Origin: a virus
Direction: 5' to 3' (one strand)
DNA: 43,220 bases
Virus record (IMG/VR): IMGVR_UViG_3300017788_000053
Span: 1-43,220 of that record
Below are positions 1 through 43,220 of the stretch, one piece after another; within the stretch, counting starts at the first letter, position 1, and the number at the start of each line of letters is the position of its first letter. A program made the translations under genes and the position numbers. The notes under the pieces were generated by a model. The model made no database searches. It was not told the origin of the DNA and saw only the letters and a program-made list of their open reading frames with translations.

Positions 1-747
1 AAGGCGCCAGCCACGATCACCGCGCCGCTGGCCTACGTCGCCGGCATCGCCCTGATCAAGGACGCCACCCATGTCACCCTGGCGGCCCTGCGGAACATCG
101 ACGACAGGTGCCTGCAGTTCTCGTTCCCCTGCGCCGAGGACGCGGTCGCCAAGCGCCTGACCGACCAGGTCGCCGATCTCTTCGAGAGCCCGCTGAAGCG
201 GCGCATCTCGGGCCGCACCATGCACCTGTTCTCTCGTGATCCGAACCTGCGCCAGTGGCTGGAGCACAACGGACTGCTGGTCACCCAGGGCCCCGAGACC
301 GACCGGCTGCCCCTGGCGCTGCGGCGCTCACCGACCAACGTCATCCGCTCGCTGTTCGCCGGGATGATCGATGCGACCGCCTGCAAGATGCGCAACTCCC
401 CGCCGATGATCAAGATCCGCAGCGAGGCCCTGGCCCGCCACCTGCAGGAGGTGGGCGAGGCCGTTGGCCTGGTGTTCCGCCTGCAGCGCCACCAGGAGGG
501 CAGGAAGCCTTACTGGAAGCTGAGCCTCTCGCGCTACTGGAGCACCGCCGCTGCCCTGGAGTACCTCAAGCTCGACAGCCTCCACTGCCAGGGGCGCGAC
601 ATGCGCCAAAGCCGTAACTGCTTCGGGCAGAACTACTGGAAGGTGACCGCCATCGAGCGGCTGGACGACACGGTCACCGCCGACATCTCCCTGGAGGCTC
701 CCGACGAGGAGGCTTGGTACTGGACCGGCGCCATCAAGAGTCACAAC
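1..747 (+). other. Intein (C-terminal part) within the ribonucleotide reductase
   Basis: The C-terminal splice junction is visible as I-K-S-H-N followed by Ser: His-Asn ends the intein (codons 742-747) and Ser at 748 is the +1 nucleophile. Upstream is a DOD-type homing endonuclease region with two LAGLIDADG-like helices, around 34-66 (YVAGIALIKDA) and 352-381 (LFAGMIDATA). The usual catalytic acid of each motif looks replaced (Lys in the first, Thr in the second), so DNA cleavage may be lost while splicing residues remain. The N-terminal splice block is outside the window. The insertion site, next to the conserved SLL..SPG segment of the reductase, is at a conserved core motif, as is usual for inteins. 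Confidence 0.85.
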
Positions 748-1431
748 AGCAAGTCCCTGCTGACCAACGCCTCCCCGGGCTGGCACCCGCCCAAGTCCCC
801 CTACTACATCCGCCGGATCACCTTCGCCAAGGAGGACCCGATCGCCCTGGCTTGCATGGCCTACGGCTACCCGGTGGTGCCCTCCCAGTCCGACAAGGAC
901 GGGGACGGCAAGCTGCTGAACGATCCCTTCGATCCGCGCTGCACCGAGTGGCTGGTGGAGATCCCTACCGCCACCCCCTGGGCCACCCTCGAGGGGGCCG
1001 ATGCGATCGATCCCGGCAAGTTCTCCGCCCTGGCCCAGTTCGACTTCTACATGAACGTGCAAAAGCACTACGCCGGCCACAACACTTCCGCCACTCTGGA
1101 GCTCACCGAGGCCGAGATCGAGCCGCTGGCGAACGCCATCCAAGCCGCCATCGACACCGACCAGGGCTACATCTCCGCGGCTCTGCTGGCCCGCTTCGAG
1201 GACAAGGAGACCTACCCGCGGCTGCCATTCGAGCCGATCAGCAAGGAGCGCTACGAAGAGCTCTGCGCGCAGGTCCAGGAACGCCGCACCAGTGACTGCT
1301 TCTTCGAGGCCCTGGCCCGCTTCGACGCCGAGGCGGCCGGTGGTTCCCTGGAGCCCCAGGGCCCGGCCGGCTGCGATGGAGCGAAATGCCTCATGCCAGA
1401 GGTCCGTCCAGGCATGCCGGGACGGGCATGA
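1..1431 (+). CDS. nrdJ: Class II (adenosylcobalamin-dependent) ribonucleotide reductase, 3' part, intein-interrupted
   Basis: The frame is open from base 1 to the TGA at 1429-1431, so the 5' end lies outside the window. Codons 1-249 are intein; the host protein resumes at Ser (748) and runs about 227 residues. The extein reads like the end of monomeric RTPR-type reductases: an SPGWHPP..YYIRR stretch, an NTSATLELTEAEIEPL segment, LPFEPI..E.YEEL, and a C-terminal C-D-G-A-K-C. That CX4C pair is the swinging-arm dithiol known in Lactobacillus RTPR. The family reduces ribonucleoside triphosphates to dNTPs using B12 and no oxygen, and is common in cyanobacteria and their phages. The family assignment is strong. 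The active-site loop and cysteines are upstream and not visible. The stop overlaps the next start (ATGA), so the two genes are probably co-transcribed and translationally coupled. Confidence 0.88.
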   Translation, partial: KAPATITAPLAYVAGIALIKDATHVTLAALRNIDDRCLQFSFPCAEDAVAKRLTDQVADLFESPLKRRISGRTMHLFSRDPNLRQWLEHNGLLVTQGPETDRLPLALRRSPTNVIRSLFAGMIDATACKMRNSPPMIKIRSEALARHLQEVGEAVGLVFRLQRHQEGRKPYWKLSLSRYWSTAAALEYLKLDSLHCQGRDMRQSRNCFGQNYWKVTAIERLDDTVTADISLEAPDEEAWYWTGAIKSHNSKSLLTNASPGWHPPKSPYYIRRITFAKEDPIALACMAYGYPVVPSQSDKDGDGKLLNDPFDPRCTEWLVEIPTATPWATLEGADAIDPGKFSALAQFDFYMNVQKHYAGHNTSATLELTEAEIEPLANAIQAAIDTDQGYISAALLARFEDKETYPRLPFEPISKERYEELCAQVQERRTSDCFFEALARFDAEAAGGSLEPQGPAGCDGAKCLMPEVRPGMPGRA

Positions 1432-1922
1432 AAGTCGTTGAGCTACCGAGCCAGCAGACTCTTCTCGGTCTGCTGGCCTGCGACCCGGCCACTGGCGTCT
1501 TCACCTGGAAGGTGCCTCGTGGCAAGGGGAAGATCCAGCCCGGTGCTTCAGCTGGCTACGTGCTCCAGGGGCCCACCAATGGCTACCGCCTGATCGGCCT
1601 TACGGTCAACGGAACCAGGCGACTGTTTCGAGCGCATCGCCTTGCGTGGAAGATGATGACCGGCCAGGAGCCCCCCGAGCGCCTGGACCACATCAACCGA
1701 GACAGACAGGACAATCGCTGGTCCAATCTGCGCGACGGTACGGGGACAGTGAACCATGGCAACAGGGCCGCCCTTCGGCGCACGACTGCCACGGGGGCGG
1801 GCCTGCCGACCGGAGTCCATCGTCACGGTCGCGGCTACATGGCCAGGAGGCGGAACAAGTACCTGGGGACCTTCGGCTCCGTCGAAGAGGCCCATCAGGC
1901 CTGCCTGTCCGCCTCGGCCTGA
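1428..1922 (+). CDS. HNH homing-type endonuclease with C-terminal AP2-like DNA-binding domain
   Basis: About 164 residues from the ATG at 1428, which overlaps the reductase stop. An in-frame ATG at 1386 exists, but the ATGA overlap favours 1428. The middle holds the HNH_3-type signature: HRLAWKMMTG, then LDHINRDRQDNRWSNLR with the expected His and Asn residues. The C-terminus has a GVHRHGRGYMARR...YLGTFGSVEEA pattern typical of AP2/ERF-like domains in phage endonucleases. Such proteins nick or cut DNA at intron-less or homing sites and spread by recombination. It sits directly behind an intein-bearing gene, so this locus carries two selfish elements side by side. It ends directly against the stop of the convergent minus-strand gene. 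Confidence 0.85.
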   Translation: MKVVELPSQQTLLGLLACDPATGVFTWKVPRGKGKIQPGASAGYVLQGPTNGYRLIGLTVNGTRRLFRAHRLAWKMMTGQEPPERLDHINRDRQDNRWSNLRDGTGTVNHGNRAALRRTTATGAGLPTGVHRHGRGYMARRRNKYLGTFGSVEEAHQACLSASA

Positions 1923-2264
1923 TCAGAGGCCCGGCTCGTCCGGGTCCTCGTCCTCGCTCACCTGGTGGGCGGGAACGCCCTCATCGGTGATCGTGCGGGC
2001 CGTCACCGGGATCGGCTCCACGGGCTTCTGGCTCTGCAGCAGGTAGCCGGCGCACGGCCACAGCACGCTTTCGACGATCTCGGTCCCGACCAGGTCCCGC
2101 CGACGCAGCTGCGCCGCCAGCTCTTCCAGGCGCGTGGCCAGTACGTCAAGTGCGCCATCGCCGGCAACCTGGCGGTAACGGCCAACGGCGATGGCCGCCA
2201 CCCGCCCAGCGGTCTCGAACTGCATGGAGATCCCCGAAGGGAAGCTGATGCTGGCCTGGCTCAT
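1923..2264 (-). CDS. Hypothetical phage protein, 113 aa
   Basis: No family recognised. The protein has a small folded-looking N-terminal part (FPSGISMQFETAGRVAAIA), a helical centre rich in Leu, Glu and Arg, and an acidic C-terminal tail (SEDEDPDEPGL). Its ATG overlaps the stop of the gene upstream (CAT 2262-2264 / TCA 2261-2263), so it is the last gene of the minus-strand unit that starts with the lysozyme-like protein. Its stop abuts the stop of the convergent HNH gene with no spacer, so any terminator must lie inside coding sequence. A role in lysis or virion assembly is only guilt by association. Confidence 0.6.
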   Translation of the reverse strand: MSQASISFPSGISMQFETAGRVAAIAVGRYRQVAGDGALDVLATRLEELAAQLRRRDLVGTEIVESVLWPCAGYLLQSQKPVEPIPVTARTITDEGVPAHQVSEDEDPDEPGL

Positions 2265-2728
2265 CCCAGCCCCAGCTGCTGGTTGATCTGTCCCATCTGC
2301 TGGCTCAGTCCAGCGATCACCCGGGCCAGCTCATCGCCGCTCGCTCCGGCCAAAGCCGCTGTCTCGCCCATGGCCTGCGGCGTGGGCAGCGGCAGGCCGG
2401 CGTTGCGGCTGATGCCGATCACCACGGCCTGCAGGGCCGCATCCAGCTCCGGACGGGTGATCACCTCCTTGAACACCGGCTTGAGCTCTTCGCGGGTGAC
2501 GAACAGCTGGGCCATGGTCTGCTGCTGGTTCTGGAAGACGGCCCCCAGTTCGTCGCGAGTGGGGCGCTCCTTGAGTGCCAGGTGGATCTGATCGTCGACT
2601 GCGTCGAAGCTCCGCAGTGCGGCAGTGTGGTCGCGCCGAAGAGTACTGACGGCCAGTCGGCCGCCGAGGAAGCCACCGCTGGCGCCGACCACAAGGGCCA
2701 CGGCGCCGGAGAGGAGGTAGGAGAGCAT
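2261..2728 (-). CDS. Small protein with N-terminal membrane anchor and coiled region
   Basis: About 155 residues from the ATG at 2728 (a TTG at 2740 is an alternative). The first 25 residues form a single hydrophobic, Gly/Ala-rich segment (LLSGAVALVVGASGGFLGGRL) followed by Arg residues, which suggests an anchor with the rest on one side of the membrane. The remainder is helical and Gln-rich, ending in QQMGQINQQLGLG. It follows the lysozyme-like gene and precedes a small hypothetical, so a spanin- or holin-like job in lysis is possible, but no family signature supports this. It could equally be a virion-associated membrane protein. Confidence 0.6.
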   Translation of the reverse strand: MLSYLLSGAVALVVGASGGFLGGRLAVSTLRRDHTAALRSFDAVDDQIHLALKERPTRDELGAVFQNQQQTMAQLFVTREELKPVFKEVITRPELDAALQAVVIGISRNAGLPLPTPQAMGETAALAGASGDELARVIAGLSQQMGQINQQLGLG

Positions 2729-2776
2729 GGAGAGGTGCAAGCTGGGTCAGGCAGCGTGAACTCTACCGCCCTTGAC

Positions 2777-4114
2777 TCACACGGACCAACGCTTTGCCAA
2801 TCGGCGCCGCAGGGGGTCGAAGTGCCGGTAGGGGGTCATGCTGCCGCTGCCGGTTGGCGCCGGCGCCAGGAAGTCCACCGAGGCGATCGTGCCGTCCTGG
2901 CTCAGCACCCGGCCGGTGCCGCCCTGCTTGCCGATGCTGACGCCCTCGGCCACCTCCTGGCCCTTGGTGACGTTGACCGAGTCGAGGTGACCGTAGAGCA
3001 CGTCCACCTTTTCGCCGGTGGCCGGATCGATCGACTCCTTGACCACGTAGTTGCCGTAGCCCCTGCCCGTGGCCCCACGGCCCGAGCCCTGATAACCGAT
3101 GTCCTTGATCCGTCCGGGCAGCAGGGCTCGGAACTGTTTGTCCTCGAAGTAGAGGTCCAATCCCGGCTGCCCCCGATCGAAGGAGGTCGACACCGAGCGC
3201 TTGAACGGCAGCGGCGAGCCGCTGCTGGCCGGTGCCACCTGGGACTGGCCGGTGGCCTGCTGAAGCGGCGCCATCGTCGGCTGGGGCTGGGCCTGGGCGC
3301 CGGTGGCCACCTCCTGCAGCTTCTCGCCCGCCATCCGCAGGGCTTGACGCGCCTGGCCGCCCCGGGCCGCCAGGTACTGCAGCCCGGCGTTGGCACCCAT
3401 GCCGATCCCGCCGGCCGCCACCGCGGCCCCGATCGCCGCCAGGGCCAGTTCCTGGGCGCCCGACTGCTGCCCCGGCATCGGCAGAGCCGCGGGCGCTATC
3501 CCTCGATAGGGATCCGGCGCATCCAGGGACACCCCTCCGGCGGCAGCCCCGGCAGTGGTTCCGGCGCCTTGAAAGCCGGCCCCCGATTGAGGGGGCGCCC
3601 CCTTCGCAGCAGCTTGGAACCGGGCCAGTAGATCGGCCGCCTTCTTCACCGGCTGGCCATGGGCGCTCTTGCCCTGCAGCGTCGGCAACGACGCCCACTC
3701 CGGCGCCAGCTTGGCCAGGGTGCCGGCGTCCACCTTGCCAGCGGCCACCTCATTCAGGTCGACGCCGCGGCGTTCGATCAGCCGCAAGGCGGCGATGTCC
3801 TGGTTGGCCGGGCTGAAGTCCTTCAGGCCCAGCTGGCGCGAAACCTCGTCCCAGGTGGTGGAGAGGAACTGGTAGCGGCCCGAGGCGTCGGAGGCCCACC
3901 GACTGTTGACGCCGCCCTTGCCCCGGCCCAGCACCTGCCGCGGGTGGCGCCACCCCTGGCTGGTGTCGAAGCGGCCGCCGCCGAACTGGACGTTGTAGTC
4001 GGCCCCCTCGGCGTGGGCGATCACGTCCAGCAGGGCCCGGGCATTGGGGTTGCCGGCCAGCTCCTGGTACTGCTGCAGTGTTCTGGACACGCCCCTCCGA
4101 CGCGGAACCCCCAC
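2777..4114 (-). CDS. Two-domain peptidoglycan protein: lambda R-like transglycosylase plus degenerate M23 domain
   Basis: 445 residues from a GTG at 4114; a GTG at 4090 (VSRTLQQYQ) is a better start if the promoter-like CTAGAGT at 4113-4119 is real. Residues about 22-170 match lambda endolysin R (GH104): VIAHAEGAD with the catalytic-type Glu at 36, then HPRQ, SGRYQF, QLGLKDFSP, NQDIAAL and WASLP. A Gln/Ala/Pro-rich linker with a hydrophobic Gly/Ala stretch (about 221-250) follows. Residues about 310-435 look like a LytM/M23 fold: GQPGLDLYF, YGHLDSV, KGQEVAEG, GGTGRV. The Zn ligands are altered: Gln316 stands where the first His belongs, and the HxH motif reads A-S-V-D. The C-terminal domain may therefore bind rather than cut. 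The role is lysis or virion-borne wall opening. Confidence 0.82.
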   Translation of the reverse strand: MGVPRRRGVSRTLQQYQELAGNPNARALLDVIAHAEGADYNVQFGGGRFDTSQGWRHPRQVLGRGKGGVNSRWASDASGRYQFLSTTWDEVSRQLGLKDFSPANQDIAALRLIERRGVDLNEVAAGKVDAGTLAKLAPEWASLPTLQGKSAHGQPVKKAADLLARFQAAAKGAPPQSGAGFQGAGTTAGAAAGGVSLDAPDPYRGIAPAALPMPGQQSGAQELALAAIGAAVAAGGIGMGANAGLQYLAARGGQARQALRMAGEKLQEVATGAQAQPQPTMAPLQQATGQSQVAPASSGSPLPFKRSVSTSFDRGQPGLDLYFEDKQFRALLPGRIKDIGYQGSGRGATGRGYGNYVVKESIDPATGEKVDVLYGHLDSVNVTKGQEVAEGVSIGKQGGTGRVLSQDGTIASVDFLAPAPTGSGSMTPYRHFDPLRRRLAKRWSV

Positions 4115-4172
4115 TCTAGGGAGACCTGTCTTGCGTCACAGTTGAGACGGCAGAGAGATGTCGCAAGCTGCT

Positions 4173-4179
4173 CTAGGAT
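4173..4179 (+). promoter_or_regulatory. Candidate -10 element before the excisionase-like operon
   Basis: CTAGGAT lies 25 nt before the ATG at 4204 and belongs to a TAG-R-N-T motif family seen before several genes in the window. No good -35 box is visible at 17 nt. A GTTGAGAC word sits upstream at 4141-4148. This is pattern evidence only. Confidence 0.3.
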
Positions 4180-4203
4180 GGCGCACGCCAGGTCTACCTG
4201 TTC

Positions 4204-4437
4204 ATGTCGCTCACCACCGTCTCCGCGAACGATCACGCCAACAGCGGGGAGGGCTGGGTTTCTACCGAGGAGATGTGCCTCCAGCTCGACGTCTGCCGCT
4301 CGACCCTCTACCGGGTCCGCACCGAGCGGATGGAAGAGGGGATTCACTTCGCCCGCAAGAACCCCCTCTCGATCCGCTGCGGCCACCTGCTGTGGAACCC
4401 CGGCGAAGTCAAGAAGGTCTTCCGTCGCACCGCCTGA
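4204..4437 (+). CDS. Excisionase-like / MerR-type winged HTH protein
   Basis: 77 residues, first gene of a four-gene plus-strand unit. The core [20 protein letters not shown] reads as a helix-turn-helix of the kind used by phage excisionases and AlpA/MerR-like factors, followed by a basic wing (ARKNP, KKVFRR). The size suits Xis proteins, which bend attP DNA and set the direction of tyrosine integrases. The integrase and attP lie 2-3 kb away, and the gene is divergent from the lysin unit, so it could instead be a small transcriptional regulator. The stop overlaps the next ATG (TGATG). Confidence 0.6.
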
Positions 4438-4718
4438 TGGACGACATCCCCATCGACCCGACCAAGTCACCCGAGCTGCACCTGACGCCCGCCGGCGAAC
4501 GGGACCGGGTGGCGTACTGGCGTCGCCAGAACGAGCTCGATCTGTTCCACCACACCTTCAAGCCGCCTACCTACGAGGAGCGCCGCGCCATGGCTGAGAA
4601 CCGGCCGATCCCGGAGCGCCCTCGCGTCCAGGCCCTTTCCGAGGACGCCGCCAACCGCTGGAGCATCGAGGAGATCTACGGCATCGAAGCCCCCTCAGAG
4701 CAGGAGCAGCCCCGATGA
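4437..4718 (+). CDS. Hypothetical phage protein, 93 aa
   Basis: The start ATG 4437-4439 shares a base with the stop of the HTH gene, which fixes both frame and start. The protein is hydrophilic and charged, with Arg-rich and Pro-rich stretches ([22 protein letters not shown]) and a C-terminal [12 protein letters not shown] segment. No family recognised. Its stop overlaps the next start (ATGA), so the four genes here are probably one translationally coupled transcript. Confidence 0.6.
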
Positions 4719-4927
4719 GCATGGAAGCCGTTCGGCGTCAGCACAGCGTGCCGGCCAAGCGCGGCACGCGCATCCTTTACGAAGGCGGATCTCTTTCGCA
4801 GCTGGGCACGATCACGTCCGCCACCGGCTCCCACCTACGGGTTCATTTCGATGGCGAGTCGCGCCTGAGGCGCCACACCCTGCATCCCACCTGGAAACTC
4901 ACCTACCTGGACCCCAGAGCCGCATGA
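4715..4927 (+). CDS. Small basic protein with SH3/KOW-like look, 70 aa
   Basis: Coupled to both neighbours by ATGA overlaps (start 4715, stop 4927). The sequence is basic, with alternating hydrophobic strands: [41 protein letters not shown]. The pattern fits a small beta-barrel (SH3/KOW-like) that might bind nucleic acid, but no catalytic motif or named family is evident. The barrel idea is inference from strand pattern alone. Confidence 0.55.
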
Positions 4928-5367
4928 TCACGACCCCCGTCGACCCCGCCGTGGTTGAAGCCACCATCGCCCGCGCCGAGGCGGTCTTTACCGACCCCGA
5001 CAGCAGCCCGCGGGAGCGGCAGAAGGCCATGGCCCTGCTGGTCACCGCCCAGTTCCACGGCGACGCTGCGGCCGTGACCGCCCAGCTCGCTGCCGAAAAG
5101 ATCGCCGCCGGACAGGACACCGAGGCGGTGGAGGCGCAGGCGCTGCCGGTGGCGCATCTCGAGTTCCCGCTGCAGCTGCCCTGGCTGCTGGTTCACGCCG
5201 GCATCTGCGCTTCCGCCAGCCGGGCCCGGCAGCTGATCAAGGACGGCGCCGTCAAGCTCGACGGCGAGAAAGTGGTCGACCCCACCAGGCTCTTCGCGAC
5301 CCCCGGTGACCTGGTCGGCAAGCTGCTGGGCGTCGGCAAGAGGACCTTCAGGCGCCTGGTGGCGTGA
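4924..5367 (+). CDS. S4 RNA-binding domain protein resembling the C-terminus of tyrosyl-tRNA synthetase
   Basis: 147 residues. The C-terminal ~60 residues read like the S4 domain that ends bacterial TyrRS: LLVHAGICASASRARQLI, DGAVKLDGEKV, then GKLLGVGKRTFRRLV in place of the usual VGKRKF.R. The first 80 residues are helical and Ala/Glu-rich and do not look like a synthetase catalytic core (no HIGH or KMSKS). The domain binds structured RNA, such as tRNA, in known proteins. It is the last gene of its operon; only 6 nt separate its stop from that of the convergent gene. Confidence 0.72.
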   Translation: MITTPVDPAVVEATIARAEAVFTDPDSSPRERQKAMALLVTAQFHGDAAAVTAQLAAEKIAAGQDTEAVEAQALPVAHLEFPLQLPWLLVHAGICASASRARQLIKDGAVKLDGEKVVDPTRLFATPGDLVGKLLGVGKRTFRRLVA

Positions 5368-5373
5368 TTGCGG

Positions 5374-5646
5374 TTACTCTGTCGGGCGATTGACTTCCTC
5401 TTTCAGCTGCTGCAGCAACTGCACCAAGACAGTGCGCTCTCCTTGCGGAGTGGCCGGATTCCTGATGGCATCTTCAATGCTGACCATCTGCTGCCGCAAG
5501 GTGCGCGGTTGAGCGCTCTTCTGCTGCATCACTTCCGAAAGCGCGATCATGCTGGCGATCACCTCGTCTTCGCTGGCGCCAGGGCGAGCGATCGCGGCCA
5601 TGTGCGGCTCCGCAAGAGCTGCAAGTTCATCCCCGGCCATTCGCAT
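5374..5646 (-). CDS. Small helical protein downstream of the integrase
   Basis: About 90 residues if it starts at the ATG at 5646, which lies 22 nt beyond the integrase stop. The protein is mostly helical: DELAALAEPHMAAIARP, EVIASMIALSEVMQQ, TVLVQLLQQLKEEVNR. No known family. It is the last gene of the minus-strand integrase unit. The reading frame stays open upstream to 5805 inside the integrase gene, but that extension looks like shadow sequence. Confidence 0.5.
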   Translation of the reverse strand: MRMAGDELAALAEPHMAAIARPGASEDEVIASMIALSEVMQQKSAQPRTLRQQMVSIEDAIRNPATPQGERTVLVQLLQQLKEEVNRPTE

Positions 5647-5668
5647 GCCACGGCCTTCGACGTAGCGT

Positions 5669-6949
5669 TCATGATAGGACTGGTGGCATGACCGCGGCCA
5701 TCGCTCGCCGGCGCCGCTCAGCTGCCCCGATCCAGCGCTGATATCGCCGCCGGTGCACCTCGACGTCGTGGCCCATGGCCCGGGCCGCATCCTCGTCACG
5801 CACATGGCGCCAGGCCGGATCGGTGGCCACCGTCACCGCCCAGGCGTGACGCAGATCGTAGGGGGTGATCGCCTTGGGCCTGTCCTCGGCCCGGTAGCGC
5901 CCGTCGGTGTCCGGCACCCGGGCGAACCAGGGCGGCAGCACCGTGCGCATGCGCCGGCCGATCCAGTTGCCGATCAGGTGGTTGTTCTGACACAGGCCCG
6001 GGTCGGACGGATCCCCCGGCTCCCACCGCCTACCCTTGTCGCGGCATGAGACCAACTTGGGACTGACACGATGATGCAGCTGCTCCTGGGCCTCGCCCTG
6101 CTCTGCCCCCAACCGGTAACGCTCCACCCACTCGGGGAACAGCGGCCAGGCCCAGTGCTCCTCCCGGCTCTTGGTGCGCCACCACCCGGGCACCAGGGTC
6201 CAGCCCGCCGTGATCCCTGGGGCCTCTGTGGTCAACGGCCCGCACCACCACAGCTCGTGATTCCGCAGGCCGTAGCAGAGCATCATCGCCAGGCACCAGC
6301 GTTCCAGCGCGAAGCGCGGCTCTAGGGCATCCAGGTAGGCCTCGGCCTCTGAGCGGGTCGGGATGCCGCGGATCCCGGTCACCTCGCTGGTCAGTCCCGG
6401 CCGGTGCTGGCGGTGCAGCCCCCGCAGTTCCTCGAGCAGCTCCAGCGGGATCCACTCCGCCTGCAGGCTGCGGCGGACCTGGGAGAGGGTCTCGACCCGG
6501 GTGAGGAATGGCCGGCTGCCGGGCAACTTCTCCAGGGCCCAGCCGCGGAGAGCCTTGGCGCTGCGGGCGGTGCCCGCCCGGTTCAGCTGCTGCAGGGCAC
6601 TGCGGTAGTGGCTGGCACTGGAGCCCTTCAGGCGCCGCTCCCAGTCCGCCTCACACAGCCGGATCACCTCGCTCCAACTGGTGGCCGCCTGGCCGCCCAG
6701 CTCCGCCGGCCAGGGCCGCTCCCCCAGGGCCAGGATCCGATCGGCCACCTGGCGGATATGGTCCGGCTCGGCCCGCTCCAGCGGCGCCATGGACCACTGA
6801 GCCTTCGCACCTGGTGTCGCCCGCAGATCCCGCACGTAGATGAAGGGGCTGGAGGGCACCTTGCGCAGCCGGTAGCGGGTGCCCCGGGCCACCAGCTCGG
6901 CCACCGCCGCATTCCACGGGGACTGACGCCGGGATCCGCCTCGGGCCAT
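5669..6949 (-). CDS. int: Tyrosine-family site-specific integrase
   Basis: 426 residues. Catalytic landmarks in order: Arg229 in LCYGLRNHEL, a likely beta-hairpin Lys260 (WWRTKSREE), the box II segment TPYDLRHAWA with Arg367, GHDVEVH with His394, and the nucleophile Tyr403 in RRRYQRW. The first His of the usual H-x-x-R is Tyr here (Y-D-L-R), a substitution known among family members. Residues about 90-150 look like an SAM-like core-binding domain, and the N-terminus is basic and may bind arm sites. The gene starts about 150 nt from the tRNA-Met-derived core at 7102-7146, with paired CTTCACAT repeats on each side. It carries out integration into a tRNA-Met gene and, with the Xis-like protein, excision. 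Confidence 0.93.
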   Translation of the reverse strand: MARGGSRRQSPWNAAVAELVARGTRYRLRKVPSSPFIYVRDLRATPGAKAQWSMAPLERAEPDHIRQVADRILALGERPWPAELGGQAATSWSEVIRLCEADWERRLKGSSASHYRSALQQLNRAGTARSAKALRGWALEKLPGSRPFLTRVETLSQVRRSLQAEWIPLELLEELRGLHRQHRPGLTSEVTGIRGIPTRSEAEAYLDALEPRFALERWCLAMMLCYGLRNHELWWCGPLTTEAPGITAGWTLVPGWWRTKSREEHWAWPLFPEWVERYRLGAEQGEAQEQLHHRVSPKLVSCRDKGRRWEPGDPSDPGLCQNNHLIGNWIGRRMRTVLPPWFARVPDTDGRYRAEDRPKAITPYDLRHAWAVTVATDPAWRHVRDEDAARAMGHDVEVHRRRYQRWIGAAERRRRAMAAVMPPVLS

Positions 6950-6976
6950 CGATCTGCAGCAGGGAGGGCAACCTAC

Positions 6977-6995
6977 ATGTGAAGCGACTTCACAT
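6977..6995. promoter_or_regulatory. Integrase arm-type site pair, integrase side of attP
   Basis: Two copies of CTTCACAT in opposite orientation: the reverse form at 6977-6984 and the forward form at 6988-6995, the latter within ACTTCACATCCA. The same word occurs twice on the other side of the core. Paired short repeats on both flanks of a tRNA-like core are what integrase arm sites look like. It also lies 27 nt upstream of the integrase start, so Int could autoregulate. Confidence 0.6.
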
Positions 6996-7101
6996 CCAAA
7001 CGCTCAAAGTGGACCGATTCGTACCCAGGCCTATCGAGGCTGACACAGCTTGAGGACCTGAAAACGCTGTCCCTGACAGGGCCCGGAGCGAAGAAGTGAG
7101 A

Positions 7102-7146
7102 TGGCTCGGGGGAGACTTGAACTCCCGACCTTGGGGTTATGAAGAC
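7102..7146 (-). other. attP core: 3' half of an elongator tRNA-Met(CAT)
   Basis: Read on the minus strand, the segment runs TTCATAA (anticodon loop with CAT), the lower anticodon strand, GGGAG-TTCAAGT-CTCCC (T stem and loop), then CCGAGCC and discriminator A. CCA is not encoded, as is usual in cyanobacteria. The 5' half of a tRNA does not follow: bases beyond the loop do not pair with the anticodon or acceptor strands. It is therefore not a tRNA gene but the piece that restores the host tRNA 3' end upon integration. Confidence 0.82.
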
Positions 7147-7182
7147 CTCGCCGCCCCCTGCGCCGCAGGGGCTCTGGGGCGA

Positions 7183-7202
7183 CTTCACATCCAGCTTCAC
7201 AT
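7183..7202. promoter_or_regulatory. Integrase arm-type site pair, far side of attP
   Basis: Two direct copies of CTTCACAT (7183-7190 and 7195-7202), the first in ACTTCACATCCA exactly as at 6987-6998. With the pair at 6977-6995 they bracket the tRNA-like core. Presence of arms on both flanks indicates an unsplit attP. Confidence 0.6.
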
Positions 7203-7207
7203 GCAGG

Positions 7208-7750
7208 TCAGGTCGCAGCCACGGCGCGCCGGTTCAGCAGGTGCTGCAGGATCGCTCCGCCGGTGCCCAGCCCAGCGGCGCCCAGGATTTTCGGCAGTGA
7301 ACTTTCGCCGGCCCCGGCCTCCAAGGCGGGGGCCACCTGGGAGATGTCATGACCGCGAGCGCCAGCCTCCGCATCGAAAGCATTCATCCGCATGCCGATG
7401 TCGGCCGCTCCCCGGGCCAGCTCCGGAGCCGCCTGGCTGGCCTCGTGGGCGATCTTGACGATGTCCTTGAACTCCTTGGGTGCCCCGGGTACAGCTGCCA
7501 GCACCTGGTCCGGGGGTGCGCCCATCAGCGCGCCCATCACCATCTGGCGGGCCCTGGGGTCCTTGACCCGATCGACAGTGGCCAAAGCCACACGCATCAC
7601 TTGCGGGTCAACACTGGCGGTGTAATCCCGCAGCTCCTGCAACGAGCCGGCCGAGCGATCCATGGCGTCGTGGGCGGCCATGTCAGCCGCCCCCGCCCCG
7701 AAGGCCCCCAAGGCTCCCGCTACCACGGCCGTCTTGAGCTCGGGGTACAT
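7208..7750 (-). CDS. Hypothetical phage protein, Ala/Gly-rich, 180 aa
   Basis: The ATG at 7750 is clear. The N-terminus (TAVVAGALGAFGAGAADMAAH) and C-terminus (ILGAAGLGTGGAIL) are small-residue-rich and weakly hydrophobic; the centre is helical and charged. The style resembles the small virion proteins at the right end of the window more than a regulator, but there is no family match I can name. Its stop lies only a few bases from the P' arm of attP. A promoter-like GTAGACT sits 25 nt upstream (7775-7781). Confidence 0.6.
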   Translation of the reverse strand: MYPELKTAVVAGALGAFGAGAADMAAHDAMDRSAGSLQELRDYTASVDPQVMRVALATVDRVKDPRARQMVMGALMGAPPDQVLAAVPGAPKEFKDIVKIAHEASQAAPELARGAADIGMRMNAFDAEAGARGHDISQVAPALEAGAGESSLPKILGAAGLGTGGAILQHLLNRRAVAAT

Positions 7751-7774
7751 GACCGATCCAGGTGCTGTCTCACG

Positions 7775-7781
7775 AGTCTAC
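7775..7781 (-). promoter_or_regulatory. Candidate -10 element before the 180-aa gene
   Basis: Minus-strand GTAGACT followed by CGTGAGAC, 25 nt before the ATG at 7750. It overlaps the stop codon of the upstream small gene. It is a member of the TAG-R-N-T motif set; no -35 is evident. Confidence 0.28.
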
Positions 7782-8011
7782 TGACAAGATTCATCCGCCT
7801 CCGGCCGCGGGTCCAGACTGAGCCCCATGCCCGTCTCGACGATCTGGCGCAGCACCTCGGTGCTGGGGTAGTTGCGCAGCATCGTGCGGGCCGCCACCCT
7901 CAGCTCCAGCGACAGGTGACGCGATTCAGCCGGATCGGCCAGCCGCTGCAGGAAGGCCCGCGAGGCCACCACCATCGCCGCCTGGGCCCGCCGGCGCCTC
8001 TCGGTGAGCAT
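7778..8011 (-). CDS. BPSL0761-like small phage protein
   Basis: About 77 residues from the ATG at 8011. The pattern MVVASRAFLQRLADP..SRHL...LRVAARTMLRNYPS resembles the BPSL0761 family of short phage/prophage proteins, which carry a conserved R-FL..L-DP and LRHYP-type ending. The function of that family is unknown. Its start codon overlaps that of the divergent nucleotide-hydrolase gene: CATG at 8009-8012 serves both. At least one start may therefore be elsewhere. Confidence 0.55.
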   Translation of the reverse strand: MLTERRRRAQAAMVVASRAFLQRLADPAESRHLSLELRVAARTMLRNYPSTEVLRQIVETGMGLSLDPRPEADESCQ

Positions 8012-8819
8012 GGACAACCGGGCGGCACGTCTTGCATACTACTGGAACCAGCTTGCGACACCTTTGGCTGACGCTGAACGCCCCACGCACCCCACGCACC
8101 CCACGCACCCCACACTCGCCGAGATCCAGGACCAGGCCCAGGAGGCGCTGGAGCGGGGTCGCAGCAAGGTTGCAGCCGAAGCCCTCCGCCGCGGCGAGCA
8201 GGTGCACCGGGAGATGGAGATTGCGCTGGGCAAGCAACTCACGCTGGCGGAGATGCTCAGCAGGTATGAGGACGCCGTACCCTTCCGGTGGCACCCAGCC
8301 ACTGGGAGGCTCGTTTTCCTGACCCAGGGGCAGCACTGGCAGCCGGGCAGGTGCGAGCCCCCGGGCTGGGTGCCCAAGGTGCTGTCCGACGCCTGGTACG
8401 CCGAGGGGGCTGAGGTGGCTCCCTTGGCGAGTGATGGGGCCATTGACTGGCTCTTCGATGAACCCGAAGGCGAGTGCCGCAAGAGCGCCGAATCGGCCAC
8501 CAAGCCCCGCCTGGAGCTGGTTCCCTATGAGTGCGTCGAGGAGATCGCCGAGGTGCTCACCTTCGGGGCCGCGAAGTACGAGGCCAACAACTGGGCCCGC
8601 GGCGCCAGATGGGGTCGCTACTTCGCAGCTCTGCTGCGGCATGCCTTCGCCTGGTGGCGCGGCGAGGACAGGGACCCGGAGACCGGCTTCAGCCACCTGG
8701 CCCACGCCGGCTGCTGCCTGTTCTTCCTGATGGCCTATCAGCGTCACGGCTGGGGCAAAGACGACCGCTTCCTCAGCCCTGACAACAAGCCCTTCACCAA
8801 GCACGATGGAGCACGCTGA
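8010..8819 (+). CDS. MazZ-like dATP/dGTP diphosphohydrolase domain protein
   Basis: About 269 residues. The last ~100 match the PF18909-type dATP/dGTP diphosphohydrolase family: KPRLELVPYECVEEIAEVLTF, GAAKYEANNW, then LLRHAFAWWRGED, DPETGFSHLAHA and LFFLMAY. The acidic residues and the H..HLAHA helices look intact for Mg-dependent pyrophosphohydrolysis of purine dNTPs. The first 160 residues are not recognised and include a PTHPTHPTHPT repeat. The family includes MazZ of 2-aminoadenine phages, but it also occurs in phages with normal DNA, and no purZ or datZ is in this window. It probably trims the dNTP pool alongside the RNR. The start could be GTG 8004 or further downstream. Confidence 0.75.
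   Translation: MDNRAARLAYYWNQLATPLADAERPTHPTHPTHPTLAEIQDQAQEALERGRSKVAAEALRRGEQVHREMEIALGKQLTLAEMLSRYEDAVPFRWHPATGRLVFLTQGQHWQPGRCEPPGWVPKVLSDAWYAEGAEVAPLASDGAIDWLFDEPEGECRKSAESATKPRLELVPYECVEEIAEVLTFGAAKYEANNWARGARWGRYFAALLRHAFAWWRGEDRDPETGFSHLAHAGCCLFFLMAYQRHGWGKDDRFLSPDNKPFTKHDGAR
8081..8114 (+). repeat. 9-bp coding tandem repeat (Pro-Thr-His)
   Basis: Nearly four copies of CCCACGCAC in tandem, encoding repeated P-T-H. The unit length keeps the frame, so copy number could vary without breaking the gene. It lies in the poorly conserved N-terminal part of the MazZ-like protein. Confidence 0.8.
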
Positions 8820-9048
8820 CATGCAGCTCGACAGCGAGCGGATTGCCGACTTCAAGGCCGCCCAAGGCCTGGTCAACCCTCCCACCCCCGAAGAGGCCGA
8901 GCTCAAGGCCATCTGCACCTTTCACGAAGAGCGCCTCAACTGGCGCCTGCAGCGCGCCTTCGAGGACTGCTTCCCAGGGCGCGCCTTCCAGCAGCCGCGT
9001 CCTGTGCGTTCACGGCCCGTCGCCATCAGGCCGCAGGGGTTCGCATGA
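8806..9048 (+). CDS. Hypothetical phage protein, 80 aa
   Basis: The ATG at 8806 overlaps the preceding gene by 14 nt; ATG 8821 just after the stop is an alternative. The protein is charged, with a helical stretch (AELKAICTFHEERLNWRLQRAFEDCF) and a basic Pro/Arg-rich tail. No family recognised. Its stop overlaps the next ATG, so it lies in a coupled run with the nucleotide hydrolase and may be a small accessory protein. Confidence 0.55.
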   Translation: MEHADMQLDSERIADFKAAQGLVNPPTPEEAELKAICTFHEERLNWRLQRAFEDCFPGRAFQQPRPVRSRPVAIRPQGFA

Positions 9049-9242
9049 TCGACACCCTCTGCACCGGCACCACTCATCCCACCTGCCAGGCCTGCGCCCG
9101 CAAAACCTGGCCCGCTTGCAGGTTGCTCGATGAGGGCGGCCGGGAGCAGTGGATCAGCCACGCCAACCCACCGATCAACCTGAGCACCGGCCACTGCCCG
9201 GAGTTCAGAGCGGGGCGGGGAACGGCAGCACCGGCGGAGTGA
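9045..9242 (+). CDS. Cys-rich small protein, possible zinc ribbon
   Basis: 65 residues, coupled to the previous gene (ATGA at 9045). Cysteines at C-T-G-T-T-H-P-T-C-Q-A-C, then CR and HCPEF near the C-terminus, could bind one zinc ion. No family assigned. It is the last gene before a 187-nt gap between convergent units. Confidence 0.5.
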   Translation: MIDTLCTGTTHPTCQACARKTWPACRLLDEGGREQWISHANPPINLSTGHCPEFRAGRGTAAPAE

Positions 9243-9429
9243 ACGGCAAGACCAAGTCGCAAGGTTTCAAGTGATCACTCGGGGTCGAACCCCATGGCCA
9301 GTGCGAAGCGACCGCTGCCCGGCCTTTGCGCTGCGCCCTGACGCCCTTCGCCCCGGCCGTAAGCGAGCTCGCCTGATCAGTTGGCTGGGGAAAGTCTGCA
9401 GGCCTAGCGGCCGGGCAGAATCTCCGCCT
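9243..9429. other. Intergenic gap between convergent units
   Basis: 187 nt between the stop of a plus-strand gene and the stop of the LamG fibre gene. I see short hairpin possibilities (for example GGGG-TCGAA-CCCC near 9281-9293) but no U-tract terminator and no supported gene. Both flanking transcripts must end here or read into each other. Confidence 0.6.
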
Positions 9430-10629
9430 CTATAGCCCCGGGAACTTCGCCGCAGGTGGAGTGAAGTTTTCGGTGTAGCGACCGATGCCCCGGGTAACTC
9501 GAACTTCGTCGAGGTAACCATTAAAGTGATTACCAAACATGCTGCCCCAACGCGACAGATCGAAAGAGCCAATCCAGGATGTGTTGGCAGCGCCAATCTG
9601 GACTCCGTTGACAAACATCCTGGTGGTGTTTGCAACCCTACTGATTGCCAGGTGCATCCACGCATTGGTAATGATCCCTGCGGCCGTAGGGCTGAACACA
9701 TACAACCCATTAAGGTAAAACGACAGAGTGCCTGGTCCGCTTTCGTTCAGGCGAAAGACCTGGACGTTTTGGGTTGCACTGCCTCCGATAATCTGATCGG
9801 CTGTTGACCGGGAGTAGACCTGAGCTTCAACAGTGAAGTCCATGCTCGCCGGTATCACCAGTTGCGGCGCGCTCGGCATCGTCAGCAAGCCGCCGGATCC
9901 GTCGAAGAAGGCGCTGGAGTCGCTGAATACGCCCCGATCAGTGCTGATCCGAGTATTTCCAGTCCTGGAGACACTCCTTCCGTAGACGCTGCTGTCGGTG
10001 AACGTCAGACTGCCATCGGCTCCGTCCAGGTGCAGCAACAGGGTGACGCTACCGAAGTAGGGGTCTTCGGTCAGGACTGCCGCTTCGGCGGCAGTCGCGG
10101 GGTTGCAGCCGAACTCGGTCAGCGCAATCCAGCTGTTGGCAGGATCTACGACCCTGACAAATCTCCCAGTGAAAACAGTGGGCAGCGTGTAGATTCCGTC
10201 TGCCGAAAATGTATCCGTATAGAACGCATTAAACCAGTTCGTCCCGTCAATGGAATAAGAGATGAACCTTTCTTCTGTGTACGCCCTACTCCAGCCCCCC
10301 GGGATACTTGGAGTACCCGTTCCGATGATGGTCGAGCCAACGGCGAATGGCGCCCCGAGGTCAAGCATGAAGAACTGACCGTCCCCGCTACTCGTCGCAG
10401 CGCCTGTGTTGGTGGCGATGCCATCCGTCATCAGGGCATTGCTGATTGGCGTCGTACCAGGATAAACCGAGGACTGGGAATAAACGACGCTTGAGGGACT
10501 GGGGAACAGTTTCGGCCAGGCGTCTGCCCCTTGCGCAAGGGATTGCTCGCTTGGTAGCCACAAACCCGCAGCTCCGGCCGTTGACGGTGTCCTGCGCACC
10601 CCAATCAGGCCTCCGTTGAATCCCAACAT
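9430..10629 (-). CDS. LamG-domain fibre / adhesin protein
   Basis: 399 residues, last gene of the MCP-led minus-strand unit. The N-terminal part (to about 190) has an F5/8 type C-like jelly-roll look: MLDLGAPFAVG, FISYSIDGTNWF, RFVRVVD. Residues about 200-395 are a LamG/concanavalin-like lectin domain: LLLHLDGADG, DSSVYGRSV, FTVEAQVYS, AWMHLAISRV, RMFVNGVQIG, and a final YLDEVRVTRGIGRY motif. Such domains bind surface sugars, so a host-adhesion role is likely. The base composition is visibly less GC-rich than the neighbours, as often found for receptor-binding genes exchanged between phages. The start overlaps the upstream stop by one base. Confidence 0.82.
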   Translation of the reverse strand: MLGFNGGLIGVRRTPSTAGAAGLWLPSEQSLAQGADAWPKLFPSPSSVVYSQSSVYPGTTPISNALMTDGIATNTGAATSSGDGQFFMLDLGAPFAVGSTIIGTGTPSIPGGWSRAYTEERFISYSIDGTNWFNAFYTDTFSADGIYTLPTVFTGRFVRVVDPANSWIALTEFGCNPATAAEAAVLTEDPYFGSVTLLLHLDGADGSLTFTDSSVYGRSVSRTGNTRISTDRGVFSDSSAFFDGSGGLLTMPSAPQLVIPASMDFTVEAQVYSRSTADQIIGGSATQNVQVFRLNESGPGTLSFYLNGLYVFSPTAAGIITNAWMHLAISRVANTTRMFVNGVQIGAANTSWIGSFDLSRWGSMFGNHFNGYLDEVRVTRGIGRYTENFTPPAAKFPGL

Positions 10630-10988
10630 CAGCTGATGTCCTCGTAGCTGATGGTCAGCTCCAGGTCGCCCGCTGTACTGGCACGGGCCCAGAAGCTGTC
10701 CCCTTCCTTCAGGTAGACATAGGCCTCACGGGCGAGGAGCACCTGGGTCGCCTTGGCCGGCACCACCAGCTCGTAGGCCAGTCGCGTGTCCGCGCCGCCA
10801 CGGCGCCAGAGGAAGGTGATCTCGGCAGCCTGAATGCCGTCGACGTTGGCGCAGTAGGCGGCGTTGATCCGCAACACTTTGCCGCTGGCGGCCGGGTTGG
10901 CCAGCACCTCAGCCAGGATGGTGGTCACGGCGTAGCCAATCGTCTCACCGGTGACGAGCGCAGGGTCCCTGAGGTTTGGCGACGCCAT
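10629..10988 (-). CDS. Small virion-type protein, 119 aa
   Basis: ATG at 10988, 7 nt after the stop of the SWIM-containing gene. The sequence alternates strands typical of phage capsid or tail decoration folds: SGKVLRINAAYCA, AEITFLWRRGG, YELVVPAKATQVLL, DLELTISYEDIS. No enzymatic motif. It probably forms a small beta-sandwich partner of the fibre that follows; the function is inferred from position only. Confidence 0.65.
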   Translation of the reverse strand: MASPNLRDPALVTGETIGYAVTTILAEVLANPAASGKVLRINAAYCANVDGIQAAEITFLWRRGGADTRLAYELVVPAKATQVLLAREAYVYLKEGDSFWARASTAGDLELTISYEDIS

Positions 10989-10995
10989 GCAAGAC

Positions 10996-12882
10996 TCAGC
11001 TCCCCCACCACTCTATGAGACCCAGTTCCTCGGTCCCGTAGCGCTGGATGACCCAGTCGGCGAAGTAGTCCCGGCGCGGCTTGGAGGTCAGCGTGGCCCG
11101 CAGGCTGCCCGCCCCAGCGAGCACGACTTCGAGGTTGCGCTGCGGCGGCACCTGCAGGTTCCCTGCCAGGCTGCCAGCACCTGTCAGGACACCAATCGGC
11201 AGCCGCGTGGCGGTCGAGGCCAGTGTCGATCCCACCAGCTGCCCGCGACCGCCCAGGGCGCCCAGCAGGTCAGCGACCGGCGCGGCATAGAGCGTCCCCA
11301 GGCCCAGCCCGCCGCGGCCCTCCAGGGCGCCCAGCAGATTGCTGTCCATGACCAGGCGCGAAGCACCCAGACTGCCGCTGCCCGCCAGGCGTCCCCGGGG
11401 CCGGGTAAACACCCGCAGCCGCAGCAGCAGCCCGCCCCTGCTCACCAGCGCCAGACCCATGCGCGGCTGTCGCTGGCCCGGCAAGATCGGTCCATCCTCG
11501 CCCAGGCCCAGCACCGGCACCGGCTTGAGGATTGGCTCGCCGTCCAGCTCCTCGACGAAGCCGCCGGAGGGGGGATCGAATAACAGCACCCGCTGAGTGC
11601 CCCGCGGCGACCACCAATCGTTCTGCCGGCACCAGGCGTAGGGCGGCTCGTTGGTGTCGTTCCACAGGATCGGCTGGTTCACCGGCCGGAAGGTGGGCGC
11701 CCCGCCCCGCAGCTCGCCGGTGGGATCGAGATCCAGGCCGATCGAGGGGGCCACCCCCAGCAGCAATCGGTCGAAGCCGATCATCTGCTTCGCCAGGAAC
11801 TGGCCCAACTCCCGGAAGCTGTAGGCCCGATCCAGCAGTGAGCGGTCGTCCACCCAGCCCCGGTCGCCCAGGGACGGGTAGTCGCTGGGTTCGTAGTAGG
11901 GCACCCCGGCCTGCCAGCGCATGGCGTGGACGTGCTTGCACTCCCGCCGGCGGTCCATGCGTCGGTCCAGGTCCCGCCACTTCTTGGCGTAGCCGATGGC
12001 GTCCCGCTCCCACGGGATCTGGACACCGCGGCCGGCGCTCTCCACCGGGAACCGCTCCCGCACCGCCCCATCCGTGTCTTGCAGGTTGGCAATGGCCCGA
12101 CCCTGGTAGTCCGGGCAGCTGCACTCGAAGCGTGCCGAGGAGCACAGGTGCCGGCTGCCGTCCGCCAGCCAGAACACCGGCGCCTGGGGGCTGTAGCCGA
12201 TGCGTCGCCAGTAGGTCTGGGGTCCCGAAACGTGGCGCACAAAGGGTCGCGATAGATCGAACGCCAGTCGCTGGCGGGCCACGTCCACCTCCACCAGGGT
12301 GAGGGCCACGGCCCCCAGGGCCTGCTCGAGCAGGTCGCTGGGGTAGATCGAGCCACGAGCGGAGTCTTCGAACTGGTCGCCGATGAAGGAACGCCACACT
12401 GCCAGGCGATCCCGGTCCAGGGCATCGCGCACGTCGTAGACCAGTCGATGCTGGGACAGGTCGGCGCTGTCGCGCTCCAGGGTCAGCTGCCCCGGGCGGA
12501 TCGGCGTCGGCATCAGGATCGCCCCGCGGGGGCGCATCGTCGTCTGCCAAGCCGATTCGGGGGACTTCAAGCTGGCGAAGACCTGCACCACCAGCGGCGT
12601 CGCCCCGCCCACCGGCGGGGTCTTGAGCTGGGCGTAGAACGCCGCCTGCTGGTCCAGCCAGGCCTTGCCCTCACCGAACCACAGCTGCATCCCCGCCTCC
12701 CAGCGGCGGTAGTCGGAGTCCCGTTCGTAACTCTCGATCAGGGTCGGGACGCGGATGCCGCCGGACTGGTTCGGCTCCCCGTAGAGACCCTTGGTCTTGG
12801 TGGCCGTCGGACGGGAGACGTCGTCGCCGCCGCGGGGGCGCGGGAACCCAAAGCCGGCGCCGTAGCCCTTGCCCCGGGCCAC
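10996..12882 (-). CDS. Virion protein with SWIM-type zinc finger and C-terminal G-x-G-x-L repeats
   Basis: 628 residues from a GTG at 12882, 4 nt after the previous stop. The N-terminus is basic and Gly-rich. Residues 254-317 hold C-S-C-P-D-Y and, after an insert of about 58 residues, E-C-K-H: the CxC...CxH pattern of SWIM zinc fingers, preceded by the usual strand ending in F-E. Residues about 465-610 hold repeats such as LAGSGSLGASRL, LEGRGGLGLGTL, LTGAGSLAGNL and LAGAGSLRATL, shared with the two large plus-strand fibre proteins. The position between a small structural gene and the LamG fibre, plus the repeats, argues for a virion or tail-appendage component. The SWIM finger would add DNA or protein binding. 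Confidence 0.72.
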   Translation of the reverse strand: MARGKGYGAGFGFPRPRGGDDVSRPTATKTKGLYGEPNQSGGIRVPTLIESYERDSDYRRWEAGMQLWFGEGKAWLDQQAAFYAQLKTPPVGGATPLVVQVFASLKSPESAWQTTMRPRGAILMPTPIRPGQLTLERDSADLSQHRLVYDVRDALDRDRLAVWRSFIGDQFEDSARGSIYPSDLLEQALGAVALTLVEVDVARQRLAFDLSRPFVRHVSGPQTYWRRIGYSPQAPVFWLADGSRHLCSSARFECSCPDYQGRAIANLQDTDGAVRERFPVESAGRGVQIPWERDAIGYAKKWRDLDRRMDRRRECKHVHAMRWQAGVPYYEPSDYPSLGDRGWVDDRSLLDRAYSFRELGQFLAKQMIGFDRLLLGVAPSIGLDLDPTGELRGGAPTFRPVNQPILWNDTNEPPYAWCRQNDWWSPRGTQRVLLFDPPSGGFVEELDGEPILKPVPVLGLGEDGPILPGQRQPRMGLALVSRGGLLLRLRVFTRPRGRLAGSGSLGASRLVMDSNLLGALEGRGGLGLGTLYAAPVADLLGALGGRGQLVGSTLASTATRLPIGVLTGAGSLAGNLQVPPQRNLEVVLAGAGSLRATLTSKPRRDYFADWVIQRYGTEELGLIEWWGS

Positions 12883-12886
12883 CGGA

Positions 12887-13420
12887 TCAGTAGTACCCGC
12901 CCTGAATGACGACGATGGCCTGGGAGGGGCCGACGCCGGACTGCAGGATCACGTCCACCCCGGCGTAGAGGTACCAGCCACCGGAGAGCAGCAGGCCAGT
13001 GGTCTTCTTGTCCAGTTCACCCGGGTAGGCCGCCACCGTGGCCGCCGGTGAGGCCAGGTTCGGCACCGGCGCCAGCAGAGGCAGCAGGGGCAGGTTGGTG
13101 CGCTGGCCCAGCTCCGCTGACAGGAAGGGGGCGTGGGCCACCGGCCAGGCGTTGAAGGCGTTCAGCGTCGCCGCCGTCGACTGGCGGCTGGCCACCACCA
13201 GGATCCGGCTAGGGGTGATGCTCACCTCCGGGGCAATGGCGGTGATGCTGTCGATGCAGCAGCCGTCGTGGCCACTGTCGGCCAGCGGCTTGAGGCCGGC
13301 CGGCACCAGGCTGCGCAGGTTGCCCGGCGTGCTCAGGGCTGCCGCCTCGCCGACGCTGGCCACCTCGAAGAGGGGCCGATCGATCAGCAGCGGCTGCTTG
13401 TTGGTGGAGGTGGAAGCCAT
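12887..13420 (-). CDS. Hypothetical virion protein, 177 aa
   Basis: ATG at 13420. The protein is mixed alpha/beta with many hydrophobic strands (SRILVVASRQS, GLLLSGGWYLYAGVDVIL, QAIVVIQGGYY) and two adjacent cysteines (GCCIDS). No family recognised. It lies in the structural run that starts with MCP, closely spaced to both neighbours (8 nt and 4 nt), which supports co-expression and a virion role. Confidence 0.6.
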   Translation of the reverse strand: MASTSTNKQPLLIDRPLFEVASVGEAAALSTPGNLRSLVPAGLKPLADSGHDGCCIDSITAIAPEVSITPSRILVVASRQSTAATLNAFNAWPVAHAPFLSAELGQRTNLPLLPLLAPVPNLASPAATVAAYPGELDKKTTGLLLSGGWYLYAGVDVILQSGVGPSQAIVVIQGGYY

Positions 13421-13428
13421 GGGTCAGC

Positions 13429-14712
13429 TCAGGGGCGTGGGCCGGCGGTGCCGGGGGCGGGGCGGGAGTTGTTGCGGTACATCTCCCGCAACATCTGCAC
13501 CTGGTCCACCAGGTCGGTGGCCGGGTTAAAGGCGGTCTGCACCATCTGCGTTTGGGCGGACGGGGGCGGCGTGCTGATCAACTGGGACTGCTGCTCGGCC
13601 GACAAGCCGATCCCCGTGCCGGTGGTGGACAGGGGGCCGGCGCCGAACAGGTCCATGGTCTGGTTCTGCATCCCCGGGCTGCGATCCAGGTCAATGAAGG
13701 AGCGAGCCGGATTCCCTACCGTGGACGCAGGAAAAGACATCGGCGCGCCCTCCGGCAGCGGGCCCGTGACCTGGCGGCCATCGGCGAAGCCGATCGTGGA
13801 TGGCCCGCTGAGGGTAATCGGTGCAGTCTGCTTCTCCATGAACCGGTCGACGATGTTCTTGCCGTCCAACCCCTTGGGGGCGTTCTGGTGATGCCGGGCC
13901 CACGCGGCAATGTCGGGCCGCAGGTGGGCGAAGCGATCACCGGCTGGGGGCTGCTGGAAGCCGGCGGCGGCGGCCTGCAGTGTCTCGGGGGACAGTGCCG
14001 CCGCGGCGTTCACGCCACTGGCGTCGATCGCCGAAGCAGCGCTCAGGGCCGGGTTGCTGGCACCGAACTCCGAGAGCATGCGCCGGGCGGTACCTTTCCC
14101 CAGGCTGGGCAGGACGCTGCTGCCCTGGAACATCGCCGCCGCCCCGGGATCGATCAGGCGCAGGCCGGCATTGCCGGCCGCCTGCACCAGACCCTCGTTG
14201 CGGGAAGCGCCGATCGGCGCCAGCACCGCATTGGCCCGCGAGGCCGTGCTGTTCTGCGGCGCCGCAGGGGCCGCCACCGGCAGGGGCGCCGCGCCGGCGG
14301 GCACCCGGTAGTCCTGATCCAGGCTGGCCGCTGGGGCAGGCCGGCTGTAGGTGGGCACCGTGGCAGCAGGGTGCATCGGCGGCAGGGCTGGAGCCGCGGC
14401 CCGGGCCGCACCGGTGATCCGGCTGTTGCTAGCCTGCTGGGCCATCAACCTTTCCTGGTGGGCGTAGCCGGCCGGGAGACTGGCGGCCCGGGACACAGGC
14501 GCGGAGCCGGGCTGGGCCCCACGACTGCCACCGCTCACTGTGCCGGGCGAGGGGAGCCGGAAGCGTGGCATCGAAAGCCCGAAACCGCGCATGCTCTCGC
14601 CGCGCTGGTTGGCGCTGCCTCCCCGGCCGCCCGTGGCGTTGGGACTGCTCAGGGACGGCATCGGAACGGAGTAGCCGCGCATGCTCTCGCCGCGCTGGTT
14701 GGAGAAGGTCAT
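13429..14712 (-). CDS. Pro/Ala/Gln-rich virion protein with N-terminal duplicated peptide
   Basis: 427 residues, ATG at 14712. The N-terminus carries a 30-residue direct duplication: SNQRGESMRGYSVPMPSL and then ANQRGESMRGFGLSMPRF. The remainder is low-complexity, rich in Pro, Ala and Gln, with helical patches. Composition and location (MCP-led unit) suggest an internal or scaffold-like structural protein rather than an enzyme. The duplication is also visible in the DNA as a 28-bp perfect repeat. No family assigned. Confidence 0.62.
   Translation of the reverse strand: MTFSNQRGESMRGYSVPMPSLSSPNATGGRGGSANQRGESMRGFGLSMPRFRLPSPGTVSGGSRGAQPGSAPVSRAASLPAGYAHQERLMAQQASNSRITGAARAAAPALPPMHPAATVPTYSRPAPAASLDQDYRVPAGAAPLPVAAPAAPQNSTASRANAVLAPIGASRNEGLVQAAGNAGLRLIDPGAAAMFQGSSVLPSLGKGTARRMLSEFGASNPALSAASAIDASGVNAAAALSPETLQAAAAGFQQPPAGDRFAHLRPDIAAWARHHQNAPKGLDGKNIVDRFMEKQTAPITLSGPSTIGFADGRQVTGPLPEGAPMSFPASTVGNPARSFIDLDRSPGMQNQTMDLFGAGPLSTTGTGIGLSAEQQSQLISTPPPSAQTQMVQTAFNPATDLVDQVQMLREMYRNNSRPAPGTAGPRP
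14585..14702 (-). repeat. 28-bp perfect direct repeat, 90 bp apart
   Basis: Bases 14585-14612 and 14675-14702 are identical and exactly 30 codons apart. They encode NQRGESMRG twice at the protein N-terminus. The perfect identity at DNA level suggests recent duplication or conversion. Confidence 0.9.
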
Positions 14713-14714
14713 GG

Positions 14715-15200
14715 TCAGCGCCAGTTCAAGGTTCCGGTGTGATGGGTGACCCGGTCCACCACCGAGGTGTCGGCCGGGCCGGGCAGGGCATTGATGAACT
14801 CGGCGCCACTGGCCGCGAAAGCCCAGCGGCGCACCTCGTCGCGGCGGTAGTTCGCCACGTAGAGGCTTTCGGCCAACCGGTCCACCTCGCGGAGGTAGAT
14901 CTCACGGCCGATCTGGTCGGCCTTGATCGGATCAGACTGGAAGATCGCCCGCTCCGTGTCACCGGTGAACCGCTCGATCCGCGATGGCCGGGGGCCGTCG
15001 GGGCTGCCGTAGACCTCCGAGTTCGCCCAGGCCCGGTCACAGCGATCGAGGTGCTCAATCACGCGGCCGTACCAGTGCGAATCCGGGATGCGCGCCATGG
15101 CTTCCTCCAAGCGCGCCAGATCTCCAGCGGGAACCTGCCCGCCGGCGTTCATGCCCAGGTGAAACCGGCAACGGCTCTTGTCGTGCGTCGAAAGCTCCAC
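14715..15200 (-). CDS. Hypothetical phage structural-region protein, 161 aa
   Basis: Starts at a GTG (15200), with the promoter-like CTAGACT 25 nt upstream. Charged, mostly helical: ARLEEAMARIPDSHWYGRVIEHL, KADQIGREIYLREVDRLAESLYVANYRRDEVRRWAF. The style recalls head-completion (connector) proteins, but no motif proves it. It is followed 2 nt later by the duplicated-peptide protein, so it may open its own small transcription unit inside the structural cluster. Confidence 0.58.
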   Translation of the reverse strand: MELSTHDKSRCRFHLGMNAGGQVPAGDLARLEEAMARIPDSHWYGRVIEHLDRCDRAWANSEVYGSPDGPRPSRIERFTGDTERAIFQSDPIKADQIGREIYLREVDRLAESLYVANYRRDEVRRWAFAASGAEFINALPGPADTSVVDRVTHHTGTLNWR

Positions 15201-15224
15201 CGGCCCCGCATTGGGTGCGAGACC

Positions 15225-15231
15225 AGTCTAG
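15225..15231 (-). promoter_or_regulatory. Candidate -10 element with flanking GAGAC words
   Basis: Minus-strand CTAGACT, preceded directly by GTTGAGAC (plus coordinates 15232-15239) and followed by GGTCTC. It lies 25 nt before the GTG at 15200. The inverted GAGAC/GTCTC pair around the motif could be an operator. Pattern evidence only. Confidence 0.32.
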
Positions 15232-15234
15232 GTC

Positions 15235-15675
15235 TCAACCCACGAAGAACTGATCCTCGGCGAAGACCTCGTCCCAGTTGACGCGCTCGATGCCACGCAG
15301 TTGATCGAGGCTCTTGAAGCGCTCGCCGGGGAGCGAGCTGCGCAGCTCGACGATCTTCTTGGCGGTGGCGTAGCCGATGCCCTTGAGGGCCACCAGCTGC
15401 AGGGGGGTGACGGCGTTGAGATTCATCCGTGTTTCCGGCGGGATGTTGGAGACCGGCGCGGATTCTTCGGCCTCCTGGGCCGCCGTGCGCTGCGGCTGGG
15501 GGCCGTCGGTGCTGGCGCCGGCGCCGGGCTCGAAGAACACCAGCTGGCTCAGCTGGGGGTAGTAGACCTGGCCGTCGTTGCGCCGGACCATGGCGAAGTC
15601 GACGTCGTGGTGGCTGATGAACTCGACCACCTGGCCGGTCTTGGTGTCCTTGACGAGGGTCATGACGGCAGACAT
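15235..15675 (-). CDS. Helix-hairpin-helix (ComEA-like) protein with N-terminal module shared with a second phage gene
   Basis: 146 residues. Residues about 83-146 form a ComEA/HhH-type fold: MNLNAVTPLQLVALKGIG, ATAKKIVELR, FKSLDQLRGIERV, typical of sequence-nonspecific DNA binding through the GIG hairpin. The first ~50 residues (VKDTKTGQVVEFISHHDVDF, QVYYPQLSQLVFFEP) closely parallel the N-terminus of the plus-strand gene at 27270. That points to a shared small docking module joined to different partners. It sits just after a hairpin terminator, so it may be expressed from partial read-through. A role in DNA handling inside the capsid is plausible but inferred. Confidence 0.72.
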   Translation of the reverse strand: MSAVMTLVKDTKTGQVVEFISHHDVDFAMVRRNDGQVYYPQLSQLVFFEPGAGASTDGPQPQRTAAQEAEESAPVSNIPPETRMNLNAVTPLQLVALKGIGYATAKKIVELRSSLPGERFKSLDQLRGIERVNWDEVFAEDQFFVG

Positions 15676-15676
15676 G

Positions 15677-15708
15677 AAAAGGGGGCACCCGGCTGCCCGA
15701 GTGCCCCC
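15677..15708 (-). terminator. Rho-independent terminator after the MCP pair
   Basis: On the minus strand GGGGGCACTCGGG, loop, CCGGGTGCCCCC followed by TTTT. The stem is about 12 bp with one mismatch, and the T-run starts directly at its foot. It lies 25 nt after the stop of the 212-aa gene and ends at the start of the HhH gene. It would cut or attenuate transcription after the two abundant capsid genes. Confidence 0.8.
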
Positions 15709-15732
15709 ATCCTACGAACCTTGCCGCAAGAC

Positions 15733-16371
15733 TCAGTTCTCAACCCGGAAGGGCAGGCGCACGTCCTCCAGGCCGGCCACCTCGTCATCGGTGAACCAGT
15801 GAGCCTCCACAATGATCGGGGTGCCACCGGGTTGATCCGAGGTGAGGTTGCTGCCGGCGGCGGTGCCGGTGCTGTCGGTGGTCATCAGGGTCAGGGTCTC
15901 GGCGCCCGAAAGGGCGACGGAAGTGATCAGGCTCTGACGCACCGCCCGGGGGGTGATGGTGGTGCTGGCCACCGGGGCCGCCGCCGAAGAGGTGGCCACG
16001 TTGGCGGCGGTGATGGTGTTGTCGTTGGCGACAGCGTCTGCCAGCTTGAGCCGGTTGGTGTTGGTGCCGACCAGGCCGCTGGTGGCGGTGCCGACCGACC
16101 GATCCCGGCGCATGTCCGGGATGCGGAAGCCGATCGAGTAGAGGTTGGCGCCGGCGGGGATGGTCAGACCCACCCGGTCAGGGCGGGGCTTGTCGTCGGG
16201 CCGCAGGTCGGGGCTGGGAATGGTGATCGACCAGCTGTTGGCGCCGACGGCGCCGATCAAGGCGTAGCCGACGACCGAAAAGTAGCGCCGGCCGGGCAGG
16301 GCGATGACGGACTGGTTCTGGTAACCCGACAGCCGGTTGATGAAGTTGCCGGGGTAGATGGGCTTGGTCAT
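15733..16371 (-). CDS. MCP-linked structural protein (decoration/cement candidate)
   Basis: 212 residues, ATG at 16371 with AGGAG about 12 nt upstream. Rich in Thr, Ser, Ala and Gly with beta character: RRYFSVVGYALIG, SWSITIPSPDL, NLYSIGFRIPDMR, GTPIIVEAHWF. It lies directly behind MCP and directly before a strong terminator, so the two make one short, probably highly expressed transcript. This is the usual place for a head decoration protein. The family was not identified by name. Confidence 0.7.
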   Translation of the reverse strand: MTKPIYPGNFINRLSGYQNQSVIALPGRRYFSVVGYALIGAVGANSWSITIPSPDLRPDDKPRPDRVGLTIPAGANLYSIGFRIPDMRRDRSVGTATSGLVGTNTNRLKLADAVANDNTITAANVATSSAAAPVASTTITPRAVRQSLITSVALSGAETLTLMTTDSTGTAAGSNLTSDQPGGTPIIVEAHWFTDDEVAGLEDVRLPFRVEN

Positions 16372-16419
16372 GGACGTGGAAGTCTCCTACGTGGGTGGGT
16401 GGTGATTCAGCAGGAGGGC

Positions 16420-17568
16420 TCAGTAGGCGAAGGAGTAGGCCACCGTGACAAAATCACGGTTCAGCAGCTCGAAGCCACCGAAAAGACTCCACACCATAAT
16501 AATAAAGCGCCCAAAGTCGTCGTCATTGCTGAGAAGAATCTGGGCATCTTTACCGCCGATGCCAACACCAACCGACTGCGGCCCGAAGAACAGTAGCGGC
16601 GCCGAGGGGGTCACCGCGTTGGTGATGCTGGCGCTGGTGATGGTCACCTGCAGGCTCTTGGCCGCCAGATTGGTGGACTCGAACCAGCGGACACCCTCGA
16701 ACAGGAAGCCGGTGGGAGCGGTGTGCTGGCCGTTGATCGAGCCGGCCTGGCCGTAGGCGGGCCCCATGCCCAGAAAGTTGTGGGCGTTGGGGTGCATCGC
16801 CGGGTTCATCGGATCAATCATCCCGTTGCCCGGGTAGCGGGCAATTTCACGGAAGTCCGGGTCCTGGCGCAGGTGCATGCCCGCGGTGGGGGCGTAGATG
16901 CAGCGGTAGAAGCCGCCATCAAAGCGCGGCACATTTCGCTCACCCATGTCCTTGACAACGGGCAGCAGATCGTTCTTCACCGAGAACTTGCCGGTGTCGG
17001 CGCCGGTGCCGGCGTAGGTGAGGAAGGGCGCACTGCCGGCGCGGACCTTGGCCCCGGGGTAGTAATAGCCACCGCGAGTGGAAGAGGCGGGTCCGTTGGA
17101 TTCGGCCTTGAACAGTTCGTCGGAGAAGACCCGGTCCTTCCAGCGCCGGTAGTCGTCGAGCATCGTCATCGAACCGATGCTCTGGTGGAACATCTGGATG
17201 TTCCCGTAATCGAGCAGCAGGCGCTGACCGGTGAGCAGCGTTTCGCGGCTCACCTTGAAGGTCGAAGGGGCCGAAGGATCGATCGGGTCGGCAGGGCCGG
17301 TGTACTCCTTGAGCGACACCAGCACCTTGTCCTTGACGATATTCCGAGAGGACGCCGTGCCAAGAGTCTGGTCGGCGGTGCGCTCACGGGAATCCTTGGT
17401 TCCGGGGTTCCCCCAGAAGCGGTACCGGTCCAGTTGCACCGTCTGGCCGGGCGATTTGCCCCAGTCCCACACCACCAGGGGCGCGGAAACCGTCTCGACG
17501 ATATAGCTGGGGTGGGGGCGGTGAAGCTCAACCCCGAGCAGCTTGGGAAAGTCGTTGTCGATCCACAT
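16420..17568 (-). CDS. Probable major capsid protein
   Basis: 382 residues, first gene of the minus-strand structural unit, with a gene-proximal GGGAG upstream of the ATG. The pattern resembles N4gp56-like capsid proteins: a helix with RLLLDYGNIQMFHQS, DDYRRWKDRVF, GFYRCIYAPTAGMHLRQ, FLFEGVRWFES, then LLFFGPQSVGVGIGGKD and a C-terminal IIMVWSLFGGFELLN with a final strand. The length and the short two-gene operon closed by a terminator fit an abundant capsid protein. No other gene in the window is a better MCP candidate. MCP lies about 15 kb from portal and terminase and on a separate transcript. Confidence 0.75.
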   Translation of the reverse strand: MWIDNDFPKLLGVELHRPHPSYIVETVSAPLVVWDWGKSPGQTVQLDRYRFWGNPGTKDSRERTADQTLGTASSRNIVKDKVLVSLKEYTGPADPIDPSAPSTFKVSRETLLTGQRLLLDYGNIQMFHQSIGSMTMLDDYRRWKDRVFSDELFKAESNGPASSTRGGYYYPGAKVRAGSAPFLTYAGTGADTGKFSVKNDLLPVVKDMGERNVPRFDGGFYRCIYAPTAGMHLRQDPDFREIARYPGNGMIDPMNPAMHPNAHNFLGMGPAYGQAGSINGQHTAPTGFLFEGVRWFESTNLAAKSLQVTITSASITNAVTPSAPLLFFGPQSVGVGIGGKDAQILLSNDDDFGRFIIMVWSLFGGFELLNRDFVTVAYSFAY

Positions 17569-17606
17569 GGTCGGGGTGTCTCCCGTGTCGCATGACGTGT
17601 CTTACT

Positions 17607-17613
17607 GTAGGAC
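17607..17613 (+). promoter_or_regulatory. Candidate promoter element in the divergent MCP / fibre-operon gap
   Basis: GTAGGAC lies 22 nt before the ATG at 17636 on the plus strand. On the minus strand TACAGT at 17604-17609 lies 35 nt before the MCP ATG at 17568. The 67-nt gap is the only space for promoters driving both structural transcripts. Confidence 0.35.
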
Positions 17614-17635
17614 TCGTGAATCGGGAAAACTCTGA

Positions 17636-18454
17636 ATGACGCCAGACCAGGCTCGCGGCCTGTCCTCCGTGCTTGTCTCCAGTGGCAGCTTTCACCTCCT
17701 GCGCCGTCCCACGGCCAGTTACATCGAGATCGTCTGGAGCGGCCCCCAGGCCCAGGCCGCCTATTTCCACGAGAAGGTCGAAGAAATCCAGCGGTTTTTC
17801 CCGACATCCGCCCGCATCACCCAGACCCGCGCCCGCCTCAGGCAGAAGTACGCGGTGCCGCCGGCCCTGCGCTTCAAGATCACCAGCGACCGCCTGCGCC
17901 CCCTCTACAACCTCTTCGTGCCCCGCGGCGAGCGCCGCATCTCCTCGGCCTGCCTGGAGCTCTGCGGCGCCCGGGCCATCGCCTGGCTGTTCAGCGACCA
18001 CGGCCGCCGCACGCCCCGCGGCTTCGAGCTCCGCGGCGTCGCCCGCAGCGCCGAAGAAGCCGTCCTGCTGGCCCAGTGGATGCAGACCATCCTGGGCATC
18101 TCCTGCCGGGCCCGCCTGCGCAGCCGGCGCCTGGCCCTGCTGCTCGATCCGGCCAACGCCGCCAAGGCGGCCGAGCAACTCCTCGACTACAGCCCGATCA
18201 CCCGCCGGCACCTTTTCCTGCAGCTCCTCAATGACCGCGATCCCGTTTGCGACCCGCGTGATCTGCTACTGCCTGGGGCGCCGCGGCAGCCTCGAACTGC
18301 GGGGGCAGCGCTCCCGCCTCTGGCTGATGCTGCGCCGCTCCGAGCTGGAGAGGACCTACCTGGACCACCAGGTGCGGACTTTGCGGCGCCTGCACCCCCA
18401 CCCCAATACCCTCAAGGTCCGCTGGAACCGGCTGGAGAGCGATGCGGTCTATGA
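17636..18454 (+). CDS. LAGLIDADG-like protein 1, active site degenerate, with out-of-frame tail
   Basis: The frame is open for 272 codons, but the recognisable protein ends near residue 198 (about 18230), exactly where the next gene starts. Residues 12-55 and 88-195 follow the LAGLIDADG_2 homing-endonuclease pattern: a first motif (VLVSSGSFHLL), a Y-FHEKVEEIQRFF helix, LYNLFVPRGERRIS, AIAWLFSDHG as second motif, then an EEAVLLAQWMQTILGI helix. The G-D-G of the first motif reads S-S-G, so the usual catalytic Asp is missing; the second reads S-D-H-G. The last ~75 codons overlap the next gene in another frame and are Pro/Ala-rich, so they may be untranslated or a frameshift artefact. First gene of the plus-strand fibre operon. 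Confidence 0.65.
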   Translation: MTPDQARGLSSVLVSSGSFHLLRRPTASYIEIVWSGPQAQAAYFHEKVEEIQRFFPTSARITQTRARLRQKYAVPPALRFKITSDRLRPLYNLFVPRGERRISSACLELCGARAIAWLFSDHGRRTPRGFELRGVARSAEEAVLLAQWMQTILGISCRARLRSRRLALLLDPANAAKAAEQLLDYSPITRRHLFLQLLNDRDPVCDPRDLLLPGAPRQPRTAGAALPPLADAAPLRAGEDLPGPPGADFAAPAPPPQYPQGPLEPAGERCGL

Positions 18455-18851
18455 CGACCTGACCGCCGAGTTCACATGCCCGGAGCTCTGGGGCGCCTAC
18501 AGCCTGCTCTACCCCCGTGACCAGCGCCGGATCACCATGGCAGCCCTGGAGGCCGCGGGGCTCCCCGGCCTGGCGGCCGCCTGGCTCGATGAAGGGGTGC
18601 GCGCCCCCGAAAGCGCCCGCCTGCGCCTGCATGGACCCGCCCCCAGTCACGCTGAACTGCTTGGCTGGCTGGAGGGCCTGGGGACTCCCGGGCGCATCGC
18701 CGCCGGCTCGCGCCGCCAGGGCGTCTTCGCCTGGGACCAGTGGGAGACCGACACCCTGGTCCATCGCATCCGGCCCCTGGTGCACCGCAGCATGGCCTAC
18801 CGGTTGCGGCCCCAGGCCCCAGGTTCCCGCACCTTCTACGCTGGGCTGTGA
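18231..18851 (+). CDS. LAGLIDADG-like protein 2, paralogue of the preceding gene
   Basis: 206 residues from the ATG at 18231. It follows the same plan as its neighbour: YCLGRRGSLEL (first motif, Asp replaced by Arg), a YLDHQVRTLRRLHP helix parallel to YFHEKVEEIQRFFP of gene 1, LWGAYSLLYPRDQRRIT, GLAAAWLDEG (second motif, acid kept), an AELLGWLEGLG helix, and the family-typical ending IRPLVHRSMAYRL. With one of two acids lost, cleavage by a monomer is doubtful, and DNA binding without cutting is likely. Its TGA overlaps a GTG start of the large fibre gene. It could be a domesticated homing endonuclease that acts as regulator or structural DNA binder. Confidence 0.72.
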   Translation: MTAIPFATRVICYCLGRRGSLELRGQRSRLWLMLRRSELERTYLDHQVRTLRRLHPHPNTLKVRWNRLESDAVYDDLTAEFTCPELWGAYSLLYPRDQRRITMAALEAAGLPGLAAAWLDEGVRAPESARLRLHGPAPSHAELLGWLEGLGTPGRIAAGSRRQGVFAWDQWETDTLVHRIRPLVHRSMAYRLRPQAPGSRTFYAGL

Positions 18852-21097
18852 CGCCGCCCGCGCCGCCGATGGCCCAGCAGGGGGCGGGCCGGCCCTGGCG
18901 GGATCTGGGCCCGCTGACCACCCAGTTCAGCGTCCACGCGGGCGTGATCGGCGAGAGCGCCGGCGCCGCCACCCTGCTGCTGCTCTTTTACCTGCCCCGG
19001 CCGGCCAGCGTTTTCCTGCGCCTGCTGCCGCAGCAACCATTCACTGACCGCTTCATCGAGGCGGCCCTGCAGTCCGCCAACGGCGATCGCTTCCCCCTGG
19101 CCGACGACGGTCGGGCGGTCTTCGTCGATGCCGCCAACACCGCCGCCGACGAGTCCCGCCGGCGCCTCCCGCCCGGCACCTACCGCGTCGTCATCACCAC
19201 CAGCCAGTGGCAGGAAGCGCCTTTTGCTCTGGAGTTGCACACGTTCGCGCTTGAGGCCCCGCGCCTGGCTCTGGCTGGCCGTGGGCACCTGGGGCGTCGG
19301 CTGTCCGTCCTGCGCCCCGAGGCCTTCCTGGCCGGCCGGGGCGGTCTGCAGGCCTCGCTGCAGCCTTCCGCCTCCCTGGTCTGCCGGCTGGTCGGCGTCG
19401 GCGGCCACCGGGCCGGCCTGCAGAGCATTCCCTCCTACGAAGCGCCACCGCCGGTCGGCCTGGGCCATGTCTGGTTCAGCCGTCGCACCGGCCCCGACGG
19501 CCGCCTGCGCCTGGGCGCCGCCACCGGCCTGAGTTGGGTCGCCCTGCCCCTGAGCGACACCCTGCCCGGCTACATTCCCACCGACCTGGCCCTGCCGGAC
19601 TTCCGCGCCAATCCCGGCCGGCGGGTCATCTTCTCCGAGCGTGCCTTCGACATCTACGGGGCCTACCCCGAGCTGGGCGTCCTGCAGTCCGTCCTCCGTG
19701 CCCAGGTCTCCCCGGACACCCCCGGGGTGCCCTACCTGGACCTGACCAACGGCCTTTACCGCCGCGAGGTGCTGCTACCCCTGCCGATCGAAGGGGCTCG
19801 CTGCCTGGTGCTGCACCTGGAGGAGGTGCTGGCCTGGAACAACGACGTTATCCGCGACCTCGACGACAGCCTGCCGCTCTCCCCCCGGCTGGTGGTGCGC
19901 AATCTGCGGCGCTCCTGGTTCCATCGCCGGCGCATCAGTGCCTTCGTCACCGACGGCCTGCTGATCCGCCGCCTGCAGGCCGTCCCTTCCGCCCTGCTCG
20001 TCCAGATCGAGCGGGCCCTGCCGCCGCTGGAGCAGCAGTTGGTGGAGCGCGGCATCCGGGTGCCGGGCCCGGCGCTCGCTCTGCCGCCCCTGCAGATCCT
20101 GTTTCCGACCTTCATCGCCGAGCGTCGGCCGCCGGCGCCGGCCGATGTGGTCTTCGGGGCCGAGCCGGCCGAGCGCTCCGCCGGCCTGCTGCTCAGCTAC
20201 GGCATGACCCGCCTGCTGGCTGCCGACGCCTCCATGGGCTCGGCCGCGGCCTACACCACCCTGGCCGACTTCCCGGCGATCGCGGCCAAGGCCGACTACG
20301 ACCCCAAGGCCACCGGCTTTGTCGTTGCCAACCTGCCCGACCGCCCCGACGGACTGCCGGTGCTGAGCCCCTGGCTGCAAGATGGGGCCTACCGGCTCAA
20401 TGGCACTGCCGCAGCCGCGTTCGTCTCCCAGGGCGAGCAGCTGCTGCGCTACGGCCGCTGGAATGGCCCCTTGCCGGCTCGTACCGACACCGCCGTCAGC
20501 GCGGCTGACCCCCGCTGGCTATTGGCGGTCCAGGGCCTGGCCCTGCCGGCCGACCGCCTGTTCCGCGCCGACAGCCCTGGCGTCCTGCTGGCCTACGACT
20601 GGAATAACGGCACCTACTGCCGCCAGCGGCTGCAGCTGCTGGGCTTTAGCGAGGAGGACCTCTCCACCGCCCCGCCCACCAAGCGCCCCACTGGCAGCCT
20701 CAATCCAGGTATCCCCCGTCCACTGGCCGGCCGGGGCAGCCTGGCCCTGGGGGTGCTCTTTGCCCAGCAGACCCGCCGGTTGCGCATGAGCCTGCGGGGG
20801 CGAGGCGGGCTGCAGGCCAACGCCGCCTGGGGCCCTCGCGGCCGCCTGCGCGGCAGGGGAAGCCTGAGCATGGTCCTCGACACCGATCCCGATCTGACCC
20901 GGGTGCGGCGCCTGCTGCTGGTTCGCATGGCCAGCCGCGCCAGCCTGCAGCGCAGCCAGCTCAACATCCCCGCCAGCCGGCTCACGGGCCGCGGATCCCT
21001 GGGGCGCCCCTGGCTCAACGCCCGTCCGCCGAACGAGTTCCCCTTGGTCTACGCCACCGGCCATGGCCGGCTGATCGCCGCCTTGAGTGCCACCTGA
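18848..21097 (+). CDS. Large fibre/appendage protein with G-x-G-x-L repeats, 749 aa
   Basis: The start is the GTG at 18848 overlapping the previous stop (GTGA); ATG 18869 is an alternative. The N-terminal ~150 residues form a jelly-roll-like module (LPPGTYRVVITTSQWQEAPF) that matches the next gene's N-terminus. Two repeat blocks follow: LAGRGHLGRRL, LAGRGGLQASL near the first third, and LAGRGSLALGVL, LRGRGGLQANA, LRGRGSLSMVL, LTGRGSLGRPWL at the C-terminus. The centre (IYGAYPELGVLQSVLRAQVS, YLDLTNGLYRREVLLPL) is not recognised. Shared modules with the 1,627-residue neighbour and with the SWIM protein argue for a common appendage. No catalytic motif. Confidence 0.7.
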   Translation: MTPPAPPMAQQGAGRPWRDLGPLTTQFSVHAGVIGESAGAATLLLLFYLPRPASVFLRLLPQQPFTDRFIEAALQSANGDRFPLADDGRAVFVDAANTAADESRRRLPPGTYRVVITTSQWQEAPFALELHTFALEAPRLALAGRGHLGRRLSVLRPEAFLAGRGGLQASLQPSASLVCRLVGVGGHRAGLQSIPSYEAPPPVGLGHVWFSRRTGPDGRLRLGAATGLSWVALPLSDTLPGYIPTDLALPDFRANPGRRVIFSERAFDIYGAYPELGVLQSVLRAQVSPDTPGVPYLDLTNGLYRREVLLPLPIEGARCLVLHLEEVLAWNNDVIRDLDDSLPLSPRLVVRNLRRSWFHRRRISAFVTDGLLIRRLQAVPSALLVQIERALPPLEQQLVERGIRVPGPALALPPLQILFPTFIAERRPPAPADVVFGAEPAERSAGLLLSYGMTRLLAADASMGSAAAYTTLADFPAIAAKADYDPKATGFVVANLPDRPDGLPVLSPWLQDGAYRLNGTAAAAFVSQGEQLLRYGRWNGPLPARTDTAVSAADPRWLLAVQGLALPADRLFRADSPGVLLAYDWNNGTYCRQRLQLLGFSEEDLSTAPPTKRPTGSLNPGIPRPLAGRGSLALGVLFAQQTRRLRMSLRGRGGLQANAAWGPRGRLRGRGSLSMVLDTDPDLTRVRRLLLVRMASRASLQRSQLNIPASRLTGRGSLGRPWLNARPPNEFPLVYATGHGRLIAALSAT

Positions 21098-21112
21098 TGC
21101 AAGGCGCCCGCT

Positions 21113-24100
21113 GTGGCGCTGCCAGAATGGCCCGATCGCCCAGGCGCACAGGGGACCATGTCGATCCAGCCGGCGGGCGGTGCCCCCTCGTTCAACCGGC
21201 CTGAGTTCGTCCGCTTCGATTCGCTGCGCGACAGCAAGGACCTCGGGGCGATCACCGACATCAAGGCCCACCTGTCCGGCTTCATCGGCGCCGAAGCCGG
21301 CACCCAGTCCCTGTTCTTTTCCTTCGAGTTACTGGTCCCTGGCGCCATCCAGGTCCAGACCGTCACCGGCAACAAGTGGACCCAGCGCTTCGTCTCCGTC
21401 GGCCTGCGCTCGGAGACCGGCAGCATCGGCCTGGACGAGCGAGGCAACGCCCGCGGCGTCGACATTGTCAACACGATCAGCCCCGACGAGTCGCTGATCC
21501 CCTTCCCTCCCGGGAAGTACGCCGTCGTCGTCTCTTGCTCCCAGTGGCAGGCGACCCCGTTCGGACTGACCCTGCGGGTCAGTCCCACCACCCGGTTGCA
21601 GGTTGCCCTGATCGGCCGTGGCGGCCTGGGCATGGGTCGCTCGCGTCTGCGGGTCGCCGTCGCCAAACTTGAAGGCAACCTCACCGGCTTGGGGCAGCTG
21701 CGGGCCCCAGGCTCGGGCCTGTTCGCCGGCCGACGCGACAGGCCCCTGGGCAGCGGCTTTCTTACCGGCCGCGGCGGACTCACCGGCACTCCCTCGATCC
21801 GCGAGCCCCTGCGCAGCCTGGCTGGCGGCTTCCTTGTTGGCCGCGGCGGCTTCGGGGCTTCGACCCTGATCTCCAACGCCCTGGGCCCCCGCATGTGGGT
21901 GTCCCGGCTGGCGACGCCGACCGAGGTCTCCTCCGGGGCTCCTGAGCCCCGGAGCAGCATCTGCCTGACGCCGAGCAATTACACGTACCACACGTTCTAC
22001 TTCCTGCCGGCTGGGGCACCTTCTTCCCAGCGACTACTGGCCATCGTCTTTCGCTCCCCGTCGGGCCAGGTGCTCTGGAGCCGCCTGTCCCACATCTTCG
22101 TCGACCCCGGCGACACCGGCGGCTGGCAGTGCGCCGGGCTGCCGAACTCCGAGGACATGGTGATGTTCCGAAACCACTTCCTGATCCCCTTTGTGGGAGA
22201 GGGCAACAACAACCCACGAGGCCTCTACGTCATCCGGGTCCGCTCCGATGGGACCATCGCCTGGAAGCGCAACATTCAGGCTGACTTCTTCGTTCAGTCC
22301 AACACCTTCAGCAATGACATCGGCAGCTGCGTCGATGTCACCTACCACCCCGGCCGTGACCGGCTGATCTTCACCTGCCAGCAAGGAGCCTTCGAGCATT
22401 GCTATATCTCTGTCAACCCCAGCAACGGCAATGTCATCAGCATTCGCGGACTGGCCGGTGGCACGCTGAACTCTGGTTTGAGCCTTAACTCTTTTGTCAG
22501 ACGCAACGGCCCCCGAATCAGGCCTGATGGCCGCCTGATCCTCTCTGGCGCCAAGTTCAACGCCGCGCCCGGTTACACCTGGGTCGTTGAATGCGACTCG
22601 GACTTTCTGTCGCCTTCGCTGCTCCACAAGTACACCGACGGCAGCGGCACCGCCTTTGGGGGGCCGATCGCCCTCCACGGCGACGGCTCGATCACCCTCA
22701 CCGGAGATGGCGAGCAGGGCTGGCTGCGACTGAACGCGGACTTCACGTTACGGGAGCGGATGGCCAGAACCCAATTCGATCAGAACACCAGCAACTTGTC
22801 CTTGGTCGTCGATGCCGATGACACCATCCACATCGGTGGCGGCTTCGTGACCTCCTCCTCCTATATCAACTCCAGGGATTACGAGGGCAACATTTCCTAT
22901 CGGCACGTCATTGCCCACGGCGTCCCGGGTCGCACGGACCAGAACTCCACCCGCCGGCCAGGGCCCTGGTTCAAGGTCGAGGACAACTGGGTGGTCTTTG
23001 CCACTTCGGCCGTCGGCGTCAGCCCTGGCCTAGGCGTCCTTTGCGTCGGTCATGAGCTGGACATGGCACCCACGACCGTCTCCGGCGGCGGCTATGCAAT
23101 CACTGCTGGTGTCGACGAACGCATTGCCAACGCCTGGGATGTCGACCCGCCCGTGCTGGCCCTGAACTTTGACGTTCTCCTGGCAGGAGTCGAGCCGATC
23201 TCATTTCGCAGCCCGGAAGCCACGGCGACCACCGACGCGCCCTCCTGGGATCCGATCTTCCTCGACGCCAGCCTGGCGCTCACCTTCGAATACGGGTCCA
23301 GCCCCGTGCGCCGCGGCGTCACCAGCGGCTTCCCCCGCTTCCGCAGCAAGCCCGTCCCGGTCCAAGAGCCTGACTCGCTGCGCTCTTTCGTCAGCCTGCA
23401 CTTGCCGGGATCCGGATACCCGGACACTCCATTCTTCGTTGATTACTCCGCCTTCTCTCATCAGGCGATCCCCCTGGGCAACGTCAAGTACTCCATCGCC
23501 CAGGCCCGCTTTCCGGACATCGGTGGTTTCTTCGAGCGCACCTCCATCGCCTTCGATGGCGTGGAGGACGCCATCGCCTATGAGCCCTCGCCCGGTTTCC
23601 GCTTCGGCCGCGAATCCTTCACGATCGAGGCCTGGATCTACCGGCTACCGACAGGGAATACGCGCACGCTGTTCAGCAACAGCCGGACGATTGACGCTTC
23701 TGCCCACCCCAACAGTTTTCGCCTGGACGTCAACTCGGGCGGTGCCCTGCTGTTGTGGGTCAACAACGGCTACCGCAATGCCAGCCCGTTCGCCACCGAC
23801 AACCCAGTGCCCCTCTCGGTCCGCTCCCGCGTTGTTCCGGCCAACGCCTGGACCCACGTCGCTCTCTCCAGGGAGGATCAGATCTGGCGCCTCTATATCA
23901 ACGGCCAGGTCGATCCCTACGGCTGGCGCTTCGATCTGGATCTGACCGCCGGCGCACTGCTCATCGGACGGGGCCCGGGCGAGCCTCCGAACGTCCCATC
24001 ACCCTTCGCCGGCTTCATGGCCGACATCCGCGTCACCCGCGGCGTCGCCCGCTACCACCGCAACTTCCAGCCCCGCAACGCCCCGATCCAGTACACCCCT

Positions 24101-25996
24101 TTCGGCCCGCCGCTGAGCCTACCGGCCGGCAACGAGCCCGCCGAGTCAGGTCCGGCGACGACCGATCTGCGCTTCAACAACCTGCTGCTGTTCGCCCGGA
24201 TGAACGGCAACGACAACGTCTTTCGCGACAGCGGCCCCTACGACCATTTGATCATCCCCTTCGGCAACGTCACCCAGATCCCCGGCGGCAAGTGGGGCGG
24301 AAGCCAGGCCACCTTCGACGCCTTCGGCGACTGGATGGAGGTGCCTTCCAGCCCGTCACTGGCCCTGGGGACTGGCGACTTCACGGTCACCCTCTGGGCC
24401 ACCCGCACCGGAGAGGGGCGGGACCCCGAGTTCTTTCAGGCCCTGCTCGACGCCCGCACCGCTGAGCCTGAATCCCAGTTCTGCCTGCGCGTCAACCGCG
24501 TTGCCACCGGCCGCCAGCTCTGCCTCTACGTCGGCGGCGCCATCCGGATCCTGGGTGAGCCGACGGTCGCCGGCGTCCGCTACCACATCGCCGTCGTGCG
24601 CCGCTCGGGGGTCACCACCCTCTACATGAACGGCAGCCCGGTGGGCTCCCCCTGGACCGATGTCACCAATTACACCGCCACGAATTGGACCATCGGCCGG
24701 GCACGGCTCGCCGATGGCGCCGACCAGTGGTACTTTCAGGGCCGCCTCAATGATGTACGCATCGAGCGCGGCGCTGTCTACGACGGCGCCTTTACTCCGC
24801 CGGTCGCTCCCTTCGGCAGTCCGCCCTCGGCCATCGCCCGCTATTGGCGTCTGGTGGACCTGCGCCCCTACCTGGGCTTTTCCGGTGCTTTCTCCCTCTC
24901 GCAGATCGCCCTACACCAGGGCCGCAACCGCCTGCCCGGGATCACCGTCACCAGCTTGCCGCTTCCCAGTTCCGGCCTGCTCACCAACACCCAGGACCTC
25001 AGTACCACGCTCAACTGCAGCTGGGATCGGCCGAGCATGGAGCAGATCGGCAGCTGGATCCAGCTCGACGCCGGCGAGCCCGTCACTGCCGACGGCCTAC
25101 GCCTGGCCACGGCCGGGCAGACCAGCGGTGGCGTCTCCGGCCTCACCCTGCAGTACTCGGGTGACGCCGCCAACTGGACCACCCTGGGCCACGTCGCTGA
25201 CATCCCCACCAGCGAGTCGGCCCTGGGCCCTCGGCTAGGCTTCATGTCGCTCCCCGGGCCGCCGGCGGACTTCAGCGACCCAGATTTCGATCGGGTCGTG
25301 CTCTTCATTCGCGGCAACGAGCCCGGTTCCACCGTGCTCGACAGCAGCCCCCGGGCCCTGGCCGTTGACAGCGTCAACGTCTCCAAAAGTACGATCGAGA
25401 GCACCCAGGGCGGCCAGAGCCTGCTGTTCAGCGCCGGCAGCAATGCCTACCTCACCCTGGGCTCCACCGGCGGCGACACGCAGCGCCGCTCGGTGTTCTT
25501 CTCTTTCGGGACCGGCGCCCTGACGATCGAGATGGACGTGTTTCCGCTGGCCGTGCCGCCGGTGAACGCGGTCCTCTACTCCACCAATCCGATCGGCGGA
25601 GCGGCTTCCTACCCCGACGGCTTCCTGTGGGTGCTCACCAGCCAGCTGAAGCTGGACCTGTTCATCAACGGCGCCTTCCGCGGCGTCTCCCTGACCAGCG
25701 TGCAGCTGGGGCGCTGGAACCGCCTGCGCCTTAGCCGTGACGCCATCGGTGTCTGGCGCTACACCATCAACGGCGTGGTCGATGGCACCACCTTCACCAA
25801 CGCGGTCGACATCTCGAGCCGCGCTTTCACGATCGGGCGCGACGGCGCCAACACCAACACGCCCTGGTTCTACAACGGCTACATGGACGAGATCCGGATC
25901 ACCCGCGGGGTGACCCGGGACAACGTCATCACGATCACCAACCTCAACTGGACCGGCCTGGGGCAAGGTCGCCTGGTAGGCGCCCTGGCTACTTGA
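21113..25996 (+). CDS. Giant fibre protein with three LamG domains and an F5/8-like domain
   Basis: 1,627 residues from GTG 21113; ATG 21158 is an alternative. Order: N-terminal jelly-roll module like that of the preceding gene (FPPGKYAVVVSCSQWQATPF); G-x-G-x-L repeats (LIGRGGLGMG, LTGLGQL, LTGRGGLTG, LVGRGGFGAS) to about residue 260; a WD/propeller-like region about 280-700 (GLYVIRVRSDGTIAWKR); LamG 1 about 752-992 ending ADIRVTRGVARYHRNF; LamG 2 about 1021-1233; an F5/8 type C-like domain about 1241-1380; LamG 3 about 1392-1610 ending MDEIRITRGVTRD; and a final G-x-G-x-L-like end. LamG and F5/8 domains bind carbohydrate. This is the best candidate for the main host-recognition fibre. A short TGCCAGAATG word lies just past the start region and also before the next gene. 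Confidence 0.85.
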   Translation: MALPEWPDRPGAQGTMSIQPAGGAPSFNRPEFVRFDSLRDSKDLGAITDIKAHLSGFIGAEAGTQSLFFSFELLVPGAIQVQTVTGNKWTQRFVSVGLRSETGSIGLDERGNARGVDIVNTISPDESLIPFPPGKYAVVVSCSQWQATPFGLTLRVSPTTRLQVALIGRGGLGMGRSRLRVAVAKLEGNLTGLGQLRAPGSGLFAGRRDRPLGSGFLTGRGGLTGTPSIREPLRSLAGGFLVGRGGFGASTLISNALGPRMWVSRLATPTEVSSGAPEPRSSICLTPSNYTYHTFYFLPAGAPSSQRLLAIVFRSPSGQVLWSRLSHIFVDPGDTGGWQCAGLPNSEDMVMFRNHFLIPFVGEGNNNPRGLYVIRVRSDGTIAWKRNIQADFFVQSNTFSNDIGSCVDVTYHPGRDRLIFTCQQGAFEHCYISVNPSNGNVISIRGLAGGTLNSGLSLNSFVRRNGPRIRPDGRLILSGAKFNAAPGYTWVVECDSDFLSPSLLHKYTDGSGTAFGGPIALHGDGSITLTGDGEQGWLRLNADFTLRERMARTQFDQNTSNLSLVVDADDTIHIGGGFVTSSSYINSRDYEGNISYRHVIAHGVPGRTDQNSTRRPGPWFKVEDNWVVFATSAVGVSPGLGVLCVGHELDMAPTTVSGGGYAITAGVDERIANAWDVDPPVLALNFDVLLAGVEPISFRSPEATATTDAPSWDPIFLDASLALTFEYGSSPVRRGVTSGFPRFRSKPVPVQEPDSLRSFVSLHLPGSGYPDTPFFVDYSAFSHQAIPLGNVKYSIAQARFPDIGGFFERTSIAFDGVEDAIAYEPSPGFRFGRESFTIEAWIYRLPTGNTRTLFSNSRTIDASAHPNSFRLDVNSGGALLLWVNNGYRNASPFATDNPVPLSVRSRVVPANAWTHVALSREDQIWRLYINGQVDPYGWRFDLDLTAGALLIGRGPGEPPNVPSPFAGFMADIRVTRGVARYHRNFQPRNAPIQYTPFGPPLSLPAGNEPAESGPATTDLRFNNLLLFARMNGNDNVFRDSGPYDHLIIPFGNVTQIPGGKWGGSQATFDAFGDWMEVPSSPSLALGTGDFTVTLWATRTGEGRDPEFFQALLDARTAEPESQFCLRVNRVATGRQLCLYVGGAIRILGEPTVAGVRYHIAVVRRSGVTTLYMNGSPVGSPWTDVTNYTATNWTIGRARLADGADQWYFQGRLNDVRIERGAVYDGAFTPPVAPFGSPPSAIARYWRLVDLRPYLGFSGAFSLSQIALHQGRNRLPGITVTSLPLPSSGLLTNTQDLSTTLNCSWDRPSMEQIGSWIQLDAGEPVTADGLRLATAGQTSGGVSGLTLQYSGDAANWTTLGHVADIPTSESALGPRLGFMSLPGPPADFSDPDFDRVVLFIRGNEPGSTVLDSSPRALAVDSVNVSKSTIESTQGGQSLLFSAGSNAYLTLGSTGGDTQRRSVFFSFGTGALTIEMDVFPLAVPPVNAVLYSTNPIGGAASYPDGFLWVLTSQLKLDLFINGAFRGVSLTSVQLGRWNRLRLSRDAIGVWRYTINGVVDGTTFTNAVDISSRAFTIGRDGANTNTPWFYNGYMDEIRITRGVTRDNVITITNLNWTGLGQGRLVGALAT

Positions 25997-26049
25997 TCCA
26001 GGCTGTCTCATCTATCTGCCAGAATGAGAGAGAAGGCTCTCGCGGATCC

Positions 26050-26472
26050 ATGCCGTTCTCTCAGTACCTGGCCACGCAGATCCTGAACTGGGTGCGCGGC
26101 ACGACCATGCCGGAGGCCCCCACCGGCCTTTTCGTCACCATCCACAGCGCCAGCCCGGGCGGCGACGGATCGGCCGCCAACATCACCCCCACGGTGACCG
26201 GCAACAGCAACCGCATCCAGCTGCCCCAGGCCGACCTGGCCGCCGTGACCCCGGTGGGCGGCGGCGGCTTCGAGCGGCTCAACGCCCAGACCGTGATCAT
26301 CACCAACAGCGCCGTCAACGGCTCGAGCGCTTTCGCCAGCCACGCCGCCCTCTGGGACGCCAACGCCGGCGGCAACCTTCTCTTCCAGGACGCACTTAGC
26401 GTCGTCACCGAAATCCAATTCGGAGATCTTGTAAAGTTCGATCCGTCGACTCTCTCAGTCCGCTGCATCTAG
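26050..26472 (+). CDS. Small tail/fibre protein, MPFSQYLATQILNW family
   Basis: 140 residues from the ATG at 26050, chosen because the family starts with M-x-F-S-x-Y-L-x-x-x-I-L. The pattern PEAPTGLFVTIHSASPGGDG, NRIQLP, ITNSAVNGSSAFASHAALWDA, LLFQDAL matches a widespread phage tail-fibre-linked family of beta-rich proteins with a Gly-rich centre. It ends in TLSVRCI. A second copy of that ending, with synonymous changes, stands after the HNH gene (27184-27208), which suggests the HNH gene was inserted at its 3' end. Confidence 0.78.
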   Translation: MPFSQYLATQILNWVRGTTMPEAPTGLFVTIHSASPGGDGSAANITPTVTGNSNRIQLPQADLAAVTPVGGGGFERLNAQTVIITNSAVNGSSAFASHAALWDANAGGNLLFQDALSVVTEIQFGDLVKFDPSTLSVRCI

Positions 26473-26548
26473 CGAAAACCCAGCTCTCATCGCCGGTTCC
26501 AGTCAAATCCTCCTACGATGCCTGGGTCAAACGATCCAGGCATTCTCA

Positions 26549-27169
26549 TTGTCAGCTCGCATCTCACTCATCGGTCAACGCTTCGGGCGCCTCGTCGTCC
26601 TCGTGCAGGCTCACAGAGCCAAGGGCACGGCCGCCCGCTGGCTCTGTCGCTGCGACTGCGGCAACGAGAAGGTCTGCATCAGCAGCCACCTACGCGGCGG
26701 CCTGATCCGCTCCTGCGGCTGCCTGCGACGAGAGGTCACCGCAGCACGCAGCCGTTCGCATGGGCAGTCGAAGCGCTCTCCGGAGTACACCTACTGGCTG
26801 AACCTGCGCAACCGCTGCAACAACCCCAGGTCCAAGGACTACCCCCGCTACGGCGGCCGCGAAATCACCGTTGACCCACGCTGGGACGACTTCGCTGCGT
26901 TCCTGGCAGACATGGGCCCCAGGCCGACCCCCCGTGCCACGATCGAACGCATCGACAACGCCAAGGGCTACGGGCCTGGCAACTGCGTGTGGCTGGGCCG
27001 CGCCGCCCAGAACCGCAATCGCCGCAGCTGTATCTGCATCGAGTACCAGGGGAAGCGCATGACCCTGAAGGAGGCCGCGGCAATAGCCGGCGTCCCCTAC
27101 GCCACCGCCTACTGGCGCCACAGAAGGCGGTGGCCGCTGACCAAGGTGCTCGAGCCCGCTGTGATCTGA
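26549..27169 (+). CDS. HNH-type mobile endonuclease with N-terminal zinc ribbon
   Basis: 206 residues, apparently starting at a TTG (26549) since ISLIGQRFGRLVVL is the usual beginning of this family. The N-terminus has C-R-C-D-C-G ... S-C-G-C-L, a four-Cys zinc ribbon. The centre has YTYWLNLRNRC, YPRYGGREITV, WDDFAAFLADMGPRP and ATIERIDNAKGYGPGNCVW, the signature of free-standing phage HNH nucleases. A basic HTH-like C-terminus (KEAAAIAGVPYATAYWRHRRR) likely binds the target. It interrupts the fibre operon, in line with a selfish insertion. Confidence 0.85.
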   Translation: MSARISLIGQRFGRLVVLVQAHRAKGTAARWLCRCDCGNEKVCISSHLRGGLIRSCGCLRREVTAARSRSHGQSKRSPEYTYWLNLRNRCNNPRSKDYPRYGGREITVDPRWDDFAAFLADMGPRPTPRATIERIDNAKGYGPGNCVWLGRAAQNRNRRSCICIEYQGKRMTLKEAAAIAGVPYATAYWRHRRRWPLTKVLEPAVI

Positions 27170-27183
27170 CAAACTGCAAGGCG

Positions 27184-27208
27184 TACCTTCTCCGTACGCT
27201 GCATCTGA
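27184..27208 (+). pseudogene. Remnant of the small tail gene 3' end after the HNH insertion
   Basis: Reads T-F-S-V-R-C-I-stop, against T-L-S-V-R-C-I-stop at the intact gene's end (26446-26472). Codon choice differs (TTC/CTC, GTA/GTC, TGA/TAG), so it is not a chance perfect repeat. It is the expected scar when a homing gene arrives with flanking sequence from another phage. Confidence 0.6.
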
Positions 27209-27269
27209 GGAGGCCAGGCGGGTGGCGATAGACTGAGCGCACGCAGCGACTCCGACGTGGAGTTGCAGT

Positions 27270-27752
27270 ATGCCCGAGCCCGCCATGACCTCTGTCATCG
27301 ATCGCACCTCTGGCCGGACGGTGCAACTGGTCAGCATTCACGACGAGTCCGCATTGCTGCGCGACGAGTCGCGGCTCTACTACCAGGTGCTGCGCAATAT
27401 CGAGTTCCTGGAGCCCTACCCCGCCCCGGGCGGATCTGTCGGTACTCCGAGTTTCTCGGCGCGGGCCAGCGTCGAACCCCTAGGACGTCCTTTGCTGGCT
27501 CGCCAGCTGGCCGCAGGCGCCGCCAGCGTGAACACAGCTCTGACAAACACCTGCCGGCGCGCCAGCCTTCTGGCCCGATCGGCCGACATCCGCTTCTCGG
27601 TGGGTAGCACCCCCCAGACGGCCAACGCCGGCACGTCCCATCTGATCTCCCTGGGCGAGCGGCTGGACATCGAGCTGCCGGGGACCCCCAACATCGCCGT
27701 CATCCGGGCTGGCGGCGCTGACGGCGTCCTCGAAGTCAGTGAGCTCACCTGA
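27270..27752 (+). CDS. Structural protein with N-terminal module shared with the HhH protein
   Basis: 160 residues from the ATG at 27270 (ATG 27285 possible). Residues 5-50 (VIDRTSGRTVQLVSIHDESA, RLYYQVLRNIEFLEPYP) align with the start of the 146-aa HhH protein at 15235-15675. The C-terminal half (ASLLARSADIRFSVGSTPQ, GTSHLISLGERLDIELP, NIAVIRAGG, LEVSEL) is a small beta-barrel family common in phage virion clusters. AGGAGG lies about 60 nt upstream, behind the tail-gene remnant. Its stop overlaps the start of the tail spike (TGATG). Confidence 0.7.
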   Translation: MPEPAMTSVIDRTSGRTVQLVSIHDESALLRDESRLYYQVLRNIEFLEPYPAPGGSVGTPSFSARASVEPLGRPLLARQLAAGAASVNTALTNTCRRASLLARSADIRFSVGSTPQTANAGTSHLISLGERLDIELPGTPNIAVIRAGGADGVLEVSELT

Positions 27753-29068
27753 TGAGAGTTCGAGGCACACGCCTGCAGGCGATCAGCGGAGGCGTCGGCA
27801 GCAGCGGCAGTGGGTCCATTGACCCCCTTTGGAGGCTTGCTGGAGTTGCCCCAGCACTTGACCTGTTGTTTGCCCAGAATCAGTCACTGGTTGATGTTGT
27901 CAGCGGTCAGCCGCTGGTGACGCTTTCCCGAGCCAGCAGCGGCACATTTTTTGATAGCGCTGGAGTGCTGCAGACCGCTAGCACGAATGCACCACCCTTC
28001 GACCACAATCCCGAGACGGGCGAAAGCCTCGGGTTGTTGGTTGAGGAGGCACGTACCAACCACATCCGCAACAACACGATGGTGGGTGCGGTTGCTGGTA
28101 TACCGGGGACCAATCCAATCAACTGGAGTATCTCTAATACTCCAAGCGGCCTTCAAAAAGAAATAGTTGGAACGGGAACGACAAATGGAATAATTTGGAG
28201 TGATATTAGGTGGTCTGGGACGACAAATGCTACAAACTCAGCAGTTGTGCAGCCGGAAGCCGCAACGGCGACAATAGCGGCTGATGGACAGTCGTGGACA
28301 GCAGCTTCATGGATAGCAGTTGTCGGAGGTTCCACTGCAAACATTGACAAATTTACTCAAAGAGTGACCGGGCGAAGCGCAGTCGGCGTGCTACTTCAAA
28401 AAACAGATACTACATTTACTCCCACTAATATATTAACGCGATATACTGCATCGCGCACAATGGCAGATGCGTCAATCGAGCGCGTTACAAGCGATATTCT
28501 GTTTTCTCATGGCAACGGCGCCGCCATCGACATCACCCTCCGCATCGGGATGCCCCAGCTAGAGCAGGGCACGTCTGCTACGAGCGTGATCCCCACCGCC
28601 ACAGCCACCACCACCCGCTCGGCATCTTTTGTCGATCTGATCAATAGCGCAATTGCAAACAACATTCGCAGCTTTTACCTTGAGTTCCGTAGCCCTGCTG
28701 TAGGTGTCCGTGGCGTAGTGAGTTTCAACGACAACACGGCAAACGAAAGAGCCTCGGTGATTACGAGCGGCACCGACCCGCGCTTAGTGGTGGTTGATGG
28801 CGGCGTTGAGCAGGCCAACATTGACGGCGGCACGATGTCCGCTGGTGTCAGGATTCGTGTTGCTGTGCGACTGAACGAGAACGACTTTGCTATCAGCGTC
28901 AACGGCGGCGCCGTGCTAACGGACGCCAGCGGCACGCTGCCGACAGTGGATCGGATAATGTTCGGTCGCACTCAAGCCGGAGAGTTCCTAAATGGCACAA
29001 TTGCGCGTTTTACCGGCTGGAATGAGCCGCTTAGCAACGCCACACTCCAGACCCTGACGGCACAATAG
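27752..29068 (+). CDS. Tail spike/fibre with phage head-binding motif and AT-richer centre
   Basis: 438 residues, coupled to the previous gene. The first ~100 residues carry a motif well known at the start of phage spikes: SRASSGTFFDSAGVLQTAST, FDHNPETGESLGLLVEEART-N, which often anchors a carbohydrate-binding module. The C-terminal half (SFYLEFRSPA, VRIRVAVRLNENDFAISVNGG, IMFGRTQAGEFLNGTIARF) looks like a concanavalin-type lectin. Bases about 28140-28500 are visibly richer in A and T and use codons (ATA, TTA, AAA, ACA) rare in the neighbours, so the middle was probably acquired by recombination. Role: host receptor binding. Confidence 0.82.
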   Translation: MRVRGTRLQAISGGVGSSGSGSIDPLWRLAGVAPALDLLFAQNQSLVDVVSGQPLVTLSRASSGTFFDSAGVLQTASTNAPPFDHNPETGESLGLLVEEARTNHIRNNTMVGAVAGIPGTNPINWSISNTPSGLQKEIVGTGTTNGIIWSDIRWSGTTNATNSAVVQPEAATATIAADGQSWTAASWIAVVGGSTANIDKFTQRVTGRSAVGVLLQKTDTTFTPTNILTRYTASRTMADASIERVTSDILFSHGNGAAIDITLRIGMPQLEQGTSATSVIPTATATTTRSASFVDLINSAIANNIRSFYLEFRSPAVGVRGVVSFNDNTANERASVITSGTDPRLVVVDGGVEQANIDGGTMSAGVRIRVAVRLNENDFAISVNGGAVLTDASGTLPTVDRIMFGRTQAGEFLNGTIARFTGWNEPLSNATLQTLTAQ

Positions 29069-29141
29069 CCTGTCGCCAATGTGACATCGAGATGACACCG
29101 CCGACAACGCTTCTAAGCAGGCATTGGCCTAGCGTTTGGCC

Positions 29142-29447
29142 ATGACCAACACCCACCCGCCATCCCGATTCCGCTTCCTTGACGAAGCCACCGGCATAGC
29201 GGCGCTTGCGGCTGCTGGACTACTGAACGACGACGGCAATCCAGTTGTAGGCTCTCACTCTTACGCTCTGGACGTGATCGGTGACATCATCCAAGCCGAG
29301 CTGGATGAGCAAGGCAACGCCATCACGCCACCTCAGCCGATCCCCGGCTGGCACGTCAATTTCATCGGAGTGCCGCCTGACGGCTGGGCTGCCCATGAGG
29401 TTCACCCGCAGTATCCTTACCGGGTGTGGCTGGGGGAAGTGGCGTGA
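29142..29447 (+). CDS. Small protein next to tail spike, possible chaperone or tail partner
   Basis: 101 residues from the ATG at 29142. The pattern FLDEATGIAALAAAGLL, NPVVGSHSYALDVIGDI, PGWHVNFIG.PPDGW, and a final HPQYPYRVWLGEV recurs in small proteins found downstream of tail fibres in phages. The function is unknown; a fibre-assembly helper is a guess from position. Only 13 nt separate its stop from the stop of the convergent gene. Confidence 0.62.
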   Translation: MTNTHPPSRFRFLDEATGIAALAAAGLLNDDGNPVVGSHSYALDVIGDIIQAELDEQGNAITPPQPIPGWHVNFIGVPPDGWAAHEVHPQYPYRVWLGEVA

Positions 29448-29460
29448 TGCCACAGACCAC

Positions 29461-29667
29461 CTAAGCATCGGCAATCTGCCGCTGTCGGCGCTCCTCTTCG
29501 TCGGCCCGGTAGGCCGCCACAAGGCCCCACTCCTCGACGGACTCCCAGTCACTCCAGACGCCCGGGCAGAAAGCCCCGCTGGCGTCCACCGCAAAGGCAT
29601 GTCGCCACTGCAGCGTGCGCTCATCCTCGTTGACGATCACCCGGAACTGGATAGGGGCGCTGCTCAT
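29461..29667 (-). CDS. Hypothetical accessory protein, 68 aa
   Basis: ATG at 29667, 14 nt after the stop of the Api92-like gene. Short, with one apparent sheet (QFRVIVNEDERTLQWRHAFAV) and an acidic/basic C-terminal helix (YRADEEERRQRQIADA). No family recognised. It is the last gene of the long minus-strand transcript and converges on the fibre operon. Confidence 0.55.
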   Translation of the reverse strand: MSSAPIQFRVIVNEDERTLQWRHAFAVDASGAFCPGVWSDWESVEEWGLVAAYRADEEERRQRQIADA

Positions 29668-29681
29668 GGTCTGGTTAGGCC

Positions 29682-30338
29682 TCAGGCTTGGTCGTCTTCC
29701 GTCTCAGGCTGCCAGTCCTTAACCTGGTGCGCGAACGCCTTCCACTTCGCCTTGCCGGCCTCGTCCAGATCGCTCCAGCTCGGCGCAATGTCCTGCTCCA
29801 CCATCTGCCCGGCCTTGAGCGTGAACGTACCGCAGTTGCTGCCGATGTCCTCGTCGGCGAAGGTCACGGTGATTGCGTCGTCGGGGAAGCGCTCCGACAC
29901 CTTCAACAGCACGCCCATCGGGCATGACCACGCGGTGTCGAACTGGCAGCGTCCCTCGTCGGGCTCGGCAGTTGGTTTGCAGGCGTTCCACTTCGTGCCC
30001 CACACCTTGCGGGCGAAGTCCATGCCATGCAGGTAGCCGCAGGCGCGGTAGTTCTCCAGCATACCAACGAACTGCCGAAACGGGTCTTCGTGCATACCCT
30101 TGATGTCCACGCGCTCGCGGTTGCCCCGCTCCAGCGCGGCAATCAGCGGGTGGTCGCTGATTGCGATGCCGAGCACCGCTTTAGCAGCCATCTCGGCGTG
30201 TCCGTAGATGGCATCCCAGTCGTTGTGCGGCCCAGGGAAAGGCGCGACCGTGTTGAAGTCCACGCGGCCTTTCTCGTTCAGCATCGCCCGGATCACATGG
30301 CTCGGGGCCTGCACCTTGTTCGTCACCCAGTTTGGCAT
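29682..30338 (-). CDS. Api92/DUF1281-like phage protein with ferredoxin-like fold
   Basis: 218 residues. The start MPNWVTNKVQ followed by GRVDFNTVAPFPG and WCTNK-style N-terminus is typical of the Api92/DUF1281 family (a ferredoxin-like domain) found on phages and conjugative plasmids. The C-terminal FDTAWSCPMGVLLKVSERFPDDAITVTFADEDIGSNCG pattern, with W-P/L and FADED, is also family-like (split here for brevity). The cellular role is unknown. It sits after the endolysin, separated by a 128-nt gap. Confidence 0.75.
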   Translation of the reverse strand: MPNWVTNKVQAPSHVIRAMLNEKGRVDFNTVAPFPGPHNDWDAIYGHAEMAAKAVLGIAISDHPLIAALERGNRERVDIKGMHEDPFRQFVGMLENYRACGYLHGMDFARKVWGTKWNACKPTAEPDEGRCQFDTAWSCPMGVLLKVSERFPDDAITVTFADEDIGSNCGTFTLKAGQMVEQDIAPSWSDLDEAGKAKWKAFAHQVKDWQPETEDDQA

Positions 30339-30466
30339 TTCGCTCTCTAGTTGTGCCCTTGCGGGCGGGTTGTCGTCACGCTTCGGCTACAGGCCGAACT
30401 GGCGCTTCGAGCCGACTGCCCGCGGCAGCCCGGGGTGCGCGTGCTTCAGCTAGGTCTCGAGCATGG
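30339..30466. other. Intergenic gap between endolysin and Api92-like gene
   Basis: 128 nt with several GC-rich short inverted repeats (for example around 30375-30440) and a CTAG-GTCTCGAG stretch near 30451-30462. No convincing terminator or gene. It could hold the promoter of the Api92-like gene. Confidence 0.5.
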
Positions 30467-31657
30467 TCAGTAGTTCCAGGTGACGAATGGGGTGACGCCG
30501 GCCTTCGGGTGGAAGCCGCCGCCGTTGCGCTTGTCGATGTGCAGAAAGCCCCTGGATCGCCCGTCGCCCAGGGCGCCGCTCCAGCGGATGCGCAGCCACT
30601 GGTAGAAGCCGTTGAGGTCGCCATCGGCCGGGCAGATGTCCAGGGCATCGCCCGCGACGTGGCGGCTGTTGGGGACGCCCCTGGCCGCCCGGTTGAATGG
30701 CTCGGGCCGGTAGCCGCTGGTGATCAGGATTGGCCCGCCCCAGTGCTCCCGGATCGCGTCGGCGTCCTTGATCACCGCCAGGATGTTGCGCTCCTCGGCC
30801 GATCCGGCAGCCGGGCGGCGCCGTAGGTCGCCCCGCAGCACCTCCCGCACCGTGAAGTAGCGCCCCACCAGGGCGTCCAGGCTGGCCCAGTCGACCGTGG
30901 TGACCCGGCCCTTGGCCGGCGCCTGCAGGGTCTCCGGGGCGAAGTGGGGTCCGTAGAGGAACCAGGTGCCCGCCCCATCGGCCAGGGTGACCTGATCGTG
31001 GGCGTCCTCGGCCAGGTCCTTGAGGGCTGCGACGCGAATCGTCTCCCCGGCGGCGACCTTCACGCGACCGGAAGCGGACAGGTAGCTACTGGGGATGGGG
31101 GCTTTCTTCAGGAACGTGTCCTGCCGGGCCTTGAGGGTCTGAATCATGACGGCTTCCGATTGCCAGAGGACTGCTTCACGTTGACGACGGTTTGCAAGCT
31201 CAGGCGAAAGTCTACCAAGGCTGTCGCGATCGAACTGCAGCAGCAGGCGCTCCACGGCGCCCGGCTGGCCCCAGATCGAGCGCAGCTGCCGGCGCCGGTG
31301 GACCCGCTCACCGCTCATGCCCGCCGCGTCGCCGCAGCCCGGCCCGTAGAGGAAACTGAGCACCGCAGCCCGCCGCGAGGGACCCAGCAGGTCCCAACCG
31401 GGCAGGCAGCCTCGGGCCAGCTGATCAGAGGCCGACAGGTCGTGCCACAGGGCGGCATCGGCCTGCGCCGGCGTCATGTAATCCCCCAGAATCACGCCGA
31501 CCCGCCCGGCCGCCGTGGAGCGCATCGTGCAGTGGTAGCCGACTTCGGCCACCCCGCACTCGTTGAGGCGCGCCTCCTCGAGTAGCGGCGTCAGCTCGCG
31601 AATCAGCTCCAGGGCTTCGATGCGCGCCCGGGGATCCGCCTCAGGCGGCAGCGCCAA
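30467..31657 (-). CDS. Modular endolysin: degenerate lysozyme-like N-domain, SH3-like linker, M15 peptidase
   Basis: 396 residues from a TTG at 31657 (overlapping the previous stop by 17 nt). Residues 1-150 follow GH24 order (LIRELTPLLEEA, EVGYHCT, MTPAQADAALWHDL, RRAAVLSFLYGPG), but the catalytic Glu of H-F-E-G-L reads Thr and the G-Y-G-H-T loop reads G-Y-H-C-T. Residues about 188-240 (SSYLSASGRVKVAAGE, DGAGTWFLYGPHF) are an SH3-like binding segment seen in cyanobacterial and cyanophage lysins. Residues about 290-390 are a zinc D-Ala-D-Ala carboxypeptidase/M15 domain with SRHVAGDALD (His333, Asp340) and FLHID (His373). The M15 part looks active, so it likely cuts peptide stems at lysis. Confidence 0.83.
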   Translation of the reverse strand: MALPPEADPRARIEALELIRELTPLLEEARLNECGVAEVGYHCTMRSTAAGRVGVILGDYMTPAQADAALWHDLSASDQLARGCLPGWDLLGPSRRAAVLSFLYGPGCGDAAGMSGERVHRRRQLRSIWGQPGAVERLLLQFDRDSLGRLSPELANRRQREAVLWQSEAVMIQTLKARQDTFLKKAPIPSSYLSASGRVKVAAGETIRVAALKDLAEDAHDQVTLADGAGTWFLYGPHFAPETLQAPAKGRVTTVDWASLDALVGRYFTVREVLRGDLRRRPAAGSAEERNILAVIKDADAIREHWGGPILITSGYRPEPFNRAARGVPNSRHVAGDALDICPADGDLNGFYQWLRIRWSGALGDGRSRGFLHIDKRNGGGFHPKAGVTPFVTWNY

Positions 31658-31865
31658 CGGCTTGTGCCAAGGCGGCGGTGACGGCCGCCTGGTCGTTCAG
31701 ATCGGCGCCGGCCGCCGCAGCGATCTGGGCAATGCCGGCATGCCCCGGCAGCTGGCCGCCCTGGGCCAGCACTTGCTGCTTGAGGTTGTCCTTCCAGGCC
31801 AACGCCATGACCGAGCCCGGCTGCTGCAGATGCGGAGCCAACGGGACGAAGTTGGAGGCGTTCAT
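31641..31865 (-). CDS. Small Ala/Gln-rich protein between scaffold and endolysin
   Basis: 74 residues. Its ATG overlaps the stop of the scaffold-like gene by one base, and it overlaps the endolysin start by 17 nt, so it is tightly coupled. The C-terminal half is Ala-rich and helical (AGIAQIAAAAGADL, AAVTAALAQAVGAAA). No family. It might be a small head or lysis accessory; no evidence decides. Confidence 0.55.
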   Translation of the reverse strand: MNASNFVPLAPHLQQPGSVMALAWKDNLKQQVLAQGGQLPGHAGIAQIAAAAGADLNDQAAVTAALAQAVGAAA

Positions 31866-33037
31866 CAGTTCTCACCCATCAGCTGGCGGGACATGAGCAC
31901 CTGAGGGGTCAGGTTCTGGTCGTAGAACCGGGCGGCCGCCCGAGGGTCGTGGTCCATCAGGTAGGAGAAGGTTTGCCAAAAGTCACCGGGGTTGCCGGCC
32001 GGCGCCTGCCCGGGGGCCTGCACCTCCAGCTGGGGTCGCTGGTAGGGCGCCTGGGCCTGGGGAGCGGGCGCCTGGGGCGGCAGCTGCCGGGGCTGAACCT
32101 CGGCCTGGTGCTGGGACACCTGGGCCATGGCGGCCTGGCCGTAGCCCTCAGGCAGCTCGCCGCCGCGAAGACCGCCGCGGGGCGGCAGCATGCGGCCGCT
32201 GGATTCGCCGTAGGCCACTTCGGCCGCCAGGCGGTCCCGAGGAGTCTCGCCAGCGGGCGCCTGGGGCAGCTCGCCGGGACCACCAGGACCGAAGAACTCG
32301 GTGGCGTACTGGGCCAGCAGGGGCGGCGAGGAGAGCACCGTGTGGTACGCGGCGTTATCCTCAGCGGCGGCGGTGATCAGGGTGTGGGCGTTCTGCAGCT
32401 GCTGCCACAGTTGCTGGGCATTGGCGGTCAACTCCAGGGTCTGCTGGGCCTGGCGCAGCAGGGCGTCCTCGACGACGCAGGAGTAGTGGTTCAGTAGCGC
32501 CGGGGCCTCGGGCCCGAAGTGCTGCAGAACCTCACGGCTTGCGCCGCTGAGGCTTTCCAGATACGGGTCGCCCGTTGGTGCGGCGGTAGCCGGCTGTGAA
32601 GGGATCGCCAGCGGCGCCGGCTGCGGCGATGGCAGCCATGTCTGGGGCTGCTGGTAGGCCCCGGGGCTGTAGACCGGCTGCTGGAACACCGGGGGCTGGG
32701 CCAGCACCCCAGCCGGCGCCGGAGCCGGTGCCACCATTGGGTAGCCAGCCTGGGGCTGTTGGGTCGGCCACGAGGGCTGAACCGGGGCCGGGTAGCTGGG
32801 CGTCGCGCTCGAAGAGCTGTAGAGCCCTTGAAGGGCCTGCTCCCAGGGATTGCCCGCCTGGGGCGCCGCTTGGGAATAGGGCGCTGCCGGGGCCTGTGAC
32901 GCCGGAGCCGTCGGGAATGAAGAGGGGTGGTTCGCCACCGGCGCTTGCGGGTAGTCCGCGGGCGACGCGGGAGCGCTGGAAGGCATCGAGGCCTGCGGGA
33001 TCGCCGGAGCCTGTGGAGTCGCGGTAGGTCCCTGCAT
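31865..33037 (-). CDS. Scaffold-like head assembly protein, 390 aa, N-terminal third encoded inside portal gene
   Basis: The ATG at 33037 lies inside the portal gene; the first ~168 codons overlap portal in another frame. That part is rich in Pro, Gln and Ala. The rest carries a conserved-looking segment (EVLQHFGPEAPALLNHYSC, VVEDALLRQAQQ) and EFFGPGGPGEL, which I recall from proteins next to portal in cyanophages, then another Pro/Gln/Ala tail. Composition, acidity and position next to portal suit a scaffolding protein. A later start cannot replace the overlap entirely: no ATG lies in the first ~50 codons beyond portal's end. A promoter-like CTAGACT is 57 nt upstream (33094-33100). Confidence 0.7.
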   Translation of the reverse strand: MQGPTATPQAPAIPQASMPSSAPASPADYPQAPVANHPSSFPTAPASQAPAAPYSQAAPQAGNPWEQALQGLYSSSSATPSYPAPVQPSWPTQQPQAGYPMVAPAPAPAGVLAQPPVFQQPVYSPGAYQQPQTWLPSPQPAPLAIPSQPATAAPTGDPYLESLSGASREVLQHFGPEAPALLNHYSCVVEDALLRQAQQTLELTANAQQLWQQLQNAHTLITAAAEDNAAYHTVLSSPPLLAQYATEFFGPGGPGELPQAPAGETPRDRLAAEVAYGESSGRMLPPRGGLRGGELPEGYGQAAMAQVSQHQAEVQPRQLPPQAPAPQAQAPYQRPQLEVQAPGQAPAGNPGDFWQTFSYLMDHDPRAAARFYDQNLTPQVLMSRQLMGEN

Positions 33038-34781
33038 AGGTCAGCTCGCGCTTGAGGAAATCGAAGGCCCGGTAGAGGTAGGGCGTCAGATCCAGTCTAG
33101 GGTCTGCCAGGAGCGGCAGATTGGGTGCCTGAGGATGCGGTGTCTGCTGCATCTGGGCGACCAGTTGCAGGAATGTCGCGATACTGGCCTGGGTCTGCTG
33201 CGCCATCCTAAACGGGAAGCCCGACAACATCGCGCTGCGCTCCTCATCTGTCTTGTCAGGGAAGAGATGCTTCAGCGCCTCAACACTGGCTACCCCCAAC
33301 TCCTGCAGGTTGCGCACCACAATGCTCTTCTGCAAGACGTCATCGGCCGAGTCCTCGAACACCGGTCCGCGCCAGCGCCACTCCACCGTCCGATCCCCAT
33401 CGGGAATCAGCCCCATCACCCCGGGCGGCATCGCCTGGCCCTGCACCGCCTTGCGGATCGCTTCCTCGAGTCTGGCGTCGTACTTGACCATCGCCGCATC
33501 AAACGCCTCGGCCTCCTTGCGGAACGACTCGGGGTTCTTCGCCTCCTCCTGCACCGGCGCCTCGGGGCGCTTCAGCTTGGTCGCCGCCGCAAAGCTCTCG
33601 CGGAACACCCGCTCCTCGTTGTAAATCACCAGGGCCAAGAGCTTGCACAGCCCGTAGGTGAGCAGTCCGCGGCACTTCCGCCCGGCGGTGGTGGCCGCCC
33701 GGCCGAACAGGCTCTTGATCTCGTAGGCCGTGGCGCCGCTGGTGATCCCCAGCTCATCCACCCCGCCCAGAGCCCCGCGCAACTCCTCGCGGTACTGGCG
33801 GGCGTAAAGGTTCTGGTCGCCGCTGACGGCATCCGGGGTGATGTAAGCCACCCGATCGGTGTTCTCCAGACCGCTGATCAGCCGCGGGATTTTGAAGCCC
33901 CGATCCCGTCCGCCCCCGATTCCGGTCGGTGGCGACATCCGCGTCGACGGCAACCCCTCGCCGGAGAAGCCGGCCTGCGAAGCGATCGTCGGGCGGGCCG
34001 CTGGCGTGCCCGTGGTGGCCTCGACCAGGTCCGCCTTGTGCCGCGAGGACACCAGCGTCGGGTTGCCGAAGAAGCGGATGTTCTCCCTGATGTTGCCGAC
34101 CAGCTCGTCGTGAGTGAGTAGCTGGTCTTCCAGCCAGTCGAAGTCGCCGGTGGCGTCCATGCCGGTGGACTTCATGGCGTTGAAGGCCTCCACCGCCGGG
34201 ATGAAGCCCAGGCTGTTGCGCACCGTCCGGGTCTTGCCAAACATCTCGCCCATGAAAGGCCCGATGGCATCCAAATTGGGCCGCGCCTGGCTGATCGTCT
34301 CCTGAATGGCGTCCCGGCGCACGACGAGCTTCACCCACAGCTGCTGCTTGCCGCCCGGGCCCGGAGCGGCCACCATGCCCATCCCGGGCTTGACCTCGAA
34401 GCTGTAGACCAGGACCAGCTCCTCGATCTCGGTCATCGCGTCGTAGTAGGCCCGGTAGTCCTTCTTCGGGAACCACGTGATCCGGTAGCTGTCCTTGACG
34501 GGGCGGAAGAACCACAGCCCCTTGCCGTCCAACAGGAAGTCGTCGGCCACCCCCTCGAGCCGCTGATCCACCTCGTTCTCGGCGATCAGGTTCTGCAGGA
34601 ACATCTTGCGATGCCCGAAAGTGTCCTGCTTGGGGTAGAACTCCACCCCCTGCCGCAGCATGAACAGCCGCTGCTGCGCGAGGTGGCTGCTGACGACCAG
34701 GGTATCCGAGCCGCCGGTCGAGGCGCGAGACCTGGCGGCCTCGAGCATGTCACGAAACCGTGGGCTCTTGGTGGCCGGCAT
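32532..34781 (-). CDS. Portal protein
   Basis: 749 residues, immediately after the terminase large subunit, the standard place for portal. The N-terminus (FRDMLEAARSRAS, SSHLAQQRLFMLRQGVEFYP) and a region VDQRLEGVADDFLLDGKGLW with FRPVKDSYRITWFPKKDYR fit the clip/wing of a large podovirus-type portal. A long helical centre follows, and the C-terminus (from about 580) is Gly/Pro/Ala-rich and ends in a basic YRRTNGRPVSGKPQRRKP. That tail overlaps the scaffold-like gene for 506 nt. Portal forms the dodecameric DNA channel and docks terminase. Confidence 0.82.
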   Translation of the reverse strand: MPATKSPRFRDMLEAARSRASTGGSDTLVVSSHLAQQRLFMLRQGVEFYPKQDTFGHRKMFLQNLIAENEVDQRLEGVADDFLLDGKGLWFFRPVKDSYRITWFPKKDYRAYYDAMTEIEELVLVYSFEVKPGMGMVAAPGPGGKQQLWVKLVVRRDAIQETISQARPNLDAIGPFMGEMFGKTRTVRNSLGFIPAVEAFNAMKSTGMDATGDFDWLEDQLLTHDELVGNIRENIRFFGNPTLVSSRHKADLVEATTGTPAARPTIASQAGFSGEGLPSTRMSPPTGIGGGRDRGFKIPRLISGLENTDRVAYITPDAVSGDQNLYARQYREELRGALGGVDELGITSGATAYEIKSLFGRAATTAGRKCRGLLTYGLCKLLALVIYNEERVFRESFAAATKLKRPEAPVQEEAKNPESFRKEAEAFDAAMVKYDARLEEAIRKAVQGQAMPPGVMGLIPDGDRTVEWRWRGPVFEDSADDVLQKSIVVRNLQELGVASVEALKHLFPDKTDEERSAMLSGFPFRMAQQTQASIATFLQLVAQMQQTPHPQAPNLPLLADPRLDLTPYLYRAFDFLKRELTYAGTYRDSTGSGDPAGLDAFQRSRVARGLPASAGGEPPLFIPDGSGVTGPGSALFPSGAPGGQSLGAGPSRALQLFERDAQLPGPGSALVADPTAPGWLPNGGTGSGAGWGAGPAPGVPAAGLQPRGLPAAPDMAAIAAAGAAGDPFTAGYRRTNGRPVSGKPQRRKP
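33094..33100 (-). promoter_or_regulatory. Candidate internal promoter element inside portal
   Basis: Minus-strand CTAGACT, identical to the element before the 161-aa gene at 15225-15231, 57 nt before the ATG of the overlapping scaffold-like frame. It could raise scaffold expression relative to portal. Low confidence. Confidence 0.25.
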
Positions 34782-34782
34782 C

Positions 34783-36363
34783 TCAGTACTCGACTTCCAC
34801 GGGTGCGCGCCGCATCAGCGCCTGAACCACGATGTTAAGACTGTCCGCGCAGTCGTCATGCGTGCAGTGCCCGAAGTTGACGACCTCGTCGACCATGACG
34901 CCAAAGTCCCGGTACCTGTTGAAGAGCACCTTGCCGGTCTGCAGCAGGCCCATCATCCCCCGCAGCCGGGTCATCTTGTCGCCCCGCAGCCCCTTGACCG
35001 GATGGGGCCGCAGGTTGAACAGCTGCCGCTCCTCGTGGCAGATGCGCTGGAAGTCGCCCATGAACGACTTCTGGTAAGCCACCGCCTCCGGCCAGATCGA
35101 CACCTCGCTGGGGGTGGCAAAGAACTGCTCGGGATCCCCCTCCCGCAGCAGGTTCCACTCCACCAGGAGCTCGCAGAGCGCATCCACCTTCTCCAGGTTG
35201 CCGATCGTGCGCAGCCGCCGGAAGTCGATCACGTAGCACTTGTCCGCCAGGCGGCCGGCCAGGGTGAACACGGTCCAGTCGTGCCTCTCGGTCAGCCCCG
35301 CCGAGAGATCGATGCCCACCCCGATCTCGTCGTAGACCTCCGGCAGCTCGGCCATACGAAACAGCCCCGGGCTGATGCCCAGCTCGGTGGTGGAGACCGG
35401 CTTATTGAGGTACTGGTAGGCGAAGGCGACGTAGTCCTTGTTCTGCTGCGCCAGCAGGTATTTCAGACTCCACATCGCCGGCCAGTAGCTGCGCGGCGTG
35501 CCGTCATTGCTGTACTCCAGCGCCGACTGGACGATCACCTTCCAGCCGTTCTTGGCCACGAAAGTGGTGGCGAACATGTCATCGAAGTGAAAGCGGGTGC
35601 CCAGCACCAGGGAACGGCCGCCCTCGAAGCGGGTGGGGCCGATCACCGCGTTCCAGTTGTGCTCCATCTCTCGGCGCACGTCCGGGTTGGCGATGTCCGC
35701 CTGGCTCTTGATCAGGTCGTCCACCACGATCAGGTTGGCCCGCTTCGAGGTGATCGCCCCCCGCAGGCCGGCGCAGGCCAGGGTGAAGGCGTCCTCACCA
35801 CGCACATCGATCCCCGCAAAGGCGAAGTCGATCGCCCATAGCTCGTCCCCCTTCTTCTGCCGGCTGAGCCGCACATTCGGGAAGATGAGCTTGTAGTCGT
35901 CGGAGCCGATGATCGACTTGACCGCAGCGCTCTTGGCCCGGGCCACCTGCACGTTGTAGGAAACGTAGAGCACCCGCAGCAGCTTGTGCTCCAGGGCGTG
36001 CTTGCCGATCAGCCAGGCCAGCAGCATCGCCACGAAAGTGCTCTTGGCGCTCCCCCGCGGGCTCAGCAGGGCCGTGTCAGGCCCGGCGATGTAGCTCAGG
36101 TGCTCGTTGCTCTCGCCGGTGAGGAAGACCTCGTACCACTCGCGCATGTGCCGCGGCGGCGGCTTGCCCGTGCGGGTGCAGAAGGCCTCGAAGCTCTCGC
36201 GGGCCAGCAGGATCTCCGCCGGCGCCTCGTCGACGATCAGTTGCTCGCCGGGGAGCTGCTCCGGCAGAAGGGGGATCGGACAGACCGCCGCAGCCGCCAT
36301 GGCTTCCACCGCGGCTGCCCGGGCGGCCTGTCGGTAGGCAAGAACGCGAGAGGCGGCGGGCAT
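34783..36363 (-). CDS. terL: Terminase large subunit
   Basis: 526 residues. Walker A SPRGSAKST (101-109), Walker B LIVVDD (211-216) with Asp in the usual Glu position, and a coupling-type SLVLGTRFHFDD follow each other in the ATPase half. The nuclease half has GVGIDLSAG (Asp352) and the C-terminal DDCADSLNIV (about 505-514), an RNase H-type acid set. The enzyme packages phage DNA through the portal and cuts it. A probable small subunit precedes it by 54 nt; portal follows within 2 nt. An inverted repeat lies in its leader. Confidence 0.93.
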   Translation of the reverse strand: MPAASRVLAYRQAARAAAVEAMAAAAVCPIPLLPEQLPGEQLIVDEAPAEILLARESFEAFCTRTGKPPPRHMREWYEVFLTGESNEHLSYIAGPDTALLSPRGSAKSTFVAMLLAWLIGKHALEHKLLRVLYVSYNVQVARAKSAAVKSIIGSDDYKLIFPNVRLSRQKKGDELWAIDFAFAGIDVRGEDAFTLACAGLRGAITSKRANLIVVDDLIKSQADIANPDVRREMEHNWNAVIGPTRFEGGRSLVLGTRFHFDDMFATTFVAKNGWKVIVQSALEYSNDGTPRSYWPAMWSLKYLLAQQNKDYVAFAYQYLNKPVSTTELGISPGLFRMAELPEVYDEIGVGIDLSAGLTERHDWTVFTLAGRLADKCYVIDFRRLRTIGNLEKVDALCELLVEWNLLREGDPEQFFATPSEVSIWPEAVAYQKSFMGDFQRICHEERQLFNLRPHPVKGLRGDKMTRLRGMMGLLQTGKVLFNRYRDFGVMVDEVVNFGHCTHDDCADSLNIVVQALMRRAPVEVEY

Positions 36364-36398
36364 CCTGCCAGGTTAAGGCAAGACCATCGAGACGCGGG

Positions 36399-36420
36399 TT
36401 GAGACAGTCTGACCGTCTCA
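36399..36420 (-). promoter_or_regulatory. Inverted repeat TGAGAC-N10-GTCTCA in the terL leader
   Basis: The arms TGAGAC (36400-36405) and GTCTCA (36415-36420) form a 22-bp interrupted palindrome in the 54-nt gap between TerS-like gene and terL, touching the TerS-like stop. The same GAGAC/GTCTC words occur in several other gaps. It could be an operator, a processing hairpin or a packaging-related site. Confidence 0.4.
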
Positions 36421-36930
36421 GCGCTCGTCCATCAGCACCGCCCACACCGCCTTGAACGCCCGCGCCAGCGCCGACTCCATCTCGCTGCTGCCCGCGAAGA
36501 TCCCCCGCAGCTCCCGCATCACCCGGTCCGCCCCCGCCAGAATCAGCCCCCGGCGGTCCAGCACCCGCGCCATCTTGTCCACCTCGATCAGGTGACCCCG
36601 CAGCTCCTTGGAGAGGAACGCAATCCGCGCATACCCCTCCTTCGGCTCCAGAGCCTCATCGCGGATCAGCTCGCGAGCGTCGGCGATGTCCTGCTTGATC
36701 TTGTCGGCCTCCGCCAACAGCACCCGCCGCCGGTCCATCCGCGGATAAAGCTCGTTGGCCCAGGAAATCAGGTCCCCCATCGCCCCGGCGTACCCCATCA
36801 CCGTCGCCAAAGTCCAGATCTCGATCGTCGAGGTGGCGTTCTCCACCGTGTCGATGAACAGCTCCCGGTCCGGGCTGTCCAGCATGCGCAGGAACTGTGC
36901 CACTGCGCTCACCTCTTGGGCCGCCGTCAT
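36418..36930 (-). CDS. Probable terminase small subunit
   Basis: 170 residues, directly before terL. Almost fully helical: DSPDRELFIDTVENATS, WTLATVMGYAGAMGDLISWA, MDRRRVLLAEADKIKQDIAD, LSKELRGHLIEVDKMARVL, RAFKAVWAVLMDER. Length and all-helical makeup fit TerS, which recognises the packaging site and forms a ring. No canonical N-terminal HTH is obvious, so the call rests mostly on position. The ATG overlaps the stop of the gene upstream. Confidence 0.6.
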   Translation of the reverse strand: MTAAQEVSAVAQFLRMLDSPDRELFIDTVENATSTIEIWTLATVMGYAGAMGDLISWANELYPRMDRRRVLLAEADKIKQDIADARELIRDEALEPKEGYARIAFLSKELRGHLIEVDKMARVLDRRGLILAGADRVMRELRGIFAGSSEMESALARAFKAVWAVLMDER

Positions 36931-37460
36931 CCGTAGTACCGCTGCCCCTGCTGGCGGATGCTGCCCTTGGCGTGCTCCCGCAGTCGGATCGTGTTGTCGG
37001 TGGCGTTGTCCTGCGTCCGCCGGCCCTCGTCGCCCTGGACTCGGTAGCCCAGGCGGTCCTGCTCGCCGGTGGCGGCGATGTTTCGCCGCTGCTCGCCACC
37101 TTCGACCTGGGTCTGCCCGCGCTGCAGCTCGCCCTGCACGCTCAGCAGCTCCTTCTTGGAGCCGGTCTCAGCCGCCAGCAGCTCGAGGGTGTTCCCCTTG
37201 CGCAGGTTCTCCGTCGCCTGCTGGTACCGCGTCAGACTCCCCAGGAAGGCGTTGTCATACTCGATCTGGGCTGCTGTGTTCAGGCTGGTGCCGAAGGAGT
37301 CCGCCAGTTTGCCGACCGCGATCCCAGCCAGCGCCTCATTGCCCGAGTACCGGTTCGCCAGGTTCACCAGCCCCGACTGGGCCCGGTCATAGATCGACGC
37401 CGCGATGCTGCCCCCGTAGGGCTGCCCGCCGGCGCCGGTGGAAGTTGCGAGGGAGGCCAT
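36927..37460 (-). CDS. Hypothetical virion protein, 177 aa, Gln/Arg-rich
   Basis: ATG at 37460, 3 nt after the upstream stop. Helical, with a small-residue N-terminus (STGAGGQPYGGSIAASIYDRA) and a long polar helix (SLTRYQQATENLRKGNTLELL, SVQGELQRGQTQVEGGEQRR). It belongs to the run of small structural-type genes at 43220-36418, which together resemble internal virion or neck proteins of podovirus-like cyanophages. No individual family named. Confidence 0.6.
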   Translation of the reverse strand: MASLATSTGAGGQPYGGSIAASIYDRAQSGLVNLANRYSGNEALAGIAVGKLADSFGTSLNTAAQIEYDNAFLGSLTRYQQATENLRKGNTLELLAAETGSKKELLSVQGELQRGQTQVEGGEQRRNIAATGEQDRLGYRVQGDEGRRTQDNATDNTIRLREHAKGSIRQQGQRYYG

Positions 37461-37463
37461 GGC

Positions 37464-38012
37464 TCAGGCGACGAAGAGAGCGGCGATCGGGGCGATGGCC
37501 CCGGTGAGCTCAGCGAGGGTCTGGGTGAAGCTCTTGGGCTTCATCAGCACGTCCCGCATCAGCTGCAGCCGGGCGGCGTCGTTGGCCTGCTCGCCGGCGA
37601 TGGCGCCGCTCACTCCGCTGGTGGTGTTACCGGCCAGCTGGGCGTAGCGATCAGCGATCGTCAGCCCCTGCTCGAACTGCTGGTCGCCCAAAGTCTTGGC
37701 AGCGCCGACGTAGGTGTTGGTGTTGTCCCTGTTCTCGGTCACCCGAATGTTTCGGGCGTCCCAGGCCTGCCCGGACTGCAGGGGCGCCAGCCGGAAGCGG
37801 CCGTCGATACCGACATTGACCCCATCCCGAGCAGCCCCGACCTGCTGCTGGATCAGCTGCTCGCCCTGCTGCACCAGGTTCTGCGCCATCTGGGTCGGCG
37901 ATGGCAAGTTCGGCGCCACCTGCACCTCCGCCGGCTTGCTCGCCGCCGCCTTGGGCACATGCGGCGACACGTAGGTGAAGCGGTTCGGCTTGATCAGGTT
38001 CATCGGGTTCAT
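37464..38012 (-). CDS. Hypothetical virion protein, 182 aa
   Basis: Start ATG at 38012 (TTG 38018 overlapping the previous stop is an alternative). The N-terminus is basic/aromatic (NLIKPNRFTYVSPHVPK), the middle is Gln-rich and helical (TQMAQNLVQQGEQLIQQQVG), and a hydrophobic C-terminus ends AELTGAIAPIAALFVA. The hydrophobic end may insert in a membrane, as expected of ejected internal proteins, but this is inference. Confidence 0.6.
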   Translation of the reverse strand: MNPMNLIKPNRFTYVSPHVPKAAASKPAEVQVAPNLPSPTQMAQNLVQQGEQLIQQQVGAARDGVNVGIDGRFRLAPLQSGQAWDARNIRVTENRDNTNTYVGAAKTLGDQQFEQGLTIADRYAQLAGNTTSGVSGAIAGEQANDAARLQLMRDVLMKPKSFTQTLAELTGAIAPIAALFVA

Positions 38013-38014
38013 CG

Positions 38015-38527
38015 TCAAGCCCTCGTGGTGGGTACCGGCACGCCGGATCGGGCCGCAAGCGCGTTTCGCCCAGCCTCAAGATAGGTCGAAAGCAGCGGCG
38101 CATTGACCGCCTGGGCCCCCTCAAAGGTTGCCTGCGCAGTGCCCCAGCGGTTCCCCGCCCGGGTCAGCCCGTCCCCCTGGGGCGCGAACAGCTGCCCCAT
38201 CGCCCAGTCCTGGGCCCCGGACCGGCCAACCCCGGAAGCCACCTGCAGCAGCCGGTCCGCCAGGGTGGCCCGCCGGGTGTCCTTGCGCTCCTTCTCGCGG
38301 AACGCGATCTCGGTGTTCATCTCCAGCGTCCGCTGGCGGTTGTTCAGCTGCGTGTTCATCAGCTGCCCCTGGTTGTTCAGCCCCGTCTGGGCCAGCGGCG
38401 CCATCAGGGTCGCCGTCTGCAGTGGCATGCTGCCCAGCAGTTGGTCCGAGCCGTTGTCGAACACCACCCCCTGTAGCGGACCGACCGGCCGAAACGTCTG
38501 GACGTAGGCAGCAGCGAGCGCGCTCAT
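38015..38527 (-). CDS. Hypothetical virion protein, 170 aa
   Basis: ATG at 38527. Helical with several Met and Gln residues (MAPLAQTGLNNQGQLMNTQLNN, TLEMNTEIAFREKERKDTRRA) and a Gly/Ser-containing centre. It lies between two similar small proteins with 6-nt or shorter gaps, so it is clearly part of one transcript. No family known to me. Confidence 0.58.
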   Translation of the reverse strand: MSALAAAYVQTFRPVGPLQGVVFDNGSDQLLGSMPLQTATLMAPLAQTGLNNQGQLMNTQLNNRQRTLEMNTEIAFREKERKDTRRATLADRLLQVASGVGRSGAQDWAMGQLFAPQGDGLTRAGNRWGTAQATFEGAQAVNAPLLSTYLEAGRNALAARSGVPVPTTRA

Positions 38528-38533
38528 GGTCGA

Positions 38534-39244
38534 TCAGTAGGGGGTCGGCATCGCCAGCACCTGCTGGGCCATCCGCGGAATCGTGTTCAGCGCCGCCGTG
38601 GTGCCGCCCTGGGCCATGGCCAGCACCGCCTGGGCGTAAGCCGCCTGCTGACGGGCCTCCAGATCCTGCTTCATCCGCAGCATGTCGTTCTCGCGCTGCA
38701 GCGCCATTTCCTGCCGCGCAATCGGCAGGTTCGCCAGCCGGCGGTTCGCGTCCATCCTGATCTGCGCGTTGCTCGCGTTGAGCCCCATTCGAATCGCCCT
38801 CCCCTCCGGGCTCTCGGTGGTCGTCAGCCCTATCAGATCCGTCGCCCCCCGCAGCCCCGCCTTGCCGATCTGGCTGCCCGCCAGGGCCAGCCCCGCGCCC
38901 GCCAGCCAGCCCAGGGGGCCCGTCACGCCCAGGGCCAGCGGAATCACGCCCGCCATCGCGCCCGCCCCGGCGCCGGTGGCGTCCACCAGGTTCTGCCGGG
39001 CGTTCTCGTTCTTGTCCCCCATCTCGTTCGCCGCCGCCAGCAGGGCCCCCAGGCCCACGCCGCCGGCGATCATTCGCCTGCGGCCAATCGTGCTCGCCAG
39101 GCCGCTGGCGCCGTCGCGCAGCTCCTGCAACCAGTCACCGCCGAACCGCCCTGTTGAAGATGGCGCCGGAGGCGGCGCGCTCAAAGGCGGCGCGCCAGCC
39201 ATGCGACTCGAACGGGGGACATACAGCCGCGTGGGCATCGCCAT
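38534..39244 (-). CDS. Gly/Ala-rich putative membrane-active virion protein, 236 aa
   Basis: ATG at 39244 with the promoter-like CTAGAAT 34 nt upstream. Three hydrophobic Gly/Ala segments are visible: MIAGGVGLGALLAAANEMG, GAGAMAGVIPLALGVTGPLG, GWLAGAGLALAGSQIGKAG. They are followed by a long polar helix (RQEMALQRENDMLRMKQDLEA). The arrangement suits a protein ejected with the genome that forms a channel, as proposed for podovirus internal proteins. The function is inferred. Confidence 0.6.
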   Translation of the reverse strand: MAMPTRLYVPRSSRMAGAPPLSAPPPAPSSTGRFGGDWLQELRDGASGLASTIGRRRMIAGGVGLGALLAAANEMGDKNENARQNLVDATGAGAGAMAGVIPLALGVTGPLGWLAGAGLALAGSQIGKAGLRGATDLIGLTTTESPEGRAIRMGLNASNAQIRMDANRRLANLPIARQEMALQRENDMLRMKQDLEARQQAAYAQAVLAMAQGGTTAALNTIPRMAQQVLAMPTPY

Positions 39245-39277
39245 GGCTTGCGCTCAACCCACAGTGAGACTGCCGAG

Positions 39278-39284
39278 ATTCTAG
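39278..39284 (-). promoter_or_regulatory. Candidate -10 element in the gap before the 236-aa gene
   Basis: Minus-strand CTAGAAT (closest to TATAAT of the set) 34 nt before the ATG at 39244, followed by CTCGGCAGTCTCAC. The 53-nt gap is one of few real breaks in this run. Confidence 0.33.
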
Positions 39285-39297
39285 GCCGCTTCCGACC

Positions 39298-39855
39298 TCA
39301 CCCGAACAAGCTGCCCAGCGCCCCGATCCCCGCTCCTACCGGGCCGCCGACGATCCCGCCCACGATCGAGCCGATCGCACCGAGCACCCCGCCTCCTTTC
39401 TTGCGGCTGTCCGCCGTCTGTTCGTTCGCCGCCTGAATGCTCATCATCTCCCGGCTCAGCCGGCTGTTCAGCTCCGCCCGCCCCCGGCTCCGGTCCAGCA
39501 GCGCCTGCCCCGTCCCCGACAGCGCCTGGTTGTAGGCGTCCCCCTGCGCTTCGCTCAGGGCCTCGCCACTTTCGGCGAACAAATCCGAGGCCTCGCTGCT
39601 CGTCTTGAATCCTTCCCGGTTCGGCGTCGCCACATTCACGGCCGCCTCCCGCATGTTGCCCATGATCTGCCCGGCCCTCAGTCCGTTCCCCGACTCCGGT
39701 GCCGCCAGCTGCACCCCCTGCCACGCCCCGTCACCGGCCGCCATTGAGCCGCCCCGGGAGCCACCTTCGTAGTTGCCCCGCCGGAACTGCGGCACCGCAT
39801 AGGCCTGCTCCGGCGTGAACTGCTCGTCGAACTCATACCCGCGCTGCCGTGCCAT
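39298..39855 (-). CDS. Hypothetical virion protein with C-terminal Gly-rich hydrophobic tail, 185 aa
   Basis: ATG at 39855. The polar N-terminus (QRGYEFDEQFTPEQAYAVPQF) is followed by helices with many Ala, Ser and Glu. The last ~30 residues (GVLGAIGSIVGGIVGGPVG and then AGIGALGSLFG) are a Gly-zipper-like membrane-active segment, similar in style to the neighbour. Part of the packaging/neck transcript; no named family. Confidence 0.6.
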   Translation of the reverse strand: MARQRGYEFDEQFTPEQAYAVPQFRRGNYEGGSRGGSMAAGDGAWQGVQLAAPESGNGLRAGQIMGNMREAAVNVATPNREGFKTSSEASDLFAESGEALSEAQGDAYNQALSGTGQALLDRSRGRAELNSRLSREMMSIQAANEQTADSRKKGGGVLGAIGSIVGGIVGGPVGAGIGALGSLFG

Positions 39856-39863
39856 GGCCGTCC

Positions 39864-40343
39864 TCAGAGGAAGCTGAAGCCCGCGATGGCCTTGGAGGCC
39901 ATCGACTCATTGCTGCCCCGGGTGCCCAGCTGCGTGTTCCCCCAGCCGTCGTCGCCCCGTGGCTGCCAGTAGGTCCGCGGCCCCGGGCTGCTGCTTCCCG
40001 AACTCCGGGGGGCCTGGCCGCCGCGGTTGAACCCCACAATCTCCCCCAGTGCCCGGCCGATCGCATCGAACGCTCCCTGGTTGCTGCTCACTCCCACAGC
40101 CGGCGCCGCACCCGGGGCGTACCCCCGCGGCCGGAACATCTGCACCGACATGTCCACCAGGCTCTGACGGAAGTTCAGGTCCTGCTGCGCCGCCATCTGT
40201 GCCCGCCGCGTCACGCTCTCTCCCGCCATCCGCCCGGCCGCCTTCACGCCCGCGTTGCGCATCCGGCTGAAGGATCTCACCGCGCTCGGCGCCGCCTCCT
40301 CCCCCCGGGCCATGCTGCCGCCCTGCATCACGTTCGGTCTCAT
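39864..40343 (-). CDS. Hypothetical virion protein, 159 aa
   Basis: The ATG at 40343 overlaps the upstream stop (ATGA). The N-terminal half is basic and Met-rich (SRMRNAGVKAAGRMAGESVTR); the C-terminal half is rich in Gly, Ser and Arg (GGQAPRSSGSSSPGPR) and ends IAGFSFL. Disordered-looking, likely a packing or neck-associated protein. No family recognised. Confidence 0.57.
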   Translation of the reverse strand: MRPNVMQGGSMARGEEAAPSAVRSFSRMRNAGVKAAGRMAGESVTRRAQMAAQQDLNFRQSLVDMSVQMFRPRGYAPGAAPAVGVSSNQGAFDAIGRALGEIVGFNRGGQAPRSSGSSSPGPRTYWQPRGDDGWGNTQLGTRGSNESMASKAIAGFSFL

Positions 40344-41734
40344 CGGGCTCCTGGTGTCACGGGTCCTCGGGCTGGCGCGGCGGGCTGCTGCGTGGTGGGC
40401 TCTTCCTCTTCCTCGATCGGCGCACGACCCTTCAGGCCCCGCCGCACGCTTTCCAGCGTAGAGCCGATCAGCGCCGCGGTCGTCAACGAGCCGCCCCCGT
40501 AGATCAGCACGTCCTTGAGCACCTCGTTCTCCACCGCCCGGTTGTAGGCCCGTTCCCGGTCGACCGCCTCGCTCACCAGTGCGTCGTTGCGCATGTCCCG
40601 CCCCTCCTCCCGTGCCTCCCGCCGCACCTCCTGCGTGGCCGCCCGTGCCTGCTGACGCCGCTGCAGCAGGTCCACCCCAATCTCCCCGCTCACCGGGTCC
40701 ACCCCACTTTCCTTGAGCCGCAGGGCCGCCCGGCGCGCCCCGGCCCGGCCCCCCAGCGCCATCGCCACCGCCGGGATCACCGCGGTCGCCACCGGCAGCG
40801 ACTTGCCCAGGAAGTTCACCTCCGCCCCATGGATCCCGTCGGCAGTGAACTTGATCGGCATCTTGTTCCCGTGCAGGAACGCCTTGTAGGCCTCATACTC
40901 GCCCCGGCTCACGTCCGGCCGCTCCTGGACGAACTCCCGGTACGGCAGCAGGTTGCCGCTCCGCCCCAGCACCATCTCGCTGAGGAACTCCTCCACCGGG
41001 CTGCTCGCCTCCCGCGGATCGCCCAGCCCCGGCGAGGCCGCCGAGTACCCGTCCAACCGCCCGAAACTGCCGTTGGCAAACTTCATCGCGATCCACGCCG
41101 GCGCCGTGGCCGCCATCCGCATCGCCCGGCTCTGCAGCAGCGGCGCCCTCGCCCCGGAAATCCCCGCCTGTGCGTTATGGATCCCCTGCAGCGTCGCCAC
41201 GCTCGTCACCGCCTCGCCGGCATTCAGCAACCACCACAGGTTCATCAGCCCCTGCACCCCCACGGTATCGGCCATCGTCACCCCCAGGGCCTGGGCTGCC
41301 TTCCGCCGCCCGCTGTCCCCGATCGGCACGTCACTCACCGGTCGCTCGAACTCCGGCGTCATGTCCCGTTGCACCGTCGTCGCCCGCAGCTCTGCGTCCG
41401 ACGCCCGGGCCCGGGCAAACTCCTCCATCCGCTCCCTGCTGTACCCGCCCAGCGGCAGCCGCTGCACCCACCCCGGCGTGTTCCACGGCAGCGCCTGCCC
41501 CAGCCTGGTGTCCTCAAGCCGCCCGGGCAGGTGCTGGCGCACATAATCCACCAGCGGCGAATTGGCCGTCACGTCCTCGAACAGCGACGCCTCGTAGCCA
41601 CCCCCCACCGCCCGCGTCCGCGCATCGTGGAATGCCCGCGGGTTCGAGCGGAACGCCTGCGCCGCGATCCACTTCAGCTCGTCCCAATCCCACGGCAGGT
41701 TCGCGTTCTGGATCACCTGCGAGCCGTTGGTCAC
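40340..41734 (-). CDS. Large helical virion protein, 464 aa
   Basis: Starts at GTG 41734 overlapping the previous stop. The N-terminal half is folded-looking with aromatic residues (NLPWDWDELKWIAAQAFRS, QRLPLGGYSRERMEEFARAR) and hydrophobic stretches (MNLWWLLNAGEAVTSVATLQ, VATAVIPAVAMALGGRAG). A charged helical block follows (QQARAATQEVRREAREEGRD) and an acidic E-rich patch near the end. It is the largest protein in the right-hand run and a candidate internal/ejected protein. No known family or enzyme motif. Confidence 0.62.
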   Translation of the reverse strand: MTNGSQVIQNANLPWDWDELKWIAAQAFRSNPRAFHDARTRAVGGGYEASLFEDVTANSPLVDYVRQHLPGRLEDTRLGQALPWNTPGWVQRLPLGGYSRERMEEFARARASDAELRATTVQRDMTPEFERPVSDVPIGDSGRRKAAQALGVTMADTVGVQGLMNLWWLLNAGEAVTSVATLQGIHNAQAGISGARAPLLQSRAMRMAATAPAWIAMKFANGSFGRLDGYSAASPGLGDPREASSPVEEFLSEMVLGRSGNLLPYREFVQERPDVSRGEYEAYKAFLHGNKMPIKFTADGIHGAEVNFLGKSLPVATAVIPAVAMALGGRAGARRAALRLKESGVDPVSGEIGVDLLQRRQQARAATQEVRREAREEGRDMRNDALVSEAVDRERAYNRAVENEVLKDVLIYGGGSLTTAALIGSTLESVRRGLKGRAPIEEEEEPTTQQPAAPARGPVTPGAR

Positions 41735-42354
41735 CGATCAGCCCCCATCGAACCCAGCACCAGATCCTGCACGTCCTTCGGCTGCTGCGCCAGGAACCGG
41801 GCGAACATCTCCTCGCCACTCGCTCCCATTGGCAGCCCCGGCGCCACCCCGCCGTAGTTGGCCGGCAGTTCCAGCGGCGAATCGCCGAACTGTTGCCGCG
41901 TGAAGCCACCGGCCGCCGGGGCCGGTGGGGGCGCCACCGCAGGGGCCGGCTGCTGCGCCGCGGCCGCCTGCTCCTGCTGCCGCCGCAGGATCCCCTCCAT
42001 TACCGGTCGCGGCGCCCCAAAGCCCACCCCCGTCTCGGCGACCATCGAGCCGCCCAGACGGGCCATGTCCAGTGCCTGTGGGTCCTTCAGCTTCAGCAGT
42101 CGCCCCACCCGGTCCCCGGCCACCCGGCCCGCCAGGCTGCCAAGCAGCCCGATCCCCAGGTCCTCGGCCCCGATCGCCGCCGAGTGCCCCAGGTTACCGC
42201 CCCCGAACGCCGCCCCCGACAGCAGCGCCGCCAGCGCGTTGCTCCCGTACTCAAGCACCAACTGACCCTTTGCCAGGCTGCCGTCCTCGTTCCGCGGCAC
42301 CGTCACCCGCTTGAGGTAATCCAGCGCCCGCCGTCCCAGTCCTGCAAACCTCAT
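41731..42354 (-). CDS. Hypothetical virion protein, 207 aa, Gly/Ala plus Pro-rich linker
   Basis: The ATG at 42354 overlaps the upstream stop. Order: basic start (RFAGLGRRALDYLKRVTVPRN), Gly/Ala hydrophobic segments (NALAALLSGAAFGGGNLGHS, LGIGLLGSLAGRVAGDRVG), a Pro/Ala linker (PAPAVAPPPAPAAGG), and a short polar end (EEMFARFLAQQPKDVQDLVLG). Similar in style to its neighbours and co-transcribed with them. Confidence 0.6.
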   Translation of the reverse strand: MRFAGLGRRALDYLKRVTVPRNEDGSLAKGQLVLEYGSNALAALLSGAAFGGGNLGHSAAIGAEDLGIGLLGSLAGRVAGDRVGRLLKLKDPQALDMARLGGSMVAETGVGFGAPRPVMEGILRRQQEQAAAAQQPAPAVAPPPAPAAGGFTRQQFGDSPLELPANYGGVAPGLPMGASGEEMFARFLAQQPKDVQDLVLGSMGADR

Positions 42355-42677
42355 GCCGCACCTCCACCCGCCGGAGGCGCCGCGCCCGGCGCCGGCAGCG
42401 CGAACGGCCCGGCTTGCATCGCATCCACGAAACCCTTCAGTGCCGGCCCGGCCGCCGCCACCAGGTCCGCCCGCTCGAAGGCCTGCGCCACCTCATCGCC
42501 GGCGAACCGCCGCGTCCCGGCCGGTGAGGGCGTCCCCCGCACCGCCACGCCCGCCCGGGTCAACCCCGCCGCCGGCGTCTCCTTGAGGCTGTCCGCGTTC
42601 ACCAGCGCCGCGGCGATCGCCCGCTGCACCGATTCGGCCGGGCCCGTCAAGGGAGAAAGAGACCGACCGCCTGCCAT
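42351..42677 (-). CDS. Small Ala-rich virion-run protein, 108 aa
   Basis: Starts at ATG 42677 with the promoter-like CTAGGAT 22 nt upstream (a start at 42686 is possible). Ala/Gly-rich and helical (ESVQRAIAAALVNADSL, DEVAQAFERADLVAAAGPAL) with a Pro/Gly tail. No family. First gene after a 38-nt gap. Confidence 0.55.
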   Translation of the reverse strand: MAGGRSLSPLTGPAESVQRAIAAALVNADSLKETPAAGLTRAGVAVRGTPSPAGTRRFAGDEVAQAFERADLVAAAGPALKGFVDAMQAGPFALPAPGAAPPAGGGAA

Positions 42678-42698
42678 GAGTCCCAATCTGAAGCCACC

Positions 42699-42705
42699 AT
42701 CCTAG
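42699..42705 (-). promoter_or_regulatory. Candidate -10 element before the 108-aa gene
   Basis: Minus-strand CTAGGAT, the same word as at 4173-4179, 22 nt before the ATG at 42677. It belongs to the recurrent gap motif; no -35 seen. Confidence 0.3.
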
Positions 42706-42715
42706 TCGGCCCCGA

Positions 42716-43220
42716 TCAGGTCCTCCGCGCCCGCGCCAGGGCCGCCAGCTGCTCCAGGGTTGGCGGCTGGCCGCCAGGGTTCTGCCCCCACACGCCCACC
42801 GTCGGATCCACGCCCTGCTGCCCCAGCATCGCGTTCTGTCGCGCCTGCGGCTGCCACTGCAGCTCGCCCATCAATGGCCCCGCCGCCCCGCCGCCCTGCG
42901 CCGCCAGCTGCGCCAGCAGTGTCCGCAGCCGCAGCGCATCCCCGACCCCCGTCGGCTGTGGCACCGGCGCCGGCGGCGTCGCCGCCCCCAGCGACACCCC
43001 CTGCGCCGCCAGCTGCGCACGCCGCACCACCTCCTCGTAGTTCGGCACCGCCACGATCCTCCCGGCATCCCCGGTCCGCCCGGGACCGGTCACCGCGTTC
43101 GCCGCCAGCTCGCCCGCCACGTCCACCACCGGCGCGTAGGGCCGGCTGGCGCTGTAGTCCCCGACCACTTCGCCCTGCCCCCGCGTCGGCGAGGTGATGC
43201 TGTCCTCCAGCCAGCCCTGC
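42716..43220 (-). CDS. Hypothetical Ala/Gln-rich protein, 3' part (runs off the window)
   Basis: The frame is open from the right edge to the stop at 42716, giving at least 167 codons. A GTG at 43168 could be a start, but the coding frame continues upstream without a stop (..WLEDSITSPTRGQGE), so the gene probably begins outside. The visible part is Ala/Gln/Pro-rich with helical stretches (NYEEVVRRAQLAAQGVS, LRLRTLLAQLAAQGG). No family recognised; it fits the virion-protein run. Confidence 0.55.
   Translation of the reverse strand, partial: QGWLEDSITSPTRGQGEVVGDYSASRPYAPVVDVAGELAANAVTGPGRTGDAGRIVAVPNYEEVVRRAQLAAQGVSLGAATPPAPVPQPTGVGDALRLRTLLAQLAAQGGGAAGPLMGELQWQPQARQNAMLGQQGVDPTVGVWGQNPGGQPPTLEQLAALARARRT

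Follow-up and report, generated by a model that had tools for sequence, protein, structure and literature searches.

The genes of homing endonucleases are usually regarded as selfish elements that are gained and lost again, and in the LAGLIDADG family the loss of one of the two catalytic acids abolishes double-strand cleavage. Members of the I-SceI/LAGLIDADG_2 (PF03161) group carry two such motifs in a single chain. The LAGLIDADG fold is also found in a domesticated, non-homing protein, WhiA (DUF199), a LAGLIDADG domain that has turned into a transcription factor (PMC3781837). CapR, the capsid-operon repressor of the satellite PLE, is descended from the portion of a phage homing endonuclease that binds DNA (PMC10448857), and gp210 of phage PhiPA3 is a homing endonuclease that is kept for its benefit to the carrier phage (PMC11620839).

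We examined a pair of tandem genes, referred to here as g1 and g2, in the genome of an uncultured phage (virus record IMGVR_UViG_3300017788_000053), the 43,220 bases of which are called ‘the window’ below. The two genes overlap by 224 nt in different frames. The MCP gene and g1 diverge across a gap of 67 bp, and fibre-type genes lie downstream of the pair (Table 1); the position between MCP and the fibre genes is the one given by the first-pass annotation of the locus. A Pfam search with the gene directly 3' of g2 returned no match. The only match to the window MCP among 50,697 phage records was a reading frame of Synechococcus phage S-EIVl (60% identity over 99%), so the host is probably, though not certainly, a cyanobacterium and the phage a cyanophage. 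In S-EIVl itself (L114, KJ410740.1 60784-62010) this MCP-like frame is continuous (tblastn 60859-61986, + strand), and its annotation shows two hypothetical genes, of which one runs on the opposite strand. Elsewhere in the window, positions 220-1431 (+ strand) resemble a ribonucleotide reductase PHROG (phrog_367, E 6.5e-36), and positions 15235-15675 (− strand) encode a helix-hairpin-helix protein (PF12836) within the head-gene cluster that is kept in S-EIVl and in loci lacking the pair.

Table 1. Features of the g1–g2 locus in the window and, in the last four lines, of LAGLIDADG_2 proteins encoded inside MCP gaps of related loci.
Feature	Coordinates	Strand	Description
MCP gene	16420..17568	-	PHROG 1357 major head protein, E 3e-12; no intron; divergent from g1
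Leader element	17603..17629	+	TAnnnTA-N11-TCGGG, directly upstream of g1
g1 (LAGLIDADG_2 protein)	17636..18454	+	272 aa; residues 1-200 form the conserved domain, residues beyond ~204 a disordered tail
g1 motif-1 acid position	17681..17683	+	Ser16 in place of Asp; V-S-S16-G
g1 motif-2 acid position	17996..17998	+	Asp121, acid kept
g2 (LAGLIDADG_2-like protein)	18231..18851	+	206 aa counted from ATG conserved in relatives
g2 motif-1 acid position	18282..18284	+	Arg18; G-R-R18-G
g2 motif-2 acid	18588..18590	+	Asp120, aligned with catalytic Glu of g1
Gene directly 3' of g2	18854..21097	+	Resembles genes after the pair in relatives
Large fibre-type gene	21113..25996	+	Laminin_G_3 lectin domains, PF13385 E 7e-35
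Fibre gene	25993-26472		Pfam Gp80 fibre match
LAGLIDADG_2 protein in MCP gap, L036	8362-9222	-	
LAGLIDADG_2 protein in MCP gap, L073	2177-2905	-	
LAGLIDADG_2 protein in MCP gap, L085	5191-5982	-	
LAGLIDADG_2 protein in MCP gap, L050	within 8629-9596	-	

The products of g1 and g2 are homologous I-SceI-type LAGLIDADG_2 proteins and paralogues of each other. The window g1 matches Pfam family PF03161 at 30.1 bits (cut-off 25, E 5.7e-7), and the same family is matched at E 0.1 or better by all 62 aligned g1 rows and by 40 of the 61 rows of the g2 family; the window g2 alone gave no Pfam match above cut-off. Comparison of the g1 profile with the g2 profile (hhalign) aligned 188 columns with a probability of 99 and an E value of 4.5e-18. 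AlphaFold2 (AF2) models of the two proteins (pLDDT ~90 over residues 1-200 of g1 and 90.5 overall for g2) were matched to known folds with Foldseek and VIA-align. The best solved match in both cases was I-SceI (1r7m), with a Z score of 18.7 and an rmsd of 2.7 Å over 188 aligned residues for g1, and a Z score of 16.3 and an rmsd of 3.3 Å over 183 residues for g2; I-WcaI stood alongside it among the best solved matches. The first-pass annotation had assigned both proteins to LAGLIDADG_2 by eye, had noted that they share one plan, and had proposed structure prediction as a check; family search, profile comparison and fold all agree with it. Both proteins are basic (pI 11.1 for the g1 core and 10.3 for g2), and DNA binding would fit this charge as well as the fold.

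Searches of PHROGs and NCBIfam yielded no family for either protein, a sequence search of the PDB no credible relative, and tblastn of the phage record collection with g1 and g2 at E 1 returned nothing. In a tree that also included intron-encoded relatives, g1 formed one clade and g2 another (support 99 each); the tree is unrooted with long branches, and is compatible with duplication of a single gene or with two homing genes.

Profile searches of viral contigs recovered 132 relatives of g1, from which the best 80 loci were taken, with further loci reached by way of g2; homologues of g1 are present in more than 70 viral loci. Every complete g1-selected locus drawn from those best 80 of 132 contains both genes, overlapping, in the same place and order and divergent from MCP, which is far more than chance would produce and which answers the suggestion, made with the first-pass annotation, that the pair be sought beside MCP in related phages. 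Fibre-type genes follow the pair in most g1-selected loci that reach that far. The genome collection that we searched yielded only four MAG contigs with g1 relatives (L273-L276); the MAGs are named Euryarchaeota and Phycisphaerae, and the contigs are probably of phage origin and were binned there.

A search with MCP, the hits of which were ordered by similarity to the window, yielded loci that have the pair as well as loci that do not, and provided a tree of 106 rows (72 bearing the pair and 34 lacking it; S-EIVl belongs to the 34). On this tree there is a single change in presence of the pair, where shuffling of the labels would lead one to expect ~29 (none of 500 shuffles gave so few), and no loss is seen; the branch that parts the two groups has a support of only 72%. 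Distances tell the same story, with Mantel r values of 0.90 between MCP and g1, 0.66 between MCP and g2 and 0.77 between g1 and g2 (0 of 999 permutations in each case). A sporadic, horizontally spread distribution of the kind associated with homing is not what the single change and the MCP–g1 correlation describe. MCP shares a strand with the head genes and comes after them in S-EIVl and in those pair-less loci that were examined, whereas pair-bearing loci have a + strand block, comprising the pair and fibre-type genes, between the head genes and MCP. A sister lineage that lacks the pair, with an MCP 65–70% identical, is common in the same collection; S-EIVl gave no match to the g1 profile in a search run without a positive control. 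The pair is passed down with its genome and is fixed beside MCP in one large S-EIV1-like phage lineage. In fold over the whole domain, two-motif single-chain layout and Pfam profile g1 and g2 are like I-SceI and its LAGLIDADG_2 relatives; unlike them, the window proteins lack the first catalytic acid, and the genes stand in tandem outside any intron or intein and descend vertically.

The first-pass annotation described the active sites as damaged, with the acid of the first motif missing from both proteins (S-S-G in g1 and R-R-G in g2). The first acid is indeed gone from both, but the second, which the annotation missed, is kept (Table 1): the g1–g2 profile alignment (hhalign) places D121 of g1 and D120 of g2 on the glutamate of the other g1 proteins, with only the next glycine displaced by one, so each window protein is without the first acid and with the second. 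Among the 62 aligned g1 proteins, the 6 unique rows of the clade to which the window belongs have S or T at position 16 and D at position 121, and the 56 others all have D at position 16 and E at position 121. The corresponding first-motif position of g2 is basic, K or R, in 42 of 61 rows and D in a single row, and position 120 is D in 59 of 61. An active LAGLIDADG homing endonuclease has one acid per motif, an arrangement that is absent from the window g1 and g2 and present, at the level of sequence, in the 56 other g1 proteins. The picture of a doubly dead pair consequently holds for the window's clade and does not extend to the family.

Absence of the first acid from g1 appears, from these alignments, to be a derived state confined to that small clade. 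Across the family at large g1 is probably still a working nuclease and g2 its non-cutting partner, and since D16 and E121 are invariant in the other 56 g1 proteins, a nuclease with a non-cutting paralogue looks like the ancestral form of the pair. In the window clade, where g1 has also lost its first acid, the pair should bind specific DNA and make no double-strand cuts, an expectation that we hold with some assurance.

The invariant acids bear on the main rival to our reading. Under this alternative the pair serves interference or marker exclusion, with g1 cutting a putative target in the capsid region of co-infecting relatives that lack the pair and g2 binding and shielding the phage's own site; the window clade would then carry a disarmed cutter. 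It would explain why both acids are invariant in 56 of 56 g1 proteins outside the window clade, despite vertical inheritance, better than transcriptional control does, and it suits both the adjacency of the pair to MCP and the abundance of the pair-less sister lineage. The intron-encoded gp210 of PhiPA3, which confers a competitive advantage, offers a precedent (PMC11620839); it resembles the pair as a homing endonuclease retained to the carrier's benefit, and differs from it as an active HNH enzyme encoded by a single gene within an intron. The protective role given to g2 is, however, guesswork, and the selection that acts on both genes within the window clade is left unexplained. We judge this alternative unlikely on balance.

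That selection was estimated from the window and L009, both of which lie inside the clade that lost the acid. The resulting dN/dS values are 0.06-0.18 for g1, ~0.11 for g2 and ~0.05 for MCP, with dS high or saturated and with methods that disagree two- to threefold; other comparisons, made by a cruder method and also at high dS, gave ~0.16-0.5 for g1 and 0.3-0.7 for g2. Both genes are under purifying selection, g2 being less constrained, and because of where the window and L009 lie, this constraint persists after loss of the acid. Along with vertical descent with MCP and the single change in presence, it upholds the earlier proposal that the proteins are domesticated. We consider it improbable that g1 and g2 are instead decaying homing endonuclease genes of the ordinary selfish, free-standing sort. 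Phages typically have homing genes next to essential ones (PMC10448857) and loss of an acid resembles decay, but such genes would not be expected to show one presence change without losses, distances that track those of MCP, purifying selection once the acid had gone, and g1 and g2 always kept together.

The product of g2 is most likely a separate protein, because it has its own ATG, conserved in nearly all relatives and in many of them accompanied by an AGGAG-type ribosome site; no obvious site of this type precedes g2 in the window clade. A programmed frameshift fusing g1 to g2, the frames of which overlap by ~95-224 nt, was rejected in view of the ATG and the AGGAG-type sites and also of four distant loci in which the overlap is of a few bases and in another frame. 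The aligned start codon of g1 is TTG in 69 of 86 loci (for example L042 9986).

A short leader element directly upstream of g1 (Table 1) has one match in the window, where 0.04 would be expected by chance. Its general form is TAnnnTA-N11-T(A/C)G(G/T)G; the spacer is exactly 11 long in 71 of 86 loci (9-13 being permitted), and each locus has the strict form a single time, at g1. The element is a candidate −10 element plus ribosome site, or may be an operator. Many relatives have a short inverted repeat of varying sequence in the middle of the MCP–g1 gap (for example L036, L053, L085 and L108), which hints that a hairpin is conserved and not a sequence for binding; RNAalifold, applied to a MAFFT alignment, found no pairs, and the registers of the stems differ.

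The likeliest use of the pair in the window clade, which we advance tentatively, would be control of the divergent capsid and g1–fibre transcription, with binding setting its level or timing, possibly by way of the element at 17603-17629. That the LAGLIDADG fold can serve in a transcription factor follows from the presence of WhiA among the fold neighbors (Z 13.2 for g1, against 8dy7, WhiA in its RNA polymerase complex; Z 10.4 for g2). WhiA and the pair differ in that WhiA has a separate helix-turn-helix domain, there is one pair of paralogues here, and the nuclease acids survive in the sister clades; searches with g1 and g2 gave no WhiA or HTH family above cut-off (HTH_30 reached 11.9 bits on g2, cut-off 27). 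CapR is likewise the descendant of a homing gene at a capsid locus, with the regulatory action of g1 and g2 being proposed only; in contrast to them, it derives from T5orf172 homing genes, is encoded by a satellite and is aimed at the phage. Regulation is disfavored by the invariant acids of the sister clades, which point to selection on cutting, by the missing WhiA-like helix-turn-helix domain, and by the leader, which may be a mere promoter and ribosome site.

The head-gene surroundings, the basic charge of both proteins and their overlapping translation would also suit a virion or packaging protein, whether one bound to the phage DNA inside the head or one that works on concatemers as they are packaged. 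Neither protein matches a structural or packaging family, however, and relatives including S-EIVl do without the pair, so we regard such a role as very improbable.

The MCP reading frame is in pieces in 18 of 85 g1-selected loci, at about eight sites (up to four gaps in the single gene of L036), and is uninterrupted in the other 67. Rfam searches for group I introns (RF00028) gave 15 matches above cut-off in 8 of 10 tested loci (L020, L034, L036, L050, L063, L065, L071 and L073) and none in L057 and L085, where the gaps are inferred from exon spacing and, in L085, accompanied by a LAGLIDADG_2 gene inside the gap. Among loci drawn by an internal MCP segment, gaps occur in 6 of 18 with the pair and 0 of 43 without it (Fisher p 3e-4), a count of loci and not of independent events, since several of the six are near-copies. 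The LAGLIDADG_2 enzymes encoded within the MCP introns of L036, L050, L073 and L085 share Pfam family and locus with g1 and g2, and their profile scores to each are similar to the g1–g2 score; they differ in lying inside group I introns, in possessing the motif-1 acid and in branching separately from both g1 and g2. The L050 protein has LDQG at motif 2, with D-x-G spacing as in g2.

These introns raise the question of whether g1 and g2 are maturases that help to splice group I introns, the ones in MCP in particular. The restriction of MCP introns to pair-bearing loci, at several sites and with Rfam support, agrees with this reading, as does the appearance of the bI3 LAGLIDADG maturase among the fold matches. 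Yet MCP is uninterrupted in most pair-bearing loci, and the window has neither an intron in MCP nor any Rfam group I intron match; some introns have a LAGLIDADG_2 gene of their own, the six intron loci include near-copies, and a maturase needs no invariant metal-binding acids. We therefore give a maturase function little credence. That MCP introns were found in the pair-bearing lineage alone was unexpected, and it connects the number of introns carried with a domesticated homing protein in a way that can be tested.

We favor, with a probability of roughly 0.5, the reading that g1 and g2 are a domesticated I-SceI-type LAGLIDADG_2 pair, fixed at the capsid locus and inherited with MCP, the window-clade form of which binds DNA and does not cut it. 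In most of the lineage g1 would have both metal-binding acids and probably still be a nuclease, and g2 would be a paralogue that does not cut, translated from an overlapping frame of the same mRNA; in the window clade g1 would have lost its first acid as well. A fuller statement, that a nuclease and its non-cutting paralogue, encoded by overlapping genes and fixed in a widespread lineage, act either against related phages or as a regulator of the capsid locus, with a cut-free, solely DNA-binding form in the window clade, is possible, and we put it forward with less than even confidence. We found no published account of such a pair in the literature searched, which was mainly open-access and is thus weak evidence of novelty.

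Selection retains the pair, which descends together with the capsid gene, so that a selfish DNA cutter has apparently turned into a permanent component of a large and common phage group. The pair is inherited like a core gene across phages that are abundant and almost unstudied, and one of their clades shows a step from probable cutting to probable binding under continued selection. The lineage would thereby offer a natural series in which to follow the conversion of a selfish nuclease into a beneficial DNA-binding protein.
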